Source: a virus
Virus record (IMG/VR): IMGVR_UViG_3300003321_000579
Span: 1-36,066 of that record
Direction: 5' to 3' (one strand)
Length of the DNA: 36,066 bases
This document shows, piece by piece, positions 1 through 36,066 of the stretch (position 1 is its first letter; every line of letters starts with the position of its first letter). The notes beneath the pieces were generated by a model, which saw only the letters and a list, made by a program, of their open reading frames with translations, was not told the DNA's origin and did no database searches. A program made the position numbers and the translations under genes.

Positions 1-464
1 GGCGCGCAGACAATTTCGCGAAACTCGGACCGGGGGGGGGCTCGCCGGGCTTTTGGGGCTCGAAGTTGGCGGTAACTCCCTGAGACGCCTCGACGTTAGC
101 CCGCCCTCGCGCACAGGGCGCGCCACGTCGCGCCGCTGGCGTCTCGATGGGGGGTTAGGAGGGGGGTAGTTGGGTACGCCGGCGGCAAGGGCGGGAGCCT
201 TTCGTCGTTTTTAAAGCGAGCCAGGGGGGTTCGCCAGTGTGCTGCCCGCCCTACGCTCCTGCGCCAGGGTTTGTGAGAGCTGGGCGCGGCGCACAACCCC
301 TCGCCGGCCAGCTTGGAATTAGATGGCGGATAATCCATTTCGTTTCTCGGTCCGGCCGTAAAAAAAGCCCTAATCGCTCGGCTCAGGCTAAAGCTGAGGA
401 TGCGAAAAGGGCGTCACGAGCGCCGAACGCGCACCGAGGCCGGGGTGGGCCGATAAAGTTTTGG
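1..464. other. Gene-poor left end with clustered G runs
   Basis: No ORF here has a convincing start, ribosome site or familiar sequence. The + strand carries nine consecutive G at 32-40, GGGG near 55, six G at 149-154, six G at 161-166, GGG at 172-174 and six G at 224-229. A GC-rich non-coding block upstream of terS, downstream of an HNH gene if the ends are joined, is where cohesive-end phages keep cos. That role is inference; no cohesive sequence can be proven from one strand. Confidence 0.5.
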
Positions 465-499
465 AAGCCGTAGAGTTGGCGCTCTACGGCTTTCTTTTG
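465..499 (+). terminator. Strong intrinsic terminator
   Basis: An 11-bp perfect stem (AAGCCGTAGAG at 465-475, CTCTACGGCTT at 482-492) closes a TTGGCG loop and runs into TTTCTTTT. This is a textbook rho-independent terminator for + strand transcription. If the molecule is circular or circularised, it would stop transcripts coming from the right-end HNH/holin/collagen-like block before they reach the reverse DUF3489 gene. Confidence 0.85.
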
Positions 500-537
500 A
501 GTGCCGCGTCGGTCGTGTCTACTCGATCACTTCTTCG

Positions 538-577
538 GTTGACACAACGCGCCCAGCGTCAACTTCAGTTGACACAA
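538..577. repeat. Paired GTTGACACAA repeats with an inverted copy
   Basis: GTTGACACAA occurs at 538-547 and again at 568-577, 30 nt apart. Between them, GTCAACT (558-564) and AGTTGAC (567-573) form a palindrome with a TC centre that overlaps the stop codon of the reverse gene ending at 565. Both copies contain TTGACA, but no good -10 box lies 16-19 nt downstream of either. A protein-binding site is more likely than a promoter. Function unknown. Confidence 0.45.
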
Positions 578-876
578 TTGGCTGCCTGTCCAAGCGAGTA
601 AACGCGCTCGCCGGCTTCGTTCTTGGCGCTGGCGGCCACCATACCCTTCTTCTTCAGCGTGCCGGCGATGAACCCGCGCACGCTGTGCGCCTGCCATCCG
701 GTGGCCTTCATGATCTCGGCGAGCGTCGCACCACCGTCCCGGCGCATCAGCTCCACCACCTCGTCGAATTTTGTCAGGCGTGCGCTCGCGGGCTTCTTGG
801 CTGGGGCGCTCGCGGGCTTCCGCTCCTTCTTCTTGGCTGCGGCCAGGCCCTGGCCCTTTTTTCTGGTATTTTTCAT
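565..876 (-). CDS. DUF3489 family small protein
   Basis: 103 residues. The first ~35 are Lys/Ala/Pro rich and probably disordered and DNA- or RNA-contacting. The rest matches the DUF3489 pattern: a FDEVVELMRRDGGATLAEI helix pair, then TGWQAHSVRGFIAG and LKKKG, ending in a GERVYSL strand. This looks like a small winged-helix fold. The start is supported by AAGGAGA about 9 nt upstream on the reverse strand. It is transcribed away from the ParB-methyltransferase gene across a shared 112-nt region with a palindrome at 900-916. DUF3489 proteins are common in alphaproteobacteria and their phages, and their role is unknown. A small DNA-binding regulator is my inference. Confidence 0.8.
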   Translation of the reverse strand: MKNTRKKGQGLAAAKKKERKPASAPAKKPASARLTKFDEVVELMRRDGGATLAEIMKATGWQAHSVRGFIAGTLKKKGMVAASAKNEAGERVYSLGQAANCVN

Positions 877-899
877 TTCGGATTCTCCTTTCGTTTCTG

Positions 900-916
900 G
901 CGCTCCTTAAGAGCGC
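900..916. promoter_or_regulatory. Palindrome between divergent genes
   Basis: GCGCTC (900-905) and GAGCGC (911-916) flank CTTAA. The site sits between the divergent DUF3489 and methyltransferase genes, so an operator is plausible. No convincing -35/-10 pair was found, and the methyltransferase start at 989 has no clear ribosome site. Confidence 0.35.
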
Positions 917-988
917 TGTCCATCGATCACTCTGCGCGCTTATGAAGTCAACCGCCCGATTTGGCAGCCCGCGGCGCGGCGTGCGATT

Positions 989-2356
989 ATGCCCCGTAAG
1001 CCTATGAAAATCGAACAGTGGCCCCTCGACCGGATCAAGCCTTACCCGCGCAACGCGAGGAAGATCCCGGAAGCCGCGGTCCTCAAGGTCGCCGAATCGA
1101 TTAAGCAGTTCGGCTGGCAGCAGCCGATCGTGGTCGATGAGAACGGCATCATCCTCGTGGGCCACGTCCGCCGCCTGGCCGCGCTCCACCTGAAGCTCGA
1201 GGTGGCGCCGGTGAAGATCGAGGACCAGCTCACAGAGACCCAGAAGCGCGCCTATCGCCTGGCGGACAATCGATCACACGAAGAGGCGACCTGGGATAAG
1301 CAGATGCTTGCCGCCGAGCTCGGCGACCTGCAGGCCCTGGATGTCGCGGCGTTCACCGCCTTTGACGCCGAGGATTTGATGGGCATCAAGGGAGTCACCG
1401 CTGCCGCCGGCGAGGACGAGCTGCCCGAGCAGGGCGCGCCAGTCACCCGTCCAGGAGACCTCTGGATGCTGGGCGGCCACCGGCTGATCTGTGGGAGCTG
1501 CACCGACGCGGCGATCGTCTCTCTGGTGCTGGGCGACATCCGGCCCGAGTTGCTGGTGACAGACCCTCCCTACGGCGTCAACCTCGAGATGGAGTGGCGC
1601 GATCGCGCCGGCCACAATTCGAAAGGCGCTGCCGCGCGTTCGTACATGCAAAAGCACGTGCGCCAACCCGGACACTCCACCACGTCGATCTCGGGAGACG
1701 ACCAGGCCGACTGGAGCGCGGCCTTCGAGCTGGTGCCAGCCCTGCGCGTCGCCTATGTATGGCATGCAACCAGCAAGACGCTCGACGTCGCCGCGGGCCT
1801 GGTCCGCATCGGCTTCGACCTCAAACAGCAGATCATCTGGCTGAAGACCGTCGCTGCCATGTCACGCCAGGCGTACCACTGGAAGCACGAGCCCTGCTGG
1901 TTCGCGGTCAAGGTCGGCCAGCGTGTCGGGTTTGTCGGGCCCAAGGACCAGACCACCGTGTGGGAGGCAGCGAGCCCTAAGCAGATCATGGCCGGCTCGA
2001 CCGAGGAGAAGTGGGATCACCCGACCCAAAAGCCGGTGGTCCTGATGGAGCGCCCGATCGCGAATCACCGCGGAGACGTCTACGAGCCTTTCGGAGGATC
2101 TGGCACCACGATCGTGGCAGCCGAAAAGCAAAACCGGCGCTGCGCCTCGACGGAGATCGAGCCGCGGTTCTGCGACATCATCGTTCGGCGCTGGCAAAAG
2201 TTCACGGGCAAAGAGGCCACGCTCGACAGCTACCTGGTGCACAAGGCGGACGGCTCGGCAGAGCGCCAGCCAGGCAGCCGGGCCACGTTCGAGCATGTGA
2301 TGCAGGGCCGCCAGCTCGAAGGCCAAGACGCGATCGCAGAGGAGACCCTGGCGTGA
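989..2356 (+). CDS. ParB-domain / N6-N4 adenine-or-cytosine DNA methyltransferase fusion
   Basis: 455 residues. Residues 7-100 are a ParB/sulfiredoxin-like N-terminal domain, with LDRIKPYPRNAR, a QQPIVVD strand and the GHVRRLAAL helix near 58-66. Residues 150-410 are a class beta amino-methyltransferase: catalytic DPPYG at 192-196 comes before HPTQKP at 344-349 and the SAM-binding FGGSGTT at 368-374. The enzyme should methylate the exocyclic amine of A or C in phage or host DNA. Phages use such orphan methyltransferases to escape host restriction or to mark DNA. No restriction partner is present. An alternative ATG lies at 1004. The gene overlaps the next one by GTGA, which suggests translational coupling to the packaging operon. 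Confidence 0.92.
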   Translation: MPRKPMKIEQWPLDRIKPYPRNARKIPEAAVLKVAESIKQFGWQQPIVVDENGIILVGHVRRLAALHLKLEVAPVKIEDQLTETQKRAYRLADNRSHEEATWDKQMLAAELGDLQALDVAAFTAFDAEDLMGIKGVTAAAGEDELPEQGAPVTRPGDLWMLGGHRLICGSCTDAAIVSLVLGDIRPELLVTDPPYGVNLEMEWRDRAGHNSKGAAARSYMQKHVRQPGHSTTSISGDDQADWSAAFELVPALRVAYVWHATSKTLDVAAGLVRIGFDLKQQIIWLKTVAAMSRQAYHWKHEPCWFAVKVGQRVGFVGPKDQTTVWEAASPKQIMAGSTEEKWDHPTQKPVVLMERPIANHRGDVYEPFGGSGTTIVAAEKQNRRCASTEIEPRFCDIIVRRWQKFTGKEATLDSYLVHKADGSAERQPGSRATFEHVMQGRQLEGQDAIAEETLA

Positions 2357-2805
2357 CAGCCCGCGAGGTGTTCGACCAGTCGAACGGAGATGTCACGCGG
2401 GCCTATTACGATGCCCTCGGCAAGCTGGGTGTCCGCGGCCGCCTGGCCGTGGCGCTGTTTCGGGCGCAGAAAACGTCAACGCGGGCCAAGCGCTATAGTC
2501 GCCGGTATCGTGGCGCTGCGTACGACGTCAAATCGTGGTCGATGGGACAATGCTGCGAGGTGCTTATGGCCCATCCGGATCTCGTTGCAGCGTGGGGGTG
2601 GAAACCAGACCCAAGCGTGCCTTTCGGTGATGCGCCCTCCTGGGTTTTGTATATCGAACTGCCGAACGGGCAAGTGTCGTTTCACTCTCCGAAGCGAGGC
2701 GCCGGCCCGGATTTCGCGGGCGAATGGGACGGCTCGCACGCGAGCGAGCGACTGATCCTGGAGTACTGCGACCAGGTGGCCACCGAACAGGGGGTGCTGT
2801 CCTAA
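2353..2805 (+). CDS. Conserved phage protein of unknown function
   Basis: 150 residues from a GTG that overlaps the previous stop (GTGA). A longer reading extends upstream to 2011 but lies inside the methyltransferase, so I chose the GTG. The N-terminal half resembles a small helical region (FDQSNGDVTRAYYDALGKLG). The C-terminal half has the recurring phage pattern SWVLYIELPNGQVSFH followed by RGAGPDFAGEWDGSHASERL. I recognise this pattern from other phages near the terminase but know no function. It ends 1 nt before terS, so it is co-transcribed with the packaging genes. Confidence 0.75.
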   Translation: MTAREVFDQSNGDVTRAYYDALGKLGVRGRLAVALFRAQKTSTRAKRYSRRYRGAAYDVKSWSMGQCCEVLMAHPDLVAAWGWKPDPSVPFGDAPSWVLYIELPNGQVSFHSPKRGAGPDFAGEWDGSHASERLILEYCDQVATEQGVLS

Positions 2806-2806
2806 G

Positions 2807-3316
2807 ATGGGCCGGCCCCCCAAGCCGAGTAAGATCAAGGCCCAGGAGGGCAACCGCGGCCGCCGCCCACTCAACTCGAAGCTCCTTCAGATGCCCTCGC
2901 GCATCCCGAAGTGTCCGAGCTGGATGCCCAAGCCAGACCGGATACACTGGCGCAAGCTATGCGCGCAGCTCGACCAGCTCGGCGTGCTCCAGACCATCGA
3001 TGAGCACATGCTCGCCTGCATGGCGAGCGCGATCGGATTCTACGTCGAAGCCAAGCGACAGTTCGATTCGCTGGACGCGTCGAAGCGCATGGTGATGAAG
3101 ACGCCTGGGGGCGCGCCAATAGTCAATCCGCTGATCGGCATCATGAATCGCCAGGCCGAGCTGATCTTCAGGATTGGAGCGGAGTTCGGCTTGACGCCGG
3201 CGGCGCGCGAACGGTTGCTGCGCGAGGACGGCGTGCAGACCGCTCGTGCGCCGTCGATCGACGAGCTGCTCGCCGGCGACCCGGAGACCTTCGAGTCGGA
3301 CGGTATGGTGCAGTGA
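2807..3316 (+). CDS. Terminase small subunit, P27 family
   Basis: 169 residues beginning MGRPPKPSKIKAQEGNRGRR, the typical basic N-terminus of P27-family small terminases. It continues with PSWMPKPDRIHWRKLCAQL and the helical DEHMLACMASAIGFYVEAKRQ, then the conserved NPLIGIMNRQAELIFRIGAEFGLTPAAR segment at about 112-140. The subunit recognises the packaging site and regulates the motor encoded next door. Length is normal for the family. The ATG follows the preceding stop directly, and the stop is 33 nt from the large-subunit start. Confidence 0.93.
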   Translation: MGRPPKPSKIKAQEGNRGRRPLNSKLLQMPSRIPKCPSWMPKPDRIHWRKLCAQLDQLGVLQTIDEHMLACMASAIGFYVEAKRQFDSLDASKRMVMKTPGGAPIVNPLIGIMNRQAELIFRIGAEFGLTPAARERLLREDGVQTARAPSIDELLAGDPETFESDGMVQ

Positions 3317-3349
3317 CCCTCACACGCGAAGCCTGGGCGCGAGCCGCCC

Positions 3350-4909
3350 TTGTTCGACCCGGTTAAAGCAACCGCGGTCTGCAGATTTTTCGAGCGGATT
3401 CTGGTGCATCCGAAGGAAAGGCTGGCGCCCTTCCTGCTGATTCCCTGGCAGCGCCAGTGGCTCCGTCAGATATTCGGCACCGTCGACGAGGAGGGCATGC
3501 GTGTCATCAAACGCGCATACCTCGAGCTGGCGAAGAAAAACGGCAAGAGCGAAATCGCAGCCGGCATCGCGCTCTATCTCCTGATAGCCGACCAAGAACC
3601 GGCCGCCGAAATCTACCTCGCGGCGACCGCCAAGGAGCAGGCCGGCATCGTGTTCCGGGTCGCTGCGGCCATGGTCGAGGCATCACCGGTGTTGCGGCGC
3701 GAGCTGAAGGTCCTCCGCTCGACAAAGCGCATCGTAAAGCGCAATGACGTGAACAGCTTCCTGGCCGCGGTCAGCGCCGACGGCGGCGTGCAGGACGGCA
3801 TCAACCCCCACGGTGTCATCATCGACGAGCTGCACCGCTGGAAGACAGGCAAGAGCCACGAGCTGCTCGACGTGTTGACCAAGTCAACCATCGCGCGCCG
3901 GCAACCGCTGATCGTCGAAATCACCACAGCGGGCTCGACGCAGGACGAGTCGCCGCTCGCCTGGCTCGAACACGAGCGCACGGTCGCGATCGCCAAGGGG
4001 CTGTTCAGCGACCCTTCGTTTCTGGGCCGGATCTACGCCGCGGACCCGGATGACGACCCGATGCTGCCGGCGACCTGGGCCAAGGCCAACCCTTCGCTCG
4101 ACATCAACGGGGGATTCCTGCGTTCGAGCGTGCTGGCGCGCGCCGCGAAGGAAGCCAAGGACATGCCCCAACTGATGCCTGGCTTCAAGCGCTATCACCT
4201 GGGCATCTGGAGCTCGACCGAAACCGAGTGGATGCCGCTCGAAGCCTGGAAGGCCTGCGGAGGTGAGCGCCGCCCGATAATAGAGCGCGCGTGTTATCTT
4301 GGACTCGATCTAAGCGAGAGAACCGACCTCACTTCCCTGGTTCTGTTGTTTCCGGACGCGGATGGCACTTTTGACGTCCTGCCGTTTTTCTGGATGGCGA
4401 AAGACCGCGTGCGAGAGCGTGAGCTAGGGGACCGGGTTCCCTATGCGACGTGGGCGTCGCAGGGATTCCTGGAGCTGACTGAGGGCGATGTTATCGATCT
4501 CCGCGACGTCAAAAGGAAGATCGCCTGGGCGGCCGATGTCTTTCAGGTCATGGCCGTCGCGTTCGACCCCGCGCATGCGCTGCAGCTCTCAATCGAGCTG
4601 ACTGAGGAGGTGGGGGTTACGTGCATTCCGGTGCCACAGCGCTATACGCACATGAGCGAGCCGACCAAGCAACTGCTCGCCATGACGCTCCAGGGCCGTT
4701 TCCGCCACGAGAATCATCCGCTCCTCAACTGGAACATGAGTTGCCTTCGGGTGCGCTCGGACGGCAACGATTCTGTTCGCCCCGTAAAGCCGAACCGATT
4801 CCAGTCCTCAAAGCGGGTGGACGGCGCGGTGGCCATGATCCTTGCACTCTCGCGAGCGATGTTCCATCGGCCCAGCGTCTACGAGACTCGCGGAATCGTG
4901 AGTGGCTGA
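3350..4909 (+). CDS. Terminase large subunit (HK97-type packaging ATPase/nuclease)
   Basis: 519 residues. The N-terminal ATPase has the Walker A-like AKKNGKSE at 61-68 and Walker B VIIDE at 156-160. The C-terminal nuclease starts with LGLDLSERTD at 318-326, and a further acidic FDP is near 405-407. The motor pumps DNA into the prohead through the portal, and the nuclease cuts concatemers at the packaging site. The frame is closed by a stop at 3314, and TTG at 3350 is the only start codon before conserved sequence begins. No strong ribosome site precedes it, so TTG initiation by coupling from terS is inferred. Confidence 0.95.
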   Translation: MFDPVKATAVCRFFERILVHPKERLAPFLLIPWQRQWLRQIFGTVDEEGMRVIKRAYLELAKKNGKSEIAAGIALYLLIADQEPAAEIYLAATAKEQAGIVFRVAAAMVEASPVLRRELKVLRSTKRIVKRNDVNSFLAAVSADGGVQDGINPHGVIIDELHRWKTGKSHELLDVLTKSTIARRQPLIVEITTAGSTQDESPLAWLEHERTVAIAKGLFSDPSFLGRIYAADPDDDPMLPATWAKANPSLDINGGFLRSSVLARAAKEAKDMPQLMPGFKRYHLGIWSSTETEWMPLEAWKACGGERRPIIERACYLGLDLSERTDLTSLVLLFPDADGTFDVLPFFWMAKDRVRERELGDRVPYATWASQGFLELTEGDVIDLRDVKRKIAWAADVFQVMAVAFDPAHALQLSIELTEEVGVTCIPVPQRYTHMSEPTKQLLAMTLQGRFRHENHPLLNWNMSCLRVRSDGNDSVRPVKPNRFQSSKRVDGAVAMILALSRAMFHRPSVYETRGIVSG

Positions 4910-4995
4910 GGCCGCCGAATCCCGTCTCTGACGCCGCGCTGTTTGCCGTGATCGGCATCGTCCTGCTGCTGCTGGTTCTCGGGCGGTGCGCGTGA
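4906..4995 (+). CDS. Possible membrane micro-ORF between terL and portal
   Basis: This frame is open across the terL-portal gap and encodes a hydrophobic segment (AALFAVIGIVLLLLVLG) ending RCA, then a stop that overlaps the portal start. The only starts are CTG at 4906 or an internal GTG at 4948, so translation is uncertain. The 15-residue hydrophobic run is unlike the surrounding coding sequence and could be a single transmembrane helix. Confidence 0.25.
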   Translation: MRPPNPVSDAALFAVIGIVLLLLVLGRCA

Positions 4996-6497
4996 TTGAG
5001 ACGCTCCGCGGTTTAGCAGGGCCTGGCTTCGGTGACATGTGGAGCCCGCCCGCGCAACGCGACCAGGTCCCATCCGCCCAGCCCGGCGCGAGCCTCGAAA
5101 ACCCGCGCACGTCGTGGGACCGAATTTTTGAGGTCGAGCGCTCTTACTCGGGCAAGAACGTCACAGAGATGAGCGCGCTCCAGAGCGCGGCGGTGTGGCG
5201 CTGCGTTGCAATCATCTCTGGAACACTGGCGCGCACGCCTTTCTCTCCATACCAGCGCATTGCGAGTGGCAAGAAGCTGGCTCGCGATCACTACCTCTGG
5301 CCGGTGTTCAACCGCGAGGCGAATCCGTTCATGTCGTCGTACCGCTGGAAGCGCTTGATGCAGACGCATACATGCATCTGGGGCAACGGCTACTCCTGGA
5401 TCGATATCAACGGCCGCGGCCAGGTACAGAACCTCTGGCCGCTGCGGCCCGACCGGATGAGGCCCAAGGTGGCCACCGGCCAGCGCGGTCAAACGACCGG
5501 AGTGATCTACGAGTACCGCACCCTGGACGGCCGGATCGAGCGGTTCGGCTCGTGGGAGATCCTGCACCTGCGCGGCCTCGAGACCGATGGCCTCGAGGGC
5601 CTAGGGCCGATCCGGAGCGCGCGGCAAAGCGTCGGCCTGCTTCAGGCCGCGGAGGAGTACGGCGGCCGCTACTTCGACCAGGGCGTACACATTGGCGGGT
5701 GGGTGTCCCATCCGCAGGCTTTGAGCAAAGAGGCCAAGAAGAACATCGCAGAGACCCTGAACGATCTCTACGGCGGGCTGCAGGGAGCGCACCGACTCGG
5801 CGTGCTCGAAGAAGGCATGCAGTACCACGCGGTGGGAATTCCGCCCGAAGACATGCAGTTCCTGCAAACCCGGCAATTCCAGGTGATCGACATAGCTCGC
5901 CTGTTCGGCGTGCCCCCACACATGGTCGCCGAGCTGAGCCGCGCGACGTTCTCCAACATCGAGCATCAAGCCATCGAGTTCAACGAGACGTGCATGGCGG
6001 ACTGGTTCGAGAATTGGAAGGCAGAATGCACCGCCCAGCTCCTCTCCGAGCGCGAGCAGGCATCGATCGAGCTGGCATGGTACACCGCCAACCTCACCCG
6101 CGGTGACAAGCTGACGCGATATCAGGCCTACAACATCGGCCGGCTGGGCGGCTGGCTGACGCCCAACATGATCCTCGAAGCCGAGGGCGAGAACCTGATC
6201 GAGGAGCCCTGGGGCGATGAGTACCTGCAACCGTTGAACGTGGTCGTCGCCGGCGAGGGCTCGCCGGACTCCGAGGACCCGGAGGTGATCGACGACGAAG
6301 AGGACCTCGTCGAGGGCGGCGGCCCGGTGCCTGGCACGTCTCCGCTGAAGCCCAAGGCCAAGCAATCGACGCCCATGCCGCCTGGCGTCGCGCCGCTCAA
6401 GCCCAAGGCGAAGAAGAGCGTACGTTACATGCTCGTTCCGATGCACGAAGGAGGAGACCATGCCCGCGATCGCGCCGCACAGCACGCCGACCAGTAA
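4986..6497 (+). CDS. Portal protein, HK97 family
   Basis: 503 residues. The protein forms the dodecameric ring at the capsid vertex through which DNA enters and to which the tail attaches. Visible family features are TEMSALQSAAVWRCVAIISG near 59-78, the MQTHTCIWGNGYSWIDI strand region, WEILHLRGLETDGLEGLGPI, and DIARLFGVPPHMVAELSRATFSNIEHQ (about 301-327). After about residue 415 the protein is acidic and then Pro/Lys rich with two similar PLKPKAK stretches, which is probably disordered. The start is GTG at 4986 (GTG at 4992 is equally possible). The last 38 nt overlap the protease gene. Confidence 0.94.
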   Translation: MRVIETLRGLAGPGFGDMWSPPAQRDQVPSAQPGASLENPRTSWDRIFEVERSYSGKNVTEMSALQSAAVWRCVAIISGTLARTPFSPYQRIASGKKLARDHYLWPVFNREANPFMSSYRWKRLMQTHTCIWGNGYSWIDINGRGQVQNLWPLRPDRMRPKVATGQRGQTTGVIYEYRTLDGRIERFGSWEILHLRGLETDGLEGLGPIRSARQSVGLLQAAEEYGGRYFDQGVHIGGWVSHPQALSKEAKKNIAETLNDLYGGLQGAHRLGVLEEGMQYHAVGIPPEDMQFLQTRQFQVIDIARLFGVPPHMVAELSRATFSNIEHQAIEFNETCMADWFENWKAECTAQLLSEREQASIELAWYTANLTRGDKLTRYQAYNIGRLGGWLTPNMILEAEGENLIEEPWGDEYLQPLNVVVAGEGSPDSEDPEVIDDEEDLVEGGGPVPGTSPLKPKAKQSTPMPPGVAPLKPKAKKSVRYMLVPMHEGGDHARDRAAQHADQ

Positions 6498-7509
6498 GGG
6501 TCCGTGGGACGGACAGGCCAATGAAAGCCGGCTGAAGCCCGACCAGTCCAAAGGCTATTACGAGAAATGCTTCGCCTGGTACGACGCCGCCGGCGACCCG
6601 ACCAAGAAGGGCACCTATAAATTCCCGCACCACGAGGTGTCTGGGGACGGCGCGATCGGCTCGGCCAACGTGAAGGCCTGCGTCGCCATCATCGGAGCGC
6701 TGAATGGCGGCCGCGGCGGCGCGAAGATTCCGGAGGCCGACCGGAAGGGCGTCCACGCCCACGCGGCCAAGCACCTCAAGGACGCCGGCGAGAACGTGCC
6801 CGAGCTGAAGAGCGAGCGCGACTATGAGAGCGCGCTCATCGCTGCCAACCTCGAGATGGTGAGGCGCGAGGCGCGCGTCGAGCGCCGCACCATTCCGGTG
6901 ATCGACCTCGAGGTCCGCGACGGCGATGGCGAAGGCGGCATGCCGATGATCTGCGGCCACGCGGCGGTGTTCAACCAGCCTGCAGACTTGGGCTACTTCA
7001 CCGAGCGCGTGGCCCCTGGCGCATTTACGCGGACAATCCCGGAGGACGATATTCGCGCGCTGGTGAACCACGACGAAAACCTCCTGCTCGGACGATCGAA
7101 GCCCGGGCGCTCGAACAACACGCTGGCGCTGGTGGAGGACTCCGTCGGCCTGGCGTTTCGGGTGGTCCCACCCGACACCCAGATGTGCCGCGACCTGATC
7201 GTATCGATGAAGCGCGGCGATATCGACCAGTGCAGCTTCGGCTTCCAGCGCCGCGCGCACACGATCACACAGGACGCCGCCGGCAACATCACGCGGACCC
7301 TGACGGACGTAAAGCTATTTGATGTCTCGGTGGTGACGTACCCTGCGTACACCCAAACCGACGCCAGCGTGCGAGCAGCTCGCGAGCTGGCAGACATCTT
7401 CGAGGAAATCCGGAGCGGCCCGGATGGAGCGGACGCCGCCGATGCAGAGGCCTGGAGTTGGGACCTCGAGCACCGGCTGCGCGAGCTCGACTTAGTCCGC
7501 GAATCCTAA
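6460..7509 (+). CDS. Prohead maturation protease, S78 (HK97 gp4) family, with N-terminal extension
   Basis: 349 residues. The start is marked by a strong GGAGG a few nt upstream, inside the portal gene. Residues ~13-117 form an extra domain (SKGPWDGQ, then KGYYEKCFAWYD, GTYKFPHHEV and AKHLKDAGE) found on some phage proteases and of unknown purpose. From ~145 it is a standard prohead protease: GHAAVFNQPAD, the catalytic His in LVNHDENLLLGR (H204) and the catalytic Ser in CSFGF (S259). It cleaves the scaffold part of the major capsid protein during head maturation. It is directly followed by the capsid gene. Confidence 0.92.
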   Translation: MPAIAPHSTPTSKGPWDGQANESRLKPDQSKGYYEKCFAWYDAAGDPTKKGTYKFPHHEVSGDGAIGSANVKACVAIIGALNGGRGGAKIPEADRKGVHAHAAKHLKDAGENVPELKSERDYESALIAANLEMVRREARVERRTIPVIDLEVRDGDGEGGMPMICGHAAVFNQPADLGYFTERVAPGAFTRTIPEDDIRALVNHDENLLLGRSKPGRSNNTLALVEDSVGLAFRVVPPDTQMCRDLIVSMKRGDIDQCSFGFQRRAHTITQDAAGNITRTLTDVKLFDVSVVTYPAYTQTDASVRAARELADIFEEIRSGPDGADAADAEAWSWDLEHRLRELDLVRES

Positions 7510-7530
7510 GCCAGGAGAGAACAACCCAAA

Positions 7531-8937
7531 ATGAATCGCGTTTTGGAATTGCGACAGAGCATCGGGGCCGCTGTGGACAAGGCGGCGGCCCTCGTCAAAA
7601 AGGCCCAGACAGAGAAGCGCAACATGTCGGGCGAAGAGCAGCAGGAGTATGACCGGTATTATGCGGAGATCCGCGACGGGCGCGAGACGCTGAAGCGCGA
7701 GGAGAGCCTCGCCGAGGTGCAGGCAGCGATCAACGACCGCCGCGGAGCGGCGCAGGAGGAGACGGGCGTCGATGTCGACGAACAGCGCGGCTTCTTCCGT
7801 CGCTTTTTGCTGGCGTCGCGCTCGCTGCGCTCCGACAGCAAGCCGGCGGTGGTCGGCGACCACGAGTGGAAGGAAATGAGTGAGAAGGAAGCCAAGCGCT
7901 TTAGTTCCTTTTCCGCGTTCCTGCGCTTCGGGCCCGCACAGCTCAGCGCCGAAGAGCGGGCCGCGCTCGGCGAGTCGCGCCTCGAAGTGGCGCGCCGCGA
8001 CTTCGGCTTCGGCGGCGGCCTCGAACGCCGCGCCGCGCAGTCCGATGTGACCGGCAACCTCGGCGCTTACACGGTGCCCCAGGGCTTCCTCGCGGAGCTG
8101 CAGGTGGCGCTCAAGTACTACGCCGGCATTATGGAGGCCCAGCCACGCCTGCTAACGACCAGTTCGGGCGAGGACCTGCCGATGCCCACCACCGACGATA
8201 CGTCGAACAAGGGCCGGCGCCTGGCGGAAAACACCGGCGTGACGAACACCCAGGTCAGCTTCGGCCAGGTGATCATGAAGGCGTGGAAGTACTCGTCGGA
8301 CCTGATCCTCGTTCCGGTCGAGCTGCTGCAGGACACCGGGATCGACCTCGAGGCCGAGCTGGTGCAGCTCCTCGCTGTGCGGATCGGCCGCATCTACAAC
8401 GACGAGTTCACCAACTACAACGGAACGAACGGCCCGCGCGGCATCCTGATCGATGCGACCACCGGCGCGACCACCACCACCGGCCACAGCGGCGCTCCGC
8501 AGTACAACGACCTGGTGGCGCTCAAATACGCTGTGAACCGCGCCTATCGCGTCGGGGCGAAGTGGATGATGAACGATACGACCCTCGCGGGCATCCTGAA
8601 GCTGGTCGATTCGAACGGCCGCCCGCTGATCCTGGACTATCTGACGACGCTCCAGGAGGACGAGCCCGAGAAGCTGCTGGGGCAGCCGATCATCATCAAC
8701 AACGACATGCCCAGCCCGGGCAGCGCCGGCTCGCCGCTCGTCGGCAACCAGTGCGTGCTGTACGGCAACTGGCGCAACTTCTTCGTCCGCAACATCAAGG
8801 ATTTCACCTTGCTGCGCCTGACCGAGCGCTATGCGGACAGCCTGCAGGTCGGCTTCGTCGGATTCACGCGCGCGGACGCCCGGCTGGTTGACGCCGGCCA
8901 GCACCCGATCCAAGCGCTTGTTTCGGCGACAAGCTAA
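7531..8937 (+). CDS. Major capsid protein, HK97 gp5 fold
   Basis: 468 residues, preceded by AGGAGAG. Residues ~1-75 are charged and helical (RKRN..GEEQQEYDRYYAEIRDGRETLKREE type composition), matching the delta/scaffold domain that the upstream protease removes. The mature HK97 fold starts after about 160: GNLGAYTVPQGFLAEL, then AWKYSSDLILVPVELLQDTGIDLEAEL, an RIGRIYNDEFTNYNGTN loop, and a C-terminal LLGQPIIINNDMPSPG plus RLTERYADSLQVGFVGF. These match the A- and P-domain elements of phage capsid proteins. A 122-nt gap with GC-rich potential pairing follows the stop. Confidence 0.95.
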   Translation: MNRVLELRQSIGAAVDKAAALVKKAQTEKRNMSGEEQQEYDRYYAEIRDGRETLKREESLAEVQAAINDRRGAAQEETGVDVDEQRGFFRRFLLASRSLRSDSKPAVVGDHEWKEMSEKEAKRFSSFSAFLRFGPAQLSAEERAALGESRLEVARRDFGFGGGLERRAAQSDVTGNLGAYTVPQGFLAELQVALKYYAGIMEAQPRLLTTSSGEDLPMPTTDDTSNKGRRLAENTGVTNTQVSFGQVIMKAWKYSSDLILVPVELLQDTGIDLEAELVQLLAVRIGRIYNDEFTNYNGTNGPRGILIDATTGATTTTGHSGAPQYNDLVALKYAVNRAYRVGAKWMMNDTTLAGILKLVDSNGRPLILDYLTTLQEDEPEKLLGQPIIINNDMPSPGSAGSPLVGNQCVLYGNWRNFFVRNIKDFTLLRLTERYADSLQVGFVGFTRADARLVDAGQHPIQALVSATS

Positions 8938-9059
8938 CTGCTATTCTGCTTCCGATCCAGGGGCAGTTCCGCGCCAGGGAGCTGCGTTCTGTGTGAGGGC
9001 CGGGTCGGCTCGGGCGGGAAACCGTCAGGGCCGGCCCGGGTAAAAGGAGCCCACACCGC

Positions 9060-9254
9060 GTGCGAATCGTATTCCTGGAGGACTGCGGCCAGTACCACCG
9101 CGGCCAAACGGTGACGCTCGGCGATGTGGCCGCCCGGGCCCTGGTTGAGAAGGGCGTGGCGGTGCCGATGCCTGGCGATCCCCACCAAGAGCAACTATCG
9201 ACCGCGACCCGTCGAGCGCCCGAGCGCAGCGTGACGCGGCCTCCGAGGAGCTGA
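9060..9254 (+). CDS. Small head-module protein of unknown function
   Basis: 64 residues from GTG, with AAGGAG 10 nt upstream. The N-terminal 40 residues (MRIVFLEDCGQYHRGQTVTL, then DVAARALVEKGVAVPM) recall the beta-rich N-terminal domain of ribosomal protein L9, a fold also seen in short phage head ORFs. The resemblance is by eye only. The C-terminus is basic and low complexity. Its position directly after the capsid gene and 1 nt before the connector gene suggests a head-associated role. Confidence 0.7.
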   Translation: MRIVFLEDCGQYHRGQTVTLGDVAARALVEKGVAVPMPGDPHQEQLSTATRRAPERSVTRPPRS

Positions 9255-9255
9255 G

Positions 9256-9900
9256 ATGCTGCGAGTACTCGATGGCGACTGGAACCTCCAGATGCTCCAA
9301 CCGCCCGCCAGCGAACCGCTGACGCTCGACCAGGCGAAGCAACACCTCCGGATTCCGCTCGACGTCACGGACTTTGATGCGAACGTCACGGAGTACATCG
9401 CCGGCGCGCGAAGCTACATCGAGTACACCTATGGGCTTCCCGTTATGCAGCAAAAGGTTCGCGTGAACCTGCAGCAGTTCCCTTCGGCCGACCGGATCCG
9501 GCTGCCCATCTGGCCGGTGCAATCGGTCGACGCTTCCAGGTACATCACGGTAGACGGCCAGGCCCACCCGCTGACGGTAGGAGACTCAACTACGCAGCCA
9601 GTGCCCGACATCCTGGCTCGGCTGTGGCGTAAGCCGAGCGAGCTGGTGCTGCCGTGGTCGCACATCTGGCCGCCCGTGGTCCTGCAGATGGCCGACGCCG
9701 TCCAGTTCGACCTTACGGTCGGCTTTGTGACCAACGCCTCGCCCGAGCTGCGCCCGCTGCCGCCGGCACTTCTCGCCGCCATGCGGCTGTTGATCGGGCA
9801 CCAGTACGAGCAGGGCGCGGCGGTGACCGTGGTCGGGCGGCCAAGCGAGCGCCTGGCGATCGGCGTTGACGACCTCCTCCGCAACATCCGGTTGTTCTGA
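9256..9900 (+). CDS. Head-tail connector, phiE125 gp8 / gp6-like family
   Basis: 214 residues with GAGGAG just upstream. The N-terminus has the connector signature LTLDQAKQHLRIPLDV, followed by ITEYIAGARSYIEYTYGLPV-type helices. The middle has the strand-rich IRLPIWPVQSVDASRYI, and the C-terminus has PPALLAAMRLLIGHQYEQ. Proteins of this family form the ring bound under the portal that prepares the vertex for tail joining. The stop overlaps the next start (TGATG), indicating coupled translation. Confidence 0.87.
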   Translation: MLRVLDGDWNLQMLQPPASEPLTLDQAKQHLRIPLDVTDFDANVTEYIAGARSYIEYTYGLPVMQQKVRVNLQQFPSADRIRLPIWPVQSVDASRYITVDGQAHPLTVGDSTTQPVPDILARLWRKPSELVLPWSHIWPPVVLQMADAVQFDLTVGFVTNASPELRPLPPALLAAMRLLIGHQYEQGAAVTVVGRPSERLAIGVDDLLRNIRLF

Positions 9901-10280
9901 TGCCCATCGAACTCCGAAAGGGCGACCTCGCGCTCCAGCCGGGCTACTTCGACCAGGTCTGCGACTTCTATGCCGTTTCGCCGGCGCTCGATGCGACCGG
10001 AGCGCCCGTCGATCCGGCCAGCGCGGCCGTTGCACCGACGCTGGTGTACACGCTGTTCGCGAACGTGAGCAAGTACCAGGGCCAGGAGACCCGCGATGCG
10101 CTCACCAAGCTGGGCGAGGTGTGGGCCACGATCTCGATCCGCTACTTCCCTTCGAGGATTCCAGTCGAGGGCATGCGCGTGAAGCACCGGCTGGCGAGCG
10201 AGGAGTACGAGATCATCTCGGTCGACGAGGTGTCCTTCGCGCGGACGAAGATCGAGCTCACCTGCCGCCTGATTCGTTAG
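9900..10280 (+). CDS. Head closure / head-tail joining protein
   Basis: 126 residues. It starts with a dual beta-strand pattern (MPIELRKGDLALQPGYFDQV) and carries QGQETRDA-type loop text (KYQGQETRDALTKLGEVWAT). It ends with the strands MRVKHRLASEEYEIISVDEV and RTKIELTCRLIR. Size, position and the R-x-E-EYEI pattern fit the SPP1 gp16 / HK97 gp7-like joining proteins that close the head after packaging. The stop codon TAG is itself part of the TAnnnT box for the next gene. Confidence 0.8.
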   Translation: MPIELRKGDLALQPGYFDQVCDFYAVSPALDATGAPVDPASAAVAPTLVYTLFANVSKYQGQETRDALTKLGEVWATISIRYFPSRIPVEGMRVKHRLASEEYEIISVDEVSFARTKIELTCRLIR

Positions 10281-10283
10281 AAT
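10278..10283 (+). promoter_or_regulatory. TAnnnT box for a leaderless start
   Basis: TAGAAT ends 7 nt before the ATG at 10291, and there is no ribosome site. The expected transcription start is at or next to the start codon. It overlaps the previous stop codon. No clear -35 element. Confidence 0.55.
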
Positions 10284-10290
10284 CGCTCCC

Positions 10291-10725
10291 ATGCAGGCTG
10301 ACGAAAAGTGGCGCGTGCTGGCGCGTGGCATCCGGCTGTTCGTGCGCGTGCTCGCGGATGGCGTCGGACAGGACGGCGAGTTTTCCGAGGAGATGGAGCG
10401 CTGGGCAGAGCAGGAAGCCAGGTCGGTGGCGGCCGAGTTGGACCGCCAGCTCGGACAGGCCGGCCAGTTCTCCGAGGGGATCGGGCGGGCAGAGCCGGAG
10501 GCCAGGTCGCTGGTGGCCGATTTGGACCGCCACAGCGGAGCCGATGTCTGGCGCGAGCTGGTGCCGGGTATGAGCTGGACCGAGGTGTTCCGAATCCTGG
10601 CCGACATTCCGCCCAACCACGTGTTCCGATTGCGCCGGCGCGGGGAGGGCATGGTGCTCGAATCGGTCTGCGATCCTTCGCTGGCCGAACAATTCGAGAG
10701 GGTGGCCAATGGGAATCCGGCTTGA
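10291..10725 (+). CDS. Unknown protein with an internal 29-residue duplication
   Basis: 144 residues, not recognised. Two tandem copies of a charged helical unit fill residues ~25-82: GEFSEEMERWAEQEARSVAA and GQFSEGIGRAEPEARSLVAD, each ending LDR. The C-terminal 60 residues (WRELVPGMSWTEVFRILADI, then HVFRLRRRGEGMVLESVC) look like a compact separate domain. It lies between the head closure protein and the gp10-like tail protein, and overlaps the latter by 17 nt. That position suggests an extra neck component or a cargo gene. The start has no ribosome site and follows a TAnnnT box. Confidence 0.75.
   Translation: MQADEKWRVLARGIRLFVRVLADGVGQDGEFSEEMERWAEQEARSVAAELDRQLGQAGQFSEGIGRAEPEARSLVADLDRHSGADVWRELVPGMSWTEVFRILADIPPNHVFRLRRRGEGMVLESVCDPSLAEQFERVANGNPA
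10364..10536 (+). repeat. Tandem duplication, 87-nt unit, inside a coding gene
   Basis: TCGGACAGG recurs at 10364 and 10451. The 87-nt units remain alignable at the DNA level (for example GCCAGGTCG and TTGGACCGCCA in both). The unit is exactly 29 codons, so the frame is kept. The divergence suggests an old duplication. Confidence 0.7.
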
Positions 10726-11104
10726 TGGCCTTCCCGAGGCGCTCGACCTGTTCGACAGGGTGGATGCCGCGCTCCAGGCCACGACGCTCCAGCCCGAGCT
10801 CGGCAGTCTCGCCGAGCGCGGCCGCGACATCGCTCGCTCGCTGGCGCCGGTCTATGCTGGCCCGCCAGAGAAAGGTGTCGTTCCGGGCGAGCTGAAGGAG
10901 AAGATCTTCTCTCACAGCTACGAGAAAAACGGCGAGCCCGCGGCGCTGTTCGGAACGCGCGACGAGGAAGTGCCGTATGCGCCTGACGTCGAGTTCGGCA
11001 ACCACAACGACGCGGCCCAACCCTTCCTGCGGCCGGCATTCGATCAAGTGGCGCGCGATGCGGACCAGGTCCTCGCCGATGCGCTTGGCAAGCTGTTAGA
11101 CTGA
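10709..11104 (+). CDS. HK97 gp10-family tail completion protein
   Basis: 131 residues. Family features are the helical N-terminus (ALDLFDRVDAALQATTLQPE), a GRDIARSLAPVYAGPP turn where the family has its small-residue 'ARSLAP' site, and the C-terminal PYAPDVEFGNHNDAAQPFLR followed by PAFDQV. The family builds the tail-side part of the neck. The ATG lies 17 nt inside the previous gene with GAGAGGG upstream. The last codons overlap a TAnnnT box. Confidence 0.85.
   Translation: MGIRLDGLPEALDLFDRVDAALQATTLQPELGSLAERGRDIARSLAPVYAGPPEKGVVPGELKEKIFSHSYEKNGEPAALFGTRDEEVPYAPDVEFGNHNDAAQPFLRPAFDQVARDADQVLADALGKLLD
11097..11102 (+). promoter_or_regulatory. TAnnnT box for a leaderless start
   Basis: TAGACT ends 8 nt before the ATG at 11111. 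No ribosome site intervenes, and the box overlaps the stop region of the preceding gene. Confidence 0.55.
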
Positions 11105-11110
11105 CGCGCG

Positions 11111-11506
11111 ATGGACATCTCGACCTGGCTGCACCAGATCCTGACGAGCGGCAACCCGACCAGCCTGGGCCAGGCCATCTATGCGCTCATGGCTCCACCG
11201 AAAACCACCGGGCGGCACTGTGTGTTTCAGATTATTGGCAACGAGCCGCTCCTTACCCAGGACACCGAGGCCGACGAAGGCACGCGCATCTGGAAGGTGC
11301 AATTCCGCCAGTTCGCGCCGCGCGAGCAAGACGCGATCGCCGATACCGCCAGCCTCCGAGGCTTCCTGGTTCCCTACCGAGACTGGCCGGCCGCGCACGG
11401 CATCATGCGCGTGCTGCCGATCAACGAAATGGATCTGCCAGTGACCGGCACGGCGCGCCTATTTTGCAGGCTCCTGGAGCTGGAGATCACCGAAAACCTC
11501 TCGTGA
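11111..11506 (+). CDS. Probable tail terminator (DUF3168 / gpU-like)
   Basis: 131 residues. The N-terminal helix MDISTWLHQILTSGNPTSLG is followed by the strand CVFQIIGNEPLLTQ, a variable loop, RIWKVQFRQFAPREQDAIAD, and the C-terminal strand FCRLLELEITENLS. The alternation of a helix pair with strands and the position just after the gp10-like gene match tail-terminator proteins that cap the tail tube. The assignment rests mainly on position and size. It starts after a TAnnnT box and overlaps the glycosyltransferase start by GTGA. Confidence 0.6.
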   Translation: MDISTWLHQILTSGNPTSLGQAIYALMAPPKTTGRHCVFQIIGNEPLLTQDTEADEGTRIWKVQFRQFAPREQDAIADTASLRGFLVPYRDWPAAHGIMRVLPINEMDLPVTGTARLFCRLLELEITENLS

Positions 11507-12243
11507 AGGTGCCAGGGTACATCTCCGTTCCGAAAGCTCCGGGCCCGCCCTCGGTCTGCGGCTTGATGGTGACCGCCAACCGGCCGATGCTTGCCGGCAA
11601 AGTACTCGCGCAGTTCTTAGCGCAGACCTACCCGAACCGTTACCTGCTCATCCTGGACAGCGGCAAGAGAGCCTCACCGCCGCGCAAGATGCAGCTCGAC
11701 GAGCGTGTGCGCCTGGTGCATGTCCCTTCGGTCGCCGCGGCCACCTACGGCGCGCTGATCAATTTGGCCGGGCACCTGGCGATGCGCTGGCTCGGAAGGC
11801 TCGACTACTTCGCGATATTCGATGATGACGACTGGTCGCACCCGCAGAGGATCGAGCACCAGGTGGGAATGCTCGATGCGCTCGGCGGCCGGATCGCCGG
11901 GTATCACTCGATGTATTTCCTCGACGAGCGCGACGGGCGCGCCTGGCGGTTTTCCGGCGAGCCGGGCTATGCGATCGGAGCCTCGCTTATGTTCGACGCG
12001 GTTCTGTGGGCGAAAAAGCCCTGGGCCGACGAGATGATCGGCGCAGACTCCATCTTCCAGCGGGGTGAACGCGTAACCACCGCCGACGGCTGCGACCCGA
12101 TCCGGATGGTCGCGCGAATCCACGCGGAGAGCGTCTGCGCCCGGGCTGGCCACCGACAGATGCGGCGTTACGAGTCGGGCCACGAGCCGTTTGCGCCCGC
12201 GCCTGCGGATGTGGCCGAGCAGCTCCAGCAGCTCCTCTCCTAA
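11503..12243 (+). CDS. Glycosyltransferase family 2-like (GT-A fold), forward
   Basis: 246 residues from GTG overlapping the previous stop. The reading extends upstream to 11464, but conserved sequence begins after the GTG. The N-terminus has CGLMVTANRPMLAGKVLAQF and QTYPNRYLLILDSG, the first two strands of a GT-A fold. DDDDW at 107-111 is the metal- and nucleotide-sugar-binding DxD region. SGEPGYAIGASLMFDAVLW is the typical acceptor-side segment. It should transfer a sugar from an activated donor; acceptor and donor are unknown. It is the first gene of a carbohydrate cargo block inside the tail operon. Confidence 0.85.
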   Translation: MKVPGYISVPKAPGPPSVCGLMVTANRPMLAGKVLAQFLAQTYPNRYLLILDSGKRASPPRKMQLDERVRLVHVPSVAAATYGALINLAGHLAMRWLGRLDYFAIFDDDDWSHPQRIEHQVGMLDALGGRIAGYHSMYFLDERDGRAWRFSGEPGYAIGASLMFDAVLWAKKPWADEMIGADSIFQRGERVTTADGCDPIRMVARIHAESVCARAGHRQMRRYESGHEPFAPAPADVAEQLQQLLS

Positions 12244-12330
12244 GGCGTTTCGCCATCCGAGACGTTACTTTCGGCCTATTCGCCAATGGGCCATCCGGAG
12301 CGAAGCTCAATGGCAGGAGGATGTACCAAC

Positions 12331-12462
12331 ATGACACTTACTTGCGCGATCGTTCTTGGCCTGGTGGCCCTGCGGATCTGGCGGGCGATCGAGCCGGCCT
12401 CGCACCGCCGCATCGGCTCGACCGACAATCCGATGTACACGCCCGAGGAGCAGGAACGATGA
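12331..12462 (+). CDS. 43-residue membrane micro-protein
   Basis: ATG preceded by GGCAGGAGG about 10 nt upstream. Residues 3-20 (LTCAIVLGLVALRIWRAI) form one hydrophobic helix, followed by a basic then acidic hydrophilic tail ending EEQER. A type III or N-in single-span membrane peptide is likely. Its stop overlaps the next start (ATGA). It lies directly after a glycosyltransferase, so it could anchor or assist that enzyme, but there is no direct evidence. Confidence 0.6.
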   Translation: MTLTCAIVLGLVALRIWRAIEPASHRRIGSTDNPMYTPEEQER

Positions 12463-12635
12463 AGCCCGGCTCGCCCCTGCACTTCGAAGCACTGGCTGCC
12501 GCGGTCGCCAGCGCGCTCGCCAGGCCGGCGCTCGACAGCCCGCTGATCGCTCCGGACGGCCGGCCATTCACCCGCGCCGAGGTCGATTGGCGCACAGGCG
12601 CGATTCGCTGGACAACGTACGTGCCGCCCTGCTAA
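12459..12635 (+). CDS. Small protein of unknown function (58 residues)
   Basis: ATG overlaps the previous stop and has GAGGAGCAGG upstream. The sequence has an alanine-rich helix (FEALAAAVASALARPAL) and a C-terminal strand region (RAEVDWRTGAIRWTTYVPPC). Not recognised. It is the last forward gene before the bidirectional terminator region and is co-translated with the membrane micro-protein. Confidence 0.6.
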   Translation: MKPGSPLHFEALAAAVASALARPALDSPLIAPDGRPFTRAEVDWRTGAIRWTTYVPPC

Positions 12636-12668
12636 GCTAGCGCGCGGTGACAGTTGGCGTTTGGGTGC

Positions 12669-12706
12669 AAAGCGCTCGACCCGGTCAGGGTCGAGCGCTT
12701 TTGCTT
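12669..12706 (+). terminator. Strong intrinsic terminator between convergent genes
   Basis: A 14-bp perfect stem (AAAGCGCTCGACCC at 12669-12682 with its complement at 12688-12701) closes a GGTCA loop and is followed by TTGCTTTTGG. It ends the forward transcript. The reverse glycosyltransferase stop codon lies in the loop, so the same hairpin may also help stop the reverse transcript, although the reverse tail is only TTTG. Confidence 0.85.
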
Positions 12707-13404
12707 TTGGCGCGCTCACGCTCGTCCATCCTGGCCATGCTGGCGGCGCGCTGGGCCGGCGACATGACGCGTAGGAACGAGCTGGAGAAGGGCAACTGTC
12801 CGGGCAGACCGTGGCGAACGCACAGGGCGCGCGTGATCGCCAGCTTCCAGCCTTTCTGCTGCGCTCGCCGGCAGTAGTCGGTGTCGTCGCCGCCATACCC
12901 TGTGAAGCCTTCGTCGAGCTGCCCCACCTGGGCGACCATCTCGCGTCGAAGCATGACGCAGATGAAGGGAATCCGCTCCTCGCTGAGTACGACGGTGTCG
13001 CGGCGCTGGCCGGCTTGCCGGATCTGCAGGGCGTTGCCGGTCGCCGGTACCTCGCGGCCGTCCGCGCTGAGGCCGTAGACCATCGGCGCGGCGATTCCGA
13101 CCTGCGGATTGTCCTGGAGGACGGCTTCCAGGCCGGTCACAAGCGGGGCCTCAAGCCGCACGTCATCGTTCACCAGCAGAATGTGTCCGCCGTGGTCCCA
13201 TGCCAAGCGAATCGCAAGATTCGCATTGCGGGAGAAGATGAACGGAGCAGGTCCGGCGATCGCTCGCCAGCCCGGGCGTTCCACTTCAAATCCGCGGCTG
13301 GTAACAATCACCTTCGGCTCTTGCATGTGGAAGCGCTCGACCGACTCGGCAAAGCCCTCGAACAGATCCGGGAAGCCGCTCAACGTGCAGATTGTGGAGG
13401 CCAC
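12685..13404 (-). CDS. Glycosyltransferase family 2, reverse
   Basis: 239 residues from GTG, with AAGGAG 8 nt upstream on the reverse strand. Features in order: MASTICTLSGFPDLFEGFAE, FIFSRNANLAIRLAWDHGG, the DxD-like LLVNDDVRLEAPL (NDDV at 79-82), and FICVMLRREMVAQVGQLDEG. The rhamnosyltransferase-like GYGGDDTDYCRRAQQKGWKL follows near 169-188, supplying the catalytic-base region. The first 24 nt overlap the end of the upstream reverse glycosyltransferase, so the two are coupled. The pair runs against the otherwise forward structural operon. Confidence 0.87.
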   Translation of the reverse strand: MASTICTLSGFPDLFEGFAESVERFHMQEPKVIVTSRGFEVERPGWRAIAGPAPFIFSRNANLAIRLAWDHGGHILLVNDDVRLEAPLVTGLEAVLQDNPQVGIAAPMVYGLSADGREVPATGNALQIRQAGQRRDTVVLSEERIPFICVMLRREMVAQVGQLDEGFTGYGGDDTDYCRRAQQKGWKLAITRALCVRHGLPGQLPFSSSFLRVMSPAQRAASMARMDERERAKSKSARP

Positions 13405-14129
13405 AGTGAAAGCTCCTTTGTGCTTGCCAGCTCGAAGCGTTCGATGCCGGCGTATTGGACATGCCAGGCGCGCGCCAGTTCCGCGGCCGCATAGCGCTCG
13501 CGGCGCGCCTTCAGCTTCCGGACGGCGTGGGCCGTCGACCGGAAGGGATAGTGCTTCAGTACGAAGTTTTCCGGGAAGATCTTACGTCCTTCGAAGAGCG
13601 CTTCGTGGCCGCCCTGCGTGTGAAGGTCGACGAGCTGGCCTGGCCGCTGCAGCCAGGCCTTGACGTGTGGCAAGCGGCCATCGACCCGCGGCACTCGGTA
13701 CCACCGGAAGTGCGCGGCCGGATCTCCGCGGTAGTCGTCGTTGACGGGCGGAAATTCAAACACCTTGAAACGCACGGCGTTAAAGCCCTGCTCCTCGACC
13801 CAGCGCAGCGCGCCGTCGAGCAGCGCTCCAAGCCATTCAAGCGGTGGCGTGCGGATCTCGTCCGCGTCGTGGAAGAGGACCCAACCCTGGCGCTCTCTGG
13901 CGATGGCGGCGATGCGCTTGAGCATGCCCGTCCAGTCCCAAGACGAGTCGGGCCCGGCAGCCGGGTATCGCTCGCGGCGGCCGAAGTTCCTGGCGATCTC
14001 CCAACTGGCGTCGGTGCTCCAGTTGTCGAGGACGTGCACATCGCACCCGTTCGCGCGGAGGTGTGCGAGCGTCCACTGGAGGATGTCGGCCTCGTTGTAG
14101 ACTGGCACGATCGCAAGAGGAGGTCGCAT
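13380..14129 (-). CDS. Glycosyltransferase family 2 (Glyco_tranf_2_4-like), reverse
   Basis: 249 residues from ATG at 14129 (an in-frame start at 14150 exists but lies upstream of the TAnnnT box). The N-terminus PLAIVPVYNEADILQWTLAH and CDVHVLDNWSTDASWEIARN is a classic GT-2 nucleotide-binding fold. HDADE at 87-91 is the DxD motif. The C-terminal half has HFRWYRVPRV and FVLKHYPFRSTAHAVRKLKA, as in lipopolysaccharide- or glycan-acting relatives. It starts nose-to-nose with the methyltransferase on the other strand, 2 nt apart. There is no ribosome site; TATCTT lies 8 nt upstream of the ATG. Confidence 0.87.
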   Translation of the reverse strand: MRPPLAIVPVYNEADILQWTLAHLRANGCDVHVLDNWSTDASWEIARNFGRRERYPAAGPDSSWDWTGMLKRIAAIARERQGWVLFHDADEIRTPPLEWLGALLDGALRWVEEQGFNAVRFKVFEFPPVNDDYRGDPAAHFRWYRVPRVDGRLPHVKAWLQRPGQLVDLHTQGGHEALFEGRKIFPENFVLKHYPFRSTAHAVRKLKARRERYAAAELARAWHVQYAGIERFELASTKELSLWPPQSAR

Positions 14130-14130
14130 A

Positions 14131-14736
14131 GTGATCGAAGATACCAGCACGGCGCCTTACATCCTGGACGATGGCGGCGCGCTCGATTATGACCGATGCC
14201 CGGACTGCTGGGAGAAGCGAGCCCACCTCGAGCGCTACCAGTTCGCCGCCCTGGTTGCCGGCCCCGAGCGCAAGATCCTCGACTTCGGCTGCGGCGTCGG
14301 CTATGGCACGGCCCTGCTGCGTTCTTGCGGCCACAGCGTGCTTGGAGTAGACACCTCGGAGCAGGCCATGCGGCTCGCGGAGGAGCGTTATGGCATGGTG
14401 GGGTTTCAGCGGTTGCAGATCCGGCCCACGGAGACCGCGCTGCGCGCATTGGCCCGAACGGCCCACTTCGATATCTGCTGCGCCTTGGAGGTGTTGGAGC
14501 ACTTGGAGCGACCCGAGCTGTTTCTGCAGGTCGCCGCCCGGACCATTCCGGAGCTGGTCGTCAGTGTTCCGGTCATTCCTACGGTCGGAGTAAACCCGCA
14601 CCACCGGCACGATTTCACGATCGACTCCTTCCGGGATCTGGTCGGGCGCTTCTACCGCGAAGCCTGGTGGTGGATTCAGGTCCGACCGTTCCACCATGCC
14701 CCGAGCATTTGCATCATCCACGGAGTCAGGAGGTGA
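14131..14736 (+). CDS. Class I SAM-dependent methyltransferase
   Basis: 201 residues from GTG, with AGAGGAGG at 14116-14123, 7 nt upstream. Motif I ILDFGCGVGYGTALL (49-63) binds SAM. SVLGVDTSEQAMRLAEERYG is motif II, and FDICCALEVLEHLERPELFL is motif IV with the following helix, as in small-molecule or glycan methyltransferases. The C-terminus has NPHHRHDFTIDSFRDL, common in Methyltransf_23-type proteins that act on sugars or lipids. Next to three glycosyltransferases, methylation of a glycan is the obvious inference. The stop overlaps the next micro-ORF (GTGA). Confidence 0.87.
   Translation: MIEDTSTAPYILDDGGALDYDRCPDCWEKRAHLERYQFAALVAGPERKILDFGCGVGYGTALLRSCGHSVLGVDTSEQAMRLAEERYGMVGFQRLQIRPTETALRALARTAHFDICCALEVLEHLERPELFLQVAARTIPELVVSVPVIPTVGVNPHHRHDFTIDSFRDLVGRFYREAWWWIQVRPFHHAPSICIIHGVRR
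14138..14143 (-). promoter_or_regulatory. Reverse TAnnnT box for a leaderless start
   Basis: On the reverse strand TATCTT ends 8 nt before the ATG at 14129. It lies inside the first codons of the forward methyltransferase, so each divergent gene contains the other's start signals. Confidence 0.5.
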
Positions 14737-14870
14737 CGTCCCGGTGGCCACCGCGCGGCCGCTGGGTCTTGATCCGTACCCGACGCCCGCTGCGGCTGAT
14801 TATCTACACCGGGTGGTGCCGGTTCGAGGATCTGGTCGCCGACATCTGGCGCGCGCTGTGCCTGCGCTGA
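14733..14870 (+). CDS. 45-residue basic micro-ORF
   Basis: GTG overlaps the methyltransferase stop, with AGGAG just upstream. The product is Arg/Trp rich (SRWPPRGRWVLIRTRRPLRL) with an amphipathic C-terminus (FEDLVADIWRALCLR). Not recognised. Coupling to the methyltransferase makes translation plausible, but the sequence has no family support. Confidence 0.4.
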   Translation: MTSRWPPRGRWVLIRTRRPLRLIIYTGWCRFEDLVADIWRALCLR

Positions 14871-14876
14871 AAATGC

Positions 14877-14882
14877 TAAGAT
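14877..14882 (+). promoter_or_regulatory. TAnnnT box for a leaderless start
   Basis: TAAGAT ends 8 nt before the ATG at 14891, with no ribosome site between. It restarts forward transcription of the tail genes after the cargo block. Confidence 0.55.
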
Positions 14883-14890
14883 CCTGGGTC

Positions 14891-15151
14891 ATGCGATGCC
14901 GTTGCAAGTTCGTCGTGAGAGAAGTCACTGCCTACACCAAGAACACGCCCGAGACGGCCAAGGCCGCCGATGCCTATTTCATGCGGCGGGTTAAGCTGGA
15001 CGCGCAGTACGACGACGGCCTCAGCAAGGAGAACGCCTCCTTCGCGAGGGCCACGCCGTCCGGAACGATCGAGTTCACCTGGGATAACCCCAACGTGAAT
15101 TTCGAGCCGGGCGACGTTCTCTACGTCGATTTCACCCCTGCTCCGAAATAG
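14891..15151 (+). CDS. Conserved small phage protein (86 residues)
   Basis: The pattern MRCRCKFVVREVTAY, then KLDAQYDD, ENASFARATPSGTIEFTWDN and GDVLYVDFTPA is one I recognise from many phages and prophages, where it lies near tail genes. Its function is not known. It looks all-beta. An ATG at 14873 in the same frame is upstream of the TAnnnT box, so I chose 14891. The gene is followed by a long stem-loop and an independent promoter for the tail tube. Confidence 0.8.
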   Translation: MRCRCKFVVREVTAYTKNTPETAKAADAYFMRRVKLDAQYDDGLSKENASFARATPSGTIEFTWDNPNVNFEPGDVLYVDFTPAPK

Positions 15152-15158
15152 CAGGGAT

Positions 15159-15214
15159 CGGGGGGCTGTTCGAGACCGCCGGCTTTTGGCCTGTCCGTCG
15201 AACAGCCGACCCCG
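15159..15214 (+). terminator. Long stem-loop before the tail-tube gene
   Basis: GGCTGTTCGA (15164-15173) pairs with TCGAACAGCC (15198-15207). Outer CGGGG (15159-15163) and CCCCG (15210-15214) extend the stem with a 2-nt bulge. There is no U tract, so termination is uncertain; it may be a transcript-stabilising or attenuating structure. The 214-nt gap to the tail-tube gene also holds a TATACT box, and nothing else is recognisable in it. Confidence 0.5.
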
Positions 15215-15262
15215 AGTGAACCGCCTCAAATCAGATCGAAAAACAGGAAGCCCTCTCTGCGT

Positions 15263-15268
15263 TATACT
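15263..15268 (+). promoter_or_regulatory. Candidate promoter -10 for the tail-tube gene
   Basis: TATACT lies 97 nt upstream of the tail-tube ATG. No good -35 was found. It would give a ~95-nt leader, in contrast to the leaderless sites elsewhere. AATCG/CGATT short pairing near 15340 is the only structure seen in that leader. Confidence 0.35.
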
Positions 15269-15365
15269 TTCGGCTGATCTTCCCGGAGCTGGCGCGCCGC
15301 GACGATCCCCTCGGGACTGGCGCGCTCGGGGCAACTAATCGACAAGCGATTGGGGGCCACTCCGG

Positions 15366-15848
15366 ATGAACGTCAAGTACGCGTCGCAGAACACTTTCCT
15401 TTGGATCGGCGATGGCGGATCGCCGACCGAACAATTCTTCAAGGTTCTCGGGCTCGAAGACATCACGCTGCCAGCCATCAAGGCCAGCGTGCTGGACGTC
15501 AGCTCGCAGGATGAGACCGACCACTATTTCGATTACATCTCCACGATGATCGACAGTGGCGAGGCCAAATTTCCGATCCTGCTCGACCCGAACGAGGAGA
15601 GCCAGAACGAAACGGCTACTGTCGTGGGCACGAAGGCGGGTGGTCTCAAATATCTGCTGGACCAGCGCGCCAAGCGCAACATGCGGATCGAGTTCTCCTA
15701 CACCTCGCCCGTTTGCCGGCTCGCATTCCAGGGCGTCGTGGTGGGTTTCGAGGGCCAAGCGCCCGTGAAAGGCGCCCTGCGCGCGACCGTGACGATCAAG
15801 GTCATGAAGAAGACCACGCTCCAGGTCGGCACCGGATCCGGCGCTTAG
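15366..15848 (+). CDS. Major tail (tube) protein
   Basis: 160 residues. The N-terminus (YASQNTFLWIGDGGSPTEQF) is followed by the DVSSQDETDHYFDYISTMID loop region, EAKFPILLDPNEESQNE, and FSYTSPVCRLAFQGVVVGFE, then KGALRATVTIKVMKK. Size, the 'ITLPAIKASVLDVSSQDETD' pattern and position before the tail chaperones and tape measure match the tube-forming proteins of long-tailed phages. It is isolated by non-coding DNA on its upstream side and should be among the most abundant virion proteins. Confidence 0.88.
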   Translation: MNVKYASQNTFLWIGDGGSPTEQFFKVLGLEDITLPAIKASVLDVSSQDETDHYFDYISTMIDSGEAKFPILLDPNEESQNETATVVGTKAGGLKYLLDQRAKRNMRIEFSYTSPVCRLAFQGVVVGFEGQAPVKGALRATVTIKVMKKTTLQVGTGSGA

Positions 15849-15879
15849 TTGACGCGAGATGCGACGTGCGCCGTATACT
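15849..15879 (+). promoter_or_regulatory. Sigma70-like promoter for a leaderless tail-chaperone gene
   Basis: TTGACG (15849-15854) and TATACT (15874-15879) are 19 nt apart. The ATG at 15888 is 8 nt after the -10 box, so the transcript should start at or next to the start codon. This is the best-formed promoter in the window. Confidence 0.6.
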
Positions 15880-15887
15880 GACGGATC

Positions 15888-16265
15888 ATGTCGCAACCGA
15901 AGATCCTGCGGCCGCGGCTCGCTCCGCCGCGGCCCTTCACGGAGCCCTCGCCCTCCCTGCTGATCACGCTCGACGACGGCGTCGAGCGCAAGCTGTGCTA
16001 CACCCTGCGCTCTTACGCCCTTATGGACGAGCGCAAGCTGCGCCGCGGCCTGCGAAGCCTGGGCGCGGAGATTCCAGAGCTGATCTGGATCGGCCTCCAC
16101 GCTCCGGATGGCACGCCGCCCGAGGGCATTACACTCGAACAGATCCAGGCGCTCGGCGCGGACTGGTACCCGTACCTGGTCGATTGCTGGCGGCTGGCGC
16201 ACGAGGACGCGGTCGGCTCGCAGGAAAAAAAACTAGCGGAGCTGGTGAAGCAGACCCAGGCTTAA
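15888..16265 (+). CDS. Tail assembly chaperone, short form (lambda gpG-like position)
   Basis: 125 residues. The protein has a Pro-rich N-terminus and strand-rich middle (SLLITLDDGVERKLCYTLRS), with a helical WYPYLVDCWRLAHEDAV near 92-108. Its place between tail tube and tape measure, and the slippery A8 tract near its end, identify it as the upstream member of the paired chaperones that coat the tape measure during tail assembly. The ordinary product stops at 16265. A fraction of ribosomes should shift to the -1 frame at 16226-16232. Confidence 0.8.
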   Translation: MSQPKILRPRLAPPRPFTEPSPSLLITLDDGVERKLCYTLRSYALMDERKLRRGLRSLGAEIPELIWIGLHAPDGTPPEGITLEQIQALGADWYPYLVDCWRLAHEDAVGSQEKKLAELVKQTQA

Positions 16266-16288
16266 CGCCATACGAGCTGTGGCTCCGC
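16226..16288 (+). other. Programmed -1 frameshift signal
   Basis: A AAA AAA at 16226-16232 fits the X XXY YYZ rule in the zero frame (GAA AAA AAA CTA). Shifting back one base joins the short chaperone to the open frame ending at 16630. GCGGAGC (16236-16242) can pair with GCTCCGC (16282-16288) as a downstream stem. The spacer is only 3 nt, so the exact structure is uncertain. Confidence 0.75.
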
Positions 16289-16630
16289 GGCGTCGTCGAC
16301 GCAGGCTTCGATCCGGAGTTCGTCTGGTGCCTCAAGCCGCGCGAGCTGGGCGACCTCCTGAGCCGCCACAACCGCGAGCGCTACCGGCTTTCCGCGCACG
16401 TCTGCTGGTTCCTTGCCGAAGGCTGGCGCGATCGCGACAAGAACCCCACGCCGTTTGTGCTCGACGACTTCCTGCCGCCGCTTGAGCAAGCGCCGGCTTA
16501 TGACGAGATGCCCGAAGATCCGCTCGCCTTCGCGCGGGCGCTCGGCATGCTCGCCGCCAACCCGGAGCACGGCTTCGAGGACCAGACAGCCGGCATAAGG
16601 ATCGAGTATCGCCATGAGCCTAATTCGTGA
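16232..16630 (+). CDS. Tail assembly chaperone, -1 frameshift extension (lambda gpT-like)
   Basis: 132 residues read after the slip, starting TSGAGEADPGLTPYELWLRG; there is no good start codon of its own at the head of the segment. The body has WCLKPRELGDLLSRHNRERY and ends with a region rich in Asp/Glu/Pro (FVLDDFLPPLEQAPAYDEMP). The joined product would be about 247 residues. By analogy with lambda gpGT, the extension recruits tail-tube subunits to the tape measure. The last 17 nt overlap the tape-measure start. Confidence 0.75.
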   Translation, partial: TSGAGEADPGLTPYELWLRGVVDAGFDPEFVWCLKPRELGDLLSRHNRERYRLSAHVCWFLAEGWRDRDKNPTPFVLDDFLPPLEQAPAYDEMPEDPLAFARALGMLAANPEHGFEDQTAGIRIEYRHEPNS

Positions 16631-19600
16631 TCTGATCTTTCGGTTTGGAGTGGATGGCCCGAGCTGGAGCCAGTTCCGCGCATCGCTCGGAGACGGCAAG
16701 GAAGCTCTACAGGAGTTGGCTGCCACGGCCACGACGTCGGGCGACAAGCTGGACGAGGCCTTCCAGGGCGTGGGCCGCTCGGCTACTGTCATGAGCCAGG
16801 CCGCGCAGCAGTTCTCGCTGTTCGGCGAGCAGGCATCCGGAGCGCTGGGCGAGGTCAACGCCCAGCTTTCGCTGTTCGACACGAAGGGCATCGCCGCTGT
16901 GGACGAGGCGTTCGGATCGCTGGCGGTCACAGCCTCGGACTCGCTCTCGCCGGCGCTCGCCGAGGCGTCCGCAAGCGAGGCCACGTTCATCGAGACGGCG
17001 ACAGAGGGCCTGGCGACCCTGGGCGAGCTGCAGGAGGCGGTCCTCGGCCTCGTCAGTGCCGTCGCGGGCGTCGAGATCTTCAGGGTGGTGGTCGAATGGG
17101 CCGACCAGTTCGAGCTGGCGACCAAGACGATAGTCGCGGACACCGGCGCGACGGGCGATGCGCTCGCATCGCTTAAGGGCACCTTCGACCAAGTGTTCAC
17201 CGAGGTTCCGCAGGGCGCGCAGGAAGTGGCCTCGGTGATCGGCATCCTCAACCAGCGACTGGGCGAGACCGGGCCCGAGCTGAGCGAGCTCGCCACCCAG
17301 ATCCTAGACTTGGCGCGCATCTCCGGCGAAAGCTCCTCGCAGATCGCGACCGACTCGGCGCGCATGTTTGCGAGCTGGAAGGTTCCCGAGGAGGACCGGA
17401 CGCAGCTCCTCGACTTCTTCAACGCCGTGCGCGAGGCATCGGGCGCGTCGATCGGCGAGCTGGAGAGCGATGTAACCAGGTTCGGCTCGGCGCTGCGCGA
17501 GTTCGGCTTCTCGATCGAGGACGCGGCGTCGATGATCGGCGATCTCGAAAAGGCTGGCATTCCTGCAGAGACCGCGATCATGGGCCTTCAGAAAGCCCTG
17601 CTCTCGATGTCGAAAGCCGGTATCGCGGACCCGATCGAGGGCCTCGAGCAGCTCCAGCAAGCCATCCGCAACGCGTCAAGCGAGGGCGAGGCGTTCCAGA
17701 TCGGCGCGGCAGCCTTCGGTCGAGGCGCGGCCGCCATCACTGAGGCGATTCGCAGCGGCTCGCTCGACTTTCAGAACCTCCAGGGCAACCTCGCGCTTAC
17801 GAGCGAGACCATCCGCGAGCAGGGCGAGCGCGTCGCTACGCTGGCCGACGACTGGGGCAAGTTCTGGAACCACCTGAAGGCGGACGCCGAACCAGTGTTG
17901 GACTTCGCGATCGGCGGGCTGGCGCGCCTGCTCGACTGGGCCGACAAGGTGGTGAACGCTCTTAAGGACATTCCGAGGCTCCTTCCGTCCTTCGACACCG
18001 CGACAGGAGGCGCGCTGGGCGATCAAACGCCGGCCGTTCTTGGCACCGGATCCGGCGAGGCCGGTAAGGAAGGCGATGCGCTGCGCGACTTGGCCTCGGC
18101 GACAGGCGACTATGCGAACGAGACGCAGCGCGCCGTTACGGTGACCGCGGACTTCCAGAACTGGCTCGCGCACGCGACCGCTGGCATCAGCCAGATGCAC
18201 GATGGGCTGCGCGCAACGGTCGGCGACGTGACCGAGTTCGGCACCAGCTTCGGTGACGTCAACACACGGTTCTACTCGCAGTGGCAGAGCATTCTCGACC
18301 TGATGGGCAAAATGCCCCAGACACTCGCCGGATTTCAGGAGGCGCTCTCGCAGGGCTTCAATTTGAATCGCGCCGAGGACGAGCTGCAGCGGGCAATCGA
18401 CAAGGCAAACGAAAGTGGTCTGGCGTTCAGTTATGCCGGCCAGCAGATCATCGGAGCGCTTCAGGCAGAGCAGCAGCAGCTCCGCGACTTCGCATCGGAC
18501 TCGGTCTGGCAGCTCTACCAGGACAAGCTGGACGAGCTCACGCTTCGGATTTCGGACGATACGGCCAAGGCCAACCAGTCCTTTGAGAAGTTCCTGATGA
18601 CGTTCAATGCGGCGGCGCTTAAACAGCCGATCGATGATATCGCCGGCGCCTTCGACCGCATGGGCATTGGCGCGCGCAAGGGCTTCGACGATACGGCCGC
18701 GCAAGCACAGCAGGATTTTGCGCTCATCGCGCAGTCGGGGATCGTGAGCGAGGCCGACGTCGAGCAGGCCTGGCGAAAGTTCCAGAGCGACATGGCCAAG
18801 CTCGGCAAAGACTCGGTAGACGGATTGAACGCACTGGTGGCCGCCTCGGGCGAGCTGGCGGCCAAGCTGGAATCGCTGGGCGCGCCGCTGGAGCGAATCC
18901 TTCAGGTCCAGGCGCAGCAGATCCAGTACCAGATGGAGCTGAACAGCCTCGAGGGCGCGAGCGCTGACACACAGCTCATGCTGCAGGAGCGGCTGGAGGC
19001 CATCAACGTCCAGCAACGTCTGCTGTACGAACAGACGAACGCTCTTTCAGATCTGTACAAGAACGTTACCAAGGTGTTCTCGGACACCTGGACCGAGTTC
19101 GGCACCCACCTGGGAGACGCGATCGCCGGCACGGAGTCGTTTGGCAAGGCCTGGTCGAGCACCATAACAGACATCGAGAAGAAGCTCGCTGAACTGGTCA
19201 CCAACTTTCTGCTCGGCCAGCTCAAGGACGCGATCCTCGCGGACACTGGTGCACTCCAGGACTTTAACAAGCTGTTCAATTCGCTGTTCGGAATCGCCGG
19301 TGGGGGCGGCGCGAGTGCGACGTCGGCGGCTGCCAGCGCAGGAGGTACCGCCGCGGCGGGCGCGGCGAGTGGCGCGGGGCAGTCCGGCGCGCTCGCCAGC
19401 TCGCAGGTGGGCACCATGCTTTCCTCTACGCTCAACGTGATCACCGGAATCCTGGACGTGATCAACGGAATTATCCAGGACTTCCAGCTCGCCCACATGG
19501 AGAAGACCCTCGGGCAGATCGAGACCAACACCCGCGAGCTGGATATGTTCATCGGATCGGGCCTGGTGCCCGACACTCACCTGCTGGCCCTCGCGGTGAC

Positions 19601-20567
19601 CGATATTCGCAACTACGAGCTCGGCACGCTCTCCGATTACCTCCACACCATGGCCGGCGACCTCGACGGCATCAAGGGCGACCTCGACCAGATGCTGGGC
19701 GCGGGAACGGACGTAGGAAGCTCCACCGAGAGCTATCAAAGCCAGGTCCTCGGATACCTGTCGGATCTGCTCTCTGCCGCCGACACGTCGGAGTCTTATC
19801 TGGATGTCATTGCGACGGCGCTCGCGGAGGGCACGGGCCTGTCTACCTCGTCGCAGCAGTCGCAGCAGCTCCATGCCCAAGCCGAAAGCGCCGGCAAGGT
19901 CGAGGATCTTGGCAACGCCGCCGGCGACGCTTCGCAGTCGATGGACGGCACGGCGCTGAGCGCGAAGGCGCTCTCCCAGAACCTCGACAACGTGGGCGCG
20001 GCCGTGGGCCGGCACGGCTCGCCGTTTGGGCCGAGCATCACCATAACTGTCGGGCAGGGCGGCGGACTGGGGCCACAGCCCGAGGGCTCCGGTGGATTGG
20101 TCGAGAACGGCGGTCTGCCGCAGGCCTCCGCGCCGGCGGCGTCTACCTTCTCCGCGAGCCCGTTCCAGACGCAGCTCGGCAGCGGCGGCACCGGGCTTCC
20201 GGAGAACGGCGGTCTGCCCCAGCGGAGCGCCTCGGGCCCGGGCGCCTTCGGCGTAACCAGTCCGTTCCTGGTGGTCGCAGGCCCAGGAGGAGGCGCGTTT
20301 CCGGAGAACGGCGGTCTGCCGCAGGCCTCCGCGACCGGTCCTGGCTCGTTCGGCTTCACCAGCAGCTTCGGAGGCGTGGCGCTTCCTTCGCCGCTGGCGC
20401 CTGCGCCGGGCTTCGGTTCGATCGCTGGCGTCACGGGCGTCACGAACGCGAGCGCGGGCGTCACGGTGAATCTTCCGGGCGCTGTGATCAGTTCGCTCCA
20501 GCCCGCCCAGCAGCTCGTCGGGCTGTTTATCAGTTCGCTGAGGACCCAGGCAGGTCTGCGGATTTAG
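16614..20567 (+). CDS. Tape measure protein
   Basis: 1317 residues, the largest protein here, starting inside the chaperone extension. It is alanine/serine/glutamine rich and largely helical, with a hydrophobic stretch (VLGLVSAVAGVEIFRVVVEW near 142-161). It carries typical tape-measure text such as FFNAVREASGASIGELESDV and FSIEDAASMIGDLEKAGIPA around 265-325. A Gly/Ala/Ser-rich linker lies near 895-925. The last 200 residues hold three ENGGLPQ repeats. It sets tail length; at about 1.5 angstrom per residue it predicts a tail near 200 nm (family rule, not a measurement). I see no peptidase or muralytic motif. Confidence 0.94.
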   Translation: MSLIRDLIFRFGVDGPSWSQFRASLGDGKEALQELAATATTSGDKLDEAFQGVGRSATVMSQAAQQFSLFGEQASGALGEVNAQLSLFDTKGIAAVDEAFGSLAVTASDSLSPALAEASASEATFIETATEGLATLGELQEAVLGLVSAVAGVEIFRVVVEWADQFELATKTIVADTGATGDALASLKGTFDQVFTEVPQGAQEVASVIGILNQRLGETGPELSELATQILDLARISGESSSQIATDSARMFASWKVPEEDRTQLLDFFNAVREASGASIGELESDVTRFGSALREFGFSIEDAASMIGDLEKAGIPAETAIMGLQKALLSMSKAGIADPIEGLEQLQQAIRNASSEGEAFQIGAAAFGRGAAAITEAIRSGSLDFQNLQGNLALTSETIREQGERVATLADDWGKFWNHLKADAEPVLDFAIGGLARLLDWADKVVNALKDIPRLLPSFDTATGGALGDQTPAVLGTGSGEAGKEGDALRDLASATGDYANETQRAVTVTADFQNWLAHATAGISQMHDGLRATVGDVTEFGTSFGDVNTRFYSQWQSILDLMGKMPQTLAGFQEALSQGFNLNRAEDELQRAIDKANESGLAFSYAGQQIIGALQAEQQQLRDFASDSVWQLYQDKLDELTLRISDDTAKANQSFEKFLMTFNAAALKQPIDDIAGAFDRMGIGARKGFDDTAAQAQQDFALIAQSGIVSEADVEQAWRKFQSDMAKLGKDSVDGLNALVAASGELAAKLESLGAPLERILQVQAQQIQYQMELNSLEGASADTQLMLQERLEAINVQQRLLYEQTNALSDLYKNVTKVFSDTWTEFGTHLGDAIAGTESFGKAWSSTITDIEKKLAELVTNFLLGQLKDAILADTGALQDFNKLFNSLFGIAGGGGASATSAAASAGGTAAAGAASGAGQSGALASSQVGTMLSSTLNVITGILDVINGIIQDFQLAHMEKTLGQIETNTRELDMFIGSGLVPDTHLLALAVTDIRNYELGTLSDYLHTMAGDLDGIKGDLDQMLGAGTDVGSSTESYQSQVLGYLSDLLSAADTSESYLDVIATALAEGTGLSTSSQQSQQLHAQAESAGKVEDLGNAAGDASQSMDGTALSAKALSQNLDNVGAAVGRHGSPFGPSITITVGQGGGLGPQPEGSGGLVENGGLPQASAPAASTFSASPFQTQLGSGGTGLPENGGLPQRSASGPGAFGVTSPFLVVAGPGGGAFPENGGLPQASATGPGSFGFTSSFGGVALPSPLAPAPGFGSIAGVTGVTNASAGVTVNLPGAVISSLQPAQQLVGLFISSLRTQAGLRI
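20103..20333 (+). repeat. Three ENGGLPQ repeats in the tape-measure C-terminus
   Basis: GAGAACGGCGGTCTGCC occurs near 20103, 20202 and 20304, about 100 nt apart, each followed by a S-A-x-G-P-G-x-F-G-type stretch. The DNA is almost identical in the core, which suggests recent duplication or gene conversion. Confidence 0.8.
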
Positions 20568-20706
20568 TACGATGGACGCTTCCGACGACTGAGGCCGTTC
20601 TCCTCCGAGACGGTGACGGGACCCGGAAGGAGCGCCGAGGCCTAACCCAGGCTCCAACTTCGAACCCCATCCGGAGCGCTGGCGCAGTTCCGAAAGGAGC
20701 TGAGCC

Positions 20707-20895
20707 GTGTTCCAGGAAGAGCTGCAAGACAAGACCATCGAGGAGCTGCGCGAGATGCACTCGAAGTGCGACCGCATCATTGCCAGCCTGCGCCTCGATC
20801 AGGGAGTTATCCACGAGGTCCTGACGCAGAAGGAGCACGAGGCCGAGCGCGCCCGCGCTGCCGGCCGAATCCAGAACATCGGGAGGGGCAACTAA
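20707..20895 (+). CDS. Small coiled-coil protein (62 residues)
   Basis: GTG start with AAAGGAG about 8 nt upstream. The sequence is almost wholly charged helix (LQDKTIEELREMHSKCDRII, then LTQKEHEAERARAAGRIQNI). Not recognised. A 139-nt non-coding gap separates it from the tape measure and contains no clear promoter. Its stop overlaps the next start by one base (TAATG). Confidence 0.65.
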   Translation: MFQEELQDKTIEELREMHSKCDRIIASLRLDQGVIHEVLTQKEHEAERARAAGRIQNIGRGN

Positions 20896-21446
20896 TGGCA
20901 AACCAGCTTTACGGCAAGGGGCGGCAGGCCTTCCTCGAAGGCTCGATCGCGATCCTGACCGACAACATCAAATGTCTGCTCGCGAATTCATCGAGCTACA
21001 CGCTGGCCATCAACTCGGACCAGTACGTCTCGGACATTCCTGGCGGCGCGATCATCGCCCGCAGTCCCAACCTCGCTTCGAAGTCCTCGACGCTCGGCGT
21101 GTTCAACGCCGCGACTCTGACCTTCTCCGCGGTGAGCGGCTCGGCAGCCGCCTACTTGATCGGCTACAAGGACACCGGCACAGACGCGACCTCGCCGCTG
21201 ATCTTCAACATGGACACGGCCACGGGCCTGCCCGTGACTCCCAACGGCGGCGATATCACGGTCACCTGGGACACTGGCTCGAACAAGATCTTCAAGCTGT
21301 GCGAGCAGCTCAGCGAAGAAGACGCCGCCCTCGTTCGCGGCGGCAAGGTCCTCGATCTGATCAAGGCCGGGCTCGGGTGGATTCTGCCAGTGATCTTCGG
21401 CGAGCCGCAAATCGTCCAGGGACCTGCTCTCCTCGTGCCGGCGTAA
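20895..21446 (+). CDS. Phage virion structural protein, conserved
   Basis: 183 residues from ATG at 20895 with GGGAGGGG upstream; an in-frame extension to 20766 lies over the coiled-coil gene and was not used. The pattern MANQLYGKGRQAFLEGSIAI, then SYTLAINSDQYVSDIPGGAI, FSAVSGSAAAYLIGYKDTGT and PLIFNMDTATGLPVTPNGGD is shared by many phage genomes next to tail genes. It is thought to be a virion component; its exact role is unknown. The C-terminus (DLIKAGLGWILPVIFGEPQI) is more hydrophobic. Confidence 0.82.
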   Translation: MANQLYGKGRQAFLEGSIAILTDNIKCLLANSSSYTLAINSDQYVSDIPGGAIIARSPNLASKSSTLGVFNAATLTFSAVSGSAAAYLIGYKDTGTDATSPLIFNMDTATGLPVTPNGGDITVTWDTGSNKIFKLCEQLSEEDAALVRGGKVLDLIKAGLGWILPVIFGEPQIVQGPALLVPA

Positions 21447-21462
21447 ATTCCGGGAAGCCCCC

Positions 21463-22011
21463 ATGCACTGGATCGCCTGGCCGTTCATCAAGCTACTCGC
21501 CGCCGCCTGGCTCGCGCTCGCGCCATTGTTCCTGATCTCGACCATCGAGGCGAAGTACGGCACGAGCAACCAGGCCATCACGTGCACGATCACGTCGCTT
21601 GGCAACAACAGCGCCCGCGCATCGACCGCGATCGATAACACCACCAACCTCTTCCTCGACGCCCTGGTGTTCGTCACAGTCAAGAGCGCCAGCGCCTCCA
21701 CCTCGAGCACCGGCACGGTGAACGTCTACGCCTATGGGACGGCGGACGGCGGCACGACCTACACGGAGGGCGCGACCGGCACGGACGCCGCGATCACGCT
21801 CACGAGCCCGACCAACGCGAGGCTGATCGGCGTCATCAACGTGGTGGCCAACTCGACCACCTACAAGGCGGGGCCGTTCTCGGTGGCCAATGCGTTCGGC
21901 GGGATTTTGCCAGACCACTGGGGCATCATCATCGAGAACAAGAGCGGGGCGACGCTCGACGCTTCGGTCGGCTCGTCCTGGTACCAGGGCGTCCAGCAGC
22001 AAGCGACGTAG
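21463..22011 (+). CDS. Tail-associated structural protein with an unusual hydrophobic N-terminus
   Basis: 182 residues. From residue 28 on (TIEAKYGTSNQAITCTITSL, then SARASTAIDNTTNLFLDALV and GTVNVYAYGTADGGTTYTEG) it matches a familiar family of beta-rich phage virion proteins. The first 26 residues are a hydrophobic segment (FIKLLAAAWLALAPLFLI) of the kind expected for a signal or membrane anchor. The ribosome site is weak (GGGAAG). No better internal start than a TTG near 21526 is visible, so the hydrophobic head is probably translated. Confidence 0.78.
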   Translation: MHWIAWPFIKLLAAAWLALAPLFLISTIEAKYGTSNQAITCTITSLGNNSARASTAIDNTTNLFLDALVFVTVKSASASTSSTGTVNVYAYGTADGGTTYTEGATGTDAAITLTSPTNARLIGVINVVANSTTYKAGPFSVANAFGGILPDHWGIIIENKSGATLDASVGSSWYQGVQQQAT

Positions 22012-22023
22012 AGAGGGCCTGCG

Positions 22024-25000
22024 ATGGCCCTCTGGACACCGCCACAGAAACCGCCCGCTGGAACGCCCGTCAACTGGTCGCACCCGCGCGCCCTCTTGCT
22101 CATTGGAGCGTGGGAGTTTAACGAAGGCGGCGGCCTCAAGGTATTTGATCACTCGCGCCGGTACGGAGACGGCGCGCTCCAGAACGCATCGAGCGGACAG
22201 TGGGAGACGGCCTCGCGCGGGCTCGACCTGAAGCTCGCGGCTGCATCCAGCCAGTACGTCCAGATCACGCACAACAGCAACTTCTCGCTCGCCGGCGTGA
22301 CGGCACTGACCACCGAGGTCTGGGTGTGGTTCAACTCGCTTCGCAACTACAACGGGCTGCTTACCAACACGAGCGGCAACGCCGGTAATTCGTTCGACGC
22401 TTACGTGGACGGATCGGGCGTGCTGCACCACTTCATGTGGGGCAACCAGTTGACGACCAGCGGCCTGGTCGCGGGCAAGTGGAATCACATCGTGATGACG
22501 GCCTGGTCGGACTCCTCGATCGGTCCGAACCACATCCGATCGTTTGTGAACGGCGTCCAGACGGCGTCCATGGACACCGCGGGCGGCTCGGGCCCGGCAT
22601 CGCCCGATAACGGCAACCGGCTGATCATCGGCGCTCGCGACGACCTGGCCACGGTGATCGACGGCAAGTTCGCCACGGCGCGGCTGTGGCTGCGAGCGCT
22701 CTCGCCAGCCGAGGTCCTGGAGCAGTACGCGAACCCTTACGGGATCTACCGGCGCAAGAGGGTGGCAGCGAAGGGCCCGCCCGCGGCGCTCAACATCACG
22801 CCGACTGGCATCGCCAGCGCCGAGGCCTTCGGCACGTCCACGGTGACGCCCGGCCCCGTCACAATCGTTCCAGCAGGAATCGCCAGCGCGGAAGCGTTCG
22901 GGAACCCCAGCTTCACGCTATCCGTTAAGCCGAGTAGCATCACGAGCGCCGAGGCCTTCGGCACGCCCACCGTCACGCCCGGCGCGGCGACCATCGCGCC
23001 ATCGGGTATCGCGAGCGCCGAGGCCTTCGGTACGCTGCATGTCGCAGGACCCGTCGCCGGAGCCGGCGCGATCGCAAGCGCCGAGGCCTTCGGCACCGCG
23101 GACATCGCCGCAGGGATTGCCAATGCCGGCGCGATTGCGAGCGCCGAGGCCTTCGGCACGGCGCGCGTCGTCGGCCCGGTGTACGCGGTAGGCATCGGCC
23201 CAGCCGAGGTGTTCGGAGTTCCCACGGTCACAGGACCGGTATCTGGGGCTGGCGCGATCGCAAGCGCCGAGGCCTTCGGTGTCGCCTTCGTGGATGTCGA
23301 GCAGACGCTTATCGCGGTAGCGATCGCGAGCGCCGAGGCCTTCGGCCGCCCGACAGTGGCGCTGGTGCAAAGCATTCTGCCTGCGGGGATTGCGACTGCC
23401 GAGGCCTTCGGCGGGGCAACCGTGCGCGGCGGTGCGAAGCTGATCGCCGGCGCCGGCGCAATCTATGACGGGGCGGTCGGGTACCCGACGATCACGGGCG
23501 GCCAGTCGGGAACCTTCCTGTACATCGGAGGGAGCGATCGCTCCTCGTATCTCGCCGGCAACGGAGCGACCAACCCGGCCGCCTCGGGCAGCGCCTCGGG
23601 CGCAACGCAGCAGCCTCCGACTATCCAGAGCCAAACGCTCGGGCGATGGTCAGCTTCGTTCGACCTGTGGGCGGCGGACGGCTACTTGCCGGCGCTCGGG
23701 CAAACCGTGCAGTACATCGAGAACGGCGTAAAGCTGTTTGCGGGCTGCCTCAATTCTGTCCAGCTCGAACGCATCTCGGGAAGCTCTGTGGTGGTGATCC
23801 ACTGCTCCTGCGTCGACAAGAGCGGAATCTGCGACCACCGCGTGGTGAGCGCACAGAAGACTTACCCGGCCGGCATGGACGCGGCCGATGCGATCCGCGA
23901 CATAGTCGCCAACTATCTGAACGGCGAGGGCATCACGACGAATAACGTGCCCGCCACGCTGGGCGCACTCTCTGCGGATCAGGTGTTCTTCTTCAACACC
24001 GTCACCAAGGCTCTCGACGCAATCATGACCGACGCCGGCGGCGTCTGGTGGGTGGACGTGAACGGCGACTTAAATACGCCGCTGCTGCCGAATCTGCCGG
24101 CCGCGCCGTTCTCGCTCGGAGAGAACAGCGGCAACTATCGGGCGCTGACGGTCACCGCCACGCTCCTCGACTACCGCAACGTGCAGTATGCGGTGTCGAA
24201 TCTGAAGGTCGCGCCGGCGATCGCCGGGCCCGGCAGCTCGGGACCTGCGGGCGTAAGCGTCACCGAAACCTACACGCTGCCCCAGGCGGCCGCGCAGGCG
24301 CGCGGGTTCCTGTTCGGCTCGATCATCACGCAGTTCAATATCCTGGGCATCACTTCTCTCAAGGTGAACGGCGTGGCGCAGCCGGTCTACAGGGGGACGC
24401 AGTTGATCGACCTCGAGCACGTGTGGTGGTATTTCCCTGGCTCGCCGTACCTGGTGCCTCCAAACGCGCAGAACGCGAACCCGTTTCCGCCGCCGCCAGC
24501 GACCTCGCCGGATCCGGTCGCGGGCGACGTGGTCGAGATCAGTTACCTCGCCCAGGAGCAGAGCGTGGCGAAAGTCTCGGGCGATCCGCTCGCTCCTCCG
24601 GGGCCGGGCACCGGGACGTGCGGCAGCGGAGTGTACGAGGCCGTTGAGCAGGTGAAGAACATTTCCCTGCAGAGCGACCTGCAGGCGATCGCCCAGGCGG
24701 TACTGGATCGCTCGGGCGGCGTTCCGAAGCTGATCCAGTTCGACACCGACCTTCCAGGCCTCGCGGTTGGCCAGCGCCTATCGATCGACATTCCGACGAT
24801 GGACCTGGCGGCGACCACGGCGCTGATTACGAGCGTCTCGGGCGCGAGCCAGCCCGGCAAAGGAAGCCTGGCATCCGGAGACGCGCGCCGGCAGACCTTC
24901 TTCCGCTGGACCGTCCAGGCCTCGACCACCACCGACCTCGGCAACTCGGTCAAGTACATGGAGCGCCTCCTCGCGCGCACGGAGAACGCCATTCCGCTCG

Positions 25001-25371
25001 ACCAGGCGTTGTGGCCCACGTTTATCCTTGCTCCCAGCGGCTCGCTCGCAGCGGGCGTCGTCGACTCGAACCTGGACATCGTGCGCGCCTCGGGCACGAT
25101 CGAGGAAGTGGTCGCGGTGACTCCGGTACCGCCCACAGCTCAGGACCTGCTGATCGACATCCTGGCCGACAATGTGAGCATCTTCTCGTCGCCGCTGGTG
25201 ATTCCAGCCGGCACGTCCACGCTGGTCCACTGGACGTCGCTCGCCAGCGACCCAGCACCGACCTGGCTGTTCAAGGACCAGCTCCTCAAGGTCGTCGCCT
25301 CCTACTCTGTTAAAGGCTCGAACCCGACCAACGCAGCAAACGTCACCGTACAGATCCGAGTGAGCTACTGA
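22024..25371 (+). CDS. Large tail-tip/receptor-binding protein: LamG domain, IASAEAFG repeats, hub-like C-terminal half
   Basis: 1115 residues with GAGAGG upstream. Residues ~20-245 form a concanavalin/LamG-type jelly roll (LLIGAWEFNEGGGLKVFDHS, then GKWNHIVMTAW and RLWLRALSPAEVLEQYANP). Residues ~262-463 contain ten imperfect copies of IASAEAFG every 20-23 residues. After ~500, LYIGGSDRSSYLAGNGATNP and SASFDLWAADGYLPALGQTV begin a region like tail-hub or distal-tail proteins, with AADAIRDIVANYLNGEGITT and YRNVQYAVSNL. The C-terminal domain is strand rich. This combination suggests a tip protein that holds a carbohydrate-binding head. The assignment of the C-terminal half is by general pattern only. 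Confidence 0.8.
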   Translation: MALWTPPQKPPAGTPVNWSHPRALLLIGAWEFNEGGGLKVFDHSRRYGDGALQNASSGQWETASRGLDLKLAAASSQYVQITHNSNFSLAGVTALTTEVWVWFNSLRNYNGLLTNTSGNAGNSFDAYVDGSGVLHHFMWGNQLTTSGLVAGKWNHIVMTAWSDSSIGPNHIRSFVNGVQTASMDTAGGSGPASPDNGNRLIIGARDDLATVIDGKFATARLWLRALSPAEVLEQYANPYGIYRRKRVAAKGPPAALNITPTGIASAEAFGTSTVTPGPVTIVPAGIASAEAFGNPSFTLSVKPSSITSAEAFGTPTVTPGAATIAPSGIASAEAFGTLHVAGPVAGAGAIASAEAFGTADIAAGIANAGAIASAEAFGTARVVGPVYAVGIGPAEVFGVPTVTGPVSGAGAIASAEAFGVAFVDVEQTLIAVAIASAEAFGRPTVALVQSILPAGIATAEAFGGATVRGGAKLIAGAGAIYDGAVGYPTITGGQSGTFLYIGGSDRSSYLAGNGATNPAASGSASGATQQPPTIQSQTLGRWSASFDLWAADGYLPALGQTVQYIENGVKLFAGCLNSVQLERISGSSVVVIHCSCVDKSGICDHRVVSAQKTYPAGMDAADAIRDIVANYLNGEGITTNNVPATLGALSADQVFFFNTVTKALDAIMTDAGGVWWVDVNGDLNTPLLPNLPAAPFSLGENSGNYRALTVTATLLDYRNVQYAVSNLKVAPAIAGPGSSGPAGVSVTETYTLPQAAAQARGFLFGSIITQFNILGITSLKVNGVAQPVYRGTQLIDLEHVWWYFPGSPYLVPPNAQNANPFPPPPATSPDPVAGDVVEISYLAQEQSVAKVSGDPLAPPGPGTGTCGSGVYEAVEQVKNISLQSDLQAIAQAVLDRSGGVPKLIQFDTDLPGLAVGQRLSIDIPTMDLAATTALITSVSGASQPGKGSLASGDARRQTFFRWTVQASTTTDLGNSVKYMERLLARTENAIPLDQALWPTFILAPSGSLAAGVVDSNLDIVRASGTIEEVVAVTPVPPTAQDLLIDILADNVSIFSSPLVIPAGTSTLVHWTSLASDPAPTWLFKDQLLKVVASYSVKGSNPTNAANVTVQIRVSY
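22807..23412 (+). repeat. Ten IASAEAFG-coding repeats
   Basis: Near-identical GCGAGCGCCGAGGCCTTCGG cores recur every 59-70 nt near 22811, 22881, 22940, 23009, 23071, 23135, 23196, 23259, 23321 and 23388. Copy 7 is degenerate (PAEVFG). All are in frame, and the spacers between cores differ. This is a protein repeat and not a CRISPR array. Confidence 0.85.
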
Positions 25372-26597
25372 TGCTGCGCGCGATCGACGGCTTTGATTGG
25401 GGTTCTGTAGCGAGCATTTACCCGGAGAACACGCTGCGGCTCAAGTACGTGGCCGGCTCGAAGCCCGGCTCGCTGCAGCCTTCGCCCGGGCGCTTTGGCG
25501 GCAACGCCGGCCGGATGGGGCTGATTGGCACATACTTCCCGGAGTGCAGTTGGGACTTCGACGCGCAGCCGAAGTGGTACATCTCCTTCGCGCTCAAACC
25601 GATTACCTTCTTTTCGGCGCTGGGCTGGGGCGATGGCCAGATGCTGCGCCTCGACTCGACGACGCTCGGCGGACCCATCTTCTCTCTGGCGATCGACGCG
25701 TTCGGCCAGCTCCGCTGCTATACGGGAGGAGACGGCGGCGCGGATCGCGGCTCTCTCATCGGCATAGCGCCGGTGGTTCTGCCGGTGGGCACCTGGGCGT
25801 CGATCGACTTGGTCGTCGACGTGAGCGGCCGGCTCGTCGAGGTCTGGATCAACGACGCGCGCCAGCTTCACATCACTAACGTGGTGTGGGCCAATGGACC
25901 GACCCGATACGCCGATCGCTTCACCTGGATGTGGCGCCCGAATCGGAACAACACCGGCTATGACGTCGACGACTTCGCGATCGCCGATGGCCAGGGCAGC
26001 CTGAACAATGGCCGGCTCGGGCCCGGCCGCGTGGTTCTGGCGCGCCCGCGGGCGGATGCCACGCACCCGCAGTGGACCAGATCGCCTAATAATTCGGACG
26101 GCCATCCGGCGACCGCGGACTATCAGTGTGTGAATGATCAGAACGCGGTGGTCGGCTTCCCGGACGGCGACCACAGCTACCTGGAGCCAGGCGCGCCCAG
26201 CATGGTCGATCTGTTCCAGCTCACCTCGACGCCCTGCTTCGGGCGGAATATGGGGATCGCGCTCAACGCCGTGCTGAAGGGCGCGAGTCTGCCGGCGACG
26301 CTGGAGCTGGTGGTGCGCGCGAACCCGTCGACCGCCACGATTACCGCGATCGGCGGCACCGTGGGCGGCATCCTCCCGTACACGTTCACATCGAGCTACG
26401 TCTGCCGCCAGAACGTCTCGGAGACGGCAGTCGCCCGGCCTGGCCAGCCCTGGACGGATGGCGACCTGGCGAACGGCTGGTGGGGCATCCGAAGCGCGGT
26501 TGGCACGCCGCGGGTGACGACCGTGTTCCTTGAAAAGTTCACCACGCTGCGACCGGTAAGCTACGACTGCGGCGGCCTGGGCTCCTATGCGTTTTGA
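25371..26597 (+). CDS. Tail fibre/tip protein with concanavalin-like domain
   Basis: 408 residues; the ATG overlaps the previous stop (TGATG). The N-terminal 200 residues show a jelly-roll-like order of strands: WYISFALKPITFFSALGWGD, FSLAIDAFGQLRCYTGGDGG, then TWASIDLVVDVSGRLVEVWI and YDVDDFAIADGQGSLNN. This matches the laminin-G-like domains of environmental phage tip proteins. The second half has a separate strand-rich domain starting near RADATHPQWTRSPNNSDGHP. It is coupled to the LamG/IASAEAFG protein, so the two probably act together at the tail tip. Confidence 0.75.
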   Translation: MLRAIDGFDWGSVASIYPENTLRLKYVAGSKPGSLQPSPGRFGGNAGRMGLIGTYFPECSWDFDAQPKWYISFALKPITFFSALGWGDGQMLRLDSTTLGGPIFSLAIDAFGQLRCYTGGDGGADRGSLIGIAPVVLPVGTWASIDLVVDVSGRLVEVWINDARQLHITNVVWANGPTRYADRFTWMWRPNRNNTGYDVDDFAIADGQGSLNNGRLGPGRVVLARPRADATHPQWTRSPNNSDGHPATADYQCVNDQNAVVGFPDGDHSYLEPGAPSMVDLFQLTSTPCFGRNMGIALNAVLKGASLPATLELVVRANPSTATITAIGGTVGGILPYTFTSSYVCRQNVSETAVARPGQPWTDGDLANGWWGIRSAVGTPRVTTVFLEKFTTLRPVSYDCGGLGSYAF

Positions 26598-26658
26598 AAC
26601 ACTTGCCGGCGCACCGCGCATCTTCCTTGCCGAATGGCGGCGGCAGCGGTCGGCTTGT

Positions 26659-26664
26659 TAGACT
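26659..26664 (+). promoter_or_regulatory. Candidate promoter for the holin-like gene
   Basis: TAGACT lies 14 nt before the ATG at 26679. The 81-nt gap after the tail genes holds no terminator, and no good -35 is visible. The leader would be about 8 nt, so initiation is near leaderless. Confidence 0.4.
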
Positions 26665-26678
26665 TTCGTGAAACGGAA

Positions 26679-27038
26679 ATGAGTGATCTGATCGGAGGTG
26701 GGCGCGTCGAATCCATGGCGAGCGACCACGATATGTTGGTGCGCCTGGTGGTCCTCACGGAAGGCATGCAGCGCGACCTCGACGGCTTGCGCCGCGACTT
26801 CGATCGCGACGGCAATCAGGTCGAGGGCCGCCTGGCGAGCCTTGAGCGTCTGTCGATCTCGCGTACCGACGTCGAGAAGATGATCTCGGACCTGGGCGTG
26901 GTCGGCACCCTCAACGCTCTGCGCGAGGAAATGAAGCGCGTCCAGGTACGGCTCGCGTATTGGGCGGGCGGCATCACCGTGGGCGGTCTGATCGTCCACT
27001 TCGCCCTGGAGTGGCTTCTTCGGCAGTTCCACTCTTAG
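26679..27038 (+). CDS. XhlA-like protein, holin or holin-associated candidate
   Basis: 119 residues from the ATG at 26679 (an upstream ATG at 26634 lies before the candidate promoter). Residues ~12-85 are a charged coiled coil (LVRLVVLTEGMQRDLDGLRR and FDRDGNQVEGRLASLERLSI). Residues ~92-112 are one membrane helix (WAGGITVGGLIVHFALEWLL). A coiled coil followed by a C-terminal anchor is the XhlA/haemolysin layout found in lysis cassettes. No endolysin gene is next to it, so a lysis role is inference; a tail-tip chaperone or membrane-interaction role is possible. Confidence 0.65.
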   Translation: MSDLIGGGRVESMASDHDMLVRLVVLTEGMQRDLDGLRRDFDRDGNQVEGRLASLERLSISRTDVEKMISDLGVVGTLNALREEMKRVQVRLAYWAGGITVGGLIVHFALEWLLRQFHS

Positions 27039-27061
27039 CCCGTCCTCGGCGTGGTACCATG

Positions 27062-27083
27062 ACTCCGCAAAAGTATGCGGAGT
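27062..27083. promoter_or_regulatory. Palindromic operator or hairpin before the RHH-like gene
   Basis: ACTCCGCA (27062-27069) and TGCGGAGT (27076-27083) are a perfect 8-bp inverted repeat separated by 6 nt. It ends directly before the ATG at 27084. It is a natural site for a small dimeric repressor to bind and block its own translation or transcription start. Confidence 0.6.
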
Positions 27084-27266
27084 ATGAAACCCATAACACC
27101 CGAAAAGCTACTGCAAGTGAAGCTTCCTTTGCCGCTCCTGCTGCGCTTGCGCGCCGCGGCGGCGCTGGACGATTCGTCGGTCAAAGACATGGTGCGCGTG
27201 GCCGTATCGGTCTATCTCGAGGAGCACTTTCCTGATCCGCGCCGCGTGCGGAGGCCTGCCCGATGA
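27084..27266 (+). CDS. Ribbon-helix-helix-like small protein
   Basis: 60 residues from ATG at 27084; a slightly earlier ATG at 27075 lies inside the palindrome and adds MRS. The order strand, helix, turn, helix (LLQVKLPLPLLLRLRAAAAL, then DDSSVKDMVRVAVSVYLEEH) matches Arc/MetJ-type DNA-binding dimers, where the strand residues read DNA. The C-terminus is basic (RRVRRPAR). No TAnnnT box or ribosome site lies directly upstream. The adjoining palindrome suggests autoregulation. It could also be the antitoxin-like member of a pair, but the next gene is a membrane micro-protein, not a toxin I recognise. Confidence 0.6.
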   Translation: MKPITPEKLLQVKLPLPLLLRLRAAAALDDSSVKDMVRVAVSVYLEEHFPDPRRVRRPAR

Positions 27267-27388
27267 TCCACGTCCTGAAACACGTCGGGGCCGGCATCGG
27301 AGCGCTGCTGGCCTTTGCGCTGGTCTATAGCCTGGCCTCGAAGAGCCGGCGGTGGCCACCTCGCCAGCGCCCACCCTACTCGCGCTGA
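27263..27388 (+). CDS. 41-residue membrane micro-protein
   Basis: ATG overlaps the RHH-like stop (ATGA) with GGAGG upstream. Residues 4-24 (VLKHVGAGIGALLAFALVYSL) are one hydrophobic helix, followed by a strongly basic tail (SKSRRWPPRQRPPYSR). This is the usual shape of a small inner-membrane peptide. It is not related by eye to the other membrane micro-protein at 12331. Confidence 0.6.
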   Translation: MIHVLKHVGAGIGALLAFALVYSLASKSRRWPPRQRPPYSR

Positions 27389-27521
27389 AAAGGCCGGCGC
27401 GACCGGGTGCAGTGGCGCAGCTCTGTCTCGGTGCGTGTTCTCGGACGGGCTCCTGGCGCGCGCGCTGCACCCGATCGGGCCGGCTTTCTCAATGGCCCAA
27501 ACAAACAAGGAGACAAACCGT

Positions 27522-29141
27522 ATGCCAGAAGCCACCACCATGGACGCGACGCCGCCAGCGGCCGCGTTCCAGGAGATCTCGCTCGACCGTATTTCCGAAG
27601 CGCGCGAGAATCCGCGCCAGCTTTACAACGTGCAGAAGATGGCCGAGCTGGAGGCCTCGATCAAGCGGCACGGAATAATCACGCCGCTGGTGGTCCGCCC
27701 GCATGGCTCCGGGTTCCAGCTCGCGGCTGGGCACCGGCGCTTCCGCGTCGCCAAGAAGCTGAAGCTCGTGACCGTGCCCTGCCGGATCCGGCCGATGGAG
27801 GACACCGAGTTCCTGGAGGTCCTGACCATCGAGAATTGCCAGCGCGAGGATGTACACCCTCTCGAAGAGGGCGACGGGTTCTTCCGCCTGATCAAGGTGG
27901 CCAAGTACACGCCCGAGATGATCGCGGAAAAGATCGGCAAAGACCCGAGCTACGTGTACCGGCGCCTGGCGCTGGCGAACCTGATTACGCCCATAAAGCA
28001 GGCGTTTCTCGCCGGCGAGGGCGGCTTCGGAATATCGCACGCCGTGCCGCTCGCGCGCCTGAAGCCCGCCGATCAGCAGGAGGCGTTCAAGCGCTGCTTC
28101 GAAGCGACCGAGGAGCTGGTGGGCGGGAAGTTCGTCGAAGGACCCAAGCGTGTGATCTCTGTCGGAGAGCTCGGCGGATGGATTCGCCGGCACGTCTACC
28201 TTGACCTCGCTTCCGCACCCTGGGACAAGAGCGACGCGCGGCTTCCCGGAGGAGCCTGCACCACCTGCCCCAAGCAAACGGGATCGAACGCGCACCTGTT
28301 CGACGACTTCAAGCCTGGCGACGAGCGCTGCGGCGATCGTGCGTGCTACGCCGAAAAGGAGAAGGCTTTCGTCAAGAACGAGCTGGTTCGCCTGGGATCG
28401 AAGGGTAAGCACATCCTCCAGGTCGCCGGCGGTTGGAAGGCCAAGATGCCTGCGGGTGTAGTCGATGTCACTTCTTTCTCTGTGGGCGGCAAGAAGTGCG
28501 ATTACCAGCAAAAGGCGCTGGTCGTCGCGGAAGGCGATCACTACTCGAAGTATCGGATCGGGATGCTCCTGGATGTATGCGCGCGGAAGGATTGCCCGGT
28601 CCACCGGCCTACGTCGGCGCTGGATAAGCGCTCGCTCGCACAGAGCAATAGACGCAAGCAGGCGGAGGAGCGAAGGCTGGAGATCGCGGAAGCCGCGCGC
28701 ATCGAGCTCCTCCGGGTGACTGTAACCCGTGCACTCGACAAGCTGACGCCCGCGCAGCACAGGGACATCGTCCTGTCCGCGCTGGGCGCGCGCTTCGAAG
28801 AGTGCTCTTTGTCGCCCGGCGCGGCGAATGCGATCGCTGCACTCGCCGAGGTTGAGCTCGCCGAAAAAGATCCGGACCCGGCCGAAACGCTGGCCAGGAA
28901 GCTGAAGCTCCGCGGCGACACTTTATCGCAGCTCGTGCTGGCGCTCGGCACGGACCTCAAACCGCAGCCGCCATGGATCAAGGCGTCCAAGACTCTGCTT
29001 GACGAGATCGCGGCAGGCCTGAAGATAGATCCCGTCGCGATCGCCAACCGGGTCGCGTCGCAGGTGAAAGCCGCCGGCAAAGCCACAAAGCCCGCTGTCG
29101 CCAAGAAGGCCGCACAGCAGAAGAAGGGAGGCCGTAAGTGA
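27522..29141 (+). CDS. ParB/Spo0J-family nuclease-like protein with cysteine-rich middle
   Basis: 539 residues; ATG at 27522 has AAGGAG 8 nt upstream, so upstream in-frame ATGs were not used. Residues ~15-115 are the ParB catalytic/CTP-binding-type domain, with LDRISEARENPRQLYNV, AAGHRRFRVA (68-77) and ENCQREDVHPLEE (104-116). Residues ~128-150 are the HTH (YTPEMIAEKIGKDPSYVYRR). A middle segment has paired cysteines (CTTCPKQTG and CGDRACY), typical of ParB proteins on phages and plasmids. The C-terminus ends in a Lys/Ala-rich histone-like tail. There is no ParA in the window, so it may act in gene regulation, replication or DNA handling rather than partition. Confidence 0.88.
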   Translation: MPEATTMDATPPAAAFQEISLDRISEARENPRQLYNVQKMAELEASIKRHGIITPLVVRPHGSGFQLAAGHRRFRVAKKLKLVTVPCRIRPMEDTEFLEVLTIENCQREDVHPLEEGDGFFRLIKVAKYTPEMIAEKIGKDPSYVYRRLALANLITPIKQAFLAGEGGFGISHAVPLARLKPADQQEAFKRCFEATEELVGGKFVEGPKRVISVGELGGWIRRHVYLDLASAPWDKSDARLPGGACTTCPKQTGSNAHLFDDFKPGDERCGDRACYAEKEKAFVKNELVRLGSKGKHILQVAGGWKAKMPAGVVDVTSFSVGGKKCDYQQKALVVAEGDHYSKYRIGMLLDVCARKDCPVHRPTSALDKRSLAQSNRRKQAEERRLEIAEAARIELLRVTVTRALDKLTPAQHRDIVLSALGARFEECSLSPGAANAIAALAEVELAEKDPDPAETLARKLKLRGDTLSQLVLALGTDLKPQPPWIKASKTLLDEIAAGLKIDPVAIANRVASQVKAAGKATKPAVAKKAAQQKKGGRK

Positions 29142-29986
29142 AACTTCTCACTCAGTTAGACCTGAAGGACGCGACTACGGTGGACGTCTCGATGACGCCC
29201 ACCAAGCGCTTCTTTAAGCCGGTGGTGGTGTTTGAGGCGCCAATCACGCGCGAGGCCGCGGCAATCCTGGAGAGCGCGCACCTCTTCGACGGCCGAGGCA
29301 ACCCGCACCCATTCGACGGCCGCTATACGCTGCACGGCGAGTTGGCGGCGGACCTGGTTCTCCAAACGAAGCTCGGCGCAGACATCGAGATCAAGACCGA
29401 GAAGGTCGCCCGCGTGGCATTCTTCCGGCAGGAGAAGAAGGGCATGTTCCTCTCGATGCGCGTCCACCTGCCCGAGGGCGAGGACCAGCTCTTGGCGCTC
29501 CTCCACAAGCTCGCCGAGCTGAACAAGGAGGGCTTTCGCCTAACGCTGCGCCCGCATCAGAAGCCGCTGATTCTGGTGGACGATAAAGCCGGACCAGGCG
29601 ACCCGAGCTACAAGCACAAAGAAGCCGATCCGGCCACCGGAGCATATGACACCGATCAGGCGACCAAGCGCCCGTTCCGCCAGGGCCCGGTCTCTGCAGA
29701 GGCGTACACGCTCGACGTCGAGGGCGGCTTCGTCTCGGGCTGGCAACTGCGCGCGCGGTTCAAGAGGGGCGACGTGATCGCGGGCGAAGTGCCCGGCAAG
29801 GAGTCGCAGGTGTGGCTGTCCGAAAACGACGCCCTCTCCTCGGCATTGGACGGACTGTGGGCCGCGATGCGCAAAGAGGCTGGCGTCGCCTCCGATAGCA
29901 AGGAAAAGAAGGCATGGTCGGCGCTCGAAGCGTGGATTATGGATATGCATCCGGAGCATCGGCCGAACAAGGATACGATCCAATGA
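29138..29986 (+). CDS. Unknown early protein (282 residues)
   Basis: GTG overlaps the ParB stop (GTGA) with AGGGAGG upstream, so it is coupled to ParB. The protein shows mixed alpha/beta text, with the strands VVVFEAPITREAAAIL and RVAFFRQEKKGMFLSMRVHL. It has a charged segment (LLALLHKLAELNKEGFRLTL) and a helical C-terminus (LSSALDGLWAAMRKEAGVAS). I recognise no family. The close coupling to ParB suggests a partner in DNA handling, by position only. The stop overlaps the next start (ATGA). Confidence 0.7.
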   Translation: MKLLTQLDLKDATTVDVSMTPTKRFFKPVVVFEAPITREAAAILESAHLFDGRGNPHPFDGRYTLHGELAADLVLQTKLGADIEIKTEKVARVAFFRQEKKGMFLSMRVHLPEGEDQLLALLHKLAELNKEGFRLTLRPHQKPLILVDDKAGPGDPSYKHKEADPATGAYDTDQATKRPFRQGPVSAEAYTLDVEGGFVSGWQLRARFKRGDVIAGEVPGKESQVWLSENDALSSALDGLWAAMRKEAGVASDSKEKKAWSALEAWIMDMHPEHRPNKDTIQ

Positions 29987-30624
29987 ACCTTCCTGGCAAC
30001 ATCAACACCAACATCAACACCAACATCAACACCCTCCTCGCCGTTCGCAAGTCAGACTTCGATCGGGCGGGTAAAAGCACACCCGTGGACGCAGTCGAGG
30101 TGCCGTGCAGGACCTGTGGCGAGGCCACCATGCTGGGTCCGAGCGGCCAGGACGTCATCGCGCGACACGTGGTCGAGTCCGTGGTGCTGCAGATCCTCTG
30201 CGTAGACTGCGCCGCCGACCAGGATTATCCAGGCGCGCGTGCCCTGTTCGAGTTGCTCCACGGGCGCACGTGGGTGGCGGCGTCGAAGTCGTCGACACCG
30301 CGGCCAGCGAGCGCGCCCGGCGAGGACGTGATTATGGGGCCCCCCTGCCGGCACCCGGGCCCACGGTGGTGGCCGGTGTTAGAGCGCGTCGCCGGCCAGC
30401 GCGTGGTCGAGCGCACCTGGGTGCCGCTCCCCTATTGCACGCCGTGCACGGGCAACATCACAGTCGCAAGCTTTACCCGGCTGAGCGCGACGGGATCATC
30501 CGGGCCTGTCTCGCAGGACCCGACCATCCGGCTGCGCTGGATGGGCGACGACGCGGTGGCACGCTTTTTCGGATTGGGGAATCCTCCCGCCGCGCCGGTT
30601 TATTTTCGGAGGGCCAACGGATGA
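29983..30624 (+). CDS. Unknown cysteine-containing protein with NINT repeat
   Basis: 213 residues from ATG at 29983; upstream sequence in the frame lies inside the previous gene. Residues 5-17 are NINTNINTNINT, encoded by three perfect 12-nt units. Then come a CRTCGEATMLG zinc-ribbon half and ILCVDCAADQDY, and a further pair at LPYCTPCTGNI near 160. Two separated CxxC-type pairs suggest one structural zinc site. The C-terminus has RLRWMGDDAVARFFGLGNPP. No function known. It lies in a series of small zinc-binding early genes. Confidence 0.65.
   Translation: MNLPGNINTNINTNINTLLAVRKSDFDRAGKSTPVDAVEVPCRTCGEATMLGPSGQDVIARHVVESVVLQILCVDCAADQDYPGARALFELLHGRTWVAASKSSTPRPASAPGEDVIMGPPCRHPGPRWWPVLERVAGQRVVERTWVPLPYCTPCTGNITVASFTRLSATGSSGPVSQDPTIRLRWMGDDAVARFFGLGNPPAAPVYFRRANG
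29998..30033 (+). repeat. 12-nt tandem repeat, three perfect copies
   Basis: AACATCAACACC is repeated three times at 29998-30009, 30010-30021 and 30022-30033 and codes Asn-Ile-Asn-Thr. It is just after the start codon of the zinc-binding gene. Unlike the surrounding sequence it is A/C rich with no G, and copy number could vary by slippage without changing the frame. Confidence 0.85.
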
Positions 30625-31076
30625 AAGCTCACCTCAGATCGCTGAACGGCCGGCTCACGGTCGAGTGCGAGGGCGCGAACGTTAAGGAGCTCGTCCGCTC
30701 GATCGCGCAGGTCCAGGAAATTCTGGACGCGGACAGCTCGTGTGGGCTGTGCGGCTCGCAGCAGATTAAGTTCCGGGTGCGCCAGCGCGAGAAGGGGGGA
30801 AGGCGCTTTGATTTTTTCGAGCTTATCTGCGAGATCTGCCACGGCTTCCTGGAGTTCGGGCAGAAGACCGACATGGTGTCGCTGTACCCCAAGCGCAAGG
30901 GCGAATCGGGCACCTGGCTGCCTAACCGCGGGTGGGTGCGCTATGAGGGCGGGGCCCGCCAGGAGGGCACCCACCCGTCCGCGCCAGCCAGCGCGCCCGC
31001 GGCCCGGTATAGTCAACACCCCAAGTCCAACCCGCCAGCGCCACAGCGCGCGCCCGTGCAGCCAAGGCGGCCCTGA
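30621..31076 (+). CDS. Zinc-ribbon phage protein of unknown function
   Basis: 151 residues from ATG at 30621 with CGGAGGG upstream, overlapping the previous stop by ATGA. The first 45 residues resemble a helical start (LVRSIAQVQEILDAD). CGLCGSQQIKFRVRQ, with a second pair at CEICHGFLEFGQKTDM, gives a four-Cys zinc ribbon near 47-80, followed by LYPKRKGESGTWLPNRGWVR. I recall the same order in other phages, where it is uncharacterised. The last 45 residues are Pro/Ala/Ser/His-rich and disordered. Confidence 0.75.
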   Translation: MKAHLRSLNGRLTVECEGANVKELVRSIAQVQEILDADSSCGLCGSQQIKFRVRQREKGGRRFDFFELICEICHGFLEFGQKTDMVSLYPKRKGESGTWLPNRGWVRYEGGARQEGTHPSAPASAPAARYSQHPKSNPPAPQRAPVQPRRP

Positions 31077-31080
31077 GTGA

Positions 31081-31107
31081 AGACCTATTGCCAGGTCTGT
31101 GTATAGG
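31081..31107 (+). promoter_or_regulatory. Hairpin next to a TATAGG box
   Basis: AGACCT (31081-31086) and AGGTCT (31093-31098) form a hairpin, and TATAGG (31102-31107) follows. It could be a repressor-controlled promoter for the following genes; the ~50-nt leader ends in GAGGA before the ATG at 31161. No -35 match. Confidence 0.35.
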
Positions 31108-31160
31108 GACGATACGGACCGTGGGGATCGCGCTCCGGTCCCACCGAGGAAAAAGCGCAA

Positions 31161-31346
31161 ATGATCTATCGCTACGCCTGGGGCCCGCGGTTCCGTGTTC
31201 CAGGCCTGCCCGTGCTCGACCGCAAAGGCCAACCGTGCCGCATCTTGGTGCGCGGCGCGATGAATAGCGCACTGATCGAATTCGAGGACGGCGCTCAGTT
31301 CGTGGTCAGCCGGAACGCGCTTCGGAGGATTCGCGATGCCTCATAA
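31161..31346 (+). CDS. Small beta-rich protein (61 residues)
   Basis: ATG with GAGGAAAAA upstream. The sequence (MIYRYAWGPRFRVPGLPVLD, then GQPCRILVRGAMNSALIEFE and GAQFVVSRNALRRI) has the strand-turn-strand pattern of an SH3-like or small beta-barrel fold. Similar short ORFs occur in phage early regions without known function. It overlaps the RusA gene by 11 nt. Confidence 0.65.
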   Translation: MIYRYAWGPRFRVPGLPVLDRKGQPCRILVRGAMNSALIEFEDGAQFVVSRNALRRIRDAS

Positions 31347-31911
31347 GCCCGGCTGCGTCTGCCTTGAATGCGACCTCGCCGCCGCCGAGCGGAAGGCGTG
31401 GGATTCCCTGCAGATTAACGGGCCGATGCATTTCAAGTCATGGCCGTTGCCCGCTGAAAAGATCCCGCGCCGGCGCCTCGGAGTTGCGCCGTCCTACGTC
31501 GCGGACGGCCTCGAGCGGGTGCTGATCATGCTCTACGGCCCGGTGCCGGCCAAGAAAAACAAGCTGCGCCCGCGGAGTCGCGGCTCGAAGGGCCGGGCGC
31601 ACATGTACGACGAGAAGACCGCGGGCGCGATCGAGGCCCTTGCGACCCAGGCCCGGATTCAGTGGGGCCCGCGACGCGCGATCGCGCACCCGGAGCTCTA
31701 TTTCCGGTTCGAGGTCGCCAACTCTGCGGCAGACAAGGACGGTATGCTCACCACCGTGCTCGACTGCCTAAAAACCGCTGGAGTGCTTCACGACGACTCG
31801 ATTCGGTGGTGCAACGGTGTTCACGTGAACTATCCGGCCGAGATCGTCTTGCCCGATCGGGTGGGCTGCCAGATCCTGCTGGTGTTCCCGCAGGGAGCGG
31901 CGGGTGCATAG
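31336..31911 (+). CDS. RusA-like Holliday junction resolvase
   Basis: 191 residues with CGGAGG upstream. The RusA core begins at about residue 62: MLYGPVPAKKNKLRPRSRGS, then helical ALATQARIQW, FRFEVANS, and the catalytic acid cluster ADKDGMLTTVLDCLKTAGVL plus HDDS (D133, D135, D143, D153-D154 region). The enzyme cuts four-way DNA junctions, probably resolving recombination intermediates or branched replication products before packaging. The first 60 residues add an extra segment with a CVCLEC zinc-like motif. It is the only recombination gene recognised here. Confidence 0.82.
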   Translation: MPHKPGCVCLECDLAAAERKAWDSLQINGPMHFKSWPLPAEKIPRRRLGVAPSYVADGLERVLIMLYGPVPAKKNKLRPRSRGSKGRAHMYDEKTAGAIEALATQARIQWGPRRAIAHPELYFRFEVANSAADKDGMLTTVLDCLKTAGVLHDDSIRWCNGVHVNYPAEIVLPDRVGCQILLVFPQGAAGA

Positions 31912-32220
31912 ATGAAGTTCGGCAAGGGAGACCTGGTGTCGATCGATGGGCAAGCCGGCCGGGTACCGATCGCGACGTGCTTCGAGCTGTGCGCGCTGGA
32001 GGATCTTCCTGTCGGCATTCCGTATGCCCGGCTCGTCCTGCGCTGGTTGAACGAGGACGGGTTTACGCACATCGCCCTGCTCTCGCACCCATTCCGCGAG
32101 CGCAGCGGCCGCGAGATCACCGTAACGTTCGTCGCGCTGCTCGACCGCGCCGGCCGCTGGACCGACCAGAACGGCCAGCGCTTGACCATCACACGATTGT
32201 TTGCAAAGGAGGGCCAGTAA
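31912..32220 (+). CDS. Unknown small protein (102 residues)
   Basis: The ATG directly follows the RusA stop, with GGGAGCGG about 14 nt upstream. It is mixed beta/alpha (MKFGKGDLVSIDGQAGRVPI, then FELCALEDLPVGIPYARLVL and HIALLSHPFRERSGREITVT). The opening resembles short beta-barrel proteins such as KOW or Tudor-like modules. Not recognised. Confidence 0.6.
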   Translation: MKFGKGDLVSIDGQAGRVPIATCFELCALEDLPVGIPYARLVLRWLNEDGFTHIALLSHPFRERSGREITVTFVALLDRAGRWTDQNGQRLTITRLFAKEGQ

Positions 32221-32224
32221 ACCC

Positions 32225-32479
32225 ATGGCACAGTCGCCAATGTGCGAACGCTGCAGCCTTCCGCATCCGCCCCTGGTTGAGTGCATCCAGGCGCAGGCCG
32301 ACCAGATGAAGAAGCTGTTGATCCTGGTGGGCGATGTGGGGAGGTGCGGCAAATGTGGCGCGACCGTCTTTTGGGTCCGTCACTTATCAGGCGCGAAGGC
32401 GCCATACACCCAGGCGGGTTTGATCCACTTCGTGGACTGCCCGTTTTCAGAAGAGATTCGAAAGGAGCGTGCCCAGTGA
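32225..32479 (+). CDS. Zinc-binding small protein (conserved phage type)
   Basis: 84 residues from ATG at 32225 with AAAGGAGGG about 12 nt upstream. It has MCERCSLPHPPL, then CGKCGATVFWVRHLSGAKAP and a GLIHFVDCPF Cys, so at least five cysteines. This fits the common phage zinc-ribbon pattern CGKC-x(3)-FWV...GKxAPYT..GLxHF..CP. Function unknown. The stop overlaps the next start (GTGA). Confidence 0.75.
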   Translation: MAQSPMCERCSLPHPPLVECIQAQADQMKKLLILVGDVGRCGKCGATVFWVRHLSGAKAPYTQAGLIHFVDCPFSEEIRKERAQ

Positions 32480-32802
32480 GAAAGAGCGCACCTATCGATC
32501 GCCCGCCCGCGGTCCTGCGCCTGCTGCGCGAGGTCGCCGCCCGGCACCGGCTGCCCCACTGGATGGAGCTGTGCAGGAGCGGCGGCCCGCGTATCTACAT
32601 GCCCGCCAAGCGCGAAGCCGCCGCCCGGCTACGCGATCGCGGCTATTCGCTGCCCCAGGTGGGCCATTACCTGGGCGGCATCCACCACACGAGCGTGTTG
32701 TGGCTGCTGAACCACACACCGCGCGTCCAGCCTGAGCGGCCGTCCGTAGAGCACGAGTTCGTGGTGCCCGTTCCCGATCTCAGCGGGGAGTGGGCGATTT
32801 GA
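32476..32802 (+). CDS. DnaA domain-IV-like DNA-binding protein
   Basis: 108 residues from GTG at 32476, with AAAGGAG upstream. The core LRDRGYSLPQVGHYLGGIHHTSVLWLL (about 56-82) follows the DnaA C-terminal HTH pattern, where YSLPQIGR.LGR.HSTV contacts the DnaA box. No AAA+ domain is present. It could direct host DnaA or act as a box-binding phage initiator or competitor. It sits beside the initiator-like gene that contains DnaA-box-like sites, which makes the pairing attractive. TTGA overlap with the next ORF. Confidence 0.75.
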   Translation: MRKSAPIDRPPAVLRLLREVAARHRLPHWMELCRSGGPRIYMPAKREAAARLRDRGYSLPQVGHYLGGIHHTSVLWLLNHTPRVQPERPSVEHEFVVPVPDLSGEWAI

Positions 32803-33122
32803 CTCCCAAGAGCTATCTCGCCAAGTTGTCGCTTCTCCGTGATGAATGCCAGCCATCTGGAGACTGCCGCGAGAATCTGCTCTGCCAGCGGTGTGGCGGG
32901 TGCATGGCGCACTGCACCTGCCCGCCGCCCGCCTGGCGACGCATTCCCGTTGCGCCGAACCTACGATCGAAGGAGCCCGAGACCCTTGTCAGCGCCCGTG
33001 TCACCGTTCCGCCCGTTGCATCAAAAGGCTTTCCTCGTTCAAGAGGCCGTCGCGCGACTGCCCGGCATGCCCAAGGCCGCGGCATTGCTCTACGGAAGGA
33101 TGGCCAGGTTTACCGCCCATGA
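32799..33122 (+). CDS. Possible cysteine-rich small protein overlapping the initiator gene
   Basis: TTG at 32799 overlaps the previous stop, with GGGGAG upstream. The N-terminal ~55 residues contain CRENLLCQRCGGCMAHCTCP, a dense six-Cys motif that looks like a zinc site. The tail of the ORF lies over the initiator gene in another frame and is probably not conserved. The Cys-rich half is the only part I would defend. Confidence 0.4.
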   Translation: MTPKSYLAKLSLLRDECQPSGDCRENLLCQRCGGCMAHCTCPPPAWRRIPVAPNLRSKEPETLVSARVTVPPVASKGFPRSRGRRATARHAQGRGIALRKDGQVYRP

Positions 33123-33762
33123 CGGCCAGTGCTTTGCCAGCGTCGACTACCTGGCGCGCGAGCTGCATGCGTCCACACGCAGCGTCGAGCGCTGGATGGC
33201 GGCGCTTGTAAGCGCGAAGCTGATCCGCCGCGAGTACCGCTATGCACTCCGGTCGAAGGTCACCGTGTTCCTGCCGCATCCGTGCTTTGGAGCGCCGCCA
33301 CCCGAGCCGCAGCCGGTCCAGCTCTCCCTTTTTCCACAAGCGGTGGAAAACCTGTGCAAAACTCCGCTCGGGGAGGTGGGCGCGGCCTCCGCGGCCGAAG
33401 TGGAAAACCTGTGGAAATCCGGTGGATTTCCTGTGGGCACGTCCGCCAGTTCTGTCGGGTCAGATCCGCCAACTTTGGCGGACCCTTCTATAGAACTGAG
33501 AGGCTCGAATGACGAGCGGGAGAGTAGTCGGTCTGCCGCGAGCGTTCCGGACCCTCCTCCGGTTGCCGGCGAGCGCTCCGGCCGCCCGTTCGTCGTCCGC
33601 CCCGCCGCGCACACGGCGCGCGACGTCGCGCGCACGGAGCTTGGCTGGCACCAACCCCCCACCCGGTCGGACAGCCCGCCCAGGCGCACGCAAACCAGCG
33701 CCGCGGAGTTCGCCGAGCAAATAGCGGAGCTGGCGCGCCGCCGGCGTATTCCTTCACCTTAG
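32986..33762 (+). CDS. Replication-initiator-like HTH protein
   Basis: 258 residues from TTG at 32986, with AAGGAG 10 nt upstream; GTG at 32998 is an alternative. Residues ~5-105 are a winged-helix of the HTH_36 type: KAFLVQEAVARLPGMPKAAA, then CFASVDYLARELHASTRSVE and MAALVSAKLIRREYRYAL. The C-terminal 150 residues are Pro/Ser-rich and disordered, then end ARTELGWHQPPTRSDSPPRR. Related phage proteins bind origin repeats. Its own coding sequence contains DnaA-box-like sites at 33330-33431, as in lambda gene O. Confidence 0.75.
   Translation: MSAPVSPFRPLHQKAFLVQEAVARLPGMPKAAALLYGRMARFTAHDGQCFASVDYLARELHASTRSVERWMAALVSAKLIRREYRYALRSKVTVFLPHPCFGAPPPEPQPVQLSLFPQAVENLCKTPLGEVGAASAAEVENLWKSGGFPVGTSASSVGSDPPTLADPSIELRGSNDERESSRSAASVPDPPPVAGERSGRPFVVRPAAHTARDVARTELGWHQPPTRSDSPPRRTQTSAAEFAEQIAELARRRRIPSP
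33330..33431. other. Origin-like cluster of DnaA-box-like sites and repeats
   Basis: TTTTCCACA (33330-33338) and TGTGCAAAA (33353-33361, reverse TTTTGCACA) match the TTWTNCACA box. TGTGGAAAT (33410-33418) matches with one mismatch. GTGGAAAACCTGTG is directly repeated at 33343 and 33400. GGAAATCC and GGATTTCC (33413-33420, 33424-33431) form an inverted repeat. The cluster lies inside the initiator-like gene and 57 nt separates the direct copies. Confidence 0.5.
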
Positions 33763-33780
33763 AAAGCCGAAAAACAAAGC

Positions 33781-33817
33781 GGGCCCCCCGAGGCCTTGCC
33801 TGCGCCTCGAGAGGCCC
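33781..33817 (-). terminator. Terminator for the reverse gene pair
   Basis: GGGCC and GAGGC pair with GCCTC and GGCCC in a two-step hairpin. On the reverse strand it is followed by GCTTTGTTTTTC, a good U-rich tail. It also lies between convergent genes, so it may block the forward early transcript as well. Confidence 0.65.
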
Positions 33818-33848
33818 GAAGAGTTCAGAACTGGGCTGACCCTACGTT

Positions 33849-34154
33849 TTAGGACCCGACGACCGCAGTAACTTTCGCGTTGATCGCGTCGACGTTCCCC
33901 GCCGCAGCGTCGAGAGCATCCTGCGCCTGCTTGTCCACCGCAGCCGCGCCGGCCTGCTGCATTGCGATCAGCTTGTCGACGTTTGCGCCGAGCGCCTCAA
34001 TCGCCCCATTTAACTTGCTTGCATCCATCCGAAGGACCTCCAACTGTTGTTCAGCTCGTTCGAGCCGTTTGCTCATGGCGAGTAAGAGCTCTTCGGTGCG
34101 CTGGCGATCCATACGCAGCGAGTCGAGCAAAACCTGGAATTGCACCGGCGTCAT
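33849..34154 (-). CDS. Coiled-coil small protein
   Basis: 101 residues from ATG at 34154 (a longer reading begins upstream but lies over the preceding reverse gene). It starts MTPVQFQVLLDSLRMDRQRT, then is almost continuous heptad-rich helix (LEVLRMDASKLNGAIEALGA and NVDKLIAMQQAGAAAVDKQA). Not recognised. It is 8 nt after the stop of the reverse gene upstream and before the reverse terminator. Confidence 0.7.
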   Translation of the reverse strand: MTPVQFQVLLDSLRMDRQRTEELLLAMSKRLERAEQQLEVLRMDASKLNGAIEALGANVDKLIAMQQAGAAAVDKQAQDALDAAAGNVDAINAKVTAVVGS

Positions 34155-34162
34155 GCCGCCGC

Positions 34163-34729
34163 CTAATGTCTGCCGGCCTGCGCCATCTTCACCGGCTCCG
34201 CCGGCGTAACGACCAGGCCCGGCAAAGGGTCCGCGGCGAGGCCTCCGAGCGCAGGCGAATCTGCCCAATAGCAATCGGAGTCGGCAGGGTCATTCGGACT
34301 AACGTAAGCGTACAGCGCCGAGCGCTGGTTGCGGTTGCCTTGAATGTCGGTCGCCTCGGCGTCGAGCGAATCATACATGCCGGCGTGGGTGTCGGCGAGC
34401 CAGCCGGCGTTCTCGCACAGCAGCGCGGTTCGGCCTCCGCTGCCCTTCAGCGGAACGTTACCGAGGATGACGTATATGCTGATGTCGGTCGCCTGCATCG
34501 GGTTCATCGGCTGAACCTGGAATTGTGGGCGCGAGATCTGGATAGGAAGCGCGGCGCGCGGGTCGAGGACGTCGAACAGTTGGGCGTTCGGGTCCAACTT
34601 GGACGCGAATTCGAGCATGAGCAGGGCGTCGGCGCGCGGGACAAACAGGTACCAGAGTTCTCTCGGAACCGGCACCAGGCGGCCTCCCCATGAGAGGAAG
34701 TTCACCAGGAAGGGCGGTTGCTGCTGCAT
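34163..34729 (-). CDS. Unknown protein (188 residues), reverse
   Basis: ATG at 34729 with AAGGAGA 11 nt upstream on the reverse strand. The sequence has strand-rich parts (LWYLFVPRADALLMLEFASK, then ISRPQFQVQPMNPMQATDIS and IYVILGNVPLKGSGGRTALL) and no motif I know. It heads a two-gene reverse unit with a coiled-coil protein. Divergent transcription against the HNH gene, across a palindrome at the HNH start, makes a shared control point likely. Reverse genes at this end of phages are often cargo or late accessory genes. Confidence 0.7.
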   Translation of the reverse strand: MQQQPPFLVNFLSWGGRLVPVPRELWYLFVPRADALLMLEFASKLDPNAQLFDVLDPRAALPIQISRPQFQVQPMNPMQATDISIYVILGNVPLKGSGGRTALLCENAGWLADTHAGMYDSLDAEATDIQGNRNQRSALYAYVSPNDPADSDCYWADSPALGGLAADPLPGLVVTPAEPVKMAQAGRH

Positions 34730-34767
34730 AAACGGGGTTCTCCTTTGTCGGGCGGCCTCGGGCCGCT

Positions 34768-34787
34768 CGATCTACTGTAGTAGATCG
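34768..34787. promoter_or_regulatory. Palindrome over the HNH start: operator with embedded TAnnnT box
   Basis: CGATCTACT (34768-34776) and AGTAGATCG (34779-34787) are perfect 9-bp arms around GT. TACTGT (34773-34778) lies in it and ends 8 nt before the GTG at 34787. The palindrome covers the box and reaches the start codon, so a bound dimer would shut off initiation. It also sits in the divergent region of the reverse gene. Confidence 0.6.
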
Positions 34788-35128
34788 TGGCCCGAACGCT
34801 GCCCACGCCCTGCACACAGCAGGGATGCCCGGAGCTGGTCGCCGGCGGCGGCCGCTGCGCGAAGCACCGCGATCCGCGTCCAGTCGCGGACACTGCCTGG
34901 GTATACAACACGCAGCGATGGCGGCGCCTGCGCGTGTGGGTCATCGCGAATGAGCCGTGCTGCCGCGAGTGCGCCCGCGAGGGCCGTACCACGCTCGCGA
35001 CATCCATCGACCACATCCTCCCGATGGACCAGGGCGGTGCTGTCTGGGACGAACGAAACCTCCAGCCCTTATGCGACACCTGCCACAGCCGAAAGACCTT
35101 ACGGGAGAACCGATCCCAGAGGTGGTGA
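34787..35128 (+). CDS. HNH endonuclease, packaging-associated
   Basis: 113 residues from GTG. RRLRVWVIANEPCCRECARE at about 46-65 leads to IDHILPMDQGG (74-84), with the HNH His at 76, Asn in RNLQPLCDTC (Asn91) and His100; the two Cys pairs hold zinc. HNH proteins coded near the terminase are required for efficient cos cutting and packaging in HK97-like phages. If the window ends are joined this gene sits upstream of terS. It starts after a TAnnnT box inside a palindrome and has no ribosome site. Confidence 0.9.
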   Translation: MARTLPTPCTQQGCPELVAGGGRCAKHRDPRPVADTAWVYNTQRWRRLRVWVIANEPCCRECAREGRTTLATSIDHILPMDQGGAVWDERNLQPLCDTCHSRKTLRENRSQRW

Positions 35129-35137
35129 GGTCAGCGA

Positions 35138-35143
35138 TACAAT
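35138..35143 (+). promoter_or_regulatory. Candidate box before the holin-like gene
   Basis: TACAAT ends 10 nt before the GTG at 35154, close to but longer than the 7-8 nt spacing used elsewhere. No ribosome site. Confidence 0.35.
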
Positions 35144-35153
35144 CGATAGCCAA

Positions 35154-35417
35154 GTGCTCCAGAACATCATCATCCGGCGTGTTTTGAAGACGATGACGCA
35201 CGGCGACAAGGGCTCGACGCTCCTCGGAGTGCTCGCCGCTTGCCTGTTGGCAGCCAATATCGACTTCGCCACGATCGCCGCCGGCGACAAGAACAAAAGG
35301 GCGGTCGAGATCGCCAAGGCATGCGCCGTCGTGGCGCTCGTGTTGTGGGGCAGGTACATCGGCAAAGAGGACGTCGCGCAGCTCGTCGCGGACGCAGAAC
35401 AGGAGGGCCGACAGTGA
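35154..35417 (+). CDS. Small two-helix membrane protein, holin candidate
   Basis: 87 residues from GTG at 35154. Two hydrophobic segments, [20 protein letters not shown] and [16 protein letters not shown], are joined by a charged GDKNKR loop; the tail is acidic. This is the layout of class II holins and of a common uncharacterised phage membrane family. No endolysin was found next to it. The stop overlaps the collagen-like gene by GTGA, so the two are expressed together. Confidence 0.65.
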
Positions 35418-35890
35418 GGGTCGCGTGCATCGTCGCTCTATGTATTGGGCTCGCGCGCCAAGCGCCCGCACAGAACCCGCCGCCGGCAACCACACTGTGC
35501 TTGATGGCTGCCAGTTCCACCGGCGTGCGCGTGTTCATGTGCCCGACAGTGGCGGGTCCTGCCGGCCCGCAGGGTCCTGCCGGGCCTCCTGGGCCTCAGG
35601 GTGTCGCCGGCCCGCAAGGTCCTGCCGGGCCTCCTGGGCCTCAAGGTGTCGCCGGGCCGCAAGGTCCTCCGGGGCCGGGTTCCTCGATCCCGGGTGTCGC
35701 CTGCGCCTCGAGCGACGGGCTGAATTACCTAATGGCGCAGCTCGTGGACCAGAACGGCAACCCGACCGGACAATGCCTGCGCCTGGTCATCGTCGGCAAC
35801 GCCATGATCGCCCGGGCAACCACGCCGCTATTGATCGCGCCGCAGGGCAGCGCCGCCCAGGTCCTTCCGATCGCCTTCGTCGGTAAGTGA
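35414..35890 (+). CDS. Secreted collagen-like protein
   Basis: 158 residues from GTG, with GGAGG upstream. Residues 1-20 are a signal peptide ([18 protein letters not shown], cleavage likely after APAQ). Residues ~48-88 are Gly-Pro-rich Gly-X-Y triplets, with two exact 15-residue copies. The C-terminal globular part starts [20 protein letters not shown] and ends in hydrophobic strands ([20 protein letters not shown]). Phage collagen-like segments usually sit in tail fibres as trimers. A signal peptide is unusual and suggests export to the periplasm or surface, for example in lysis or host surface change. Coupled to the holin-like gene. Confidence 0.75.
35573..35662 (+). repeat. 45-nt collagen repeat, two copies
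   Basis: Two 45-nt units (35573-35617 and 35618-35662) encode [15 protein letters not shown] and are near identical in DNA. Shorter, related GPAGPQ and GPPGPG pieces flank them from 35555 to 35678. Confidence 0.85.
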
Positions 35891-35916
35891 CGAGCCACCC
35901 TCGGTGCGTGGTTTGT

Positions 35917-35922
35917 TAAACT
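35917..35922 (+). promoter_or_regulatory. TAnnnT box for a leaderless start
   Basis: TAAACT ends 7 nt before the ATG at 35930. No ribosome site between. It is preceded by only 26 nt after the collagen-like gene. Confidence 0.55.
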
Positions 35923-35929
35923 TGCGCCC

Positions 35930-36066
35930 ATGAATCCTGAGCACCTGTCCGTCCTCGCGGCGCTGATCCTCAGCGGCAAGCCCACCATGAGCAACGCCGC
36001 CGCGATCGAGACCGCGGCCGACTTGTTCAAGCGCGCCCAGGCGCTCTGTGCCAATCGAGCGGACCC
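35930..36066 (+). CDS. Partial small ORF running off the window
   Basis: The visible 45 residues (MNPEHLSVLAALILSGKPTM, then AAIETAADLFKRAQALCANR) are helical and look like the short proteins often found at the right end of phage genomes. The gene is cut by the window. If the ends are joined, the frame continues to a stop at 167-169 and gives 101 residues, but the added part is low-complexity Arg/Gly and is not convincing. Confidence 0.55.
   Translation, partial: MNPEHLSVLAALILSGKPTMSNAAAIETAADLFKRAQALCANRAD

Follow-up and report, generated by a model that had tools for sequence, protein, structure and literature searches.

Genes located between the tail terminator and tail tube genes

The window (the whole 36,066-nucleotide stretch of viral DNA analysed, IMG/VR record IMGVR_UViG_3300003321_000579) carries an enzyme block at 11503–14736 that encodes three glycosyltransferases (GT1, GT2 and GT3) and a methyltransferase (MT). 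The block and its flanks contain the following features:

11111–11506, plus strand: tail terminator, left flank; assigned mainly by position (own match to phrog_347 not significant, E 0.47)
11503–12243, plus strand: GT1, GT-2 family glycosyltransferase (PF00535, 25.6 bits, cut-off 23.3)
12331–12462, plus strand: 43-aa ORF, possible single TM helix (KD 1.75; codon log-odds 0.32); coding status uncertain
12459–12635, plus strand: 58-aa ORF (codon log-odds 0.26); coding status uncertain
12669–12701, plus strand: strong terminator-like hairpin, 14-bp perfect stem followed by TGCTTTT, overlapping the 3' end of GT2
12685–13404, minus strand: GT2, GT-A glycosyltransferase, galactosyl/GalNAc transferase-like (PF02709, Glyco_transf_7C, 23.1 bits, marginal to the cut-off of 23)
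13380–14150, minus strand: GT3, GT-2 family, polypeptide-GT-like (PF00535, 34.5 bits, cut-off 23.3; PF13704)
14131–14736, plus strand: MT, class I SAM methyltransferase (Methyltransf_11, 47.5 bits)
14733–14870, plus strand: 45-aa ORF overlapping the MT stop (codon log-odds 0.19); coding status uncertain
14891–15151, plus strand: 86-aa protein in the gap between the cassette and the tail tube gene (phrog_6978, C-terminal part, E 9.3e-8; codon log-odds 0.46)
15366–15848, plus strand: tail tube protein, right flank (phrog_158 major tail protein, E 3.2e-8)

A first-pass annotation had placed a glycosyltransferase and methyltransferase set between the tail terminator and tail tube genes, and this was borne out, including the single SAM methyltransferase and the two glycosyltransferases running against the operon. 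Tail terminator profiles match the positional equivalents of the left-flank protein in three related loci (L026, L017 and L036) better than the window protein itself. The slot was also said to be normally compact, and it measures 22 bp in a relative (L007). All three glycosyltransferases had been assigned to the GT-2 family, which is correct for GT1 and GT3, but GT2 does not exceed the PF00535 cut-off and matches PF02709. Three micro-proteins, one membrane-spanning, had been described as well; a TM-like segment is present in the ORF at 12331 only, and the ORFs at 12331, 12459 and 14733 have weaker codon scores and no homologue in any fetched locus. The small gene 3' of the block (14891–15151) is better supported than these.

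The four enzyme ORFs are open and intact, with coding-like GC3 (0.78–0.83) and 0.35–0.39 log-odds per codon versus 0.08–0.15 for the ORFs antisense to GT2 and GT3; their catalytic motifs are also conserved. An assembly or insertion artefact was ruled out by the recurrence of the enzymes with their partners in independent contigs and by the GC3 of the block, which is in line with that of the phage, though no independent contig confirms the exact GT3/MT junction. GT1 starts at the GTG at 11503 with a 4-nt overlap with the upstream stop, the ribosome site of MT (AGGAGGT) falls within antisense GT3, and the start of GT3 is more likely the ATG at 14129, which would give MRPPLAIVP as in a homologue. 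Elsewhere in the window, a TGA within the terminase match lies in sequence that is in frame but precedes the likely start at 3350, and was ruled out as an anomaly.

Strand switch and transcription signals

The hairpin at 12669–12701 has a predicted stability of -30.7 kcal/mol (z -4.7; minus strand z -7.5). Terminator-like sites are, as a class, no more frequent in the window than expected (3 found, 3.5 expected), so the proposed strong terminator between the strands rests on the stability of this hairpin, which supports it. Because GT2 and GT3 run against the late operon and GT1 is followed by a terminator, simple co-transcription fails in the window. No promoter was found with a sigma-70 scan. 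The motif TTATACTTTCGG was considered as a conserved promoter 5' of the tail tube gene, and this was dropped because the motif shows no enrichment and G002, the closest complete relative, has no visible counterpart. The inverted repeats flanking the GT2–GT3 inversion are no more than short, imperfect or chance-like pairs, and no inversion mechanism is therefore proposed.

Predicted activities of the four enzymes

GT1 contains a GT-A fold domain with a conserved DxD-type motif (DDDD, invariant), and its profile resembles SpsA, heparosan synthase and chondroitin synthase. GT2 has a conserved NDD motif and a profile match to b4GalT7, and structure prediction and searching, which had been suggested as a check, gave a model (pLDDT 89.6) resembling B4GALNT1 and polypeptide GalNAc-Ts. 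In four loci or genomes (G002, L015, L017 and L022) GT2 is fused to GT3, and these fused homologues score below the PF02709 cut-off. The MT carries the conserved motif DxGCGxGxG, and its profile relatives include UbiG, MitM, a D-glucose O-methyltransferase and, distantly, the O-antigen enzyme WbdD.

GT3, likewise a GT-A enzyme, has a conserved DxD-type motif (DADE), and in the PDB its profile matched only the flagellin GlcNAc transferase GmaR and the S-glycosyltransferases SunS and ThuS at E<=0.01 (E 1.2e-5 to 4.8e-4, N-terminal half only). SunS was also the best Foldseek match to the GT3 model (pLDDT 93), followed by ThuS. However, identity to SunS, ThuS and GmaR is 10–17% over the fold and the C-terminal parts differ. 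As the PDB matches cover the N-terminal half only, and as the sugar-acceptor enzymes GalS1 and WrtF rank level with ThuS for the GT3 model in VIA-align, these profile and model comparisons are only suggestive of a polypeptide acceptor.

Recurrence and mobility of the cassette

Searches with the tail tube protein or GT3 as single queries recovered no relatives among viral contigs, and alignment queries were needed. GT3 was found in 32 viral loci. It is carried by 18 lineages of environmental virus contigs, and within 6 kb of it were homologues of GT2 in 15, GT1 in 10 and MT in 6 of the 18. An MT-only query returned 10 loci (2 lineages, one already known), all 10 also carrying GT3, and every viral MT homologue adjoins GT3. 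Related sets therefore recur in the corresponding part of many environmental phage genomes. Together with the profiles, conserved motifs and models, this recurrence backs the reading of the block as a glycan-building and methylating set.

A homologous structural gene lies within 6 kb of GT3 in 12 of the 18 lineages, on the same strand in 11, and was not detectable with the queries used in 5; L044 (at terL) and probably L048 adjoin terminase genes. The cassettes thus usually lie with genes for the head, neck or tail and share their strand, and the inverted GT2–GT3 pair of the window is an exception. Slots identified by profile are MCP/adaptor, head closure/tail terminator, terminator/tube, upstream of terS, and terL/portal (L046). 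In G002 (MCP 71%) a GT1 homologue is kept in the terminator/tube slot (L004, 6913–7641), and MT and a fused GT3–GT2 lie directly upstream of terS.

The GT3 and terminase trees disagree, indicating that the cassettes move between phages. A clade of window and G002 sequences was rejected for GT3 by the AU test (p 0.016); for MT the test was not significant (p 0.084). dN/dS values of 0.11–0.24 indicate purifying selection in the relatives.

GT3 is not confined to viruses, as profile searches of two bacterial phyla detected it in 10 of 396 and 9 of 396 genomes. Where the neighbourhood could be read, the bacterial copies were accompanied by neither the cassette nor phage genes, and in the GT3 tree all bacterial copies lie outside the two main groups of phage sequences. 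The identical host-encoded genes that might have pointed to a chance assembly were thus not found in the two phyla sampled.

Comparison with known systems

To our knowledge, very few phages, most of them mycobacteriophages, have been shown to carry glycosylated virion proteins. The cassette appeared unfamiliar because GT1, GT2 and GT3 went unmatched across 50,697 phage records (E 1e-5; 1e-3 for the fused GT3–GT2). However, the suggestion that the combination is new was not upheld, as Corndogvirus Krili encodes an O-methyltransferase and three GTs in tandem (gp32–35) between the portal and capsid protease genes, a set of similar size within the head-tail cluster. The Krili set differs in having a TylF-like rather than a Methyltransf_11 methyltransferase, in including a GT25-type enzyme, which the window lacks, and in its portal/protease slot without inversion. 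No family-level homology was found between the window GT1–3 and MT families and Krili gp32–35. The window enzymes are, by sequence, not orthologous to the Corndogvirus set, but the same kind of cassette is already known there.

Virion protein glycosylation has been reported for Che8, Corndog and Myrna (PMC12363180; PMC12619734), and the Corndog GT gp38 is reported to be essential for capsid glycosylation (PMC12363180). The gp108–110 region of Che8 (cluster F1 mycobacteriophages) likewise includes three GTs and a methyltransferase domain: gp108 is a fusion of a GT2 domain and a TylF-like MT, with two further GTs alongside. The N-terminal domain of gp108 is distantly homologous to GT1 (E 3.3e-5 at Z 25000), the only significant match of the four families to gp108–110 or Krili gp32–35. 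In Che8, however, the set is at the 3' end of the genome, the MT is fused to a GT, gp110 is a GT25 enzyme and GT3 has no counterpart. The window thus shares with the Corndog and Che8 systems three GTs and one methyltransferase encoded together, but not orthologous enzymes (GT25 gp110/gp38, gp109 and the TylF-like MT). Two uncultured phages, GX15bay (mangrove soil) and MW202713 (spring water), also carry at least one GT and a methyltransferase next to a terminase gene, but identity is ~30% over part of one enzyme and the gene sets are larger or different.

Proposed role in virion decoration

Three targets had been offered for the glycan, namely virion proteins, the host surface and phage DNA, and the first is favoured over the other two because of the late-operon position, the polypeptide-GT profile matches of GT3, the absence of thymidylate-synthase and GtrA homologues and the presence of an integrase in just one of 23 cassette records; Corndogvirus provides the precedent. 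The gene content, models and comparative analyses suggest, with a probability of roughly 60%, that the cassette is a mobile virion-decoration set expressed with the late genes, which would place a methylated glycan on a virion protein. In this model, GT3 would add the initial sugar to an amino acid side chain, probably in one of the abundant virion subunits, for instance the tail tube (15366–15848) or capsid protein. GT2 and GT1 would then extend the chain with hexose or HexNAc from host nucleotide sugars, and the MT would cap it by O-methylation, the order of the sugars and the methylated position being part of this proposal. The methylated glycan may shield or re-tune the particle surface.

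Modification of the host cell surface late in infection, where a polysaccharide or lipid glycan would be altered, for example to keep new virions from binding to debris or to shut out competing phages, is an unlikely alternative even though enzymes of the GT-2 and class I MT families often take part in making surface polysaccharides. The GT1 and MT relatives include such enzymes (SpsA, the chondroitin and heparosan synthases and, distantly, WbdD), and pelagimyophage GTs in a host-recognition region near structural genes have been interpreted as host-surface modifying (PMC7029224). However, O-antigen conversion of the gtr type involves a GtrA flippase and a membrane-anchored GtrB, whereas GtrA (PF04138) is absent from 23 of 23 cassette records and GT1–3 have no clear membrane-anchor segment. 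With an integrase in one of the 23 records, many of which are fragments, lysogenic conversion is unlikely for most.

It is less probable still that the glycan goes to some other small protein encoded by the cassette, either secreted or associated with the virion, instead of to the capsid or tail tube. Small genes do travel in or near the cassettes (14891–15151 in the window), and Tat-like or signal-anchor N-termini are seen in L016, L043 and L026, but these genes are not conserved between lineages, the window micro-ORFs lack homologues and the Tat match does not reach the cut-off (E 0.019). Glycosylation of modified phage bases by the GTs, with the MT methylating the sugar, is very improbable: glycosylation of DNA by phage GTs is well established (work cited in PMC12619734) and the window encodes a ParB/DNA methyltransferase fusion (phrog_498), but the cassette lies in the morphogenesis region away from replication genes and no thymidylate-synthase/hydroxymethylase homologue (PF00303), searched for as the marker of the hydroxymethyl-pyrimidine route, was found in the 23 records.

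A broader reading, put tentatively at a little under even odds, is that glycosylation of virion proteins is a widespread trait of uncultivated environmental phages, conferred by an exchangeable set of GT1, GT2, GT3 and MT that moves between head-neck-tail slots and includes a polypeptide GT family unseen in isolated phages. If the cassettes do decorate virions, glycosylated particles would occur in many unrelated environmental siphovirus-like lineages, and the cassettes would offer defined genes with which to probe the role of a phage glycan coat outside animals as well as a collection of new, compact GT and MT enzymes. The C-terminal Ser/Thr residues of the MCP and tail tube protein were also looked at as candidate acceptor sites, in very few sequences.

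Gene content of the cassette region

The virus record of 36,066 bases includes a morphogenesis gene set made up of terS, terL, portal, protease, major capsid protein (MCP), connector, tail tube, tape measure and minor tail genes. Genes for three glycosyltransferases (GT1, GT2 and GT3) and a methyltransferase (MT), together the cassette, were found between the tail terminator and tail tube genes:

11111-11506, tail terminator, left of the cassette (label mostly positional)
11503-12243, + strand, GT1
12685-13404, - strand, GT2
13380-14150, - strand, GT3
14131-14736, + strand, MT (SAM methyltransferase)
15366-15848, tail tube, right of the cassette

The profile match of the tail-terminator protein itself was not significant, and its positional equivalents on the environmental contigs L026, L017 and L036 matched tail-terminator profiles. 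The four cassette enzymes match this phage's own coding genes in composition, their codon scores exceed those of the antisense frames at GT2 and GT3, and their catalytic motifs are retained in alignments of homologues. There is a 25-nt overlap between GT2 and GT3, the probable start of GT3 is the ATG at 14129, and the AGGAGGT ribosome site of MT lies within the antisense GT3. No homologue was found for the micro-ORFs at 12331, 12459 and 14733, putative genes that should be regarded as unproven. An 86-aa protein (14891-15151), encoded immediately 5' of the tail tube gene, matched phrog_6978 over no more than the C-terminal 60 of its 284 positions.

A hairpin at 12669-12701, with a 14-bp perfect stem followed by TGCTTTT (-30.7 kcal/mol, z -4.7), is located right after + strand genes and within the end of GT2, where it would protect GT2-GT3 against head-on transcription. 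Given this position, MT and the tail genes would depend on read-through or another promoter, and a sigma-70 scan identified no promoter for them. The tail tube gene is preceded by a 215-bp gap with two features that may be regulatory, a further strong hairpin (15157-15222; -38.7 kcal/mol, z -2.9) and, at 15262-15273, the motif TTATACTTTCGG; neither is conserved in G002, the closest complete relative.

Recurrence of the cassette in other phage genomes

G002 and a second relative, G001, are identical in sequence across the tested region, and their MCP is 71% identical to that of the window. The two ends of G002 share 164 bp (98.8%), so this ~37.9-kb genome is probably complete and circularly permuted. 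In G002, GT1 occupies the same terminator/tube slot, but MT and a GT3-GT2 fusion of 521 aa are encoded immediately 5' of terS. Identity to the window enzymes is 36% (GT1), 47% (GT2), 49% (GT3) and 49% (MT). Upstream of terS, at 989-2356, the window also encodes a fusion of a ParB-like domain with a type II DNA methyltransferase (phrog_498; PADLOC MTase_II). L035 likewise has a homologue upstream of terS, and in G002 a homologue precedes the MT-GT cassette.

Searching viral sequences with the GT3 alignment recovered 32 loci, and the MT alignment recovered 10, each of them with GT3 as well. The loci were grouped into 18 lineages. Of these, 15 have GT2 no more than 6 kb from GT3, 10 have GT1 and six have MT at that distance. 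Twelve have a homologous structural gene equally near, and in 11 of them it shares the strand; the exception is the inverted GT2-GT3 pair of the window, seen in no other of the 18 lineages. Slots identified using profiles were MCP/adaptor, head closure/tail terminator, terminator/tube, upstream of terS and terL/portal (L046), and the L044 cassette adjoins a terminase gene. In L007, a relative that lacks the cassette, the terminator/tube gap is 22 bp. The GT3 homologue in the L046 slot (942-1754) is split into several frames, one piece being 74% identical to window GT3.

Exchange, selection and comparison with known phages

The window and G002 grouped together in the TerL tree (96/96), and G002 grouped with L017 and L015 in the GT3 tree. 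A single clade of window and G002 GT3 was rejected (AU p 0.016); the AU test for grouping their MTs was not significant (p 0.084). L015 and L026 have nearly identical terminases and share ~82% identity over 5.5 kb, but carry differing GT3 subfamilies in the common MCP/adaptor slot (L015:6168-8792; L026:6808-10792), a sign of cassette swapping. Among relatives, dN/dS for GT3 and GT3-GT2 was 0.11-0.24.

Phage and bacterial sequences were strongly separated in the GT3 tree (2 label changes versus 13 in shuffles), which does not equate to a single phage origin, and no bacterial sequence fell within the two main phage groups. Bacterial GT3 homologues occurred in ~2.5% of sampled genomes, from two phyla, and their readable neighbourhoods included neither the cassette nor phage genes. 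No phage among 50,697 records matched GT1, GT2 or GT3, and queries with MT or a related GT3 gave only weak matches to two uncultured phages with GT/MT clusters adjoining terminase.

Mycobacteriophages Che8, Corndog and Myrna have been reported to glycosylate virion proteins using their own glycosyltransferases, with glycans on the capsid and tail tube (PMC12363180; PMC12619734; PMC11256854). Three glycosyltransferases and a methyltransferase domain are contained in Che8 gp108-110. Krili (Corndogvirus) carries O-MT, GT, GT, GT in the portal/protease slot, hence the composition of the window cassette and the principle of its placement are already known. The enzymes of the window are not orthologous to these, the single, distant link being between GT1 and gp108. 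The window cassette is therefore a new form, exchangeable and environmentally recurrent, of an established type.

Predicted function

Among solved structures, the GT3 profile matched only GmaR, SunS and ThuS (E 1e-5 to 5e-4). GmaR glycosylates flagellin, and SunS and ThuS glycosylate peptides. SunS and ThuS were also the top Foldseek matches of the GT3 model (pLDDT 93), and VIA-align ranked other GT-A enzymes level. The GT2 model (pLDDT 89.6) resembles B4GALNT1 and polypeptide GalNAc transferases, and its profile b4GalT7; GT1 resembles SpsA and chondroitin/heparosan synthases. MT groups with UbiG, MitM, a D-glucose O-methyltransferase and WbdD. In 23 virus records with the cassette, many of them fragments, no thymidylate-synthase or GtrA homologue was present, and one carried an integrase. 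The most economical reading is that the cassette assembles a protein-linked, methyl-capped glycan on virion subunits, which would be made during late gene expression; we infer its acceptor, sugars and benefit to the phage.

Near their GT cassettes, L016 (12192-12566; Pfam match below cut-off) and L043 (10514-11074; no Pfam match) encode small proteins of the late region whose N-termini resemble Tat signals (MNRRDILKLFG...). Bigger glycan islands, with extra GTs and one Methyltransf_24 protein, are syntenic between two phages (L029:3633-8441; L031:8369-15454). In L022 (8754-9995), a radical SAM and B12-binding protein is encoded immediately 5' of a fused GT3-GT2, suggesting additional modification of the glycan or protein.
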